This document shows positions 1-45,019 of a stretch of 45,019 bases of DNA, in pieces. Position numbers and translations under genes: made by a program. The notes beneath the pieces are model-generated. The model searched no databases, had not been told where the DNA came from, and saw nothing but the letters and a program-made list of their open reading frames with translations. This stretch comes from Candidatus Brocadia sp. (GTDB taxonomy: Bacteria > Planctomycetota > Brocadiia > Brocadiales > Brocadiaceae), in contig JABWAQ010000047.1 in the NCBI GenBank assembly GCA_013360945.1, positions 1 through 45,019 on the forward strand, given 5' to 3'. The number at the start of each line of letters is the position of its first letter. Position 1 is the stretch's first letter.

Positions 1-414
1 TTCGTGTCTTTGCTCGTTTTTCCCTATCCCAACCCCTTCTTTCTCTTGCCCTGCCACTCCCCCTTTTTTGCCTAGCATGACTTTGACGTTACCCTGGAGT
101 AAACCCGTAACAGCGCCCTTTATAGGACGAAAATAAAGCTCTATAGAGGAAGGATCCTGTCGGTTGTTTCTCAGAAAAGCAAGAAGGTTATTTTTAAACT
201 CCTCTCTTGACTGTGAAGTATTGTATGGCGCGTATTTCAGAAAATCAAATAACTTAACATGAAATTCTTTTTCCGGCACCAATGGTGTGTAAGCGAGAAG
301 CCACACCAATAATCCTGAGAAGACAATCGATATAGCGATGTTGAATGAAATGAGCCACCCTTTTTTCTTTTTTAATCGGTCTGTATGCTTCTTGTCGTTT
401 GATGTATCAGTCAT
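1..414 (-). CDS. Membrane-anchored protein, 3' end outside window
   Basis: I do not recognise this gene. An open frame of 138 codons runs from an ATG at 414 (minus strand) off the left edge without a stop. A GGAGG ribosome binding site sits 6 bases upstream (421-425), which supports this start. The product begins with a basic, Lys-rich segment (about residues 8-19), followed by one hydrophobic helix (about residues 20-43, rich in I, F, L and W). The visible remainder is soluble and charged. This is the pattern of a single-pass inner-membrane protein with its N-terminus inside and its body outside the cytoplasm. Only the first part is seen, so the family cannot be named. Confidence 0.7.
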   Translation of the reverse strand, partial: MTDTSNDKKHTDRLKKKKGWLISFNIAISIVFSGLLVWLLAYTPLVPEKEFHVKLFDFLKYAPYNTSQSREEFKNNLLAFLRNNRQDPSSIELYFRPIKGAVTGLLQGNVKVMLGKKGGVAGQEKEGVGIGKNEQRHE

Positions 415-567
415 TATAGGCCTCCGGTTTTACGGTATTGAAGGTTCTTCTCTATCGCCAATTCAAGTGGCATAAAAAAACTGTCAAATTATTCTGGTGT
501 TGAAAAAGATGTTTTTACAGGATAAACACCCATGAGCCATTTGACGTCAAAAGCACAGGAATCTGCA

Positions 568-1233
568 TTATTTCTTCACTCTTTCTTTTACTCTATAAGC
601 CATTTTGTCTTGAATGACGGCCTTGATCTCAGGGTAGCCATAGTGTTTAGCCAACTGCAAAGGTGTGTGGCCGGTATGCGTTTTCAAATCCAACCTCGCG
701 CCAGCGTCTAAAAACACTTTGACAGTCTCCGTGTGGCCGTGCCATCTTGCGTCATGCAGGGCGGTGTAACCGTTATAGGGGCCTTGCGCGTCAAGTTCCA
801 AGCGCCCGTCCTTCACGAGTTCACGGGCTGCATCAGCACGTCCTTGATAACCTGCCTTGTGGCCTGGAGTGGCCTTGATCATATCATCGACGATACGCGG
901 GTTTGCCCCCGCATCCAAAAGTGCTTTTACGATATCTCCGCACCCTTCTTGCAAACAGGCGACAAGCAATGGCGTGTAGCCAGCATATCCGTTTTCGTTT
1001 GCCAGAGGGGACTTCTCATCAAGTGGAGCCCCATCCGCAATCAATTTTTTGACATAATCAAGGCCTTTCCAAAGCACCGCAGTCATGAGTTTTTGCGAGT
1101 CGATCGCATCTTTATCGTATGCCTGACGTTCGTCCAATAATTTCAGGATCCCGGTTGCTTGTGGTGTGTGGCGCTTGAGGTCCTCCTCAGCAAAGTGGCG
1201 AGCGGTCTTGCCCGACCGATTGTGAATCTCCAA
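568..1233 (-). CDS. Ankyrin-repeat protein, probably 5'-truncated
   Basis: The product (about 221 aa) is built of ankyrin repeats: TPLLVAC...IVKALLDAGANP, TALHDARWHGHTETVKVFLDAGA and TPLQLAKHYGYPEI are typical helix-turn-helix repeat segments, which act in protein-protein contact. The first residues (EIHNRSGKTARHFAEE) are already inside a repeat. The same frame reads GARLE just before the first ATG and then meets a stop near 1260. There is therefore no proper N-terminus, no signal peptide and no clear ribosome binding site. The 5' end overlaps the end of an NTF2-like frame by about 90 bases. I infer that the gene lost its start in a deletion or is frameshifted. The ATG at 1233 is only nominal. 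Confidence 0.6.
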   Translation of the reverse strand: MEIHNRSGKTARHFAEEDLKRHTPQATGILKLLDERQAYDKDAIDSQKLMTAVLWKGLDYVKKLIADGAPLDEKSPLANENGYAGYTPLLVACLQEGCGDIVKALLDAGANPRIVDDMIKATPGHKAGYQGRADAARELVKDGRLELDAQGPYNGYTALHDARWHGHTETVKVFLDAGARLDLKTHTGHTPLQLAKHYGYPEIKAVIQDKMAYRVKERVKK

Positions 1234-1619
1234 TCGCGCACCCTGATCTTTCCTTGTCTATCGAGAATGACCTGGCATACAATGCGGTTCTTGTAAGGAT
1301 ATTTGCTCTCGATGATGGTGGCGCTGAAATCAGAAATAACCACAAAGGTATTCGGTTCGTTTGTCATTTCGCAAAAAAAGCCAACATCCTTAAAATTGAT
1401 CCCGATTTTTTTAATACCACCCTTGAAAAATTCGACTATCTCATCTCGCCCTCTGAATATTTCTTCCTCATATCCATCTTTTCCCTTTTTGCCGTACTTG
1501 ACAACAAACTGAGAGTCATTGGCCCATAGGTCATCCCATGCCTCATTCCATTTCTTGTCATTATGGCTCTTTATAAGGAGTTCTTTATACGAATCCCATA
1601 CTTTTTGCATATCATTCAT
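1143..1619 (-). CDS. NTF2/SnoaL-like protein with aberrant C-terminus
   Basis: The first 120 residues resemble the NTF2-like (SnoaL/ketosteroid-isomerase) cone fold: helices with W and E residues, then GRDEIVEFFKGG and strands ending in CQVILDRQGKI. I chose the ATG at 1619 because GAAAGGA lies about 9 bases upstream; a longer reading from 1685 has none. After about residue 123 the frame runs into DNA that encodes ankyrin repeats in another frame, giving a basic, unrelated tail (RARPLATLLRRT...). The natural end of the gene was therefore probably lost, or a frameshift joins it to the ankyrin gene. Another NTF2-like gene lies immediately upstream. Function unknown; such domains bind small ligands or are enzymes. 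Confidence 0.55.
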   Translation of the reverse strand: MNDMQKVWDSYKELLIKSHNDKKWNEAWDDLWANDSQFVVKYGKKGKDGYEEEIFRGRDEIVEFFKGGIKKIGINFKDVGFFCEMTNEPNTFVVISDFSATIIESKYPYKNRIVCQVILDRQGKIRVRDWRFTIGRARPLATLLRRTSSATHHKQPGS

Positions 1620-1685
1620 GGTTATTGTTCCTTTCGTGATAATTAAAAATACTAATAAAAAGCGCTGGGAGTTACTAAAATACAA

Positions 1686-2141
1686 TCAAGAATTCTTTAT
1701 CTCCTTGGCACAGTGTTTTTCAATAATGAAATTTCTGTCCTTATCCACTTTTACCTTCCAGTCCTGATGAACTTTCTTATCAAGGGTTTCTCCCTTATAT
1801 TTCTTTGCCTTCCAATTAATATCAAGACTAACGGAAAAGCCCTTTGCTTCATCTCCCGAAACCTTCAGATTTGATGTTTCGTGAAAATTCCACTGTATGT
1901 TATCAATCACACCTTGGTACCATTTTTTAAAATCACTGAAATTCTTTATTGGCCCAAAATCAGGAAAATACATATCCACGTTTTCAGGGTAAAGATGCTT
2001 TGTGAAAAATTCTACATCCCGCTGGTGATCAAATCCTGCAAACCAGTTATGCACAAATGCCTTGACATCATTTTCGTTGTATAATGTTTTTGCGTTATGA
2101 TCGTATCTTTTACTGTTAAAATCTTCCGATTTCATTCCCAT
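1686..2141 (-). CDS. NTF2/SnoaL-like protein
   Basis: This 151-aa soluble protein has the layout of the SnoaL-like/NTF2 superfamily: an N-terminal helix region (NDVKAFVHNWFAGFDHQRDVEF), the HLYPENVDMYFPDFGP turn, a mid helix (FSDFKKWYQGVIDNI), then alternating strands ending in HQDWKVKVDKDRNFIIEKHC. Such proteins form a cone-shaped pocket and include isomerases, cyclases and non-enzymatic ligand binders. The ATG at 2141 is followed by a second ATG two codons on; AGGGAGG lies just upstream (around 2147-2153) and supports it. It is followed by the related gene at 1619-1143, so the pair looks like a duplication in one transcription unit. No substrate can be inferred. Confidence 0.65.
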   Translation of the reverse strand: MGMKSEDFNSKRYDHNAKTLYNENDVKAFVHNWFAGFDHQRDVEFFTKHLYPENVDMYFPDFGPIKNFSDFKKWYQGVIDNIQWNFHETSNLKVSGDEAKGFSVSLDINWKAKKYKGETLDKKVHQDWKVKVDKDRNFIIEKHCAKEIKNS

Positions 2142-2230
2142 ATTTATTCCTCCCTTTCCATGTATTTATAGCTATGAATAAACCCTTGAGTATTGGAATG
2201 TAATCTCTCCTGTATAGTCAGGCAAAATAT

Positions 2231-2527
2231 TTACTTTTCTGCATGGCTCATTAGCCAGCACATCAGCACCCATTGAAAGGCAGCAAGCCATGCAATGATC
2301 AGCGCCGTAAAAAAATAATCCAGTAACCACCACGATTCAAATAGTATTGGCCTATAGATTGCCACCAGTATAAATGCCACCCAGTGACTAAAGCAGTAAC
2401 CGCAGGATAATAACTCTCCCAAGAAAGAATTCTTCCCCTTCACCCATTCCCGCATCGGCTTGAATATCTTCGTCTCCGTTACCGTAAACGAGACCGATGC
2501 GGCAATAAATGATAAATAAATTATCAT
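2231..2527 (-). CDS. DUF1360-like small membrane protein
   Basis: This is a small, strongly hydrophobic protein with an N-terminal helix (IIYLSFIAASVSFTVTET), a charged loop (KPMREWVKGK), the segment LLSCGYCFSHWVAFILVAIY, and a C-terminal hydrophobic stretch (LDYFFTALIIAWLAAFQWVL). The GYC.SHW segment after a small loop is the pattern I associate with DUF1360, an integral membrane family of unknown role often found with sporulation or phage-like genes. There are three possible ATG starts (2542, 2533, 2527). GAGGGG lies 6 bases before 2527, so I prefer that one. Its own transcription unit is likely. The family call is moderate. Confidence 0.55.
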   Translation of the reverse strand: MIIYLSFIAASVSFTVTETKIFKPMREWVKGKNSFLGELLSCGYCFSHWVAFILVAIYRPILFESWWLLDYFFTALIIAWLAAFQWVLMCWLMSHAEK

Positions 2528-2726
2528 CTCCATTCCCCTCATTTACCTACCTGTTGCTCCACATGGAAACCAGGGCACGAAAGAAAATGATGACTTTGTA
2601 AAATATGATAAAAACATGAAATCGAACGAAATATTAAAAAGGTACATCACCGTTCATGGTCAATAAGCTTCCCTGCATTTCACTCATTCACATTCATACA
2701 AATCGATTCTCTAACGCAGCGATGTC

Positions 2727-2791
2727 GCAACCAAGTCCCCCTTAGAAACTACGGAGTGAAGGGGGTTGTAAAAAACTTGCAGAAAAAAGAG
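2727..2791 (+). repeat. Dispersed 65-bp intergenic repeat, copy A
   Basis: This segment (GCAACCAAGTCCCCCTTA ... GGGGTTGTAAAAAACTTGCA) recurs in inverted orientation at 25851-25915, inside the eCIS operon, with a few substitutions. A shorter match to its tail is seen near 31978-31995. The right part contains a run of G followed by TTGTAAAAAA. It does not code, and its role is unknown. Confidence 0.7.
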
Positions 2792-2948
2792 GTTTTTCCA
2801 CAGCAATAATTAATGTGCTGACAATTGTCGCCATTCTTTCTTCCTTCTCCGACGGGTGTATTCTCAATCTTTTGTAAAATAAATGAACGAACGGCATAAC
2901 TGGGTATATCGTATAAAATTGTACGGCAAGGCGGCCTTGCCATATAGA

Positions 2949-3019
2949 GTAGGGTGGGCATCGCCCACCAAATAATAAGCAACGTAAACGAGATGTTTGG
3001 TGGGCGATGCCCACCCTAC
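2949..3019. repeat. Inverted repeat of the GTAGGGTGGGC type
   Basis: Two 24-bp arms (2949-2972 and 2996-3019) are perfect reverse complements. Each arm is itself partly palindromic around GTGGGCATCGCCCAC. The spacer is 23 bp. This is a REP/BIME-like nonautonomous repeat, seen in many bacterial genomes between genes. Both arms read GTAGGGTGGG at the outer edge. A second element with the same outer edge but a different core is at 5776-5865. Confidence 0.75.
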
Positions 3020-3121
3020 CAGGTTAACCAGATTTATAAAAAATCGGGAATGCACCCTTCTCCGGCTTCATTTATGCCTGGCATCAAGCAATGGCCTTCA
3101 TTCTTTTAGCTTGCTAATCAA

Positions 3122-3220
3122 CAGGCCGTCCGAGAATTCACTTTTTCGTGATTTATCAAGTCATAAGTCCTTGTAAATCAACATCCGAACTTTTACGATT
3201 TTGCATTCTCGGACAGCCTG
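3122..3220. mobile_element. 99-bp MITE-like element with terminal inverted repeats
   Basis: The two 19-bp ends (3122-3140, CAGGCCGTCCGAGAATTCA, and 3202-3220) are inverted repeats with two mismatches. The element is flanked on both sides by TCAA (3118-3121 and 3221-3224), which looks like a 4-bp target-site duplication. It has no coding capacity. I infer a miniature inverted-repeat element moved by a transposase encoded elsewhere. Confidence 0.65.
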
Positions 3221-3272
3221 TCAAGGTTTGACACCACATCCCTCCCACATCCCTCATCTGTGCATATTCTTC

Positions 3273-3323
3273 ATTACTTTAGTAATTTATTGACAAATTA
3301 TTTACCTTACAGTAGTGTATAAT
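3273..3323 (+). promoter_or_regulatory. Putative promoter/operator of the AbrB-PIN pair
   Basis: A perfect TATAAT (3318-3323) lies 64 bases before the antitoxin start. TTGACA (3290-3295) is present but 22 bases away, longer than the usual 17, so the -35 assignment is doubtful. A palindrome ATTACT-TT-AGTAAT (3273-3286) adjoins it and could be the operator bound by the AbrB-type antitoxin. Confidence 0.4.
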
Positions 3324-3387
3324 TGTGAGGAAGGCAATACAGCGTACATTATTAAACAACGTGATCACCAAGATGAGGAGAAGGTTT

Positions 3388-3621
3388 ATGAAGTCTAAAA
3401 TTACCTCCAAATTCCAAATCACCATTCCACGGGAAATCCGTCAGAAACTTCATTTAAGTGTTTCAGATTCAATCGAATGGAAAATTGAAGAAAACAGGAT
3501 ATTCGTTGAACCTGCAGACAAACCCTTTCTTAAGTATAAAGGATCCATTAAAATCGGAGGCGGCAATATCAAAGAGGATATCCGGGAGGCTAGAAAAATG
3601 TGGATATCGAAGAACAAATGA
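3388..3621 (+). CDS. AbrB/MazE-type antitoxin
   Basis: This 77-aa protein starts with the swapped-hairpin AbrB DNA-binding domain: KITSKFQITIPREIRQKLHL followed by GD/SD...EWKIEENRIFVEP. The C-terminal part (KEDIREARK) is the usual helical toxin-binding tail. The ATG at 3388 is preceded by GAGGAGAAGG, so I chose it over the upstream in-frame ATG at 3325. Its stop overlaps the start of the PIN-domain gene (ATGA at 3618-3621), the normal translational coupling of type II toxin-antitoxin operons. It should bind its own promoter, perhaps at the palindrome near 3273-3286, and neutralise the PIN protein. Confidence 0.8.
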   Translation: MKSKITSKFQITIPREIRQKLHLSVSDSIEWKIEENRIFVEPADKPFLKYKGSIKIGGGNIKEDIREARKMWISKNK

Positions 3622-4031
3622 ACTCCTTTCTTGTAGGTACCAATTGCCTGATTTCGTATACCACAACCAGAAGCAAGATTCAATCTGAAAAGATATCCGG
3701 ATATATAGAAGATGCATCAAACTTTCAGGCTGAGATAATCATAATTTCAAATATCTTTACCGAATTCGTTTACACCTTGCAATCTATTTACAAAGTCGAC
3801 TCAATATTCATAAACCATATGCTTTGCGATCTGCTGAAAAATCCAGGGATAAAACATCAACAAGGGTATTTTATGGATACTATTTTATCCGTATGGCCTG
3901 ATAAAATAAAAGATTATGGTGATGTGGTGTTAGCCGCTGCTGCTTTCGAACTCAAAATTCCCGTATTAACATTTGATAAACCATTTTCTAGACAACTATC
4001 GCTTATAAACATTCCATACAAACTCTTGTGA
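3618..4031 (+). CDS. PIN-domain (VapC-like) toxin, first catalytic Asp replaced
   Basis: This is a PIN-domain protein of about 137 aa: it opens with SFLVGTNCLISY, has a central FTEFVYTL helix and ends with DYGDVVLAAAAFE and VLTFDKPFSR. These match the VapC layout of metal-binding acids in an RNase. I chose the ATG at 3618 because it overlaps the antitoxin stop (ATGA) and places the motif 4-9 residues in, as in other VapC proteins; an upstream GTG at 3600 is possible. At residue 7 the expected Asp of the DTN motif is Gly (GGT instead of GAT). The remaining acids are present. The toxin may therefore be inactive or weakened while still bound by the antitoxin. Confidence 0.75.
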   Translation: MNSFLVGTNCLISYTTTRSKIQSEKISGYIEDASNFQAEIIIISNIFTEFVYTLQSIYKVDSIFINHMLCDLLKNPGIKHQQGYFMDTILSVWPDKIKDYGDVVLAAAAFELKIPVLTFDKPFSRQLSLINIPYKLL

Positions 4032-4395
4032 TAATTTTCTGGATTTACGATATTTTTAAAATATTACCCCACCAACGCCAATCCCGGCTTGAATAATTTG
4101 CCTGCCATCCCGATATTTGCTTTTCGCGTTTTTCCCCTTTTCCCTTCCATCTTCTGCCTCCCGTATCCGCGCCTTCCATCGCACTTCTCTCACCTTTCTC
4201 CTTTCCCTTCTCACCTTTCATTATTTTCTTTGCGACCTTTGCGCCTTTGCGGTGGACAATTCTCTTCACAAACACCCGCTCCTGCAGTGTGCCACCGGCC
4301 TAAGCATATATTTCTTTATCCAGATATTCATTTTCATCAATCGTCCCCCTTTAAACCCGTTTTTAAGATACAACCACAACGCTAACCTCCAAAGG
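4032..4395. other. Non-coding gap between convergent genes
   Basis: The 364 bases separate the PIN gene (+) and the eCIS ATPase gene (-). The segment is very pyrimidine-rich on the plus strand (CTTTTCCC and CACCTTTCTCC runs) and includes TTTGCGACCTTTGCGCCTTTGCGGTG at about 4227-4254, a low-complexity motif found between genes in many environmental genomes. I see no gene and no clear terminator hairpin. Confidence 0.6.
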
Positions 4396-5721
4396 CTACA
4401 CGACTTTCCCTTCCTTGATGTATTCACGCATAATGGCAGATTCCAGCCTCTTTAATCCGACAACTCCGGATTTATCCGCCAATGCTTCCAGGGAACAATA
4501 ATGAGTCACGTTCATAATGCTTGCACCGGCAAGTTCGAAACGGACCGATACATGCCGCCAATCGATCTCTTCTCCAATTTTAATCTGAGGCGGAAAGGCC
4601 CTGCGCCATATTTCATAGCGCTCTTCGGGACGCGGCATGGGGAAATGGATGATGTTCTGAAACCGCCTGACAAAGGCATCATCTACATTGCCGCGCTGGT
4701 TGGTGGCTAATATCACCAGCCCGTTATAACCCTCGACACGCTGCAGCAGATAGGCGACTTCCTGGTTGGCATATTTATCGTGGGCGTCCCGGATGTCTGT
4801 TCTCTTGCCGAAGAGGACGTCGGCCTCATCAAAAAACAGTATCCAGTTCTTGTTTTCTGCTTTATCGAACAGTCTCGACAGGTTCTTCTCTGTCTCGCCG
4901 ATATACTTTGACACTACCCGTGAGAGATCAATGCGAAAGACGTCTTTACCTGTGTATTTGCCCAATAAAGTGGCGGTCAGTGTCTTACCCGTACCGGGCG
5001 GCCCGTAGAACAATGCACGGTAGCCAGGCTTTATCTTTTTCTGCATGCCCCATTCGTGCAAAAGAGTGTCGTTGTGAGTAATCCAGTTTTCAATTTCACG
5101 GATCTGAAGCAGGGTATTGGGATGCAGCACAAGGTCGTCCCATGCCATCCCGGTTTCAATGTATTCTGCCGGGAATTCTATGCCAAAGCGCGGCCTGCTG
5201 ACTGTACCGGTAGTGAGCTGTTCCACAATTTCGGGGTTAAGGATGAGGCGGCCACTCATGATCGGCTCCCCTTCGCGCACCGGCTCAAGCCAGAGGATAT
5301 GCTTTTTGGCAAACCAGTGTTCGCTGCTTAAGATACGCTGCACCTCGATACGTCTTTCGAGATCATCTCCCGCAATAATGAACTGAGCGGTTTCCCCAGT
5401 CGGGAGGATGCCACGGTGGTTCGTGGCTTTGACGCCGCCGAATTCTGGAAAATCGCCGCCTTCGGGAAAGTGTTCAGCGATAAGTTTACCGAGAAAATCA
5501 GATTTGAGGTGCGGTGTCAGGGCCAGCATAAATACCACGAACTCCTCAAAAGAGGGTTGATATGTTGCAATAAATTTTGCCAGCCCTGAATCTTCAGGGT
5601 AAAATTCAAGAGGATCGCCTTCAAACTCCTTGGCCCGTCCGAGACGGACGTCCAGGCGATTCTCTATAACTTTTTTCAGCCAATCGATAACCAGTTGAAG
5701 GTTGGTGGAGTTCTGTTTCAT
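4396..5721 (-). CDS. eCIS AAA+ ATPase (Afp15/Pvc15 family)
   Basis: The 441-aa protein has a helical N-terminal region (1-200) and a C-terminal AAA+ domain: Walker A GPPGTGKT at 240-247, Walker B ILFFDEAD at 294-301, sensor 1 ILATN near 337-341, and an Arg-finger region (FVRRFQN) near 350-356. This is the ATPase found at the end of nearly all Afp/PVC-type clusters, where it is needed for particle assembly or effector loading in the producing cell. It is the last gene of the operon, separated from the preceding two-TM gene by a 90-bp inverted repeat. It overlaps no other gene. Start: ATG at 5721; the ribosome binding site is weak (AGAAAG). Confidence 0.92.
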   Translation of the reverse strand: MKQNSTNLQLVIDWLKKVIENRLDVRLGRAKEFEGDPLEFYPEDSGLAKFIATYQPSFEEFVVFMLALTPHLKSDFLGKLIAEHFPEGGDFPEFGGVKATNHRGILPTGETAQFIIAGDDLERRIEVQRILSSEHWFAKKHILWLEPVREGEPIMSGRLILNPEIVEQLTTGTVSRPRFGIEFPAEYIETGMAWDDLVLHPNTLLQIREIENWITHNDTLLHEWGMQKKIKPGYRALFYGPPGTGKTLTATLLGKYTGKDVFRIDLSRVVSKYIGETEKNLSRLFDKAENKNWILFFDEADVLFGKRTDIRDAHDKYANQEVAYLLQRVEGYNGLVILATNQRGNVDDAFVRRFQNIIHFPMPRPEERYEIWRRAFPPQIKIGEEIDWRHVSVRFELAGASIMNVTHYCSLEALADKSGVVGLKRLESAIMREYIKEGKVV

Positions 5722-5775
5722 ATGCTTTCTAATTTAATTGTATAGGAATTTTCATTTTATTTAAGCGGGTTTGCG

Positions 5776-5865
5776 GTAGGGTGGATTAAGCGAGAGCGAA
5801 TCCACCTTTCCGAGAAATAGGTGTGGTGGATTCGGCGTAAAAACCAACGCCTTAATCCACCCTAC
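5776..5865. repeat. Inverted repeat of the GTAGGGTGGATTAAG type
   Basis: The left arm GTAGGGTGGATTAAGCG (5776-5792) and right arm (5848-5865) are inverted copies. Inner arms (CGAATCCACCTTT and GGTGGATTCGGCG) form a second, nested stem. This cloverleaf-like repeat sits between two co-oriented eCIS genes, so it may affect mRNA stability or ATPase expression. It is a common dispersed intergenic element, not a gene. Confidence 0.7.
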
Positions 5866-5886
5866 TCATAACTTAAAACGGTTTCT

Positions 5887-6423
5887 TTAACTACGCCCCA
5901 GGAGTAAATCGAGAACGTCTTTCTCTTTGAGATTCAATTCTCTTCGCTTCAGATCAGCACGCATTGCCAGTGCCAGCTTATTCAGCAGCGCCATGGTCTC
6001 GCCTCCTTCTTTCTTTTCCTCTCGTATTATCCGTCTCATTTGCATATAGGTTGTGATGACCTTTGGGCCTCCGTACAAAACAAGGAGTTGTTCGAGCTTT
6101 ATAAGCTCACCCTTATCAGCACGCACTTCCTCATCCGTCTTATCTCTTTTTAATTGATCAGCCAGGAAAACTGCGAGGCGCTCATAAACATTCACTTTGA
6201 CTGCCAGGCCCTCGTTTGGACAACGCGACCTCAACCCGCCTGCGATGATTACCGCGCAGAGTACAACAACAATCGAAGCAATGGCGGCAATGGTCTCGTA
6301 CTGCGGCCCAAGGGTGTCAAATACACCAACAACGTATTTGAACAGAAAATAACCGCCGACTAATAAAGCGGCCAGCAAGGCTAAGCTTATAATCGTGCCA
6401 AGAAAAATGCCAAATGCCTTCAT
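5887..6423 (-). CDS. Two-helix membrane protein in the eCIS operon
   Basis: I do not recognise the family. The 178-aa product has two hydrophobic helices (about residues 3-30, GIFLGTIISLALLAALLVGGYF; and about 44-63, IAAIASIVVVLCAVIIAGG), then a basic stop-transfer segment (LRSRC) and a charged helical tail of about 110 residues (LERL/KELI/KRREL patterns) expected in the cytoplasm. GGAG lies 6 bases before the ATG at 6423. It sits 116 bases after the nuclease effector gene and before the ATPase gene, always in the same direction. It could be an immunity protein, a membrane anchor for the particle, or a release factor. None of these is shown by the sequence. Confidence 0.7.
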   Translation of the reverse strand: MKAFGIFLGTIISLALLAALLVGGYFLFKYVVGVFDTLGPQYETIAAIASIVVVLCAVIIAGGLRSRCPNEGLAVKVNVYERLAVFLADQLKRDKTDEEVRADKGELIKLEQLLVLYGGPKVITTYMQMRRIIREEKKEGGETMALLNKLALAMRADLKRRELNLKEKDVLDLLLGRS

Positions 6424-6538
6424 GAAATCTCCTAGTTTTACACATTCTGATTAATCTAGTTTTTACTTTCGGCTTTGTCGAGTTGATGTGTTGCAATAAA
6501 TTGTCAACCCTGCAAATTATCAGCATAATGACTACATC

Positions 6539-9500
6539 CTATTTAACACTTTTAATTAAAAGATGAAGTGTCTTATTTGGTTTTTTCTGCCGGGCTTCAT
6601 GTACTGTCATATCTTTGTTTTTAAACTTGACTTTCATACTCTTTACTGTTGCTCCACTGCTTCGATTCTCACTTCTTTCCAGCGGCCACAAATTGCTAAT
6701 TATATCTGGTCCACCAAGCTGGCGCTCCACTATGTGGTCTCCGTCCATTCGTTCTGTTCCAGCTCTGAATCCATATGGCCTGAACATATTATTGATCTTG
6801 CTGCCTCCGCCAGTTCCGGCCTTATCAGCATACACAAGCACCTTGCCAGGGGTTAAATCTGCAAAAGCAGGGTCTAACCCTACCTGCCCGCCAAATATTG
6901 TCTGATTAGGTCCTCTCGCCGCCCTGTATACGGTGACCTTCCCATTCCAGGATATAAAACCCGGCTCAGATTTCAACTTAAGTTCATGTTTTGTAAGCTC
7001 TTTTTTCGCGTCACTTTCTGTTGCTTTTGTAGCTGCATTCTTGAGCCACTTTTGGTCAAGATAATACTGTGTTAAAGGCCCAGTATAAATATTGGGGTAT
7101 GCGGCTGCGCGGCGCTTTGGATAGTCAATAGGCAGAGGACCGTTTTTACTACCTTCGTCTTCTGACCTGTCAAGGGATTCAGCAAGTACCTTACCCAGTT
7201 CGTTGAATCTTTCCGTTAACTTCTTATCCGCAACGGTTATTGCTGCCTCATCAGGTGGGGATTTTTTCTGGGCTGCGGCCAACGTCTGCTTGATCGCATT
7301 GATCTCATTTGTAATTGAGTCAACCTTACTTTTGACTTCATTTGATGGTGTAAAGTCCAGTATAAATTCTGCAGGAGTTATTGGTTTGCTTCGCACCATG
7401 AGCTTGGGGTCATCTTGGCCACCTTCGAATTGGAGTGTATGCGACTCACCGCCGCCAATGATAGGCACCTTCTTCCTCCACCATTGGAGGACTTTACTTA
7501 TTCCAGCTTTGGCTGCTCCAACAAGCTTTTTCAACATATTCCCCAACCATGCCACAATCTTGTCCAGCCCCTTGTCAATAGGCTGACGTATCTTTTTGAC
7601 TATTCCTACAATCTTATCCGGTATACCTCCAAGCCCTGCAAATTTTGCCAAAAACGTGATAACAATGGTGAGTGTTCTGGCCATGGTCTGCTCCACCTTC
7701 TTAGCAGCATTGGCAACCTGACCTGCCGCAATGGCTGAAACAGAATCGATAAAGGAAGCAACAACGGCAGCAATCTGCTGGATTTTCTCAATAAAGAAGG
7801 TGATGGTTTTGTAAATTGCAATGATGGCCTGGACGACCGCGCCCGCAGGGTTCAGCATGCTTACCAGTTTCATTACGGCGGCCTTGACAACTTCAATCGA
7901 GATCATCTGGGTGATCTGGGCGATCAGTTGATCCTTTAATTCACTCAGTTCCGCCTTAATCTGCTCCCAGGCTGCTGCCGGTCCATCCTTTACCAAGGTA
8001 ACCAGGATGCCTGCGGTTTTTTCCAATCCGACAAGGACCGGTTCGGGAATGATTTTCACCAATTTGCTGCGGATGTTCTGCCAGGTCAAACCGAGCACCG
8101 ACAGCACCAGTTTGACAATTTCAATCAAATCGAATGACTTGGGAATATATACCCCGGCATCGGCCAACGGTCCAACGAGCCATTTGATCAAAGCTGCCTT
8201 CAGGTGTTCAATAATATTGCCTGCAAACATTTCAAAACCCATCTTCCCGGCCCGCACCAGGTTGCCAACAAATCCTATGGGGTTCTTGAGGATGGTTATG
8301 AACGACGCCTGAGCTTTCCTGATGTAAGGCATGATACTGGGAGCCACGACGCTAAAGAGTATCTCAAGCAGGCTGATGACCTGATTGAGTCCCCAACTGA
8401 TAAATTCACCGGCGATGTTGGCAAAGGCGCTCACAATTTTACCGAATGCTCCCGCAACGGTAATGATATCCTGGAATGTCAGAGACCTGAGCGTAGCCAC
8501 AATCTTACCGGGAATTGCACGCACAAAACCCATCAGGCCTGCCAGCGCACCCTGGAACCAGGCCCAGGCGCGGGCGACGGCATTGCCCTTTTTGATGTTT
8601 TCCCAGACCTCTTCCTGTCCGATGAGTTTCATAAAGCCCCCGATGAGGGTATCGGCATTGCGCGGAACCGGTTCGCCGGTTATCGGATCTTCGCCAAGAA
8701 TGGCTTTCAGAAGGTCGTAACCCCGGGTCCCTTGTGCCAGTGCAGCCAGTGGTTTAAGGATGGCGTCCTTGACCATCTTGAGTATTTCGCTGACTACTGA
8801 TCCGCCAAAGGCGATCAGCCTGGCTATGGGCGCGGTAAAGATGCTCCTGGCGCGCTCCCACACGCCGCCAAGATCAAAGATATCGCTCCAGCTAAGTGAA
8901 TCCACGAAACGTTTCAGGCTATTGACGATTTCACTGCCAATATCACCAAATGCTGCCAGCCTTTGTTCAACCCAATCTGCAGCTTTATTGATAACTCCGT
9001 GGTTGTCCAGCGCCTGTGTAATGAAGGCGCCACCGGGAATCAATTCGATCAATGCGCGCAACAGGTTGGCGGCATTGCGGGCAGTGGAGCGCATGTTGAT
9101 CGGATTGAAGCCCAATAGGAGTGTCAGCATCCGGAAGCCCGGTATCACATTGGCTTTATCAGCAAAATAATCCAGGACATCCCGAATCCCAAGTCGTTGC
9201 ACCATCGGCGGAGTCACTGTGGTGGTCACTTGTGGGCTGCGCTGTACGGCATGCCCCTGCTGAATCGTGTGGGTCAGCTCATGAGCCAGCAGCTGCTTGC
9301 CCTCACTGCTACCGGGCTGGTACTGGTCGCGCGAGAAAAAGACGTGGTTCTGGTAGGTAAACGCCCGGGCGCTCAGTTGGTTGCTCAAACCGGCGGATTC
9401 GGCATCGGTATGGATGCGTACATTGCTGAAGTCGGCATTAAATCGAGGTTCCATAAAGCCCCGCACATCACTGGAAAGAGGCTGGCCACCGGTGGTTTTG

Positions 9501-9946
9501 CCCTGAATCGAAGACTGGGTATCACTTGTTAACGAAGGAGCGCCACTGCCCTCCCGCTGCAATTTTTCTTCGCTGGCAGCAGCCTTCTGAATTTTTTCTT
9601 CTTCTTTTTTTGGGGCCTTTTCCCCGGGAATAGCCGCTCTTTGTATTTTTTCTTCTTTTTCCTTTTCTTTTTTCTGTAACTTTTCGTCAGTTTGTCCCAG
9701 GGTTTTTTTCTCAGTTGGTGCAGGGGACGGCATCCGCATCACCTTGCCGGCCATCGTATCCGCTTCCTGCTCGAGCTTATCCCCTGGCTTATTGACCGTC
9801 ATTTTCATCTGGACAACCGGGGCGACGGTTGACCTCTGCGGCATGAAAAAGCCGCCTTCTCCCGTCTTTGGGAAAAAAGGACGGTTCGCAGCATGCGTTG
9901 CCGTCGACGAGGTCGTTGTAGATGATTTTTCCGCACTGGTCTTCAT
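6539..9946 (-). CDS. eCIS effector: DUF4157 metalloprotease-like N-terminus, HNH nuclease C-terminus
   Basis: The 1135-aa protein has four parts. Residues 1-80 carry the NKPGDKLEQEADTMAGKVM motif typical of eCIS cargo proteins. Residues 83-135 are a Lys/Glu-rich repeat (EEKIQRAA, EEKIQKAA, EEKLQRE). Residues about 155-237 are DUF4157, with the zinc-protease motif HELTH at 222-226. Residues about 250-820 are a chain of amphipathic or hydrophobic helices, like pore or delivery regions. The last 90 residues contain GDHIVERQLGG (His1071), followed by NLWPL and an Asn-containing ERSENRSSG, an HNH-type nuclease pattern of polymorphic toxins. DUF4157 proteins are known eCIS-associated cargo. The gene lies between tape measure and ATPase. 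I infer a DNA- or RNA-cleaving payload; the immunity gene is not obvious. Confidence 0.85.
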   Translation of the reverse strand: MKTSAEKSSTTTSSTATHAANRPFFPKTGEGGFFMPQRSTVAPVVQMKMTVNKPGDKLEQEADTMAGKVMRMPSPAPTEKKTLGQTDEKLQKKEKEKEEKIQRAAIPGEKAPKKEEEKIQKAAASEEKLQREGSGAPSLTSDTQSSIQGKTTGGQPLSSDVRGFMEPRFNADFSNVRIHTDAESAGLSNQLSARAFTYQNHVFFSRDQYQPGSSEGKQLLAHELTHTIQQGHAVQRSPQVTTTVTPPMVQRLGIRDVLDYFADKANVIPGFRMLTLLLGFNPINMRSTARNAANLLRALIELIPGGAFITQALDNHGVINKAADWVEQRLAAFGDIGSEIVNSLKRFVDSLSWSDIFDLGGVWERARSIFTAPIARLIAFGGSVVSEILKMVKDAILKPLAALAQGTRGYDLLKAILGEDPITGEPVPRNADTLIGGFMKLIGQEEVWENIKKGNAVARAWAWFQGALAGLMGFVRAIPGKIVATLRSLTFQDIITVAGAFGKIVSAFANIAGEFISWGLNQVISLLEILFSVVAPSIMPYIRKAQASFITILKNPIGFVGNLVRAGKMGFEMFAGNIIEHLKAALIKWLVGPLADAGVYIPKSFDLIEIVKLVLSVLGLTWQNIRSKLVKIIPEPVLVGLEKTAGILVTLVKDGPAAAWEQIKAELSELKDQLIAQITQMISIEVVKAAVMKLVSMLNPAGAVVQAIIAIYKTITFFIEKIQQIAAVVASFIDSVSAIAAGQVANAAKKVEQTMARTLTIVITFLAKFAGLGGIPDKIVGIVKKIRQPIDKGLDKIVAWLGNMLKKLVGAAKAGISKVLQWWRKKVPIIGGGESHTLQFEGGQDDPKLMVRSKPITPAEFILDFTPSNEVKSKVDSITNEINAIKQTLAAAQKKSPPDEAAITVADKKLTERFNELGKVLAESLDRSEDEGSKNGPLPIDYPKRRAAAYPNIYTGPLTQYYLDQKWLKNAATKATESDAKKELTKHELKLKSEPGFISWNGKVTVYRAARGPNQTIFGGQVGLDPAFADLTPGKVLVYADKAGTGGGSKINNMFRPYGFRAGTERMDGDHIVERQLGGPDIISNLWPLERSENRSSGATVKSMKVKFKNKDMTVHEARQKKPNKTLHLLIKSVK

Positions 9947-9967
9947 AGTTTATTCAGTCCCAAATCG

Positions 9968-11479
9968 CTACTTCCATTCCACCCATAGCAGCCTCTCCAT
10001 CCATGGCAGTTTGATCATTGAAATACCCCATGGCAATTGGTCCAAAAGGACGTCGAATCCCCTCGATTCAACCATCAATAGCCAATCGCCCCCTCTCAAA
10101 GATACTTTCCCCGGACGGAGCAGAAATGTCCCGCGCAAACCGTCGGCTGAGGTGTTGCGCAGCGCATCCCAGTGGCGGGTAACGGCTGCAAGCAGGGCGG
10201 TTGCCTCTTCCTGTTCCGCAAGTGTCAATACCACGTCAGACTCTACCGGCGTCTCCAAAGGCACGTTGCAGAGGATTTTTGGCAAAACCAACTCATGCTC
10301 CGGTGCAATGACCTGACCGGTAGCCAAAAAATGGAGCAGGCACAAAGCGCGCTCGGGCAGCAGGAGTTTGTCTTCCCCAGCGATGCCCAGCCCCGTAAAA
10401 AACTGTGGCAGGAAAGGATGCAATAAAACCAAGCCTGCATTCTCAATATAAAGGCCCTCTTCTGCATCGGGATGTGTGCTTCTCATGATGGGTTTTTTAT
10501 CAGACCCAGGGAGATTTTCAGCAGTCGGTTCAAAACATATTTCTTCCCTGTCTCCGGAATGTCCATCAGTAATTGAGGCTTTATTCAATCCGGAAAGTCG
10601 TGGAGTTATTGATTTTTTAATTTTTTTCATTCCTTCAGACTTTGTGGGGACCCTTTTGGTTACGCCCGGCCAGTGAAGCTTCAGGACCCTTGCCAGTTCA
10701 GCATGTCCTGTTGCTGTGACAGGCATGGTACGCCAGGCTTCGCTGACAAGGTCCATTGATGTCAGGATGCGCCCCTCCGCAAGTTTGGCAAAGGCCGTTT
10801 CCCATAGGAGTCGTTCAAAATATTTTCTATCAACAGATGGCATAGCTGAACTGCGGAGTGTCTGTAAAACCCCATCCATTACCGCCTTGTCTTTAGGAGA
10901 AAGCCGGGAGATCAGGGTTTCCAACAAAGCCGGGGAAAATTGCCGTACCAGGCGCTTCCGCGCCGTAACGTCAGCAAGCGTCCGCAGCATCTCATCGCAT
11001 CCAGCCAAAGGATCAACGCCTGATTTCTCCGCATCTTGCCATGAATCGAGTATAATCTGTTCCAAGGTGGCTCCGTCCGGCAAGCGGAATGACCAGGGCA
11101 GGCTGCCGAATTTTAAAAAATGGGCCAATGCTTCATTGATGGACTGCTGCCCTGTTTTGTACCGTGTGTTACCGGAAATCACCATCGCAGACACTTCTCC
11201 CGGCGAGGTATGTCCGCGAAGCGATTTTTCAAGGGCCTGCGCCACAGATTCTACCAGTTTGTGCTCCAATTGTTCGAGCGTCATGGTTCCGGCGTCGATT
11301 TCCAGTCTTTCTATAAAAAGATGTCCCTCTTGTGGTGTAAAACGTTCCAGGACCTGCTCGATGGCTGGCAGCAACCTATGCTGCAACATGTCCGGCAAGC
11401 TGCGCTGCAAGGCCATTCCATCAGATTCCGTGCCGTTTAGCTCGACGTGGAGATATTGTTTCTGGATTATGTGGTTCAT
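9968..11479 (-). CDS. eCIS tape-measure protein (Afp14/Pvc14 family)
   Basis: The 503-aa protein begins HIIQKQYLHVELNGTESDG, followed by LPDMLQHRLLPAIEQVLERF and IERLEIDAGTM, the N-terminal signature of the contractile injection system tape-measure family. Its C-terminus has GLVLLHPFLPQFFTGLGI and WGISMIKLPWM, also characteristic. The protein sets the length of the tube and sheath. At 503 aa it is shorter than PVC or Afp tape measures as I remember them, implying a shorter particle (inference). The ATG overlaps the stop of the 1310-aa gene upstream (ATGA at 11476-11479), so the two are translationally coupled. The effector gene follows after 21 bases. Confidence 0.88.
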   Translation of the reverse strand: MNHIIQKQYLHVELNGTESDGMALQRSLPDMLQHRLLPAIEQVLERFTPQEGHLFIERLEIDAGTMTLEQLEHKLVESVAQALEKSLRGHTSPGEVSAMVISGNTRYKTGQQSINEALAHFLKFGSLPWSFRLPDGATLEQIILDSWQDAEKSGVDPLAGCDEMLRTLADVTARKRLVRQFSPALLETLISRLSPKDKAVMDGVLQTLRSSAMPSVDRKYFERLLWETAFAKLAEGRILTSMDLVSEAWRTMPVTATGHAELARVLKLHWPGVTKRVPTKSEGMKKIKKSITPRLSGLNKASITDGHSGDREEICFEPTAENLPGSDKKPIMRSTHPDAEEGLYIENAGLVLLHPFLPQFFTGLGIAGEDKLLLPERALCLLHFLATGQVIAPEHELVLPKILCNVPLETPVESDVVLTLAEQEEATALLAAVTRHWDALRNTSADGLRGTFLLRPGKVSLRGGDWLLMVESRGFDVLLDQLPWGISMIKLPWMERLLWVEWK

Positions 11480-14400
11480 TGTTCAATATTTTTTTGTACA
11501 AAGCTGAAACAACCTTTTTTCGTAATAGCAGTAAGCCTGACTAGACCACCAGGTTTTAGCAGTTGTGCTTCCACTTTTTGACCCTCATAAAATGGTTCTG
11601 TCGGTTGGGCAATCGGAGCGTCCCAGACCCATCCGATAATCTCAGTCTCTTGCATGTTATTCACCTTACCAGCAAATGTGAACCCGTTTTCTTCATTCTG
11701 CTCAATAGTGACTTCAGTTTTGGGATCAGGGCCGTCACATAGTTTCTTGTATTCACTGCCAAGGCACTGATTTCGCTCGCTGCAATCGAATGCGGGGATG
11801 CGCGTTTCCTTGTTATTGAGCATCCTATTGATCATGATGGCCCCGGTGAAGGGAGCGCCCGTGGCGTCCGGTTCATTGGTATAACGCCAGATCAAACTGA
11901 ATTCGGGAGAGGGTTTGGCGAATGAGAAATTGAATTCGATGCTGAACGTCTCGCAGACAAAGTGTTCGATCCAGAGCACTCCAAACAGGTCTGTGGACGC
12001 CTGCTCATACCTTAGAACCAACCGATTCTTCCCCTGAGGGCCGAGCGCGGTCACCAGCGCCTGGTTCAGGACGGCGTTCAGCTTCTTGACGATGCCGGCA
12101 ATGGTGTTCTCGAATGAGCCGTTCAACTGCGCTGTTTCGGCCTGTAGGGTGGCGTTCGTCCCATGCAGCTCAATGTTTGTGCCGTTGAATCGAAGTTTGA
12201 CCGCTTCTCCCTCTTGTTGATACGCTTTATAAGAAGCTTCACCGATAGGAGATTGGAGCCACAGACGGTAGGCGCAGCGATGAGAGACACCGCCGCAGGG
12301 CAGATCGCAGACTGTGTGCCTGAACTCTCGGGAGACCTTGCAGCCGGCGCTATCGGTGATGTTCACAACCACGGCTTCTCCGCTGGTCACCGAGAGGCTG
12401 GTGAATGCACTTGCCACCACCGTCCCGGTTTCGGCTTGGTATGGAGCTGTGCCGCCGGAAATAAGAAATCTGACCTGATACATCTTTGCGACCACATTAT
12501 CGATGTAGGTCTCTTTCTCGATCGTCAAGGGCGCCGGCACGGTCAGCGATCGCGGCGCCGATTCCGTTCCCGCGCTGTCCTGTATGACCAAAGTATGTGT
12601 TCCGACAGGCAGCATGAGTGTGCCGGTCAGGGGGAGGAAGACGTCCGCGTCTCCGAGCCTATAACTATAGGGACCCTCCCCTCCCTTGGGCGTCACGGTC
12701 ACTTCCGCCTGGTTGTTCGGGCTCGTGCAAGCCATCTGCACAGTGAAGGTCGGAGCTATTTTTGGTAACACGAACTGTACTGATGGGCGCCCCGAACAAC
12801 AGAGATAGGGCAGGAAAAAGTCGGCGATGACGGTTCCATCGGCGAGTTCCCCGACTGTCGCGTCGATGATCTTGTCGGCATCCGATAGCGGGCCGCTTGT
12901 CTTCTTGAAATCCGGAACCCGGCCGGTCAATGCACCGAAGAGCAGCTTAATATCGGCATCCTCGGCATATTCCGCCTTCTTACTCATCCGGGACAATGCC
13001 CCCGAGAGAGCCTCCTTGGCGACCATCGCCTTGCGCCCGATCGGGATGGCGACGGAAGTCACGGCCTTGATCGCCTCAAGATCGACATCCTTTTTCAGGC
13101 TGGCCGGTTCTTCGTGATAGACGAGAATGAAGGTGCCGCCGAGGGGAACGCCGGCTTTATGCTGGATGCCTGGATGGTCGCGTAGGAACATGCTGAAGAA
13201 CTGCTTTTGTTTCACTTCGCGGAGGCGACGCACGTACTCCTCATGGATTGCCCGGATGGGCTCGAGTTTGCAAGAGAAGAGCACTTCATCGAAGTGATCG
13301 ATCAAATCTTCCTGAGGAATGAAGTTTTTGAACTCGGCCGAAATGTTTGCCACGGCCTCGCTCCGGAAGAACCGAATGAGGCCCATGAGATCCTGGTACT
13401 TGTTCTGAAAATCTGCAAAGCCCAAGGCGTCTAAACTGGCAGGCAGCACCTCGGCGAGTTTCGTCAGATAATAAATTGATACGACATGCGCAAAATTCTT
13501 TTGAGGCAGATCGGTGGTGCCGGCAAACAGGACGCAATAGACCGTAAGCACCGCATTCTGGTCCACATTGGCCTGATCAACGTCAATGTATGGGCGCCCT
13601 TGCAGGAGAGCAAGATATTTTTCATACCAGGCGCCTACCGTACTGTCTCCATAGAGAAAATTTGGAGAGTACCTTTTCAACAAGGGAAGTTTGGGCGTTC
13701 CCCCGACCAGGCTGGCGACTGTCCTGTCGAGCGCAACACCATAGAGATACATCACGCCTTCGCACAAGGCGGAGACGAGTTCTTCCCGCAACGCGTCGTA
13801 CAGGGTTTCCAAGTCATGAAAGCGGCACTCTTCCTTGCTCAGATCAACGGAAATGCTCTCATCAAACGCCCCTGCGCGCAGCGCAATGATCTCGATGGGG
13901 AGGCGATACCGCGTTTTCAGGGACAGGAGAGTGTTCAGGACGGACTGGTACTCTTTTCCCAAATGTCCTTCGATCCGCAGGAAGTTGTACGGTTCCAGGT
14001 CGTAGCGCAAGGCCTCGGTGACGAAGGCAGGCGCCTGCGGTGTGTATTCATCGGAGTGATAGCTCAGATTGTGATGGTCCCGGTTCCGCCGGCTTTTCTC
14101 GGCACTCCAGAGACGATAGAGCGGCGGCGTGCCTTCCTGCCTGTAATAGTACGGGATCGCCCGGTCGGACAGCGGCACATCACCCGTCTTGCTCGGCGTG
14201 ATACGGATCTGGGGATCGGTCACTGAGCGTGATTTGACCACGGGCAGCTTGGGCTCATTGGAAAACTGCGCGATCATTTCAACCAGGCGCTGGAACAGCT
14301 GACGGAGTTCCTTTGTCCGCTCCACGCAATCACCAACGGCGGGAGAGGCCAGAAACGGATGCCGATAGAGTCCCGGTTGCGGGACCGAGTTCGGGAACAG

Positions 14401-15408
14401 CACCCCTGCCATGAGATGACGAGGAAACAGGCCCTCCGGTGGACAACAGGCGCACAGGAGTTCCGCCCCTTTCCAGCGAAACTCGTCGTAGGCCTTCAAG
14501 AGATCGTCAAACAAATCATAGTAGTACGACAAGAACAGGACTTGGGCCGCCGTTTTCGGCGCATTGTCCAAAAAACCGAACGTCGCGGCGAACCCGGCGA
14601 ACGGATTCGACGGATAGGCTCCCTGCACGATCGGTTTGAATGCATGGTATGCGGCGGTCAGCGCCGTTCCCGTTTGCAGCGCGAGTTTGCCGGCATGAAA
14701 CAGGGCGTGAAACGCCGCCAGCACATCACGGGAGGTCGCGGGACTGGTGTTCGGCGCATCATAACGAGGCAGGCGCACATCGGGCAGGTTGAGTCTGGCC
14801 GAGAGCGCGCTGTCAAGGTCGGCAAGCGTCAGGCTTCCCTCCACCTGGTTGGCCGTTGCAATAACTTTTGCCAAATCCTCGACCTTTATTAGCAAACGCC
14901 TGATCGTCGCCGTGATCTTGGCACCCTTATCATCGCAATTATTGGGACTGCAATTGCGCAATCCTTCCCTTTTCAATTCAAGAAACAGCAGAACCGCTTT
15001 GTCGTTCAGGAAACTTGCCGCTAGCGGCGTTGTATCAGGTTCGCCTGCCGGAAACAACTCCCACAGAGGGTATTGCACCTGGGGAGATGAACTGTCTTTG
15101 AGCGAAGGGTAGTCAGGATCGCCCGGCAGTTCGTACTTCCGGTACGAAACCAATGACACATCATCAGATTCCACAATCAGGTAACCTTCAGACGTAACGC
15201 CGCAGCCTTTGGAAATGTATATTGCCGCAGGCTCAGCGGGGTTGTAACGAATCTCCAGGCCGCAGACAATACCGATGCCGATGAGGTTGGCGCGCGCCAA
15301 CCGTTCCTGCTCATCCAGGTAATTGAAAGCCTGATTCAGATGCCCGTATGAAAGGACCTGATTAGGTTCAAAGACCGGATAACTTTCACTTTTTTCAGTA
15401 GGTTCCAT
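11476..15408 (-). CDS. Large eCIS surface/baseplate protein with Ig-like repeats (fibre or cage candidate)
   Basis: The 1310-aa protein opens with VFEPNQVLSYGHLNQAFNYL and LIGIGIVCGLEI, plus GCGVTSEGYLI, a pattern I know from unnamed proteins of eCIS clusters in Bacteroidota and other phyla. Residues about 880-1040 hold SprB-like beta repeats (GGEGPYSYRLGD; GGTAPYQAETG) ending in Cys-rich CDLPCGGVSHRC; the C-terminal 270 residues are beta-rich. ATG at 15408 is preceded by GGAGG five bases away. A TTG at 15423 is in frame but lacks support. It sits between Afp12 and the tape measure, where Afp13, the receptor-binding fibre, lies in Serratia and Photorhabdus. No adenovirus-fibre-like domain is visible. 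I infer a fibre or baseplate extension. Confidence 0.65.
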   Translation of the reverse strand: MEPTEKSESYPVFEPNQVLSYGHLNQAFNYLDEQERLARANLIGIGIVCGLEIRYNPAEPAAIYISKGCGVTSEGYLIVESDDVSLVSYRKYELPGDPDYPSLKDSSSPQVQYPLWELFPAGEPDTTPLAASFLNDKAVLLFLELKREGLRNCSPNNCDDKGAKITATIRRLLIKVEDLAKVIATANQVEGSLTLADLDSALSARLNLPDVRLPRYDAPNTSPATSRDVLAAFHALFHAGKLALQTGTALTAAYHAFKPIVQGAYPSNPFAGFAATFGFLDNAPKTAAQVLFLSYYYDLFDDLLKAYDEFRWKGAELLCACCPPEGLFPRHLMAGVLFPNSVPQPGLYRHPFLASPAVGDCVERTKELRQLFQRLVEMIAQFSNEPKLPVVKSRSVTDPQIRITPSKTGDVPLSDRAIPYYYRQEGTPPLYRLWSAEKSRRNRDHHNLSYHSDEYTPQAPAFVTEALRYDLEPYNFLRIEGHLGKEYQSVLNTLLSLKTRYRLPIEIIALRAGAFDESISVDLSKEECRFHDLETLYDALREELVSALCEGVMYLYGVALDRTVASLVGGTPKLPLLKRYSPNFLYGDSTVGAWYEKYLALLQGRPYIDVDQANVDQNAVLTVYCVLFAGTTDLPQKNFAHVVSIYYLTKLAEVLPASLDALGFADFQNKYQDLMGLIRFFRSEAVANISAEFKNFIPQEDLIDHFDEVLFSCKLEPIRAIHEEYVRRLREVKQKQFFSMFLRDHPGIQHKAGVPLGGTFILVYHEEPASLKKDVDLEAIKAVTSVAIPIGRKAMVAKEALSGALSRMSKKAEYAEDADIKLLFGALTGRVPDFKKTSGPLSDADKIIDATVGELADGTVIADFFLPYLCCSGRPSVQFVLPKIAPTFTVQMACTSPNNQAEVTVTPKGGEGPYSYRLGDADVFLPLTGTLMLPVGTHTLVIQDSAGTESAPRSLTVPAPLTIEKETYIDNVVAKMYQVRFLISGGTAPYQAETGTVVASAFTSLSVTSGEAVVVNITDSAGCKVSREFRHTVCDLPCGGVSHRCAYRLWLQSPIGEASYKAYQQEGEAVKLRFNGTNIELHGTNATLQAETAQLNGSFENTIAGIVKKLNAVLNQALVTALGPQGKNRLVLRYEQASTDLFGVLWIEHFVCETFSIEFNFSFAKPSPEFSLIWRYTNEPDATGAPFTGAIMINRMLNNKETRIPAFDCSERNQCLGSEYKKLCDGPDPKTEVTIEQNEENGFTFAGKVNNMQETEIIGWVWDAPIAQPTEPFYEGQKVEAQLLKPGGLVRLTAITKKGCFSFVQKNIEQ

Positions 15409-15419
15409 AAATACCTCCG

Positions 15420-18260
15420 TCAATTTCCTAAAGCTGTTTTTCCCAGGCGGACCGGGTTTTGATCATTGCCTTCTTCACAATCGTGCAGGGTAGCAGCAGG
15501 ATAAATATTGCTCAATCTGTTGAGCAGATCCACCACGACCAGAAGGCGGTAAGAGACTTTTTTATAGGCATTGTAGCGATTTTCCAGCAGCGTTTTAATT
15601 GCTTCAGCAGTACTGTTACTGTTTTTGAAAGTAAAGCCATCGCACAACTTCAGTTCCGGTTCAATCTTAAGCTCAGGGATAAATTCATCGGGAGTTCTTC
15701 CCGCAGTAAAATTGTCCTCAAGCCAACCATGAAAATCCGTGCCACATTGCGTCAAAATTGCAGCAGCGCATTCACACAAGGCATCTTCTGTGGATTTATC
15801 GGGATCAGAAATGGATACCAGGTTCTGTGCAAGAATGGCCTTTACACGCTCATGCAGGCGCTCTTCCATCCAGTCGATTTCTGCATTGACCTCTAACCAC
15901 TTGTTCCAGGCATCTTCAAACCTATCGAACTGCCATCTATTGAATGCCACCCATTGGAAATGCTCAACCATTTTCTCCTGAATTTCAGACCACAATAGAT
16001 TTAAAAGTGCAGTGCAGGAAATGTCATCGGGCTTTACTGTTCTGCTAAATTCCGTTTCCAGGTCATTTTTCATGGGTTCGGGGTGAATATAGTCCAGGGT
16101 TTTGCCTTTATACCATTCGCTGAAGACCTTGCTGAAGGCCGTATAGATATTTATAGCGCACTTACATGCATCGGTTTCGGAGGGTCTTTCCCCCTCGTCT
16201 GTCTGTCCCTCCCCTTCAACGAGCTCCGCTAATTCTCCGATGACCGGATCACAGAGGTCTTCGACAAAACCATCGTTATTGACCCAACATATCTTACCCA
16301 AAAGGTGCGCGGGCGTTTCCTGCCGGATGGTGCGTTCAGCAAAATCCCGCATCTCCATGTTTTTGTTGAACGGCTCTACCCAGCCCGGCATTACAAAGGT
16401 CAGACGGAAAGAATAGGGGTCTTCGTCACCGCACGTATTGCAGGGGCCATCCGCACAGACTGGATAGAGCGCATCGCCCGGGAATTTGGGACGCAGCAAC
16501 AGATGCTCTACCACAATGAATCTCAAATCGGGACGGCCTAGCAACAGGTTGATACGTTTCTTCAGGGCCGGAATATTATCCGGTGCAGGGGGTTTTGTAT
16601 AATCAAATGCTTTAGCCCGGTCATGGCTGACGGGCGGATAGTCCCTGAGGAATGCAATCTTGTCTTTGATCAACTGCTTGAGCGCCACCTGTTGGCCTTC
16701 CAGGCTGTTGAGCAACAATGCATATTCGCCAAACTGCTCGCCAAAACGGGCCATGATGTGGTCCAGGAACCGGTTTCGGCGTTCCTGGGACTCCTGTAAG
16801 GTTTCGGCGATGGCTTCCACAGCGCTTTTATCCAGACCGCTCTTAATCTCATCGAAGCCCTGTATCAACTTATCCGTAAACTCTTTTACGAAATACGTGC
16901 GCTTGTCTCCGGTGTCGATGGAAAATAGCTCGGCAGTATGAGCCAGTTGCGCCAATGCATCGCCCAGCAGTTGCTCGAAGACCATCAAATAAGCCTTTAA
17001 TTGTTTTGCCTGCGCCTTCCGCGCATCGGAAGCATGAGACGGCAGCCCGTCCGGACCAATGCCATAGGTCGAAGGAAAGCTGTATTGAACTGGAAAATAA
17101 TCATCGGGATTGCGATATTTACCCGCGGGGACAGGTAAGTCTTTTGGCGCGCTTTTAACCTTTGGGCGCTCTGCCTCGCCGCGCAGTTGGGTAAGGGTGT
17201 CTCTGGCCTCATCCATGCGCGGACGGAAAGGGAGTCCGTTTTTATAAAAGAGGAAACGCGAACCATTCAGATAGAGTCTTGGCTGATGCTGGCCGCTGAT
17301 ATACAACAGCCAGGATGCACTGGTTTTGCTGGTATCGAAGCCAGGTTTTCCATTGCCGTCGAAGGTCGGGTCGGCAGCGCCCCTGACGATATTGCCTTCG
17401 GCATCGTACTTAACGAGTTGCAACTGGTTGACAGCGATTACGCCATCAATGTCCATCAAACAGTTGATGATATCCGAAACCTGCAGCACGGATTTCAAAG
17501 AGGCAGCTTCCAGATCCTTTCCCTTGATAAAACCGCTGTTAAGCTCCGGTCCGTTGAATATTTCTTCGACCGGTTCTCCGGCATCCATCAATTCCTGCAA
17601 TGTGTAAAAAGACACAGGCGGGTTAAAATACTTCTCGATCTCAAACCAGATACGCGCCTGCACCCATTCAATGTCGGCATCTGGTTTCAATTCAACATCA
17701 GCACAAACGGCGACATCTTCGATACCGACGACCTTGACACGGCAATAGTCCTCATCAAGGTTTCGATGATTTTGCAATGCTGCCTTTGCACTTGTGATAG
17801 ATTCTTTCGCCTTCTTCGTCTTGTCGCGGTAACGCTGGATAACGGATTTACCCACCCCCACCTTTTCCTTTTCGAACAGTTCTTTTAAGCCATTGGTCGT
17901 AGCGGCTTGTCGTGCAGCCGCATCACTGAACAGACGCATGGTAACGTTTTCAATGATGAAGGACTTTGTAGAATATTGAATTTCGAGGTCAAGGTAAAAT
18001 ACACCCTTCCAATGCCTGCGTATATATTCATCTCTCTCTTCATCATTATTCAGGCTTGGCTCGGTAAACACATCAAAGGTTTTTGTTGCACCAAGCCGCG
18101 TAAGGATTACGGTGAAGTCTTCCGAATCGTTTTGAAACGATTTCCATTCCGTGCTGTTTTCGATGCTTTGCTTGGGGAAACGCAATTCTATAGTAACAGA
18201 ATAGTTCTTGTCATCTTTATCAGGAACAACTGCGGCATATTCGATCTTGTGATCATTCAC
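15420..18260 (-). CDS. Baseplate protein, Afp12-like, main part of a split gene
   Basis: The 946-aa frame continues the Afp12/baseplate-J-type protein whose N-terminal 165 residues are encoded just upstream in the +1 frame. It includes GYFSIDTGDKRTYF-like and SHDRAKAFDYTKPPAPDNI segments and HLLGKICWVN typical of the family's second half, and a Cys-containing segment (CADGPCNTCGDEDPY) that could bind metal. Start is GTG at 18260, overlapping the stop of the first part (GTGA), which would allow translational coupling. Alternatively a -1 slip at this site or one lost base has broken a single gene. Together the parts give about 1110 aa, close to the family's usual size. In the particle the protein forms wedge arms of the baseplate. 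Confidence 0.75.
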   Translation of the reverse strand: MNDHKIEYAAVVPDKDDKNYSVTIELRFPKQSIENSTEWKSFQNDSEDFTVILTRLGATKTFDVFTEPSLNNDEERDEYIRRHWKGVFYLDLEIQYSTKSFIIENVTMRLFSDAAARQAATTNGLKELFEKEKVGVGKSVIQRYRDKTKKAKESITSAKAALQNHRNLDEDYCRVKVVGIEDVAVCADVELKPDADIEWVQARIWFEIEKYFNPPVSFYTLQELMDAGEPVEEIFNGPELNSGFIKGKDLEAASLKSVLQVSDIINCLMDIDGVIAVNQLQLVKYDAEGNIVRGAADPTFDGNGKPGFDTSKTSASWLLYISGQHQPRLYLNGSRFLFYKNGLPFRPRMDEARDTLTQLRGEAERPKVKSAPKDLPVPAGKYRNPDDYFPVQYSFPSTYGIGPDGLPSHASDARKAQAKQLKAYLMVFEQLLGDALAQLAHTAELFSIDTGDKRTYFVKEFTDKLIQGFDEIKSGLDKSAVEAIAETLQESQERRNRFLDHIMARFGEQFGEYALLLNSLEGQQVALKQLIKDKIAFLRDYPPVSHDRAKAFDYTKPPAPDNIPALKKRINLLLGRPDLRFIVVEHLLLRPKFPGDALYPVCADGPCNTCGDEDPYSFRLTFVMPGWVEPFNKNMEMRDFAERTIRQETPAHLLGKICWVNNDGFVEDLCDPVIGELAELVEGEGQTDEGERPSETDACKCAINIYTAFSKVFSEWYKGKTLDYIHPEPMKNDLETEFSRTVKPDDISCTALLNLLWSEIQEKMVEHFQWVAFNRWQFDRFEDAWNKWLEVNAEIDWMEERLHERVKAILAQNLVSISDPDKSTEDALCECAAAILTQCGTDFHGWLEDNFTAGRTPDEFIPELKIEPELKLCDGFTFKNSNSTAEAIKTLLENRYNAYKKVSYRLLVVVDLLNRLSNIYPAATLHDCEEGNDQNPVRLGKTALGN

Positions 18261-18754
18261 ACATCATATAAACCCTGAGGTTCAACTTTTTTGGGCTGTA
18301 TTTGTAGTTGTGTCTTTGGCTTCTGGTATGACAGTTTCAATTTGTCTTTTTCGCACCACGCATAATAAGAGACGTCACATGCGCATTTCTTGCAAAAAAT
18401 CCAGGCATTCCGCACCAATTCAAGGTCAATGAGCAGGCAGCGAAAATCATCTGGCGTCCAGGGATTTACGGTTAAAATTTCCCTTGCGGTAAAAAATGCC
18501 TGTTTTGGGAACGGTTTATTCGGTTCCGGCGCCAAAAGGTCATTGACATCCCAGCCCGCACGATAGGCAATATCCGTAAGGGCATAACAGAGTGCCTCGA
18601 GGATGGTAATCCCCGGGTCATGGATATTAAAATCGGTCCACAGAGAACTGCCCATCTGCTCAAGAAAGCCTATTCCTTCCCTACGGAGGCGGTAGAAATC
18701 CTCGGCAGGTTTCAATTCAGGATTTTTTGGTATGGTTTTAGATAGCTGACTCAT
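18257..18754 (-). CDS. Baseplate protein, Afp12-like, N-terminal part
   Basis: The 165-aa product carries the family N-terminal signature: RREGIGFLEQMGSSLWTDFN, HDPGITILEALCYALTDIAY and RAGWDVNDLLAP. It ends at GLYDV followed by TGA (18257-18259), in the middle of the segment where intact relatives continue with a beta strand. The ATG overlaps the stop of the preceding Afp11-like gene (ATGA at 18751-18754). The rest of the protein is in the overlapping frame that begins at 18260. See that entry for the possible explanations. On its own this fragment would lack most of the baseplate domain. Confidence 0.75.
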   Translation of the reverse strand: MSQLSKTIPKNPELKPAEDFYRLRREGIGFLEQMGSSLWTDFNIHDPGITILEALCYALTDIAYRAGWDVNDLLAPEPNKPFPKQAFFTAREILTVNPWTPDDFRCLLIDLELVRNAWIFCKKCACDVSYYAWCEKDKLKLSYQKPKTQLQIQPKKVEPQGLYDV

Positions 18755-21700
18755 GTTGCCTCACACGGACATTTCTCGCCAGGTGTTTCTGCCATGGCGG
18801 GGTTAATTGTTTTAATATCATGTTCCTTGTCTGAAACCAGGATAGAAATTGCCATGGATCCTTCAACCTCGTTCTTTTCAACTGTCTCCGGATTGTCATT
18901 GAAGGTGTGGAATAGCTGAAAATCTGTCACATAATCCACATACGGCAGGTCTTCCACAAAATTGATCAGCACCGATTTATAGACTTTTCCACCGAAGGAA
19001 GGACTGCCGCCGCCGGGAAATGCCCAGGGAGAGAGGAAACGGGTAATGGCTTCCTTCAGCTTGCTTAAATAGAAAGTCTCATCGAGACCGTCTTTCAGGC
19101 GGACTTCACATTTAACACGGACCTCTTCAAACTGTGGATTTTTGACATGCAGCCTGATAAAACATGATAGACGCTTGCTCAGGAAGGCGCGTATTTCATC
19201 AAGAAGTCCCAGGCTTGTGTAGGGTCTGAACGGGTCGCGGAGGTTGTGGAACTGCTGGTTTGGAATGGTGACGACAGTAACATGCCCAGGGGCAAGTTCC
19301 CGGTAAATACCCGTCCCGCTTTCGTTTGGTTCGTACTGCATGTGATTCAGGCATTTGACCTTATAGATTTGCGGAAACGCCTCCAGGATCAACCGCTCAT
19401 AGTCCCACAGGGCGATGCCGCGGTCCTTGTGGCGCAGCCGCTCGCTGACACGGGTATAAAATGCCTTAGAATCTTCCTTTCCTCTTCCACCGAAGGCAGC
19501 AAAGGGCTGCGTGATTTTTTTGACTGCAGCGTCGGGCTGTTCCAGTTTACTGATGGTCCCTGATTCCAGCGCCTTAGCCGGAAAGGACGGATCATTGTCT
19601 TTATCCGTAAAAGTGGCCTTCAGCGCCTGCGCCGCTACCAGTCGCAAACGGCACACGGCCTCGCTTCCGGACGCCACTGCCGCCCGCAGCCAGTGCATCC
19701 CGGCCGACAACAAAGTATTGGTATCCGAAGCATCCCGGGATATGACGAAGGTGATGATGCCCGAGTTGAGGAGTCCGCCGGTCTTGTCTTCCACGTCATC
19801 TCTGGCAAAGGGTTCCCATTCATTGTCACGGAGATAACTCCAATGGATCTCCGGGTTTTCAGAAAGCGGATCGGCTGTACCGTCAGCCACCTGAAAGAGC
19901 AGGGCAAGATTTTGCGGCGGTTTGAGATCGGTAAGGCTGATGTAGAATTCTGCTTCACTAGTATTAACGACACCATCGCGCTGAAAGTTGAACTGTGGCA
20001 GAAAGAAAACTTTTTTGGCCAAATTAAGAAACGGGTGTTGTTCGGCATGACCAAAGGGGGTGATATGAAAGAATCGAGACTGACGTTCATCAAAATTAGA
20101 TTTGTTTGCATTGTTGAGGGTTATTGGTTGTGTTGCTGTGTAATCCAGTGTTAGCTCTGTCACGAAGGGGCCAATTGGCGGCAGTGGTTTAATATCGTTA
20201 ACTGTGAGAGTTTTATCAACAACTTTTTTTATATAAGCACTCAATGCCTGTTCATACTCATTCTGGCCAAAATCATTGTCTAATTTTAGCCTGACAAAGC
20301 CATGCCGGGAGGAAGGATTGTAATGCACTGATTCCGATAGATCGGGGGCATCGATGTACGGACTATAGCCTCCGCCCAATAAGGAGAACGAACTACTCGT
20401 TATTGTTGTTGGCGATGGAATGCTGGACGGTTGCCACACTCCAGCCAGAAGATAATCGATTTTAACATTAACCGTTTTATTCTTGTATGGAGCAGGAGCA
20501 CTTTGCCACTCCACCTTAACCTTGGCAGAACTCAGCGTTTTTTGAAAGACCTCTTTTGATCCGATGACTAACGCGCTATTTTTTACCGGTGATGCGCCAA
20601 ATGGCTGAAATGGTTTAGAGATATCCACCGGACCGAAGCCATTGGAAACAGCAAGGGTTTTAAGTCCCGTGACATTAACGGTAAGATCGATTTTTTCTAT
20701 AACGACATCTTGAAGTTGAGGGTAGAGATATGGAGAATCATCCCTATGCTTTAGTTTTACCAATAATACCGGCAGGTTAGTGGCGAAGTTATAGCCGTGC
20801 GTTTTAGCTAAATAAGGCACTATGGCAGGATCGGCGCCGGACAACTCGATTTTTAAGCTTAGTTTACTGGTATTTTCTTTATTAAATCCTGAGACCTTCC
20901 CTGCAAACCACTCTTTTTCAGTGGTTAAGAAACAATCCATATCCTCATTGGATAATTTCAAATTATTAGACAGAGATGTTGTCGTAAACTTGACCGTAAT
21001 TGTTCGAGTTCCACCTGCCATCAGCAAATAATGTGAGGCAATGGCAAAACCGACTTCCGCCTTTGGCATTTTGATTTCCGACAACGCCCCATCCCGATAG
21101 ATTTTATTGTGAAAGGGATGCCAGGACTTGTCTACGGAAGTCAGTTCCGCCCCGATTCCATCATCGGAATTGGCGACCGAGGAGGCATACAATCTGCCCT
21201 GATGTATACCGGACTGTGCTTTTCCCACCTTTTCTTCACCATGCCGGTAAACCGTCTTCAATTCCATTACCTTTGCCTGGTTTGCGACAAAATCGAAATC
21301 ATTTGCAAAAAAAGCGTCTTTACCTAGATCATCTTTCCCTGCCTTGAACAGTTCACCCTTTTTGAATTCATGGCTGTTAACCTGTTTCGCCAGTTCGACC
21401 AGCAGATGCGCATGTCCTGGTTCAGCGGACTTTTCCTTGAGACGAAGGATTTCCCGGTAATAAAAATCCAGGTGCCGCCCTGTGAGCGTATTCATTTCCG
21501 TACGGACAAACTCAAACAAACGCAGGAAGGTAAGAAACAGCGCATAATGCGGCTCGTGGCGGTCCCATTCGGTAAAGGTTCTTTCCAACGCCTGTTCTGC
21601 TTCCTTGACAGTGCGGGCATATGCCTTCAGAAACTGATCGAATATAGAAGTAAAGAGATTGTGCGTAGCGATATGATTGATGCGTTCGAAAATAGTCGAA

Positions 21701-22407
21701 CCCGAACCGTAAACCGATGAATCTGCAGGAATTGTACTTGTATAAGCGCCCCAGTTGGCAGCGTTATCCGTCCAGTCTTTGGATAAACCATCCTGATAAA
21801 TGTTCTTAAAGGATACCGTTAGTTTACCTAAAACGACTATGCCAGGCTGAGTATCTGCAACCAAATGATTCGAAGCGGACAAGAGCAAATCCGCTTTGTA
21901 ATAAGCTATAAGTCTTTTGAACACAGGTGACAATTGGCTTTGAATCAGATTCTGCAGGGCAACTTTGAGGGGAATTTCGACTGGCAACCCTTCTTTCAAC
22001 ACATCCAACTGTTTGGCAAGAGTGCCGGCGCAACTGAACAGATAGCCTAAATTGTCTTTCAAGTCCTGTTCTTTTGATTGATTGTCACGGTTTTTTAAAA
22101 AATCAAAATATCCTTTTATCCTGGATCTGTAATCATCCACATCCTGCACTGTTGCAACCGCCAGCAGGACCGACACATCATTGTTAAAAAATGCCTGCCA
22201 ATCGCCTTCCCAGGCGTTGTTAGAATTGTAATATTTTAGATAGGCAGCATATGCCCGCGCAAAGACTATACGTTGGGCCACGCCATGCTCGTCCACAGGG
22301 GCGTATGCAGGATCGAGCGCCGGAGGAAAGCGCTGTTCCTGGCTTGTGCCTTCGCGGACAAGCTTTAGGGAATCAGTGTTTTGTGTGCAATTTGTAACCG
22401 TATCCAT
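18751..22407 (-). CDS. Baseplate J/gp47-like protein (Afp11/Pvc11 family)
   Basis: The 1218-aa protein has a large, poorly conserved N-terminal half (several helices: AYAAYLKYYNSN, HYALFLTFLRLFEFVRTEMN, LDFYYREILRLKE, which is a family hallmark) and beta-rich middle. Around residue 990 it has the baseplate-J core RLRHKDRGIALWDYERLILEAFPQI and later HVTVVTIPN, FLSKRLSCFIRLHV and EEVRVKCEVRLKDG. In Afp and PVC this protein is a wedge component linking the hub to the sheath. The start ATG at 22407 lies 3 bases after the gp25-like gene stop. The stop overlaps the next start. It is one of the best-conserved eCIS genes in this cluster. Confidence 0.88.
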   Translation of the reverse strand: MDTVTNCTQNTDSLKLVREGTSQEQRFPPALDPAYAPVDEHGVAQRIVFARAYAAYLKYYNSNNAWEGDWQAFFNNDVSVLLAVATVQDVDDYRSRIKGYFDFLKNRDNQSKEQDLKDNLGYLFSCAGTLAKQLDVLKEGLPVEIPLKVALQNLIQSQLSPVFKRLIAYYKADLLLSASNHLVADTQPGIVVLGKLTVSFKNIYQDGLSKDWTDNAANWGAYTSTIPADSSVYGSGSTIFERINHIATHNLFTSIFDQFLKAYARTVKEAEQALERTFTEWDRHEPHYALFLTFLRLFEFVRTEMNTLTGRHLDFYYREILRLKEKSAEPGHAHLLVELAKQVNSHEFKKGELFKAGKDDLGKDAFFANDFDFVANQAKVMELKTVYRHGEEKVGKAQSGIHQGRLYASSVANSDDGIGAELTSVDKSWHPFHNKIYRDGALSEIKMPKAEVGFAIASHYLLMAGGTRTITVKFTTTSLSNNLKLSNEDMDCFLTTEKEWFAGKVSGFNKENTSKLSLKIELSGADPAIVPYLAKTHGYNFATNLPVLLVKLKHRDDSPYLYPQLQDVVIEKIDLTVNVTGLKTLAVSNGFGPVDISKPFQPFGASPVKNSALVIGSKEVFQKTLSSAKVKVEWQSAPAPYKNKTVNVKIDYLLAGVWQPSSIPSPTTITSSSFSLLGGGYSPYIDAPDLSESVHYNPSSRHGFVRLKLDNDFGQNEYEQALSAYIKKVVDKTLTVNDIKPLPPIGPFVTELTLDYTATQPITLNNANKSNFDERQSRFFHITPFGHAEQHPFLNLAKKVFFLPQFNFQRDGVVNTSEAEFYISLTDLKPPQNLALLFQVADGTADPLSENPEIHWSYLRDNEWEPFARDDVEDKTGGLLNSGIITFVISRDASDTNTLLSAGMHWLRAAVASGSEAVCRLRLVAAQALKATFTDKDNDPSFPAKALESGTISKLEQPDAAVKKITQPFAAFGGRGKEDSKAFYTRVSERLRHKDRGIALWDYERLILEAFPQIYKVKCLNHMQYEPNESGTGIYRELAPGHVTVVTIPNQQFHNLRDPFRPYTSLGLLDEIRAFLSKRLSCFIRLHVKNPQFEEVRVKCEVRLKDGLDETFYLSKLKEAITRFLSPWAFPGGGSPSFGGKVYKSVLINFVEDLPYVDYVTDFQLFHTFNDNPETVEKNEVEGSMAISILVSDKEHDIKTINPAMAETPGEKCPCEAT

Positions 22408-22410
22408 ATA

Positions 22411-22854
22411 TCAATCTTTCTCAGGCAGAAGATGAACCGTTGTGGTGAGATTAATGTCTGTTCCCTCCAATTTGTAGTAGGGATAAACAAAATTGAACCG
22501 CGAATTGGTGGATTTCACCCGGTAGGCGATTTCTATCAGCACAACGCCCTCCAGCTCACGGCTTTCATCCAGGCGTACCTTTTCCAACTCGATACGCGGT
22601 TCGTGGTAAAGAATGGCAGACTCCACTTTATCCGCCATCAGGGTCTTCATGCGCGTATCCAGACTCTCAAAGACCAGTTCTTCCAGATTGCACCCGTATT
22701 GTGGCTGCATCACCCGCTCTCCCTGCATAGTGCTGAGGAGCACTTCGAGGCTGGAGGCGACATCAGCCTCCTGCTCAAGCATTTCCACGCCCTTGAAGGT
22801 TCGATTGAATGAAGGGGGGAAAGACCACCCCCGACCCAGAAATTCTTTGTTCAT
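22411..22854 (-). CDS. gp25/GPW-like baseplate protein (Afp9/Pvc9 family)
   Basis: The 147-aa protein has the lysozyme-like gp25 fold pattern of baseplate wedges: LGRGWSFPPSFNR, then EADVASSLEVLLSTMQGERVMQPQYGCNLEELVFE, then IESAILYHEPRIELEKV. Starting at 22854 gives a short N-terminus typical of the family and leaves a 5-base gap to the PAAR gene; an upstream in-frame ATG at 22998 would lie inside the PAAR gene and adds a Pro/Arg-rich segment without family match. In contractile systems gp25 proteins connect the baseplate to the first sheath ring and help trigger contraction. Confidence 0.88.
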   Translation of the reverse strand: MNKEFLGRGWSFPPSFNRTFKGVEMLEQEADVASSLEVLLSTMQGERVMQPQYGCNLEELVFESLDTRMKTLMADKVESAILYHEPRIELEKVRLDESRELEGVVLIEIAYRVKSTNSRFNFVYPYYKLEGTDINLTTTVHLLPEKD

Positions 22855-22859
22855 TGCTA

Positions 22860-23129
22860 TTACCCTCCAATCAGTACCGTTAGCGCCCCGGGGGGCATTA
22901 TGGCTCCGCCTGATGCGGTTAAATCCGCAATTCTGGCGGCTGGCATTCCGCCGATCATCACGGTGGCTGAACCTTTGACAATAGCGTCTACGCCGCACGT
23001 ATCACCCATACGCGCCGCCGGAAGCCCTCCAATCAAGACCGTTGGTGCACCCGGCGGGATGATCGGCGTTGGAACTCCCAATGTTGCGGTACTGACAATC
23101 ATGTCGGTTACACGCGCTGCAGGTAACAT
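22860..23129 (-). CDS. PAAR-repeat spike tip protein (Afp10/Pvc10 family)
   Basis: This 89-aa protein has PAAR-type repeats: PAARVTDM, GLPAARMGDTCGV and GMPAARIADL, each linked by VLIGG-type strands. PAAR proteins cap the VgrG-like trimer as a sharp cone and often bind one metal ion. The ATG at 23129 is 8 bases after AGGAGGG; a GTG at 23135 is too close to that site. Two HIS/CYS candidates for metal are scarce here (one Cys in GDTCGV), so metal binding is uncertain. The gene lies between the spike gene and the gp25-like gene, the standard eCIS order. Confidence 0.88.
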   Translation of the reverse strand: MLPAARVTDMIVSTATLGVPTPIIPPGAPTVLIGGLPAARMGDTCGVDAIVKGSATVMIGGMPAARIADLTASGGAIMPPGALTVLIGG

Positions 23130-23153
23130 ATTCACTTCCCTCCTATCGATGAA

Positions 23154-24920
23154 TCAGTTGATTTGAACAACCCCGCCCTGTATCACGGTGGTGGCGCTCC
23201 CTTTTATTGTCGTGCTCGCCCCGGAAACCTCAGCGTTGGCTGTTCCTGCAGCCTTGAAGGCGGTTTGGGCTTTTACGTCGATGTTCATACCTTCCAATTT
23301 GATGTCTTTGGTGGCCTTCATCACGATATCCTTGCTGCTCTCGATTTTTATCCCGCTGTCATTTAACGTCATTTTATTACCATTTTGGTCTTCAACGACG
23401 ATGGCCTTGTCTTCCTCTGACAAAGTGATTTTGTTTCCGCCCGGTGTTCCAAGCACGATAACTCTTTTTTCGTCATCAAAAATAAATTCCATTTTTTCGC
23501 GGCTGACATATCCCTTCCGGTGGTTGTTATCTTTTGCCGGTTCAGGGGCAGGCTTGGCGCTGCTGTGGCACATCCCCAGCACTACGGGATGGCGCGGATC
23601 GTCATTGAGGAATCCCACTACCACCTCGTCGCCAATTTCAGGACGGAAAAAAGTGCCTCGCCCTTTTCCTGCATCCAGTGTGGCGATACGGGACCAGATA
23701 CCCTCTTCGGCATCGCTGACTAAAGGAAGCCGGACTTTTATCCGATCCTCGCCATCCGGATCATTTTCCAGCACGGTGACAACCCCGATTTGCAGGCCGC
23801 TCACCGCGGGCATTAAGCCGGCGGCAGGCAAGGGGCGCAGATTATAGGTTTCGGCGAATAGTTCAGCGCTCAACCCAAACTGAACGTCTGTTTCCCAATT
23901 GCCGCCTGACACCATATGGCGAACGCCGGAGACATACATTTTCCCTTCAAATCGCTCACCAATGCCGGTCACCTCGATGATTTTACCCGGCAAGACCGCG
24001 GCAAACCCCTGGAACTTTGCCCTGCCGCGCACCTTGGCCAAACGCTCCTTCAGCAATCGGCCGTCTGCCCAGGCCTGCAGTTCAGGTTCACTGAGCATGC
24101 CTCCGTGCCTGATATCATGTTTTTCTCCGCCGATGACGTCAGCCAGGCTTTCCGGTGAAAGATTTCCGGTGTTCATCGCGGGAGGCTCTTTTGCCTCCAT
24201 TTCCGTAACTTTTTGTTCTGCCGGATTCCAACTGCCCGCCTTGATGCCTTTGCTCTGGCGCCGCGCATCTATTTCAGCATCCAGTTCCAATAACGTGGCT
24301 CCATATTTAACGCTAACCACCGGCTCATCCCCGATGGCCGGTTGGGTCACCATAACTTTTCCATCTGTTACCATAACGACCTGCCCGTTGGCTTCAGCAC
24401 GACACAAGATGAAATCCCAATCTGTGGAATGGTATTGGGCAACCTCTTTCAAGGCTGGCTTCGTTGGTTTCACATCTTTTTGCAAGGAGTATGACCCGAT
24501 AATTTCTTCCATAATATCGCTGTCTTTTTTATCTATAAAATAGCAGCTCTTTACGCCGCTGGTCATTTTCACCGCTTCGTCCCGGCATTCCACTGTGAGA
24601 AAGCTGCCGTTCTTACGTATCCTGATGCCATTCCTGACCACAATACCCTTGAAAACCGGATCATTCTGCGAACGATAGCCGAGTTGAATCTCAATCTTTT
24701 TGCCCGGGATAAAATGATCGCTATTGCTCGCCTCAAAGGTCGATCTGGAAGCCTCCCCATCGAGAAGTTGAATCACTGCTGACGGAATACGATTCAACTC
24801 CCTCGTCACAGAAACCGATAACACATGGAATTTACCGGGAATTTCTTTTCCGTCGACAAGAATGCCAACGGTGCATACATCGGGTGTTGCTGGTGTTGGA
24901 ATAGTAGATTCGTTGTTCAC
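23154..24920 (-). CDS. VgrG-like spike/hub protein (Afp8/Pvc8 family)
   Basis: The 588-aa protein has a gpD-like hub region (about residues 1-350; DVCTVGILVDGKEIP, LGYRSQNDPVFKGIVV, FILCRAEANGQVVMV), an OB-fold of the gp5/gpV type (about 370-460; QIGVVTVLENDPDGEDRIKVRLP, FFRPEIGDEVVVGFLNDDPR) and a C-terminal beta-helix of repeated VXAXKDIKLEG-like strands. As a trimer it forms the central spike under the tube, to which the PAAR tip attaches. Start is GTG at 24920, overlapping the previous stop (GTGA). The length is close to the usual size for the family. Confidence 0.9.
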   Translation of the reverse strand: MNNESTIPTPATPDVCTVGILVDGKEIPGKFHVLSVSVTRELNRIPSAVIQLLDGEASRSTFEASNSDHFIPGKKIEIQLGYRSQNDPVFKGIVVRNGIRIRKNGSFLTVECRDEAVKMTSGVKSCYFIDKKDSDIMEEIIGSYSLQKDVKPTKPALKEVAQYHSTDWDFILCRAEANGQVVMVTDGKVMVTQPAIGDEPVVSVKYGATLLELDAEIDARRQSKGIKAGSWNPAEQKVTEMEAKEPPAMNTGNLSPESLADVIGGEKHDIRHGGMLSEPELQAWADGRLLKERLAKVRGRAKFQGFAAVLPGKIIEVTGIGERFEGKMYVSGVRHMVSGGNWETDVQFGLSAELFAETYNLRPLPAAGLMPAVSGLQIGVVTVLENDPDGEDRIKVRLPLVSDAEEGIWSRIATLDAGKGRGTFFRPEIGDEVVVGFLNDDPRHPVVLGMCHSSAKPAPEPAKDNNHRKGYVSREKMEFIFDDEKRVIVLGTPGGNKITLSEEDKAIVVEDQNGNKMTLNDSGIKIESSKDIVMKATKDIKLEGMNIDVKAQTAFKAAGTANAEVSGASTTIKGSATTVIQGGVVQIN

Positions 24921-25624
24921 CGTTGCTTGCCCGTTTTTTCAATTGGCGGAAAGGCAATGTCCTGTCCCGGTGTCAGCAACCGGAAATTACCAAGGCCGTT
25001 TGTTTCCGCAACCTTAAGATAATGTTTCGCGTCTCCGTATATGCGGTAACACATAAGCGGCAGGGTGTCGCCAGCCTTTACCTTACGGATGTGCGTCAGG
25101 TCAGATGATTTTTTATTTTCCTTTGCCGCCCGTTTTTGTTCTTCAATGCTGCTTTTAAACTTGACTTTAGCTGTTGCCCGAATAGGAGTCCCGTCGGGTT
25201 TGAACATCTTATAAGTAATACCGACTTCAGTTACCCTGCCCTTGAAAATCGAATTTTCACCCCACACCAGCTTGAAGTGGCGCGGCTCGTGGGCATCACC
25301 CTTGTATTCAATCAATACCTGTTTGAACTTTTTTATGTCGTCTGCAATTGAATCATGTGGTTTACCGTCAATAATCCCCGTATTATCAAACAGAAACTCA
25401 AAGGTGATTTCCTCCGGTTCGGTATACTCGTATTTTAATTGCTTACCGCTCGTTCCCTGTCCCTGCCCCGACTCAGAAAACTTGAGTTTATAGTCAAGCG
25501 TGTAAGTTTCAGGGTTGATCAATGCCTCAAAACTGTCTTTCGCCTCCATTTTTCCGCCGCTTTCAGCGGATTCTGAGCTATCGAAGGCGAGGATCAGCAT
25601 CTTCTCCAATTTACCGTAAGCCAT
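24917..25624 (-). CDS. LysM-type tube/hub protein (Afp7/Pvc7 family)
   Basis: The 235-aa protein has an N-terminal beta domain (LEKMLILAFDS, ALINPETYTLDYKLKFSESGQGQG, ITFEFLFDNTGIIDG, FKLVWGENSIFKGRVTEV) and a C-terminal LysM domain (VKAGDTLPLMCYRIYGDAKHYLKV...LTPGQDIAFPP, about residues 180-232). In contractile systems such LysM-bearing proteins (gp53-like) connect the tube with the hub spike. The ATG (25624) overlaps the DUF5908 gene stop by one base, and its stop overlaps the spike gene start. So the DUF5908, LysM and spike genes form one coupled block. Confidence 0.88.
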   Translation of the reverse strand: MAYGKLEKMLILAFDSSESAESGGKMEAKDSFEALINPETYTLDYKLKFSESGQGQGTSGKQLKYEYTEPEEITFEFLFDNTGIIDGKPHDSIADDIKKFKQVLIEYKGDAHEPRHFKLVWGENSIFKGRVTEVGITYKMFKPDGTPIRATAKVKFKSSIEEQKRAAKENKKSSDLTHIRKVKAGDTLPLMCYRIYGDAKHYLKVAETNGLGNFRLLTPGQDIAFPPIEKTGKQR

Positions 25625-25809
25625 CAGCGCTCCGCCTTATTTTGGATAATTTGCAATACCTGCTCCACACATTCCGCCACGATAGCCTCTCTCTCATTAT
25701 CAGCAGCAGGGTTGCTGCCGGAAGCAGCCGTTCGTACTCCCCCCGCTTGTCCGATCTGCGCGGCATTGACTGCAACGCGTATATGGAGTTCTTTAATTTC
25801 GATAGGCAT
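25624..25809 (-). CDS. DUF5908 small eCIS protein (Afp6/Pvc6 family)
   Basis: The 61-aa product begins MPIEIKELHIRVAVNAAQ, the standard opening of DUF5908, a short protein found in nearly all eCIS clusters at this position. The central part (PAADNEREAIVAECVEQVLQII) is a helix. Its role is unproven; it is thought to be a minor baseplate or assembly factor. The start is ATG at 25809. A 118-base gap with a dispersed repeat separates it from the tube 2 gene, unusual in an otherwise tightly packed region. Confidence 0.82.
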   Translation of the reverse strand: MPIEIKELHIRVAVNAAQIGQAGGVRTAASGSNPAADNEREAIVAECVEQVLQIIQNKAER

Positions 25810-25850
25810 AAGTAACTTCCGTTTGTACCCTTATAGTGTTACCTTGTAAA

Positions 25851-25915
25851 AACTTCTCTTTTTGCAAGTTTTTTACAACCCCCTTCACCCCCTTTCTTAA
25901 TGGGGATTTGGTTGC
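25851..25915 (-). repeat. Dispersed 65-bp repeat, copy B, inside the eCIS operon
   Basis: This is an inverted copy of the element at 2727-2791, with GCAACCAAATCCCCATTA, GGGTGAAGGGGGTTG and TAAAAAACTTGCA preserved. It fills the gap between the second tube gene and DUF5908. It has no coding potential of its own. Confidence 0.7.
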
Positions 25916-25927
25916 TGTTTTGCCGCT

Positions 25928-26365
25928 CTAGGGAATCGTAAAATAACGATAGGAAAGCTCCATCGTCTCTATGACAACGGAATTTTCATTGGCATTCAAG
26001 TCACTGACAACCCACTTCCTGGGAATGGCATGAGCCACATTCCAGGTACGCAAAGGCTCGCTCTTTTCGTTCATCAGAATAATGCTGACTTCTGTGGGCT
26101 TAAACTCCCGGTCACGAAAGGCATTGAGGAACCACCTGATTACTTCAGAATCCGTCAGCATGCCGCGCTTCAGCACCAGATCCGCATATTTTGTGCGCAC
26201 GGGCAGCTTGTGGACAAAGCGATTTTCGCCGCCTTCCTTATACTCTTCCATGTCGTATTCTACGGACAACCCTGAAACCGTCTGAAAACGCACGTCATTC
26301 TCATTCTGGCTGATGCCGAATTTGACCTGATAGTAAAATCCCCACGGCGGATAATAGTCGCTCAT
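25928..26365 (-). CDS. Tube protein 2 (gp19-like, Afp5/Pvc5 type)
   Basis: The 145-aa protein has the gp19/tail-tube fold pattern: FYYQVKFGI, FQTVSGLSVEYDMEEY, HKLPVRTKYADLVLKRGML and VRT...WNVAHAIPRKWVVSDL...MELSYRYF. It differs from the tube 1 protein by its shorter N-terminus and the PVRTKY segment. In eCIS the second tube protein usually forms the layer that joins the main tube with the LysM hub protein. Start is ATG at 26365; 11 bases separate it from the tube 1 stop. It is one of two tube genes here. Confidence 0.88.
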   Translation of the reverse strand: MSDYYPPWGFYYQVKFGISQNENDVRFQTVSGLSVEYDMEEYKEGGENRFVHKLPVRTKYADLVLKRGMLTDSEVIRWFLNAFRDREFKPTEVSIILMNEKSEPLRTWNVAHAIPRKWVVSDLNANENSVVIETMELSYRYFTIP

Positions 26366-26376
26366 GGCTCATCTCA

Positions 26377-26814
26377 TTAAACTTTCATCAATTTCAAACC
26401 CTCATGGGCAATCTCAATACTTTCTATCGCAGCCTCATTCGCGTCAGATTTCAAATCAGCGGCTGTAACCTTTACCGGAAAGCATCTAACGGCCGACCAG
26501 GCTGCCACAGGTTCGTGCTTTTCGTTCAACAATCGGATGACCACATCACGCCGGTTTTTAGCCCTCTCGTTGGCCACATCGTCCATCCATGTGTTGAAAT
26601 CGAAATCTTTCTCAAATTTGCCGCGCTTCATGGTGATGTTGTTATTCTTGATCAGTCCTGGCATGGCGATTTTATTGAAGTCCTTGCTGTCACTGTGCCG
26701 GTATTCGATCTTCTCCCTCTCCATAACAAGTCCTGTTACTTCCGTAAAACTGATTTTTGCCCCACCCCAATCCACCTGAAAGTGAAATCTGGGTAATGGA
26801 TATTCCTGCGCCAT
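26377..26814 (-). CDS. Main tube protein (gp19-like, Afp1/Pvc1 type)
   Basis: The 145-aa protein has the tail-tube fold: FHFQVDWGGAKISFTEVTGL, KIAMPGLIKNNNITMKRG, FDFNTWMDDVANERAKNRRD and WSAVRCFPVKVTAADLKSDANEAAIESIEIAHEGL. Hexameric rings of such proteins stack into the inner tube that carries the payload. GGAG lies upstream of the ATG at 26814 at a normal distance. It directly follows the sheath gene, as expected, because sheath and tube are the most abundant components. It is the most likely main tube subunit by its place after the sheath. Confidence 0.9.
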   Translation of the reverse strand: MAQEYPLPRFHFQVDWGGAKISFTEVTGLVMEREKIEYRHSDSKDFNKIAMPGLIKNNNITMKRGKFEKDFDFNTWMDDVANERAKNRRDVVIRLLNEKHEPVAAWSAVRCFPVKVTAADLKSDANEAAIESIEIAHEGLKLMKV

Positions 26815-26873
26815 AGTTATTCTCCTTTCTCAATACTGGATTCGATCCGGTTTATTCTTGATTTCGTCAGCTA

Positions 26874-28880
26874 TTATGACTCTGCCATTTTATGGGAAAA
26901 CCTGAGGATAATGAATTCAGCCGGGCGAACGACAGCCATGCCGATTTCGACAATCATACGGCCTTCGAGGATGTCGAGGGGGGTCATGGTCTTGCCAAGC
27001 CCAACAGCAACATAGAATGCGTGTTCCGGCTTAATCCCCTGCATGGCGCCCTGCCGCCAGAGGAAGGTTAGGAAATTTTCGATCATTCCCTGCACGCGCA
27101 CCCAGGTATTGGCATCGTTCGGTTCAAAGACAAACTGCTCTGTGGCCTTTTTGCTCGACTCCTCAACGAAGTTGAAAAACCTGCGCACATTGATATAGCG
27201 CCATTCATTGTCGTTTCCTGCAAGGGTGCGGGCGCCCCAGACGAGGCTTCCTTTGCCAGTAAAAGCACGGATGATGTTGATGGATTTCCCCGCGTTGACA
27301 TCCACGTTAAACTCGGCTTGCTGCTCATGGGTTATTTTCACCGCAGGACCAATTACAGAATTCAAGCTGACATTAGCAGGTGCTTTCCAAACACCCCTAT
27401 CGCGATCAACAGACGCATAAACGCCTGCAATAGCGCCACTGGGCGGAAGAAGGTTGAGTGCTTCGGCAGCTTTCGTCACTAGCTCTTTATATGTGCCAAA
27501 CGCTTCCAACAGGGCATCGTTGAGTGTTTTTTCATAGTTGTTTTGAGTTGATTCAAGAAAATTGAAAAAGGCAATTGCCTCTTTTACACCTGACAGTGCC
27601 ACGCCAATTGCTATATCACCCCGCTGTTTGGCTGTTGCAGCAGAAGCATATGCACCTGTGACAGCAGGAGGGACAGGAGGTGTCAGTAAGGTAGTACCAT
27701 CGGTAAAACCGAGGAAGGCCGCCACAGTATCTAAATCTGCTCCGGTTGTTAAAAGATTAACTACATTGGTAGGGGGTGTTAGGCCACTTAGAAATTTATG
27801 ATGGTCTGCTACGTTTCTTAGCGACACTTTTAAAGGATTTTGTTGACCGTTAAGATATTTATCAATGTCGTCTCTCAGTTTAAAGCGACTGTTTGCAACA
27901 ACGGGTGATGCATCATACCGTGATTTTATTGCCTTAATTATATTAATCATATAGGTTGCAACCGGTTTTAGCGCTGTTTCTATTTGAGTAGCTGTTGCAG
28001 TAGAAGTCGTCGCATTATAGGTGTCGAGCAATACTTTTAAAGCATCTTCCAATGTTTTGCCGGATGTACCGGTAAGAGTGTTTTTAGCGGTGACAGCCGC
28101 ACCTACAAAACTCTCTACATTTATTAACTCAGCAATTAGACTCTGAATGTCTGGATCTGTCGTCAGGCTGTTCAATTGGATAGGTGCCCCGCTGCCATCC
28201 CGCTTTAGGATCACATTGCGTCGCATGAGCGTCCGAGGCAGATTTGCCCGAAGCCATGGGCCGTAAGCGGCGCCATATTTCAGGAAGTTGATACCAACCT
28301 TTTCCCTGAATTCTGCCACAGAACTATTGAATGCTGTATTATCAATCGTTTTTTTCAAATCACATATGGTTACCCGATCCATCAGTTTGTTGCATTGTGC
28401 CAGTGCTTTTTTCTGAAATTCATATGGTCCATTTGTATCCGAGACTGCGTCCGGCGCAATGATAATCGTTGGTTCATCTTCTTGCTCCAGCAGGGTGATT
28501 GCTGCTTCGAGCATCGCGGAAGACACGTTGTTCGGGTATGGACCGACTGACAAAATGTAACACTTACCGCCACCATTGGCATAAAACATGCGAAGACTGT
28601 CATATAAATATAACTTGGCAGCAGCGTCTGCTCGAATAAACTGATTATTCGTGTCCAAAAAGAGGTTTACATCCTGCGAAGGAGCGCCACCGAAGAGAAA
28701 CTCGAACTCCGCTATGGACTCGATTCGAGTCGGTTTATTAACAAGCGACTCACCATTACGTATTGCCTCCTCCGTATACCCGATAAACGCGGGTATAGCC
28801 GTCTCCACCGGCGCAATGGAGGGTGGGAACTTGGGGATCTCCTCGACGTATACCCCCGGGGTTTTATACAATGATGGCAT
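26874..28880 (-). CDS. Contractile sheath protein (Afp2-4/Pvc2-4 family)
   Basis: The 668-aa protein begins YKTPGVYVEEIPKFPPSIAPVETAIPAFIGYT and ends with WRYINVRRFFNFVEESSKKATEQFVFEPND, WGARTL and the MIVEIGMAVVRPAEFIILRF terminus, all hallmarks of tail sheath proteins. The conserved parts are the N-terminal about 200 and C-terminal about 200 residues. Residues about 235-475 form a long, Thr/Ala-rich insertion (TSTATATQIETALK, TTLLTPPVPPAVTG) that is likely to decorate the particle surface. Afp and PVC have several sheath genes of about 350-450 aa; here one long gene does the job. GGAGG precedes the ATG at 28880. Confidence 0.92.
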   Translation of the reverse strand: MPSLYKTPGVYVEEIPKFPPSIAPVETAIPAFIGYTEEAIRNGESLVNKPTRIESIAEFEFLFGGAPSQDVNLFLDTNNQFIRADAAAKLYLYDSLRMFYANGGGKCYILSVGPYPNNVSSAMLEAAITLLEQEDEPTIIIAPDAVSDTNGPYEFQKKALAQCNKLMDRVTICDLKKTIDNTAFNSSVAEFREKVGINFLKYGAAYGPWLRANLPRTLMRRNVILKRDGSGAPIQLNSLTTDPDIQSLIAELINVESFVGAAVTAKNTLTGTSGKTLEDALKVLLDTYNATTSTATATQIETALKPVATYMINIIKAIKSRYDASPVVANSRFKLRDDIDKYLNGQQNPLKVSLRNVADHHKFLSGLTPPTNVVNLLTTGADLDTVAAFLGFTDGTTLLTPPVPPAVTGAYASAATAKQRGDIAIGVALSGVKEAIAFFNFLESTQNNYEKTLNDALLEAFGTYKELVTKAAEALNLLPPSGAIAGVYASVDRDRGVWKAPANVSLNSVIGPAVKITHEQQAEFNVDVNAGKSINIIRAFTGKGSLVWGARTLAGNDNEWRYINVRRFFNFVEESSKKATEQFVFEPNDANTWVRVQGMIENFLTFLWRQGAMQGIKPEHAFYVAVGLGKTMTPLDILEGRMIVEIGMAVVRPAEFIILRFSHKMAES

Positions 28881-28917
28881 ATTATTTCCTCCTTTCTGAT
28901 TGAACTGAAATTAAATG

Positions 28918-29928
28918 TTACACAAATATTTCCGATACAAGCTGGGTAATTTTGTCATTGCTATTTACCGTCTTTACCAGACCTTGCGACGGTTTCTGCT
29001 TTGTGCCCGCGTTTCCATAATGGGTTAACGGAAGAGGGGCTGTTTCGGTAGAAACCGCAGCGCCGGTATTCTTGTTAAAGTATCTCCAGAACGTTGCACG
29101 GTTCTTGAAACGGATTTGAAAAACCGGGTTGGTTGCCTTCGCATGGCCATTACCGTCAACAAAACTGAAATCCGCATTACCTGCCCGCACTGCTGATAAA
29201 CGAATGAGAGCAAACACATTGTCAGGGATATCATCCGACAACATTATCCCCCGTGAAGGCGCATTAGCAAGGCCAGCAGGAGACACAATTGCCGGCACGT
29301 CCCCCTGGTTGACAAATACGGGCAGATTGTCCTTATTGGCATTTAATCGCTGAATAATTGCGCTGGGTTGGTCACTGGTCAATTGTAATAGAGCATTTTC
29401 CGATTGCACAAGCGATTCCACTTTGTCGTCTGTGGCAAGGTTGGGAAATTCCCTCGACAGGAAAAGGGCCTTATTGCTGCCGATCTCTCTCGAAGCCCCA
29501 GTCAAATTGGACAGCACAGGCACATCCTCCTTAAACCGGTAGGTTTTATCTTCAGCCTTATGATATATCTCGTGAATCTTCTGCGGCCGCAGGGTCAACG
29601 CTGTGTAGGTATAAAAAGCAGGGTCATGGACTGTCACTGCAAATGCGAACATCGTTTCAACCGGAACCACTGCATTTTGAGGAACCGCAACCACGCACCC
29701 CAGTGCCGTGTTCTTATATATACACCCAAAACCCCTGAGAGACTTTGAAGTTGAAACCGTTGGCGACACTGTAAGGAATTGGCGCATGTCATACGACTGC
29801 AGACGTTTGTCCCGTTGCGTCTGTGTTGATATCAAATCGAACACCGTCGCCCCATCATCCAGCCAGTAATGGTGGAGCAGCCGTATTTCAAATAACCGTT
29901 TATATCCGTTTTTAATGATCTCACCCAT
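28918..29928 (-). CDS. Unrecognised eCIS protein between terminator protein and sheath
   Basis: I cannot name this 336-aa protein. It begins with a conserved-looking block (NGYKRLFEIRLLHHYWLDDG, TQTQRDKRLQSYDMRQFL) and continues as a beta-rich soluble protein with no signal peptide or transmembrane segment. The ATG at 29928 lies one base after the DUF4255 gene stop; a longer frame from 29970 would overlap that gene by 41 bases. Its place between the Pvc16-like tube terminator and the sheath suggests a part of the distal end of the particle, such as a cap or cap adaptor. That is inference from position only. Confidence 0.7.
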   Translation of the reverse strand: MGEIIKNGYKRLFEIRLLHHYWLDDGATVFDLISTQTQRDKRLQSYDMRQFLTVSPTVSTSKSLRGFGCIYKNTALGCVVAVPQNAVVPVETMFAFAVTVHDPAFYTYTALTLRPQKIHEIYHKAEDKTYRFKEDVPVLSNLTGASREIGSNKALFLSREFPNLATDDKVESLVQSENALLQLTSDQPSAIIQRLNANKDNLPVFVNQGDVPAIVSPAGLANAPSRGIMLSDDIPDNVFALIRLSAVRAGNADFSFVDGNGHAKATNPVFQIRFKNRATFWRYFNKNTGAAVSTETAPLPLTHYGNAGTKQKPSQGLVKTVNSNDKITQLVSEIFV

Positions 29929-29929
29929 A

Positions 29930-30553
29930 TTAAGGCGCCACCGTTTTCCTGTGATGGAAATTGCTGACAACTTCAGTAATAAGCCCGCTTTCGCTTTGGA
30001 CTGCTCTGAACTTCATTTCAAGCATTCTTAAGGTGTACAGAACAAAAGGATACTGTTTGCCCCCCAAAGTACCCCACAAATGATTGACTTCCTCTAAGGT
30101 TGGAGAATATAAATCGAAAATAAGCTTAAAAGTTTCTAATTGGTCAAGAGGGTTAATTGGGCTCGAATTCGTTATCGAACCAGGGGAAACATTGTCTTGC
30201 GTAAACACGTTTTTGGACTGGAAAAAACGTATTACCCTCGATAATATCAATAATGCGTTGGTGTAATCCGTATGAGTTGCAGCCATAAGAATCAAAAAAT
30301 TGAGAAAAACAGGGGGATTTTCATAAACTGCTCTGAGCGTTGCGTCGTTTCGTATATAGTTTGGCAGATTCTTCAGGGTTTTCTCGTCTTTAATATTTAC
30401 TACCGATAAGTAAAGCCTGTCTCTTTCGCCAGCGTTACCTGAAAATCCCTCTGCCAAATTTCTCAATCCAACCTGAGGAGAGTTAGAACCGTAGCTTTCG
30501 GTGAGGTGTGTATTCAACTCATTCATTACAATGGTTAAGGCATGTGAAAGCAT
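29930..30553 (-). CDS. Tube terminator/cap protein (Pvc16/Afp16 family, DUF4255)
   Basis: The 207-aa protein starts MLSHALTIVMNELNTHLTESYGS and has PQVGLRNLAEGFSGN and PPVFLNFLILMAATHTDYTNAL, matching the DUF4255 (Pvc16_N) family. In Afp and PVC this protein caps tube and sheath and stops growth. It is the first gene of the eCIS operon. GAGGG lies 7 bases before its ATG. A 22-codon frame (30603-30535) overlaps its start and may be a leader peptide. Transcription must first pass the GEMM riboswitch and terminator at 30783-30960, so this gene's expression is predicted to depend on a cyclic dinucleotide. Confidence 0.88.
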   Translation of the reverse strand: MLSHALTIVMNELNTHLTESYGSNSPQVGLRNLAEGFSGNAGERDRLYLSVVNIKDEKTLKNLPNYIRNDATLRAVYENPPVFLNFLILMAATHTDYTNALLILSRVIRFFQSKNVFTQDNVSPGSITNSSPINPLDQLETFKLIFDLYSPTLEEVNHLWGTLGGKQYPFVLYTLRMLEMKFRAVQSESGLITEVVSNFHHRKTVAP

Positions 30554-30782
30554 TTTGGCCCTCTTTTACTGGAGTTTTGTTTGTGAGAGCTAGTTCTTTT
30601 CATTATCGTCTTTCACCCTTTATGCTAATGACCTCCTGAAGCAATCAAAAACTAAGTAACCATACGAATAAACATCTTGTCTCTGGCTATTAGTGAATAT
30701 AATACGCTTCGTAGTTGAGTTAAATTGGCTTACTATATATCCCAAATAGATGTATAGCGCATGATTCTTAATACATAAAAAC

Positions 30783-30846
30783 AAAAAAGCCCTACTGCAA
30801 AGATCTTTGAATATTCGTTTATTCAAAACATCTTCGGCAGTAAGGC
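30783..30846 (-). terminator. Riboswitch-linked intrinsic terminator before eCIS
   Basis: The minus strand has GCCTTACTGCCGAAGAT (plus 30830-30846) pairing with ATCTTTGCAGTAGGGC (plus 30789-30804), followed by six U. The 5' arm of this hairpin is the 3' strand of the aptamer, so ligand-bound aptamer and terminator are mutually exclusive. Predicted: ligand binding prevents termination (ON switch). Confidence 0.75.
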
Positions 30847-30960
30847 TGTCTTTATATTTTCCTGAAATCCCCCTTAGTCCCCCTTTTATAAAGGGGGATT
30901 TGAGAGGATTAAAGACCCTGTTACTTTGCGCCCCCTGATCACTCAGGGTTTGCCTTTATC
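30829..30960 (-). ncRNA. GEMM-I (cyclic di-GMP-I) riboswitch aptamer upstream of the eCIS operon
   Basis: On the minus strand the sequence reads GATAAAGGCAAACC, a 6-bp stem CCCTGA/TCAGGG with GTGA (a GNRA tetraloop), then GGGCGCAAAG, GTCTTTA/TAAAGAC pairing, and ACAGCC-TTACT-GCCGAAG. These are the conserved blocks of the GEMM-I class (GNRA tetraloop, GCAAAG with the intercalating A, first C of GCCGA that pairs with ligand). The base before CAAACC is G, which in this class goes with cyclic di-GMP. The long stem region holds an extra CCCCCTT...AAGGGGG hairpin, a repeat unit. A terminator follows directly. The eCIS operon starts about 275 bases downstream. Confidence 0.8.
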
Positions 30961-30961
30961 G

Positions 30962-31215
30962 TGATGAATGATAGTTAATTTTACAGTATTGGTACGAAAA
31001 TACCCTTTACTTATCCGACACGGTGCTCCGTGTCCCTTCAACCCTTTGTTTCTCGGTTTTTACACTTGTTACAAAAACGGCATAGTCTGTCAAGCGTTTC
31101 CCCATGTACATGAAGACATGCGTCAAGATCAAATATTCTTTCTCCATTCGACATTCATTATTCCATATTCAATATTCGATATTGGAGCCCTCGTATTCAA
31201 AACAAGCCCTGAGCA
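30962..31215. other. Upstream region of the eCIS leader
   Basis: This segment lies between the riboswitch and the DUF3467 gene and should hold the eCIS promoter. On the minus strand TATCAT and TAAAAT occur 12-25 bases before the aptamer, but no good -35 box is spaced correctly. I found no sigma-54 consensus (TGGCAC-N5-TTGC) here. No gene is seen. Confidence 0.4.
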
Positions 31216-31482
31216 TTATTCGCCTTCTTTGTATTCTTCAGGTATGGATCCGAAGGTCTGCTCATAACGCTCGATAGAATCCTGAAGCACCTTTAACAGG
31301 ATATTTGCATAGTAGGGACTGCTGACGATCCTGGTGTGGAAACATTCCCCCTTTCCCTCCGCATACGATTGACCAAAGTCGATCACAATCTCAAAGGCAT
31401 TTTGCCCAACCTTGAAGGTGTTCGCATACCGGCCTTCTAATTTTTCGCCATCATGAAAACCCTTAGATGTATCACAGCTCAT
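31216..31482 (-). CDS. DUF3467 protein
   Basis: The 88-aa protein has the DUF3467 pattern: LEGRYANTFKVGQNAFEIVIDFGQ, HTRIVSSPYYANILLKVLQDSIERYEQTFGSIP. This family is of unknown function; members are small soluble proteins that look like a beta sandwich plus a C-terminal helix. The ATG at 31482 has only a weak ribosome binding site. It lies 650 bases upstream of the eCIS operon in the same direction, but the riboswitch and terminator separate them, so co-transcription with the eCIS would need read-through. Whether it belongs to the system is unknown. Confidence 0.75.
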   Translation of the reverse strand: MSCDTSKGFHDGEKLEGRYANTFKVGQNAFEIVIDFGQSYAEGKGECFHTRIVSSPYYANILLKVLQDSIERYEQTFGSIPEEYKEGE

Positions 31483-31527
31483 AAACCATTCTTATTTATC
31501 TCATATAGCAAATGGAATAAAACCGCC

Positions 31528-31605
31528 GTCATTGCGAGGGCGTTAGCCCGAAGCAATCTCTTGACCGCAAAAGGCTGAAGATTGCTTCGCTTCACTCGCA
31601 ATGAC
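31528..31605. repeat. GTCATTGCGAGG-type inverted repeat
   Basis: GTCATTGCGAGG at the left end and TCGCAATGAC at the right end are inverted copies, with GAAGCAATCTC and AGATTGCTTCGC as a second inner pair. It is a common dispersed intergenic element. A longer relative is at 34588-34689. Confidence 0.75.
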
Positions 31606-31753
31606 AAATGCTATCTTGAATATTTAATAAAACAGTAGTGAAGCAATATTAGTACCAAACCAGGCTTGAAATGCATTTCCCCTCAATACGCCTGTATTTG
31701 CTGGGTTTTGCTCAGGTATTGAATTTTCTCATCCATCCGCAGAAAACAGAAAG

Positions 31754-31930
31754 GTGTAACATCGGGTGTAACATCCATAGGTTCAAAATTGTGGGAATGA
31801 CAGGCCGGAAGGTATGAAGACATGTTGGAAAGGTTTGAAATAATAGGTATTTAGGTGATGTGAGATATCAGGTTTATACGACAGAACAAGGTGTAACAAA
31901 AAGTGTAACATTTTGTGTAACAGTGTAACA
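31754..31930 (+). repeat. Array of six GTGTAACA octamers
   Basis: GTGTAACA occurs at 31754, 31766, 31891, 31903, 31915 and 31923. Four of the spacings are 12, 12, 12 and 8 bases, so the sites lie on roughly the same face of the helix. They are grouped as pairs and a tetrad upstream of the small gene pair at 32128-32762. The pattern is that of binding sites for a regulator or replication-type protein. It could also be a degenerate simple repeat. Confidence 0.5.
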
Positions 31931-32127
31931 TCGATAAGGAATGTTTGATGATAGGAATACCGTGCGGCAGTGATTGTGTTGTAAAAAAGTTTGCAATCTG
32001 TTGACTTTCCACTGCATTTCTGCTACTTTTACCATGTAATTTTTGCGATGAAAATGGATATATCGCAATGGTTTATCAAACATCCCGGGAAATCTATAGA
32101 ATGGCGTAGGAAAGAGAGGAGATGAAT

Positions 32128-32379
32128 ATGACAATACCGCGTAGTTTGGTTTCAACCATCGAAAGAGAAGAGAAGATATGTGATTTAGCGCAAGAGGAGT
32201 TAAAAAAAAAGTGTAGAATTTTTGAAAATAAATACCATTTTTCTTCAGATGAATTTTATAAACTTTTTCAAGAAGGAAAGATGGGGGATGAAGAAGACTT
32301 TTTTGAGTGGAAGGCGATGATTGAAGGAATTAAAGAATGGGCACGCACAAAGGAAAACTTAAAAGGGTTAATTAAGTGA
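32128..32379 (+). CDS. Small antitoxin-like protein of a TumA/TumE-like pair
   Basis: The 83-aa acidic and lysine-rich helical protein (QEELKKKCRIFENKYHF, WKAMIEGIKEWARTKENLKGL) has no recognised domain. It is followed by, and overlaps by 4 bases (the GTGA at 32376), the TumE-like gene. That arrangement, its small size and its helical character fit the antitoxin of a type II pair. I chose the ATG at 32128: GAGAGGAG lies 7 bases before it, whereas the ATG at 32122 is too close. The assignment depends mainly on the partner. Confidence 0.55.
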   Translation: MTIPRSLVSTIEREEKICDLAQEELKKKCRIFENKYHFSSDEFYKLFQEGKMGDEEDFFEWKAMIEGIKEWARTKENLKGLIK

Positions 32380-32762
32380 TCGATGAACATCTCGATGAAA
32401 TAGAAAAGATAATAAAAGATGATCGTCTAATAATTTTTTCCGATTTTCAAAAAATTTGTACAAGCCAGAACACAGCATATATCAAGGTAAAAATCAGGTT
32501 TATCGACAATTCTTTCTTGAGCATTTTCCATCACGTTCATGATGAAAATGGTTTATTCAGGTTTGATTATAGATATCATTACATGGACTCTGAAAATGCA
32601 ATGATATTTCGTTATGATAACGCTCCTCATCATCCGGAGGTTCAATCGTTTCCCCATCATAAACATACCACGATAGAAATAAAAGAATCAGAAATGCCAA
32701 ATATCAGAGACATTCTTTCGGAAATTCATCATCATATCATTAAAGGACTATTATCAAAATAG
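32376..32762 (+). CDS. TumE/DUF6516-like toxin candidate
   Basis: The 128-aa protein has the motif YRYHYMD followed by FRYDNAPHHPEVQSFPHHKH, rich in histidine, which I know from the DUF6516/TumE family of toxin-antitoxin proteins. Other features are a short acidic N-terminal helix and a C-terminal helix. The start is a GTG (32376) overlapping the previous gene stop. The activity of TumE proteins in this fold is not certain; some act as growth inhibitors. The family recognition rests on the His-rich motif and on the partner gene, so it is moderate. Confidence 0.6.
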   Translation: MIDEHLDEIEKIIKDDRLIIFSDFQKICTSQNTAYIKVKIRFIDNSFLSIFHHVHDENGLFRFDYRYHYMDSENAMIFRYDNAPHHPEVQSFPHHKHTTIEIKESEMPNIRDILSEIHHHIIKGLLSK

Positions 32763-32827
32763 TTCAAAAGGTAAATCGGAAAATGACTTTTCAGCCAAGC
32801 TGGTGTAAAAATCAGAGAGGTATAGCT

Positions 32828-33046
32828 ATGACGACATATACATTTTCGGAGGCACGACAAAAGTTATCGTCTGTACTTGAAAAGGCACGATCTGAAGGCA
32901 AAGTGCTGATCAAAAGAAAGGATGGTTCTGCATTTGTTGTAAAGCCTGTTTCTGCAAAAAAATCACCGCTTGATGTTGAAGGTGTTAACCTAAATCTTTC
33001 CGCAAAAGAGATTGTCGATATTGTTCGGGAAATCAGAGAACGATAA
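32828..33046 (+). CDS. Phd/YefM-like antitoxin without partner
   Basis: The 72-aa product, MTTYTFSEARQKLSSVLEKAR then VLIKRKDGSAFVVKPVS, is the Phd/YefM fold: an N-terminal DNA-binding half and a helical C-terminal tail (LSAKEIVDIVREIRER). AGAGAGG precedes the ATG at 32828; the in-frame ATG at 32783 lacks such a site. Phd antitoxins are usually followed by a RelE/Doc/PIN toxin, but only 119 non-coding bases separate this gene from the end of the convergent regulator gene. The partner was therefore lost or lies elsewhere. It could be a solitary regulator. Confidence 0.75.
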   Translation: MTTYTFSEARQKLSSVLEKARSEGKVLIKRKDGSAFVVKPVSAKKSPLDVEGVNLNLSAKEIVDIVREIRER

Positions 33047-33164
33047 GTTTATTAAAATACCCCTAAATCAAAGAGGTAGATCAACCATACCCAGTTGACA
33101 TCATAATGACAAGCGGGGACGCATGTCCTACCGATAGCGGGCACCTGGTTGCGGCTGTGCTGCA

Positions 33165-34523
33165 CTATGAATGTCCGGAGGCTTCCTTCTTCGCCGGACT
33201 GATGTGATACCTTTCAAGCTTCCGGTAGAGGGTCATCCTGGACCAATTGAGCTTTCTGGCTGCCTCTGCCTTATTCCATTTGGTGGTCAAGAGCATGGCA
33301 AGCAGTCGATCCCCCTCATCCTGAGAAGATATTCCCGCGTCGACAACACGCTTACGGAACGATTCCGGCAGGTCCTGAAACGATATCCATTGGGAATGAG
33401 TATTGATAATAACGGCCTCTAAAAGGTTCTTCAACTCCCGAATGTTGCCTGGCCAATCATAGGTATGGAAGAACTCCAGGGTGTCACCGGAAAACCCTTT
33501 GATCTCACGTCCAAAACGTCTGTTTAATTCACGGATGTAATGATCGAGCAAGATGGGAATATCCTCTTTTCGATTCCTCAATGGAGGCAGATGGACGCTG
33601 GCCACGTTGAGCCGGTAATAGAGGTCTTTTCTGAACCTGCCTTCCGACACCATCTCCTCCAGGTTTTTATTGGTAGCGGCAACGAACCGGATGTTTAAAG
33701 GGATGCTTCCCTTTCCCCCGATCCGTTGTATCTCCTTGCCTTCAATGGCCCTCAGGATCTTTGCCTGGTGATAAGTGCTCATGTCCCCAATCTCATCGAG
33801 GAAGACGGTGCCACCCTCAGCCTGTTTCAGCTTGCCCTCCTTCAGGGTATCCGCCCCGGTAAATGCCCCTCGTTCATAACCAAAGAGTTCACTTTCCATG
33901 AGGGTGTCAGGTATGGCAGCACAGTTGATACAGACAAAAGGATTCTTCTTCCTTTGGCTGTTCTCGTGGATGAGTTCTGCCGTCAGTTCCTTGCCTGTAC
34001 CGGTTTCCCCTGTAATGAGAACGTTACTGTCCATCTGCGCGGCCTTCCCGATGTATGCCTTGATCTCTTTCATCGGTAAACAATCACCGATGAACTTCTC
34101 TGCATTGAAAAGGCGCTGACGTGGAGTTTCATGTGTTCCGGAAGATGTCTGAAAAGAAGAACTGGAGAGGCATCTGCGAATACTTATAGCAAGCTCTTCA
34201 AACGAAACGGGCTGCTTAAAATAGTCGCTAATCCCAAGTTTTAGGGCTGCGACTGCAAGGGCTTCAGTACTATCATGGGTGATCAGGATGATGGGAATGG
34301 CGCCATTCCACTGCCGTATCTCTTGTGCTATCTGCAAACTGTCCCACCCACCGTCTTGTGTCCCTATGATTATAAGATGAATGACGCCGCATTGAATGAT
34401 TCCAAGTGCTTCTGTTTTATTTGACGTTTCAATACTATTATACCCCTGCTGAAGCAAAAACTGTTTTAGCTCTTTTCGTAACGTATCATTCCATTCCACG
34501 ACTAAAATTGTTGGTGTCTTCAT
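33165..34523 (-). CDS. Sigma-54-dependent activator with degenerate receiver domain
   Basis: The 452-aa protein is NtrC-like: receiver-type domain (1-115), AAA+ sigma-54 interaction domain (about 140-375; Walker A GETGTGKE 172-179, GAFTGA 219-224, Walker B VFLDEIGD) and a Fis-type helix-turn-helix (about 410-436, KAEAARKLNWSRMTLYRKL). In the receiver, the phospho-acceptor Asp is Gly (LIIIGTQDGG, residue 54) and the acidic pocket is only partly kept (VVEWND), though T83 and K103 remain. So phosphorylation is unlikely; activity may be set by expression, through the riboswitch upstream, or by another partner. Targets cannot be read from sequence; the eCIS operon is a candidate because the same riboswitch type precedes both. 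Confidence 0.9.
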   Translation of the reverse strand: MKTPTILVVEWNDTLRKELKQFLLQQGYNSIETSNKTEALGIIQCGVIHLIIIGTQDGGWDSLQIAQEIRQWNGAIPIILITHDSTEALAVAALKLGISDYFKQPVSFEELAISIRRCLSSSSFQTSSGTHETPRQRLFNAEKFIGDCLPMKEIKAYIGKAAQMDSNVLITGETGTGKELTAELIHENSQRKKNPFVCINCAAIPDTLMESELFGYERGAFTGADTLKEGKLKQAEGGTVFLDEIGDMSTYHQAKILRAIEGKEIQRIGGKGSIPLNIRFVAATNKNLEEMVSEGRFRKDLYYRLNVASVHLPPLRNRKEDIPILLDHYIRELNRRFGREIKGFSGDTLEFFHTYDWPGNIRELKNLLEAVIINTHSQWISFQDLPESFRKRVVDAGISSQDEGDRLLAMLLTTKWNKAEAARKLNWSRMTLYRKLERYHISPAKKEASGHS

Positions 34524-34587
34524 AGACAGGCGCTCCTATTCTTTTGCTGAAATTACTGTTAACTATAATAAAAGACAAAAATAAGTC

Positions 34588-34689
34588 GTCCATTGCGAGG
34601 CGAAGCAAACCAGCAGGGATTCCTTCGCTTTGTTCGGAACGGGCTACGCAATCCCTGTAATAGATTGCTTCGCTGTCGCTCGCAATGAC
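34588..34689. repeat. GTCATTGCGAGG-type repeat, longer copy
   Basis: The ends (GTCCATTGCGAGGCGAAGC at 34588 and TCGCAATGAC ending at 34689) are inverted, with GAAGCAA and TTGCTTC inside, and GGGATTCC...GCAATCCC as a further stem. It is related to 31528-31605. It lies in the untranslated leader between the regulator's riboswitch terminator and its start codon. Confidence 0.75.
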
Positions 34690-34766
34690 AATTCATGCTT
34701 ACTTATTTGAGACATTGACTATATGTAACAAAATTTTCGAAAATAACGGCGGGCTACCATGAAAAT

Positions 34767-34814
34767 AAAAAAGCCTTACTGCAAAGATTTTTCAAACATC
34801 TTCGGCAGTAAGGC
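34767..34814 (-). terminator. Riboswitch-linked intrinsic terminator before the activator
   Basis: GCCTTACTGCCGAAGAT (plus 34798-34814) pairs with ATCTTTGCAGTAAGGC (plus 34773-34788), followed by six U then UAUUUU. The 5' arm overlaps the aptamer 3' strand as in the first copy. The two terminators are nearly identical, indicating duplication of the whole regulatory unit. Confidence 0.78.
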
Positions 34815-34918
34815 TGTCTTTTTCTACAGCAAGGCTGTTTTCTTTAATCCCACATCCTTGTAAGTTTAAAGACCCTTTCTTTTGCGTCCCCTGATCACTC
34901 AGGGTTTGCTTTTATCGG
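34797..34918 (-). ncRNA. GEMM-I (cyclic di-GMP-I) riboswitch aptamer upstream of the sigma-54 activator
   Basis: Minus strand: CCGATAAAAGCAAACC, CCCTGA-GTGA-TCAGGG with a GNRA loop, GGGACGCAAAAG, GTCTTT/AAAGAC stem, ACAGCC-TTACT-GCCGAAG. All blocks match the first copy at 30829-30960; the core GACGCAAA is closer to consensus than in copy 1 (GGCGCAAA). Base 20 (before CAAACC) is G, pointing to cyclic di-GMP rather than cyclic AMP-GMP. The P3 arm has an extra CAGCCTTGCTG hairpin. The activator gene starts about 275 bases downstream. Confidence 0.8.
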
Positions 34919-35232
34919 AATGTATTCTCTATACCTGATCTTAAAAGGAACAAAATGAAACGCAAATAACCCTTTTGACTTTCTCCATCGAGATAATCAA
35001 ATTATATCACAATTATTCAACCATTCAACCAATGGATTTGTAAGGCCGAATTTCTTAAACATCAAATGAACTATTTGATTTATTAATGAGCAATACTAAT
35101 ACCAAAATGCAGATAAAGGTAAACCTTTAAAAGATGTTTTGCCGTAAGATACTTCTTTGATTGGAATTCTGACATTTAAAAATATAAAAGAATAGAAACA
35201 TACTGCAATAAACTTATGGATCTGAGATAAGG

Positions 35233-35291
35233 AAAAGTGTGTCATGTCACAGAAGTGTGCCAGTCACACAAGTGTGACATGACACACTTTT
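35233..35291. repeat. 19-bp perfect inverted repeat upstream of kor genes
   Basis: Arms 35233-35251 and 35273-35291 are perfect reverse complements (TGTGTCATGTCACA core), with a nested GTGTG/CACAC pair in the loop. It lies 248 bases before korD. No U-tract follows in either direction that would make a classic terminator. It may be an operator or a processed RNA structure. Confidence 0.7.
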
Positions 35292-35538
35292 AAAACACAA
35301 AAATGAAATCACGAAAGACTAAAAATCGATAGAGGAATTCATTTTAAATATTCCTAGAATTTGATAAAAAATACTGATAAACTAAACTATTACAAAGTTT
35401 TAATTCCTTGCCCAATCATCAGCATTGCGATTGTTGTTATAAAATTTCCAAGAATTCTTCCTTTGGGAAGGGGATGAATATTTTTTTAGACCAAATAATA
35501 TTTTCCCTTTTTATTAGAGAGGAGATGAAGCAGACCCG

Positions 35539-35793
35539 GTGCCTGAAGAAAAAGTTCAAAAGCGAAAGGGGATCGTCCATATTAATCATGACTACTGCAA
35601 GCGCTGCGGTATCTGCGTGAATTTCTGCCCGGTTAAGAACCTGGAGATCCGCGGGCAAAAATTAACGGAACTAGAAAGGTGTATCGCCTGCAGGATGTGC
35701 CAGCGATACTGCCCCGACATGGCCATTGAAATTGAGGAGATAGATGCCAAAACAGTTATTGCAGGGAAATCAGGCCATCGCAATGGCGGCTGA
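35539..35793 (+). CDS. korD: 2-oxoacid:ferredoxin oxidoreductase, ferredoxin-like delta subunit
   Basis: The 84-aa protein carries two CxxCxxCxxxCP motifs (CKRCGICVNFCP and CIACRMCQRYCP), each binding one 4Fe-4S cluster. It passes electrons between the catalytic subunits and ferredoxin. It is the first gene of the kor unit and overlaps korA by 50 bases, an unusually long overlap. The start is most likely GTG at 35539, since no in-frame ATG exists upstream; GAGGAG lies 14 bases before it, longer than usual. Together with korA and korB it forms the main body of the enzyme; the gamma subunit is encoded 3.5 kb downstream. Confidence 0.85.
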   Translation: MPEEKVQKRKGIVHINHDYCKRCGICVNFCPVKNLEIRGQKLTELERCIACRMCQRYCPDMAIEIEEIDAKTVIAGKSGHRNGG

Positions 35794-36760
35794 GGTTGCC
35801 GGATTAAAATTCTTTGCCGGTTACCCCATTACCCCAGCTTCTGAGATTATTCATGAAATGGTCAATAAGATGCATATCAGGACGCTGCAAATGGAGGATG
35901 AGATTGCCTCCATTAACGCGATTATCGGGGCATCATTGGCAGGGCTTAAGGCAATGACGGCCACCTCAGGACCGGGATTTTCCCTCATGCAGGAGAGTAT
36001 TGGACTTGCCCACATGATGGAAGTCCCGCTCGTTATCGTCAATGTCCAAAGGGTAGGACCCAGCACGGGTATGCCCACCTTGCCTGCCCAGGGGGACGTT
36101 ATCCAGTGTATCCATGGCAGCCATGGGGATTATTTTCCTATCGTATTCTATCCTAATTCCGTTTCCGAACTCTATCAATACACCGTCGCGGCATTTAACG
36201 CCGCTGAAGAATCTCTGAGCCCGGTTATCCTCCTGAGCGACGGATATATCAGCCATCTTTATGAAACCATTGTTCCCCATAGGGATTTTGCGATCAAAAC
36301 AAGAACTCGCCCGCCTTTGGGCACAGGAAACCGCCATTTTACGGGACTCTCTCACGAAGACTCGGCGCCGAAGACTTCGGACGTTGATAATTACCGGCGG
36401 CTTATCACACGTCTCTACGAAAAGCAACAAATGACAGCCCAGCGATACAACTTCTATGAATATCTGGAATGCGGTAAGGAGACCGACATGCTTCTTATAT
36501 CATACGGGGCGCTTTCCCGCATCGCCTATTATTTTAAACATGATTTCGCACTGTACCGGCCTATACGCATGTTCCCTGTTGTTGAAGAGATCAAGGCTAT
36601 CGCATCCAGATATAAACGCATTCTCATCCTGGAGATGAATGTCGGACAATATGCCCGTGAGATTGAACGCATATTACATCGTGAGGTAGAGTTTGTACCG
36701 ATCCTGGGCGGGCGTATTGACCTGAAGGAAATAAAGCAAAAAATCTATGAACAAAGATAG
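35744..36760 (+). CDS. korA: 2-oxoglutarate:ferredoxin oxidoreductase alpha subunit
   Basis: The 338-aa protein starts MPKQLLQGNQAIAMAAEVAGLKFFAGYPITPASEI, with MEDEIASINAIIGASLAG, ATSGPGFSLMQESIGLAHM and VNVQRVGPSTGMPT, the pyrimidine-binding and core domain of KorA. Residue blocks near the C-terminus (LISYGALSRIAYY, EEIKAIASRYKRILILEMN) are the second domain. It catalyses, with KorB, oxidative decarboxylation of 2-oxoglutarate to succinyl-CoA, or the reverse reductive carboxylation with reduced ferredoxin. Its end overlaps korB by 14 bases. The length is typical for the KorA-type subunit. Confidence 0.92.
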   Translation: MPKQLLQGNQAIAMAAEVAGLKFFAGYPITPASEIIHEMVNKMHIRTLQMEDEIASINAIIGASLAGLKAMTATSGPGFSLMQESIGLAHMMEVPLVIVNVQRVGPSTGMPTLPAQGDVIQCIHGSHGDYFPIVFYPNSVSELYQYTVAAFNAAEESLSPVILLSDGYISHLYETIVPHRDFAIKTRTRPPLGTGNRHFTGLSHEDSAPKTSDVDNYRRLITRLYEKQQMTAQRYNFYEYLECGKETDMLLISYGALSRIAYYFKHDFALYRPIRMFPVVEEIKAIASRYKRILILEMNVGQYAREIERILHREVEFVPILGGRIDLKEIKQKIYEQR

Positions 36761-37529
36761 CCATTTCAAACGTTATTTGAAGCTTGATTTGCTGCCTACG
36801 CCATGGTGCCCTGGCTGCGGGAATGGGATTGTCCTGAAGACTATATGCCAGGCCTTTGACGAACTCGACCTGCCTAAGGATGGCACTGTTGTCGTTTCCG
36901 GTATCGGGTGTTCAGGCAGGAGCGCAGGCTTCTTTGACCTTGACTCAGTTCATACAGCCCACGGGAGAGCTATCCCGGTGGCGGAAGGCATCAAATATGC
37001 CAACGACGCCCTTAACGTTGTTGTGGTAAGCGGAGACGGTGATTTGCTCGGCATCGGCGGCAACCACCTGTTACATGCCATACGAAGAAACACGAATGTT
37101 ACCGTCATCTGTTACGCAAATGAAATTTACGGGATGACGGGCGGTCAGGCCTCTCCCCTTACCCCTCACAACACGAAGACCCTGACCACACCCGGCGGCA
37201 ATTTAGACAACCCTGCCGATGTACAATTTCTTTTTAAGCACTATAACTGCTATTTTGCCCGCACTACGGCCTACCATCTGAATCACATGAAGAAATGCAT
37301 TATGGAGGCGCTAAAATTCAAGGGGTTCTCTTTTGTAGAGGCACGAACCATGTGCATCGTCAATTATGGCCGACGCCTGGGTTATAAGAACTCCAATGAA
37401 ATGCTCATGCACTATAAGGAATTTTACAAGGTAAACGATTACGCGGAAGAGTTGGCACAAGATGAGATTGGAATTTTAAAAAGTAATTCTGGATACAAAT
37501 CAGAAAAAGAGGCGCAGATTTCACATTGA
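36747..37529 (+). CDS. korB: 2-oxoglutarate:ferredoxin oxidoreductase beta subunit (TPP-binding)
   Basis: The 260-aa protein has PTPWCPGCGNGIVLKTICQAF, GIGCSGRSAGFFDLDSVHTAHGRAIPVAEGIK and VVVVSGDGDLLGIGGNHLLHAIRRNTNVTVICYANEIYGMTGGQ, the thiamine-diphosphate site of the family (GDGD...N). WCPGCG supplies cysteines for a 4Fe-4S cluster. It is the TPP-binding half of the enzyme with korA. It overlaps korA by 14 bases. After it comes a convergent gene on the minus strand, so the unit ends here; the gamma subunit is fused elsewhere. Confidence 0.92.
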   Translation: MNKDSHFKRYLKLDLLPTPWCPGCGNGIVLKTICQAFDELDLPKDGTVVVSGIGCSGRSAGFFDLDSVHTAHGRAIPVAEGIKYANDALNVVVVSGDGDLLGIGGNHLLHAIRRNTNVTVICYANEIYGMTGGQASPLTPHNTKTLTTPGGNLDNPADVQFLFKHYNCYFARTTAYHLNHMKKCIMEALKFKGFSFVEARTMCIVNYGRRLGYKNSNEMLMHYKEFYKVNDYAEELAQDEIGILKSNSGYKSEKEAQISH

Positions 37530-37652
37530 AATACGTAAGAAATATCACCGTTGTAGTGGTCAAATGATCGGAAAAAAGGTTATGTAGTTTTCCACAGAAA
37601 TACCAATACAGCCGTCTTGATGATCAAGGCAGGCTGTTGCCGCGGTTTATGG

Positions 37653-38447
37653 CTACTTGCTGAAGGCCGATCGCTGAACGCTTGCGGTTAATTGATGCCC
37701 CTCTCCGATGTAGCGTGCAAACATGTCCTGAAGTTTCCGGAAGATATCCTCGATAACGGAGGCATTATTAAGATACATGCCCCAGAGGAATTGCTCGTCT
37801 TTAAAAGATTCTGTAAGTTTCGGGGACATATCATCTGCCACATGATTTACCCTGCTATGCCGCAGAGCCACCGTTGGCACTCGTTCTTCCACCCCGGCAA
37901 CTATCTCTTCGGGAATAATCCCATTCCACTCTTTTGAAAACCCCTCTACGATATAAGCCCTACCGCGCTTATCAAAGAGTTGATACCATACATGGGCAAA
38001 GGCAATCGAATTGTCCTTGTCTACAACCCAACCCCATACAACGTCACCATCAATATCCAATTCAGACAACTGAGAAAAGAACAAGAACACTGAATCTTCA
38101 CAATCGCCTTTTTTACTTTGTCGTGTTTCAGTTGGTGTCTGCCAGTAATCAGTCTTTGGAGGTTCGGCACAGTAGTCAATGCCGAAGGCTATTTCCTTAT
38201 ATGCCTCATAGATTTGTTCGCCGTTTCTGAAGGTGTTGATACACCATTCCCGATACAGCGGGTTATCGGGTATGCTGCTTTCATCGTGAGAAGCAGTTAT
38301 TGTTGGATTTTCAAGCCAGGCATCTGCCACCGGCTTGTAACCTCTTCCCGCCAGAAACAGACTGGCATTCGAAACATCTGCAAATATCTCCACACAACAA
38401 AGGCTTGACAAAATTGTAGAAATTATACCCGCTAACAAGTATCTCAT
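37653..38447 (-). CDS. Secreted transglutaminase-like cysteine peptidase
   Basis: The 264-aa protein starts with a signal peptide (residues 1-24, LLAGIISTILSSLCCVEIFA) and has the transglutaminase-like triad region: KGDCEDS (Cys116), FAHVWYQ (His152) and a following acidic residue (EGFSKEW). Such proteins act as peptidases or transglutaminases in the periplasm or outside the cell. GGAGG lies 8 bases before the ATG at 38447, so I prefer it over the ATG at 38465. It is convergent with korB and independent of the kor genes. The substrate is unknown. Confidence 0.75.
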   Translation of the reverse strand: MRYLLAGIISTILSSLCCVEIFADVSNASLFLAGRGYKPVADAWLENPTITASHDESSIPDNPLYREWCINTFRNGEQIYEAYKEIAFGIDYCAEPPKTDYWQTPTETRQSKKGDCEDSVFLFFSQLSELDIDGDVVWGWVVDKDNSIAFAHVWYQLFDKRGRAYIVEGFSKEWNGIIPEEIVAGVEERVPTVALRHSRVNHVADDMSPKLTESFKDEQFLWGMYLNNASVIEDIFRKLQDMFARYIGEGHQLTASVQRSAFSK

Positions 38448-38794
38448 AATATTATCCTCCCGCATTTATAGAGTTAACTAAGATCCGTTTCTCTACAAAA
38501 CCTGTCTCCTGGTTGCTGCAAAACATCCCCATTTGTGGCCTGAAACCAAAGACGCTTTGGATAACTTATTGTTTAAGTGTTTTTATAACAAACACTAAAT
38601 TGTTTTACGAGACATCTCTTGTGTTGTCAAATTATGGCATTAAAGTTGCTATCTGAACCCCCATCCTATAGTATCAGTAAAAAACATTGAAATTTAAGCT
38701 TCTGCCTTGCTACTCGACCTACCTTTGAAAAATGTTTAAATTGTATACCTAAACGCCGAAATATGGGAAGCTGTTGAGAAAACAAACATTTTCG

Positions 38795-39060
38795 CAATTT
38801 AAAATTGGTAATTCAATCCAACAAAAACATCCTTCCCGGTCTGGGAAGATCATACGGAACAGATGCAGGTTCGGGATCGCTACAGATTTTATTCTAAGCA
38901 AACTAAATGCCGCCCCCTGCATCACCAAGGTTTTAAAAAACTCTTTTGTGACAATAGATAGATTAAACAGGGCATATGAGGGCAAGTCATCCTTGGTATC
39001 ACCTTCTTCCCTGGAACGTACGCCTCCGACAAAGGCGTAAGAAGATTTGACCGGGAAAAT
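38795..39060 (-). pseudogene. Decayed C-terminal end of a TonB-dependent receptor gene
   Basis: Minus strand from about 39050 reads EEGDTKDDLPSYALFNLSIV, then TKEFFKTLVMQGAAFSLL, and then, after two frameshifts near 38895-38910, DPEPASVPYDLPRPGRMFLLD followed by a stop. This is the penultimate and last beta-strand region of a TonB-dependent outer-membrane receptor (typically DLPSYALxNxxL ... DPxPxxxxPYDLPRPGRxFxxxLxY). The rest of the gene is absent and the frame is broken, so it is a remnant. It also suggests a Gram-negative-type envelope in the ancestor of the host. Confidence 0.75.
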
Positions 39061-39080
39061 CCCCTTACGGCAAATTTGCC

Positions 39081-39107
39081 TTGCAATTTTATTATTGTTT
39101 GTATAAT
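39081..39107 (+). promoter_or_regulatory. Possible promoter before the GNAT-korC gene
   Basis: TATAAT (39102-39107) is preceded by TTGCAA (39081-39086) with a 15-base spacer, slightly short. It lies 208 bases before the preferred start of the downstream operon. No competing promoter is visible. Confidence 0.35.
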
Positions 39108-39315
39108 GTAATCATTAGTAAGGATGCCTATTAATATGGGGATAAAATCCTCGGCCTTTTGCTATGAGCAGAAAGGCCTGATGGATCCTTGCTGCGATTT
39201 TTACTCCTGTTTAACCAACCTGCCTGTACGTCGCACACACCTGCGTGCGGTTCACCCGCATAAGCCGACTCCTGCAGGCAAGACATTTTACAACAGCCGG
39301 TTATTACTTTTCATT

Positions 39316-40329
39316 ATGACTTTTACTATTGAGAAACTCAGGGAATCTGACGTAGAAGCAGCCGTAAACCTTTTCCGTCTCGTCATAGATGAGTTACACG
39401 CCAGGAGTCTCGAGACGGAACGCCTGCACTTCAAGGACATTTATCCCGTAGAAGAGGTTAAGAAGCGGCTGCACAACGAAGACTGTGTCTATCTTGTGGG
39501 AAAGGAGGATGGCACGGTTGTAGGGTTTATGTTTGCGTGGATATCAGAGAAGGTGGGGAATATTCATTGGATGGGCCTGTCGCCGGGGTACAGAAAAAAA
39601 GGATATGGAGATAAACTCTTAGAAGATACGATACGGATTTTTACGGAAAAGGGCTGTCATGAGGCCAAGCTGTTTACCTATCCTTCTGAGAAGGTTGCAT
39701 ATCATCTCTTTCAAAAGCACGGGTTCAAAGAGGCGGCCTTTATTGATCGCAGATTTTTTGGGGTGGGCATCATCCTTATGGTGCGGAAGATTACCCCAAT
39801 CCCGGAGGCACACCGATCAAAAAAGATCGTGCTGGCCGGTGAGGCAGGTCAGGGCATCAAACTCATGGCTCATGCACTTGCCAACATCCTGGCCAAGTTA
39901 GGAAAAGAGGTGGCACTGAATCTTGTTTACGATGCCGCCGTACGCGGCGGCAACATTCGCGCAGAAATTGTATATTCTGACGACCCGATCGAAGTTCCAT
40001 TTTTTGAAGAGGCCGACATCGGCCTCCAACTCTCGAAGACACCGGATCCAACGGTACGCGCCAAACATGTGCTCATTGAGGCGTCTGCCTGTGATGCGGA
40101 ATGTAAAAAGTGTGAACTTCGTTGCCCGGCCAGCGACCGCATTCCTTTCGAAAAACTTGCCACAGAACAGTTTAACAGCCCTATCTTTGTAAACATGATC
40201 GCCCTGGGCAGGTTGCTGAGTCAAATCGGTATTAATATTGAAACAGTAAATTTCGACCTGGAATTTCCAGCACAATTTCCCGACGAAAACATAAAGGCAA
40301 TACGCTATGGCTACACGTACCAGGATTAA
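39316..40329 (+). CDS. korC: GNAT acetyltransferase fused to 2-oxoacid:ferredoxin oxidoreductase gamma subunit
   Basis: The 337-aa protein begins with a GNAT domain (about 1-160: FTIEKLRESDVEAAVNLFR, VGFMFAWISE, WMGLSPGYRKKGYGDKLL with the acetyl-CoA loop, FQKHGFKEAAF) followed by the gamma subunit (about 165-337: KIVLAGEAGQGIKLMAHALA, LVYDAAVRGGNIRAEIVYS, LLSQIGI). The CECKKCELRCP segment (residues about 258-267) is Cys-rich and may hold a cluster. Gamma subunits are usually separate small proteins; this fusion is unusual. I chose the ATG at 39316: the 64 extra residues from 39124 look like translated repeat DNA. korC overlaps fumarase alpha by 23 bases. Confidence 0.85.
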   Translation: MTFTIEKLRESDVEAAVNLFRLVIDELHARSLETERLHFKDIYPVEEVKKRLHNEDCVYLVGKEDGTVVGFMFAWISEKVGNIHWMGLSPGYRKKGYGDKLLEDTIRIFTEKGCHEAKLFTYPSEKVAYHLFQKHGFKEAAFIDRRFFGVGIILMVRKITPIPEAHRSKKIVLAGEAGQGIKLMAHALANILAKLGKEVALNLVYDAAVRGGNIRAEIVYSDDPIEVPFFEEADIGLQLSKTPDPTVRAKHVLIEASACDAECKKCELRCPASDRIPFEKLATEQFNSPIFVNMIALGRLLSQIGINIETVNFDLEFPAQFPDENIKAIRYGYTYQD

Positions 40330-41164
40330 CTCATCTGAAATAGTTGAAAAGGTATCCCATCTTTGCAGGGATGCCAATTTCAATTTGAATGATGATGTCC
40401 TTGATGCATTGAGGGACTCGTATGAGGCAGAAGGGGCTCCGGTTGCAAAGGAGATATTTGCTGAATTACTGGAAAACGCAAAGATTGCCCGCGAATGCCA
40501 GATGCCTCTATGCCAGGATACCGGGGTTGCCGTAATCTTCATTGAGATAGGAGAAAATGTGGAGATCACGGGTGGGCATCTTTACGACGCCATTAACAAA
40601 GGCGTCCGCAAGGGATATGAAGAGGGTTTTTTGCGAAAATCTATGGTTGCAGACCCCCTCAAACGGGTCAATACGGGCGATAACACACCGGCCATGATAC
40701 ACACAGAAATTATCCCTGAAAATCATTTGAAGATTACCTTCATGGCAAAGGGCGGAGGGTGTGAAAACATGAGCAGGCTTGCCATGTTAACCCCAGCTGA
40801 TGGCAGGGAAGGGGTGATTCGTTTTGTGGTGGAAACGGTAAAGATAGCAAAGGCAAACCCCTGTCCACCTATTATCGCAGGCGTCGGGATTGGCGGCACT
40901 TTTGATCATACTGCACTTTTGGCCAAAAAGGCGCTCTTGCGACCGCTGGGAACAAAGCATACTGATCCTGATACCGCTGAATTAGAACAAGAGATGCTGG
41001 AAAGGATAAACGACCTGGGTATTGGCGCTCAGGGACTGGGCGGCTGGATCACTGCCCTTGCCGTCCATGTGGAACGCTACCCATGCCATATCGCCAGCCT
41101 GCCTGTAGCCGTTAATATCGAGTGCCATGCGCACCGGGTGAAAACTGTGATATTAAGTGCTTGA
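40307..41164 (+). CDS. fumA-alpha: Class I fumarate hydratase, alpha subunit
   Basis: The 285-aa protein matches the N-terminal subunit of two-subunit, 4Fe-4S class I fumarases (also L-tartrate dehydratase-type): CQMPLCQDTGVAV (with the cluster Cys69), GDNTPAMIHTEII, AKGGGCENMSRLAM (Cys152) and PCPPIIAGVGIGG with a third Cys; the GSS-like dehydratase substrate loop is in GTKHTDPD. It interconverts fumarate and malate with the beta subunit encoded downstream. Its start overlaps the korC stop by 23 bases. Co-occurrence with Kor suggests a TCA branch in reductive or oxidative use. Three cluster cysteines are visible. Confidence 0.92.
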   Translation: MATRTRINSSEIVEKVSHLCRDANFNLNDDVLDALRDSYEAEGAPVAKEIFAELLENAKIARECQMPLCQDTGVAVIFIEIGENVEITGGHLYDAINKGVRKGYEEGFLRKSMVADPLKRVNTGDNTPAMIHTEIIPENHLKITFMAKGGGCENMSRLAMLTPADGREGVIRFVVETVKIAKANPCPPIIAGVGIGGTFDHTALLAKKALLRPLGTKHTDPDTAELEQEMLERINDLGIGAQGLGGWITALAVHVERYPCHIASLPVAVNIECHAHRVKTVILSA

Positions 41165-41292
41165 ATTTTTATTGGCTAAATGGCCAAATGGAAAGACAAA
41201 ATAAATTTTTACCGATACAGTAACGGATCAGTAAAAGAATCATTGTTAGAGAAATAACCATAAAGCCATTTAACCATGTGGTCATCCATGTT

Positions 41293-41886
41293 ATGTCAAA
41301 TATAATCCATGTAAAAACACCCCTTACGGACGATAGCATTGCAGACCTTAAGATTGGAGACAGGGTCCTCATAAACGGAATTATCTATACGGCCAGGGAC
41401 GCCGCACACAAGCGAATCGGAGAACTCATCGATCAGGGTACAGAATTACCCTTTGATATTCGGAATCAAATTATTTACTATACAGGTCCGAGTCCTGCAA
41501 AACCTGGCAGACCTATTGGGTCTTGCGGCCCTACCACGAGTTACCGCATGGACATATACACACCCAGGTTGCTGGAGAAAGGCCTGAAAGCCACGATTGG
41601 TAAAGGTAGTCGCTCCGAAGCCGTTGTTGAGGCCATGAAACAATACAAGGCAGTCTATTTTGTTGCCACCGGTGGCGCCGCCGCTTTGCTGGCAGGGGCT
41701 GTAAAAAAAGCGGAAATTATCGCATATCAAGACCTGGGGGCGGAGGCCATTATGCGACTCGAGGTGGAAAATTTCCCTGTGGTGGTTGCTAATGATATCC
41801 ATGGGAACGATTTGTACAAGGACGGCATTGCACAATATCAGAGGAGCGTTGGTCTGTTAAAAGATACTAAAAGCTCATGGTATTGA
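41293..41886 (+). CDS. fumA-beta: Class I fumarate hydratase, beta subunit
   Basis: The 197-aa protein has the beta subunit hallmarks: IADLKIGDRVLINGIIYTARDAAHKRI, GPSPAKPGRPIGSCGPTTSYRMDIYTPRLL, KAVYFVATGGAAALLAGAVKKAEIIAYQDLG and EAIMRLEVENFPVVVANDIHG. It supplies residues to the active site of the alpha subunit. I chose the ATG at 41293 (MSNIIHVKTPL is typical); a GTG five codons upstream is possible. It lies 128 bases after the alpha subunit, without overlap. Confidence 0.9.
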   Translation: MSNIIHVKTPLTDDSIADLKIGDRVLINGIIYTARDAAHKRIGELIDQGTELPFDIRNQIIYYTGPSPAKPGRPIGSCGPTTSYRMDIYTPRLLEKGLKATIGKGSRSEAVVEAMKQYKAVYFVATGGAAALLAGAVKKAEIIAYQDLGAEAIMRLEVENFPVVVANDIHGNDLYKDGIAQYQRSVGLLKDTKSSWY

Positions 41887-42128
41887 TAATCTTTTCCGAC
41901 CCGCCCGGATTAGGACATGAAAAAAATTTTATGCATTGTGTTGGACTGACCCGGTTACGAAAACCATCCTTGCAAGGAACTTGACAACCGTACGCCTCTT
42001 GAGGCGACATCTGCCCCGGCAATGGATATGCTGATGCGGGAAGGCCAAACCGGATTGATGTACACAACAGGAAAAGACATTGCACCGGAGTCTGGCATTG
42101 CGGTACTTAGTATCCTGAGGTATGATAT
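41887..42128. other. Short gap after fumarase
   Basis: This contains no complete gene. One plus frame from 41950 to 42159 is open (PGYENHPCKELDNRTPLEATSAP...LMREGQTGLMYTTGKD) and could be a fragment of an unnamed gene; it has no start or ribosome binding site and runs into the next gene. I give it little weight. Confidence 0.4.
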
Positions 42129-43256
42129 ATGCAAATACAAAAGAATAAAAATCGCCGGTTAAAAAGAATCTTAATCCCTTGCGGAATTTTCTTTGGAATG
42201 GTCTTAGCCTTTATTCTGATCACCCCGGTATTTATCTCAGGGAATTTTATCCAGCAAAAGGTTAATCAATTAATAGAAGACAGATTCAAACATAACAATC
42301 AGGTTGGCTCCGTTTCCTTTCATTGGCCCAACAGAATTAATATCTCCTATCTTACGATCCAGAGAGAAGAGCAAAACAAAGACTCTTTCATACATTTTGA
42401 GAATATACAAGGCACGTTAAAACTGTTTCCTCTCCTCTTTAGGAAAATTACCGTTAAAAAACTTTCTATACAACTGATTAATTACGAAAACCGGCTCCTG
42501 GTGAAAGACCTGGTTACCGACAGGCTTTCTTTCAATAACGGCATCATCTCTACCCATACGCGTCTCAACGTAAATGAAGGCCCAACTACCATCAAAGGAT
42601 TAATTGACCTTCATCAAAAAAAACCGGTATTTGACCTTGCCTTTGATGCAAAAGATGTTCACGTTACCCAGGACGTTCCATTCCTCGACCTCCTCCCTGT
42701 ATTCAAAGTAAAGGACGGTGAAATAGGGGGTATGCTGAGCGTTGCAGGTTCTCTGAGGGGCAAGGGAGCGGGCAAGGAAATTTTTAATAAAAAACTTGAT
42801 GCCGACGTGAAGCTTGAAGTAAGGGATGGATACGTTCGCGGCAATAAGTTGTTTTCTTCCATATTGGAAATCATGGGAAAAAAAGATTTGTATTCCTTTG
42901 ATTCGATGGAGGCAGTAATCCAGATCAAAGAAGGTAAGATTTATGCCCAAAAGATCGAGATACAGAGTCCACTCATGAACCTGAATGCAACAGGTAAATC
43001 CGAATTTGAAGGTTCGATCTCTTACGATGTTATCGTTAAAATTAACAAGGAACATCTCGGTAAGGACGCTGAAAAAATTGCAGGTCTCGTTTTAAAACAA
43101 AATGAGCTGCCAATAGAGATTCGGGGTACTATCAAAGACCCCAGGGTTGCGGTAAAACTTGACAAAGACAGCCTGGAACACGTTGTCAAAGGGTTGGTGA
43201 ATGATTTTTTACACACATCAAAAGAAAAACGGAAAAAGGAAAAGAAAGATAACTAA
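42129..43256 (+). CDS. AsmA-like inner-membrane-anchored protein
   Basis: The 375-aa protein has a basic start (NKNRRLKR), one N-terminal membrane helix (residues about 14-36, PCGIFFGMVLAFILITPVFI), and then a long beta-rich body typical of the AsmA superfamily: QKVNQLIEDRF, RKITVKKLSIQLINYENRLLVKDLVTDRL, LNVNEGPTTIKGLIDLHQKKP, MEAVIQIKEGKIYAQKIEIQSP and EIRGTIKDPRVAVKLDKD. AsmA-like proteins span the periplasm and bridge lipids between membranes or assist outer-membrane biogenesis. GAGG lies at normal distance before the ATG. It precedes CvpA by 3 bases. Confidence 0.78.
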   Translation: MQIQKNKNRRLKRILIPCGIFFGMVLAFILITPVFISGNFIQQKVNQLIEDRFKHNNQVGSVSFHWPNRINISYLTIQREEQNKDSFIHFENIQGTLKLFPLLFRKITVKKLSIQLINYENRLLVKDLVTDRLSFNNGIISTHTRLNVNEGPTTIKGLIDLHQKKPVFDLAFDAKDVHVTQDVPFLDLLPVFKVKDGEIGGMLSVAGSLRGKGAGKEIFNKKLDADVKLEVRDGYVRGNKLFSSILEIMGKKDLYSFDSMEAVIQIKEGKIYAQKIEIQSPLMNLNATGKSEFEGSISYDVIVKINKEHLGKDAEKIAGLVLKQNELPIEIRGTIKDPRVAVKLDKDSLEHVVKGLVNDFLHTSKEKRKKEKKDN

Positions 43257-43259
43257 AAA

Positions 43260-43835
43260 ATGAATTGGATTGACTATTCAATCTTTGCCATCTTCTTTTT
43301 TGCAGCGGCACTGGGACTTGTCAGCGGCCCGTTCCTTCAATTCCTCAGAATTGGCAGTTTATTAGTCTCATTCTTTACGGCGCTCTTTTTTTATGGCATC
43401 CTGAGTAACTTCCTGAAGGTCGTTTTCACTCAACCTACTGCCAACATATTCAGTTACTTTACCATCTTTGGGGTTGCGTTCATGGCTACCTATATCCTTA
43501 CGGACATTGCAAAAAGGATCATGGGAAAATGGGAGATGGGGATGGGTCTCAGGTTATTTGGTGGACTATTAGGGATACTCAAAGGGCTCGTCTTTTGTGG
43601 TGTAATAATCTTCGGCGTCTTGTCATTTTGCAGCAAACCGACCTGTGACAGGGTGAATACCTCAAAGATTGCAACTCAGATTGGGAAAGGCATGCAAACC
43701 ATCGTTTCGATTATTCCTGAAAACATATCAAACAAGATTAAAGGTTACGCAGAGGGCATCGAGAAAAAGAATTTATCGAAAGATGCAAAACCGGAGAAGG
43801 CAGACAAGGATGGAGACTTTAAGTCGTCTCTGTGA
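43260..43835 (+). CDS. cvpA: CvpA-family membrane protein
   Basis: The 191-aa protein has four hydrophobic segments ([80 protein letters not shown]) with the CvpA pattern of a glycine-rich GGLLGILKG loop before the last helix. The tail (from about 128) is charged and soluble. CvpA proteins are integral inner-membrane proteins linked in other bacteria to colicin V production and envelope stress. The start is 3 bases after the AsmA-like stop, so the two are co-transcribed. Confidence 0.78.
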
Positions 43836-43839
43836 CCTG

Positions 43840-44024
43840 CACACCTGTTTATCCAGATGACTTCCGACACCTAAGCCATTCTTTGCAGCAACATGCGAAT
43901 AAACGACCGTTGTTTTTAGATTCCTGTGACCGGACAATTCCTGAATCGTTTTGATGTCATATCCATTCTCAAGCAGATGCGTCGCAAAACAATCTGAAAC
44001 CCACTTCAGACAAAAAGGACACAT
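43840..44024 (-). pseudogene. C-terminal remnant of a tyrosine recombinase/integrase
   Basis: The minus frame reads [47 protein letters not shown], which is the catalytic C-terminal third of a tyrosine recombinase (the box with HxxR-type residues is partly kept: SGHRNLKTT and YSHV with the Tyr). Upstream, the frame is lost and only 60-80 residues remain; the expected RHSF element reads SDCF. So the gene is a dead fragment of an IntI/XerD-like enzyme. It lies beside long hairpins and a toxin-antitoxin cassette. Confidence 0.72.
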
Positions 44025-44100
44025 ATTTATCTTTAAACAGTGCTTTCTGTTGACAACTAATATGGCATGATATACTATACTGACGTTTATAGAATAACGA

Positions 44101-44113
44101 TAAAATGAATGTT
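44101..44113 (+). repeat. Direct repeat flanking the TA cassette, left copy
   Basis: TAAAATGAATGTT here recurs as TAAAAATGAATGTT at 44825-44838, bracketing the hairpins and the toxin-antitoxin pair (about 725 bases apart). It looks like a duplicated target or recombination site. Confidence 0.5.
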
Positions 44114-44142
44114 CCTCCTGACCGCGGGCGGTCGGGAGGAAC
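44111..44142. repeat. 14-bp stem hairpin with CGGG loop
   Basis: GTTCCTCCTGACCG (44111-44124) pairs with CGGTCGGGAGGAAC (44129-44142), with one G-U wobble. It begins exactly at the end of the direct repeat. It is not followed by a U-tract in either direction. Confidence 0.75.
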
Positions 44143-44152
44143 GGAGCGCAGT

Positions 44153-44202
44153 TGCTCCAACAGCGTGTAACGCCTGCGGCGGGCGAACACGCTGTTGGAG
44201 CA
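44153..44202. repeat. 16-bp perfect stem hairpin
   Basis: TGCTCCAACAGCGTGT (44153-44168) and its exact reverse complement (44187-44202) enclose an 18-base loop rich in G and C. With the neighbouring hairpin it forms a pair of strong structures between integrase remnant and the cassette start. Confidence 0.8.
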
Positions 44203-44290
44203 GAAGGAACTTCGTCCCTCAGCTCAACTACGCCCCGTTAGGCGGCAGGATGATTCACCATGCTCGAACATAATCGTAGGAGGATTGTAG

Positions 44291-44515
44291 ATGAACCCAA
44301 CCAATACTTCGATCTTTGATCTGAGCCCGTCGGAAAAACTCCAGATCGTGGAAGATTTGTGGGATGACCTTGCGGCCACTCCCGAAGCGGTACCAGTTCA
44401 TGACTGGCAGAAGGAAGAGCTGGTACGGAGAAAAGCCAACCTGATGCAAAACCCGGCCTCCGGACTCACCTGGGAAGAAGTCAAACAAAGGGTCCGAAGT
44501 CGTTATGGCCGCTGA
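44291..44515 (+). CDS. Addiction-module antitoxin
   Basis: The 74-aa protein (FDLSPSEKLQIVEDLWDDLAATPEAVPV, then GLTWEEVKQRVRSRYGR) is the short addiction-module antitoxin family: an N-terminal segment with the conserved SPSEKLQIVEDLWDDL helix and a C-terminal WEEVKxR helix that wraps the toxin. AGGAGG lies 7 bases before the ATG. It overlaps the toxin start by 11 bases. It should stabilise the locus and repress its own promoter. Confidence 0.85.
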   Translation: MNPTNTSIFDLSPSEKLQIVEDLWDDLAATPEAVPVHDWQKEELVRRKANLMQNPASGLTWEEVKQRVRSRYGR

Positions 44516-44804
44516 GTTAATCATCGCGCCGGAAGCCGAGCAAGACCTGGCAGAGGCGTATGCCTGGTATGAGGGTCGACGGATCGGCTTAGGAGAGGAA
44601 TTTCTGAGCTGCGTCGATGCGTGTATTGAAGCGATCCGCCGTACGCCCGAGATGTATGTTCTGGTCCACGAAAACTATCGCCGGGGATTGGTGCGCCGCT
44701 TTCCCTATACGGTCTTCTACGAGTATGTTGAAGGCACGATGACCGTCTACAGCGTATTTCACACCTCCCGAGATCCCGACAAATGGCGTCGGCGTCTTCC
44801 ATGA
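44505..44804 (+). CDS. RelE/ParE-family toxin
   Basis: The 99-aa protein (IIAPEAEQDLAEAYAWYEGRRIGLGEEFLSCV, then RGLVRRFPYTVFYEYVEGTMTVYSVFHTSRDPDKWRRR) has the ParE/RelE fold: two helices, then a beta sheet with the RRFPYTVFYE and VYSVFHTSRDP strands and the C-terminal basic end. ParE types poison gyrase and RelE types cleave mRNA on ribosomes; the sequence does not decide between them. It is encoded in the +1 frame to the antitoxin. Confidence 0.85.
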   Translation: MAAELIIAPEAEQDLAEAYAWYEGRRIGLGEEFLSCVDACIEAIRRTPEMYVLVHENYRRGLVRRFPYTVFYEYVEGTMTVYSVFHTSRDPDKWRRRLP

Positions 44805-44876
44805 GCGGGGGACGATAGACCGCCTAAAAATGAATGTTAGGCAATATACAAAAACAAATTTATAAGGAGGCATATT

Positions 44877-45019
44877 ATGCCTTTATTACGTCAAAATATC
44901 CGTGATGGTAACGTTGCATACCCACATTGTAATGGCAAGACAACGTGCGCGTGTGGCTCTTGTGGTGTACAAAAACCATATTTTGACCGACATGGCAATC
45001 AAAAAGACATTACTATCGT
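44877..45019 (+). CDS. Short Cys-rich protein, truncated by window edge
   Basis: A frame starts at the ATG (44877) and runs off the right edge. A strong site (AAGGAGG, 44864-44870) lies 6 bases before it. The visible 47 residues contain CNGKTTCACGSCG, which resembles a zinc-ribbon or metal-binding loop. No family is recognised. It begins just after the right GTTAGGC boundary. Confidence 0.6.
   Translation, partial: MPLLRQNIRDGNVAYPHCNGKTTCACGSCGVQKPYFDRHGNQKDITI

What the first reader, a model, noticed from the sequence alone, without database searches (positions are those of the whole stretch)
30783..30960. Cyclic dinucleotide (GEMM-I) riboswitch directly controlling a contractile injection system operon
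The minus strand shows the conserved GEMM-I blocks (GGCAAACC, GNRA-capped P1b stem, GCAAAG, GTCTTTA/TAAAGAC pairing, ACAGCC...GCCGAAG) followed by an intrinsic terminator whose 5' arm is the aptamer 3' strand. It lies between the likely promoter region and the first eCIS gene (30553). A switch of this layout would stop transcription unless ligand is bound, so intracellular cyclic di-GMP would license weapon production. The G before CAAACC argues for cyclic di-GMP over cyclic AMP-GMP. Riboswitch control of an eCIS is, as far as I know, not described.
Basis: partly seen in the sequence, partly recalled or inferred. Interest (0 to 1): 0.95.

Follow-up and report, generated by a model that had tools for sequence, protein, structure and literature searches.

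The report
Second-messenger RNA switch before injection weapon
In what is very likely an anammox (ammonium-oxidising) bacterium, the genes for a phage-tail-like injection machine sit directly behind an RNA switch of the cyclic di-GMP class, which likely stops transcription unless that signal molecule is bound, so that the cell would build the machine only when the signal is high.

Summary
A GEMM-I (cyclic di-GMP class I) aptamer lies at 30833-30964 on the minus strand: Rfam RF03167 59.6 bits (cut-off 59), RF01051 57.0 bits (cut-off 35), and 79 bits with a model built without it. The ligand-contacting bases are the canonical G20, A47 and C92. A hairpin plus T-run captures C92, the layout of the Geobacter pilM ON switch. 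The next gene, 279 nt on, opens an extracellular contractile injection system (eCIS) operon.

The link is conserved. In this genus, 5 of 5 eCIS-bearing genomes (of 11 held) have such an aptamer directly before the operon, in three eCIS lineages. Between two species the leader stays 86% identical up to the terminator's end, and then a different eCIS begins. The genome holds at least 37 GEMM-I switches. Relatives encode hydrazine synthase, so this is very likely an anammox bacterium.

The link is not universal: none was found at 79 named eCIS loci elsewhere or at five in sister genera. My searches found no natural riboswitch before an eCIS in print. Ligand binding and switching are untested, and the window's own promoter is unidentified.

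The parts
30833..30964 (-). GEMM-I (c-di-GMP-I) aptamer before the eCIS operon; G20=30954, A47=30927, C92=30837
30933..30948 (-). P2 hairpin CCCTGA-GTGA-TCAGGG (GNRA loop)
   Evidence: covariation of the family
30865..30901 (-). 37-nt inverted-repeat insert in the variable P3 loop
30788..30847 (-). terminator hairpin whose 5' arm is the aptamer 3' strand and pairs C92; T-run follows at 30787-30777
29930..30553 (-). first eCIS gene, Pvc16_N domain
   Evidence: PF14065, E 2.1e-33
26874..28880 (-). eCIS sheath
   Evidence: PF17482; PF04984 just under its cut-off
25928..26814 (-). two tube proteins (gp19 family)
   Evidence: PF06841
24917..25624 (-). CIS_tube protein
   Evidence: PF19266
22411..24920 (-). 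spike/hub and gp25 baseplate proteins
   Evidence: PF04717, PF04965
18751..22407 (-). Baseplate_J protein
   Evidence: PF04865
9968..11479 (-). CIS tape-measure protein
   Evidence: PF19268, E 2e-128
6539..9946 (-). eCIS_core protein, 1135 aa, candidate cargo
   Evidence: PF13699; weak PT-TG below cut-off
4396..5721 (-). AAA ATPase of the eCIS cluster
   Evidence: PF00004
31216..31482 (-). DUF3467 gene upstream of the switch; a relative stands before the eCIS switch in G006, G008, G010 and before the second G007 switch
34801..34920 (-). second GEMM-I aptamer, A20 (34910), before the response regulator
34772..34815 (-). terminator of the second switch, T-run follows
33165..34523 (-). sigma-54 (NtrC-type) response regulator
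   Evidence: PF00158, PF00072, PF02954

Best explanation
The leader at 30772-30964 (-) is a cyclic di-GMP class I riboswitch by sequence and structure, with an overlapping predicted terminator, and it likely works as an ON switch that lets transcription run into the eCIS operon only when cyclic di-GMP is bound. Without ligand the aptamer's 3' strand (AGCCUUACUGC, including C92) is predicted to pair with the downstream GCAGUAGGGCU arm and form a terminator just before the T-run. With ligand, C92 would pair with the guanine of cyclic di-GMP, the aptamer would hold its 3' strand and polymerase would read on. Shown here by sequence and comparison: aptamer identity, canonical pocket bases, overlap of terminator and aptamer, position before the operon, conservation in the genus. 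Inferred: the ligand, the direction of switching, and that most eCIS transcription passes through the leader.
For: Aptamer; covarying helices. Pocket G20/A47/C92. Hairpin plus T's capturing C92 in 37 of 40 leaders examined, against 94 of 800 with shuffled downstream sequence. For this leader the free fold with terminator is -76.2 kcal/mol; aptamer and downstream folded apart sum to -57.8. Mechanistic precedent: in the pilM ON switch the terminator captures the ligand-pairing C75 and excludes binding (PMC9262584, passages read). Comparison: eCIS in 5 of 11 genomes of the genus (PF14065, PF17482), and a GEMM-I over cut-off directly before the operon in 5 of 5 (for the window and G005, for G005, G006, G008, G010), with 80-279 nt between aptamer and first open frame. 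Three eCIS lineages: window and G005; G006 and G008; G010. Sheaths are 95% identical within the second, 39% (322 aa) between G006 and G010, 29-38% to the window's, and gene orders differ. G006 and G010 leaders are 86% identical over 749 nt, ending 42 nt past the aptamer, at the T-run, where the different eCIS begin. GGDEF: 13 of 13 in this genome have Asp at the Hypr position.
Against: No binding or expression data. No clear promoter before the window's aptamer (best: TTGACA-17-AACAAG about 100 nt upstream, 9 of 12), and none reached 9 of 12 before the G005 one. A weak promoter-like site lies between terminator and gene, inside a stretch of about 170 nt that G005 lacks. Other genera of the same family have eCIS without a switch found (5 loci, one cut by a contig end), as do 79 of 79 named loci (one model), so an eCIS does not need one. 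The score over the RF03167 cut-off is thin (0.6 bits); the RF01051 margin is large.
Confidence: 0.85

Rival explanations
1. The switch is real but reads another dinucleotide (3',3'-cyclic AMP-GMP) or both.
For: The second switch of the window has A20, as has the orthologous one in G004; position 20 is a selectivity factor and not a hard filter (PMC9262584, passage).
Against: The eCIS switch has G20 in 5 of 5 genomes. No Hypr-type GGDEF in this genome (13 of 13 Asp), and Hypr enzymes have Ser there (PMC6456294, passage). CD-NTase (DncV-type) cGAMP synthases were not searched for.
Confidence: 0.08
2. The leader is bypassed: an internal promoter, or strong constitutive read-through, sets eCIS expression and the switch is a relic.
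For: Weak 9-of-12 promoter-like site at 30723-30696 in a stretch absent from G005; a 37-nt repeat sits in the P3 loop; no clear upstream promoter.
Against: Promoter-like sites are not clearly above chance (16 found, 11.3 +/- 3.4 expected). Pocket bases and terminator are kept in 5 of 5 eCIS leaders. G006, G008 and G010 share a TTGAAA-18-GATAAA site directly before the aptamer. The P3 loop is variable throughout the family.
Confidence: 0.1
3. Chance: a genome with dozens of GEMM-I copies will have one near many things.
For: At least 37 over cut-off here; 20-56 matches in each of the four other eCIS-bearing genomes of the genus; one sits before a Y2 transposase and one before an integrase fragment.
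Against: 5 of 5 on the right strand within 300 nt of the first open frame, in three eCIS lineages. By hand, a same-strand aptamer within 400 nt has a probability of roughly 0.001-0.003 per genome from the densities; the genomes are related, so the five are not independent.
Confidence: 0.03

Closest known systems
c-di-GMP-I / GEMM-I riboswitches (Rfam RF01051, RF03167)
   Same: Secondary structure, pocket bases G20/A47/C92, cis-regulatory position.
   Different: The regulated operon is an eCIS; the P3 loop carries a 37-nt repeat insert.
pilM cGAMP ON switch of Geobacter metallireducens (PMC9262584, passages read)
   Same: The terminator uses the aptamer's 3' strand and captures the ligand-pairing C, so aptamer and terminator exclude each other.
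   Different: pilM is a cGAMP switch for pilus genes; the eCIS switch has G20 and no Hypr GGDEF was found in its genome.
Vibrio cholerae: c-di-GMP and the type VI secretion system through TfoY (PMC6618264, listing with the start of the abstract only; the riboswitch before tfoY is recalled)
   Same: Cyclic di-GMP influences a contractile weapon.
   Different: Indirect, through a regulator (recalled), and low c-di-GMP induces there; here the switch heads the structural operon and high c-di-GMP would induce.
Extracellular contractile injection systems (Afp/PVC-like; superfamily survey PMC6899500 seen only as a reference entry)
   Same: Pvc16, sheath, tubes, spike, gp25, Baseplate_J, tape measure, AAA, eCIS_core.
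   Different: No natural riboswitch control was found in my searches.

Membership tests
c-di-GMP-I (GEMM-I) riboswitch | covariance-model score over curated cut-off | tested here: met
   RF03167 59.6 bits vs 59; RF01051 57.0 vs 35
c-di-GMP-I (GEMM-I) riboswitch | ligand-contacting bases G20, A47, C92 | tested here: met
   30954 G, 30927 A, 30837 C (Vc2 numbering recalled, G20 also named in PMC9262584)
c-di-GMP-I (GEMM-I) riboswitch | expression platform linked to the aptamer | tested here: met
   overlapping predicted terminator with T-run
c-di-GMP-I (GEMM-I) riboswitch | binds c-di-GMP and changes expression | not testable with these tools
   needs in-line probing or transcription assays
c-di-GMP-I-GGC variant (RF03167) | G at the A47 position | tested here: not met
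   A at 30927; consensus G in the alignment. Reading GGC as positions 20/47/92 is my inference
cGAMP (GEMM-Ib) riboswitch, for the eCIS switch | A20 | tested here: not met
   G20 in 5 of 5 eCIS leaders
cGAMP (GEMM-Ib) riboswitch, for the regulator's switch at 34801 | A20 | tested here: met
   A at 34910; A in 2 of 6 regulator leaders
cGAMP (GEMM-Ib) riboswitch, for the regulator's switch at 34801 | a cGAMP-making Hypr GGDEF in the genome | tested here: not met
   13 of 13 GGDEF have Asp; CD-NTases not searched
eCIS operon | sheath, tube, hub/spike, gp25, baseplate, tape measure, AAA ATPase | tested here: met
anammox bacteria | hydrazine synthase alpha (PF18582) | tested here: inconclusive
   0 in this assembly, but 11 of 16 genomes searched, 6 of 11 in the genus

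The most novel reading that the evidence does not exclude
In this anammox genus a fixed promoter-riboswitch-terminator module is a c-di-GMP-gated weapon slot: eCIS operons of different lineages are exchanged beneath it (and in one species another operon), with the break at the terminator's T-run, while the neighbouring sigma-54 regulator has its own switch of the same family, in two species re-tuned to A20. Cells would thus build injection machines only in the high-c-di-GMP, granule-forming state, whichever machine they happen to own.
Probability: 0.45. Interest if true: 0.78.

Novelty: new variant of a known kind. Interest (0 to 1): 0.63.

Why it matters
What turns eCIS on in nature is, as far as I recall, mostly unknown. 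A directly wired second-messenger switch would give a concrete input, link weapon production to the sessile state (in anammox granular sludge, more c-di-GMP goes with more biofilm matrix: PMC11224092, passage), and make the question testable in a tube with a short RNA, for bacteria without pure cultures (same paper). It would also show regulation evolving by keeping the switch and changing the weapon behind it.

Tried and rejected
Rfam variant reading: the GGC label looked like a variant pocket; the A47 base is canonical, so this was dropped.

cGAMP for the eCIS switch: rejected for G20 and the lack of a Hypr GGDEF in this genome. For G004 and G007, one search listed 36 GGDEF places and fetched 30; 27 of 30 could be parsed and had Asp, 3 were not parsed.

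Anammox guess: HZS_alpha in the own genome gave nothing; in 16 genomes, 11 rang. Genus 'Ca. Brocadia' is an inference from genome sizes, not a result.

Sigma-54 promoter for the eCIS: none at my threshold in 300 nt before 5 of 5 eCIS leaders. TGGTATT-N4-TTGC-type sites precede the regulator's switch in the window (184 nt before), G006 and G008 (about 50 nt before), but the threshold gives 265 hits on the window's two strands, so this is only suggestive.

A palindrome GACACGG-AGCA-CCGTGTC before the window's switch as a regulator site: no copy before the eCIS leaders of G005, G006, G008 or G010.

Regulator as obligate partner: G005 has eCIS without a close regulator (best about 38% identity); G003, G004 and G007 have the regulator without eCIS. 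Regulator with its own switch: 6 of 7 orthologues; not found in G003, where about 860 nt upstream are held.

Shared leader of window and G005: the 72% alignment over 219 nt is mostly aptamer and terminator, which align among all these leaders; only about 30 nt lie past the T-run, so common descent of that leader is likely, not proven.

Generality in other GEMM-rich orders: not tested (one search failed). The 79 named loci, some cut by contig ends, were searched with R1 only, 7 of 79 also with Rfam; R1 is trained on this family and could miss others. Loci from other families of the order (G034 two, G044, G047, G048) were searched only within 1.5 kb: no match.

Full report
What is there. The Rfam scan of the window at gathering thresholds returned two matches, both GEMM-I riboswitches on the minus strand: 30832-30963 (RF03167, 59.6 bits, cut-off 59) and 34801-34920 (RF01051, 51.1 bits, cut-off 35). 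RF01051 gives the first place 57.0 bits. A model (R1) built from 21 other aptamers, without either of these two, gives 79.0 and 74.0 bits. The helices named by Rfam covary in those 21: 98.9% of 378 cells paired, 10 of 18 pairs with double-sided changes, covariation 0.529 against 0.188 +/- 0.019 in shuffles and at most 0.142 in slid versions.

Pocket. In Vc2 numbering (recalled; G20 is also named in a passage of PMC9262584), the eCIS switch has G20 at 30954, A47 at 30927 and C92 at 30837. The RF03167 consensus has G at the A47 column (alignment), so the better score of the 'GGC' model does not mean a variant pocket. The second switch differs at one contact: A20 at 34910. A20 is the base of cAMP-GMP switches (recalled: Kellenberger 2015, Nelson 2015); PMC9262584 calls this position a selectivity factor, not a hard filter (passage). 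Among 40 leaders examined (30 of this genome's 38 matches and 10 from relatives), 38 have G20 and 2 have A20, both before the response regulator (this genome and G004). Five more of this genome's matches, read, have G20.

Platform. The stem 30847-30788 followed by a T-run uses the aptamer's 3' strand as its 5' arm; C92 is paired and C93 bulged. The free fold with terminator is -76.2 kcal/mol for the leader; aptamer and remainder folded apart sum to -57.8, without tertiary or ligand energy. In 37 of 40 leaders C92 is captured in a hairpin followed by T's, against 94 of 800 with shuffled downstream sequence; the three that fail are two in this genome (L002, L021) and the second G007 switch. In the pilM switch of Geobacter metallireducens the same arrangement makes an ON switch: terminator pairing sequesters the ligand-pairing C75 (PMC9262584, passages). 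I infer ON logic here.

Operon. The aptamer's end and the first eCIS start codon (30553) are 279 nt apart. Gene order: Pvc16_N, a 350-aa protein without family, sheath, two tubes, CIS_tube, hub/spike, gp25, Baseplate_J, proteins of 165, 946 and 1315 aa, tape measure, eCIS_core protein, a 178-aa protein, AAA ATPase, all on the minus strand.

Organism. The window is contig 47 of a 3.85-Mb, 196-contig assembly. Hydrazine synthase alpha (PF18582) rings in 11 of 16 genomes searched, 6 of 11 in the genus, not in this assembly. The five genus members without it are split into 110 to 510 contigs, and seven other genomes of the family carry two copies, so loss in assembly is likely. I conclude anammox (Brocadiales); the genus name Ca. 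Brocadia is a guess.

Conservation. Pvc16_N rings in 9 of 33 genomes of the family, 5 of 11 in the genus; the sheath domain rings in the same five of the genus. All five have a GEMM-I over its cut-off directly before the operon, with 80 to 279 nt between aptamer and first open frame (in G006 and G008 that first frame, 80 and 89 aa, has no Pfam family). The sheaths fall into three lineages: window and G005; G006 and G008 (95% identical to each other); G010 (39% to G006 over 322 aa); G006, G008 and G010 are 30, 29 and 38% identical to the window's. Gene orders differ too.

A slot. G006 and G010 carry different eCIS, yet their leaders align at 86% over 749 nt, from 587 nt upstream (600 were given) to 42 nt past the aptamer, the end of the T-run, and no further; G006 and G008, with the same eCIS type, align at 91% on through the 400 nt given past the aptamer. 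The three share TTGAAA-18-GATAAA about 20 nt before the aptamer (9 of 12). The window's leader has the same kind of upstream neighbour, a DUF3467 gene, as those of G006, G008 and G010 and the second switch of G007; behind that one lies not an eCIS but a subtilase, proteins without Pfam family and a phage-lysozyme protein. G005 has no such neighbour; its leader aligns with the window's at 72% over 219 nt, mostly aptamer and terminator. The simplest reading is that weapons change behind a kept switch, and sometimes move with it.

Second tier. The regulator at 33165-34523 has, counting itself, 7 full-length orthologues at 60% identity or more (one search also lists a broken partial copy in G004); 6 of 7 have a GEMM-I upstream. 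It lies beside the eCIS in three genomes (window, G006, G010), on another contig in G008, is absent in G005, and is present without eCIS in G003, G004 and G007. A role in eCIS control is possible, not shown.

Ligand supply. The genome has 13 GGDEF matches; 13 of 13 have Asp where Hypr enzymes have Ser (PMC6456294, passages). One GGDEF protein (its receiver and EAL parts recognised by eye) starts 238 nt past the aptamer of its own GEMM-I, a likely feedback. GEMM-I number: 38 matches, 37 over cut-off, with 150 of 361 candidates scored, so a lower bound; 20 to 56 in ten other genus members, likewise. Geobacter sulfurreducens has 17 (PMC6456294, passage). I looked with Pfam at mechanically chosen open frames behind 28 other switches of this genome: 12 of 28 gave no family; the rest include subtilase, RCC1 repeats, IgGFc-binding, TonB plug, LodA, radical SAM, molybdopterin, sigma-54 activator, TPR, transposase, integrase and antitoxin matches.

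Results against. Five eCIS loci in other genera of the family (G015 two, G016 cut by a contig end, G017, G022) have no GEMM-I in the stretches fetched, although these genomes have 14 to 28 each. None of 79 named eCIS loci has an R1 match at E up to 1; Rfam on 7 of them found only tRNAs. R1 is trained on this family and could miss others. A further weak R1 match (27 bits) lies in G008 away from the operon (L086:4398-4502). The window's own promoter was not identified.

Literature. Searches for contractile injection with riboswitch and c-di-GMP, anammox with contractile injection (52), Brocadia with riboswitch (53), anammox with c-di-GMP and riboswitch (65), eCIS with riboswitch (76) and tailocin with riboswitch and c-di-GMP (77) showed no natural riboswitch before an eCIS. 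Two Streptomyces papers that hold both words use a synthetic theophylline switch (passages). PMC10599522 mentions GEMM-I genes and, in its references, eCIS (passages). PMC11224092 and PMC10066040: passages only. The other papers of these lists were seen as listings only. The library holds open-licence papers only.

Noticed in passing
window 34801-34920 (-): A20 in the switch before the sigma-54 regulator, also in G004 but not in G006, G007, G008 or G010: a possible change of ligand by one base within one leader family.
   Followed up: partly
L102:4272-4378 and 4616 onward (G000:C80): A GEMM-I with predicted terminator before a GGDEF-EAL gene: likely c-di-GMP feedback.
   Followed up: partly
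L205:4863-17160 (G007): The same DUF3467-switch slot leads to a non-eCIS operon: subtilase, proteins without Pfam family, a phage-lysozyme protein.
   Followed up: partly
L085:14169-15487 (G006): A further GEMM-I about 5 kb past the last eCIS-like gene matched, before a radical SAM gene; a like gene stands behind a switch in this genome too (L023).
   Followed up: no
window 30865-30901: A 37-nt inverted repeat inside the P3 loop; other aptamers of this genome carry a different repeat (GGGGCGTATNGCATACGCCC-like) at the same place.
   Followed up: partly
window 32122-32762 (+): TumE-type toxin gene and a small neighbour, opposite strand, between the regulator and the DUF3467 gene.
   Followed up: no
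L007 and L020 (G000): GEMM-I with predicted terminator before a Y2 transposase and before an integrase fragment: the switches may themselves be spread by mobile elements.
   Followed up: no
window 34801-34850: The second switch carries two copies of the aptamer 3' strand motif (ACAGCCTTGCTG and ACAGCCTTACTG) in tandem, which could give alternative pairings.
   Followed up: no
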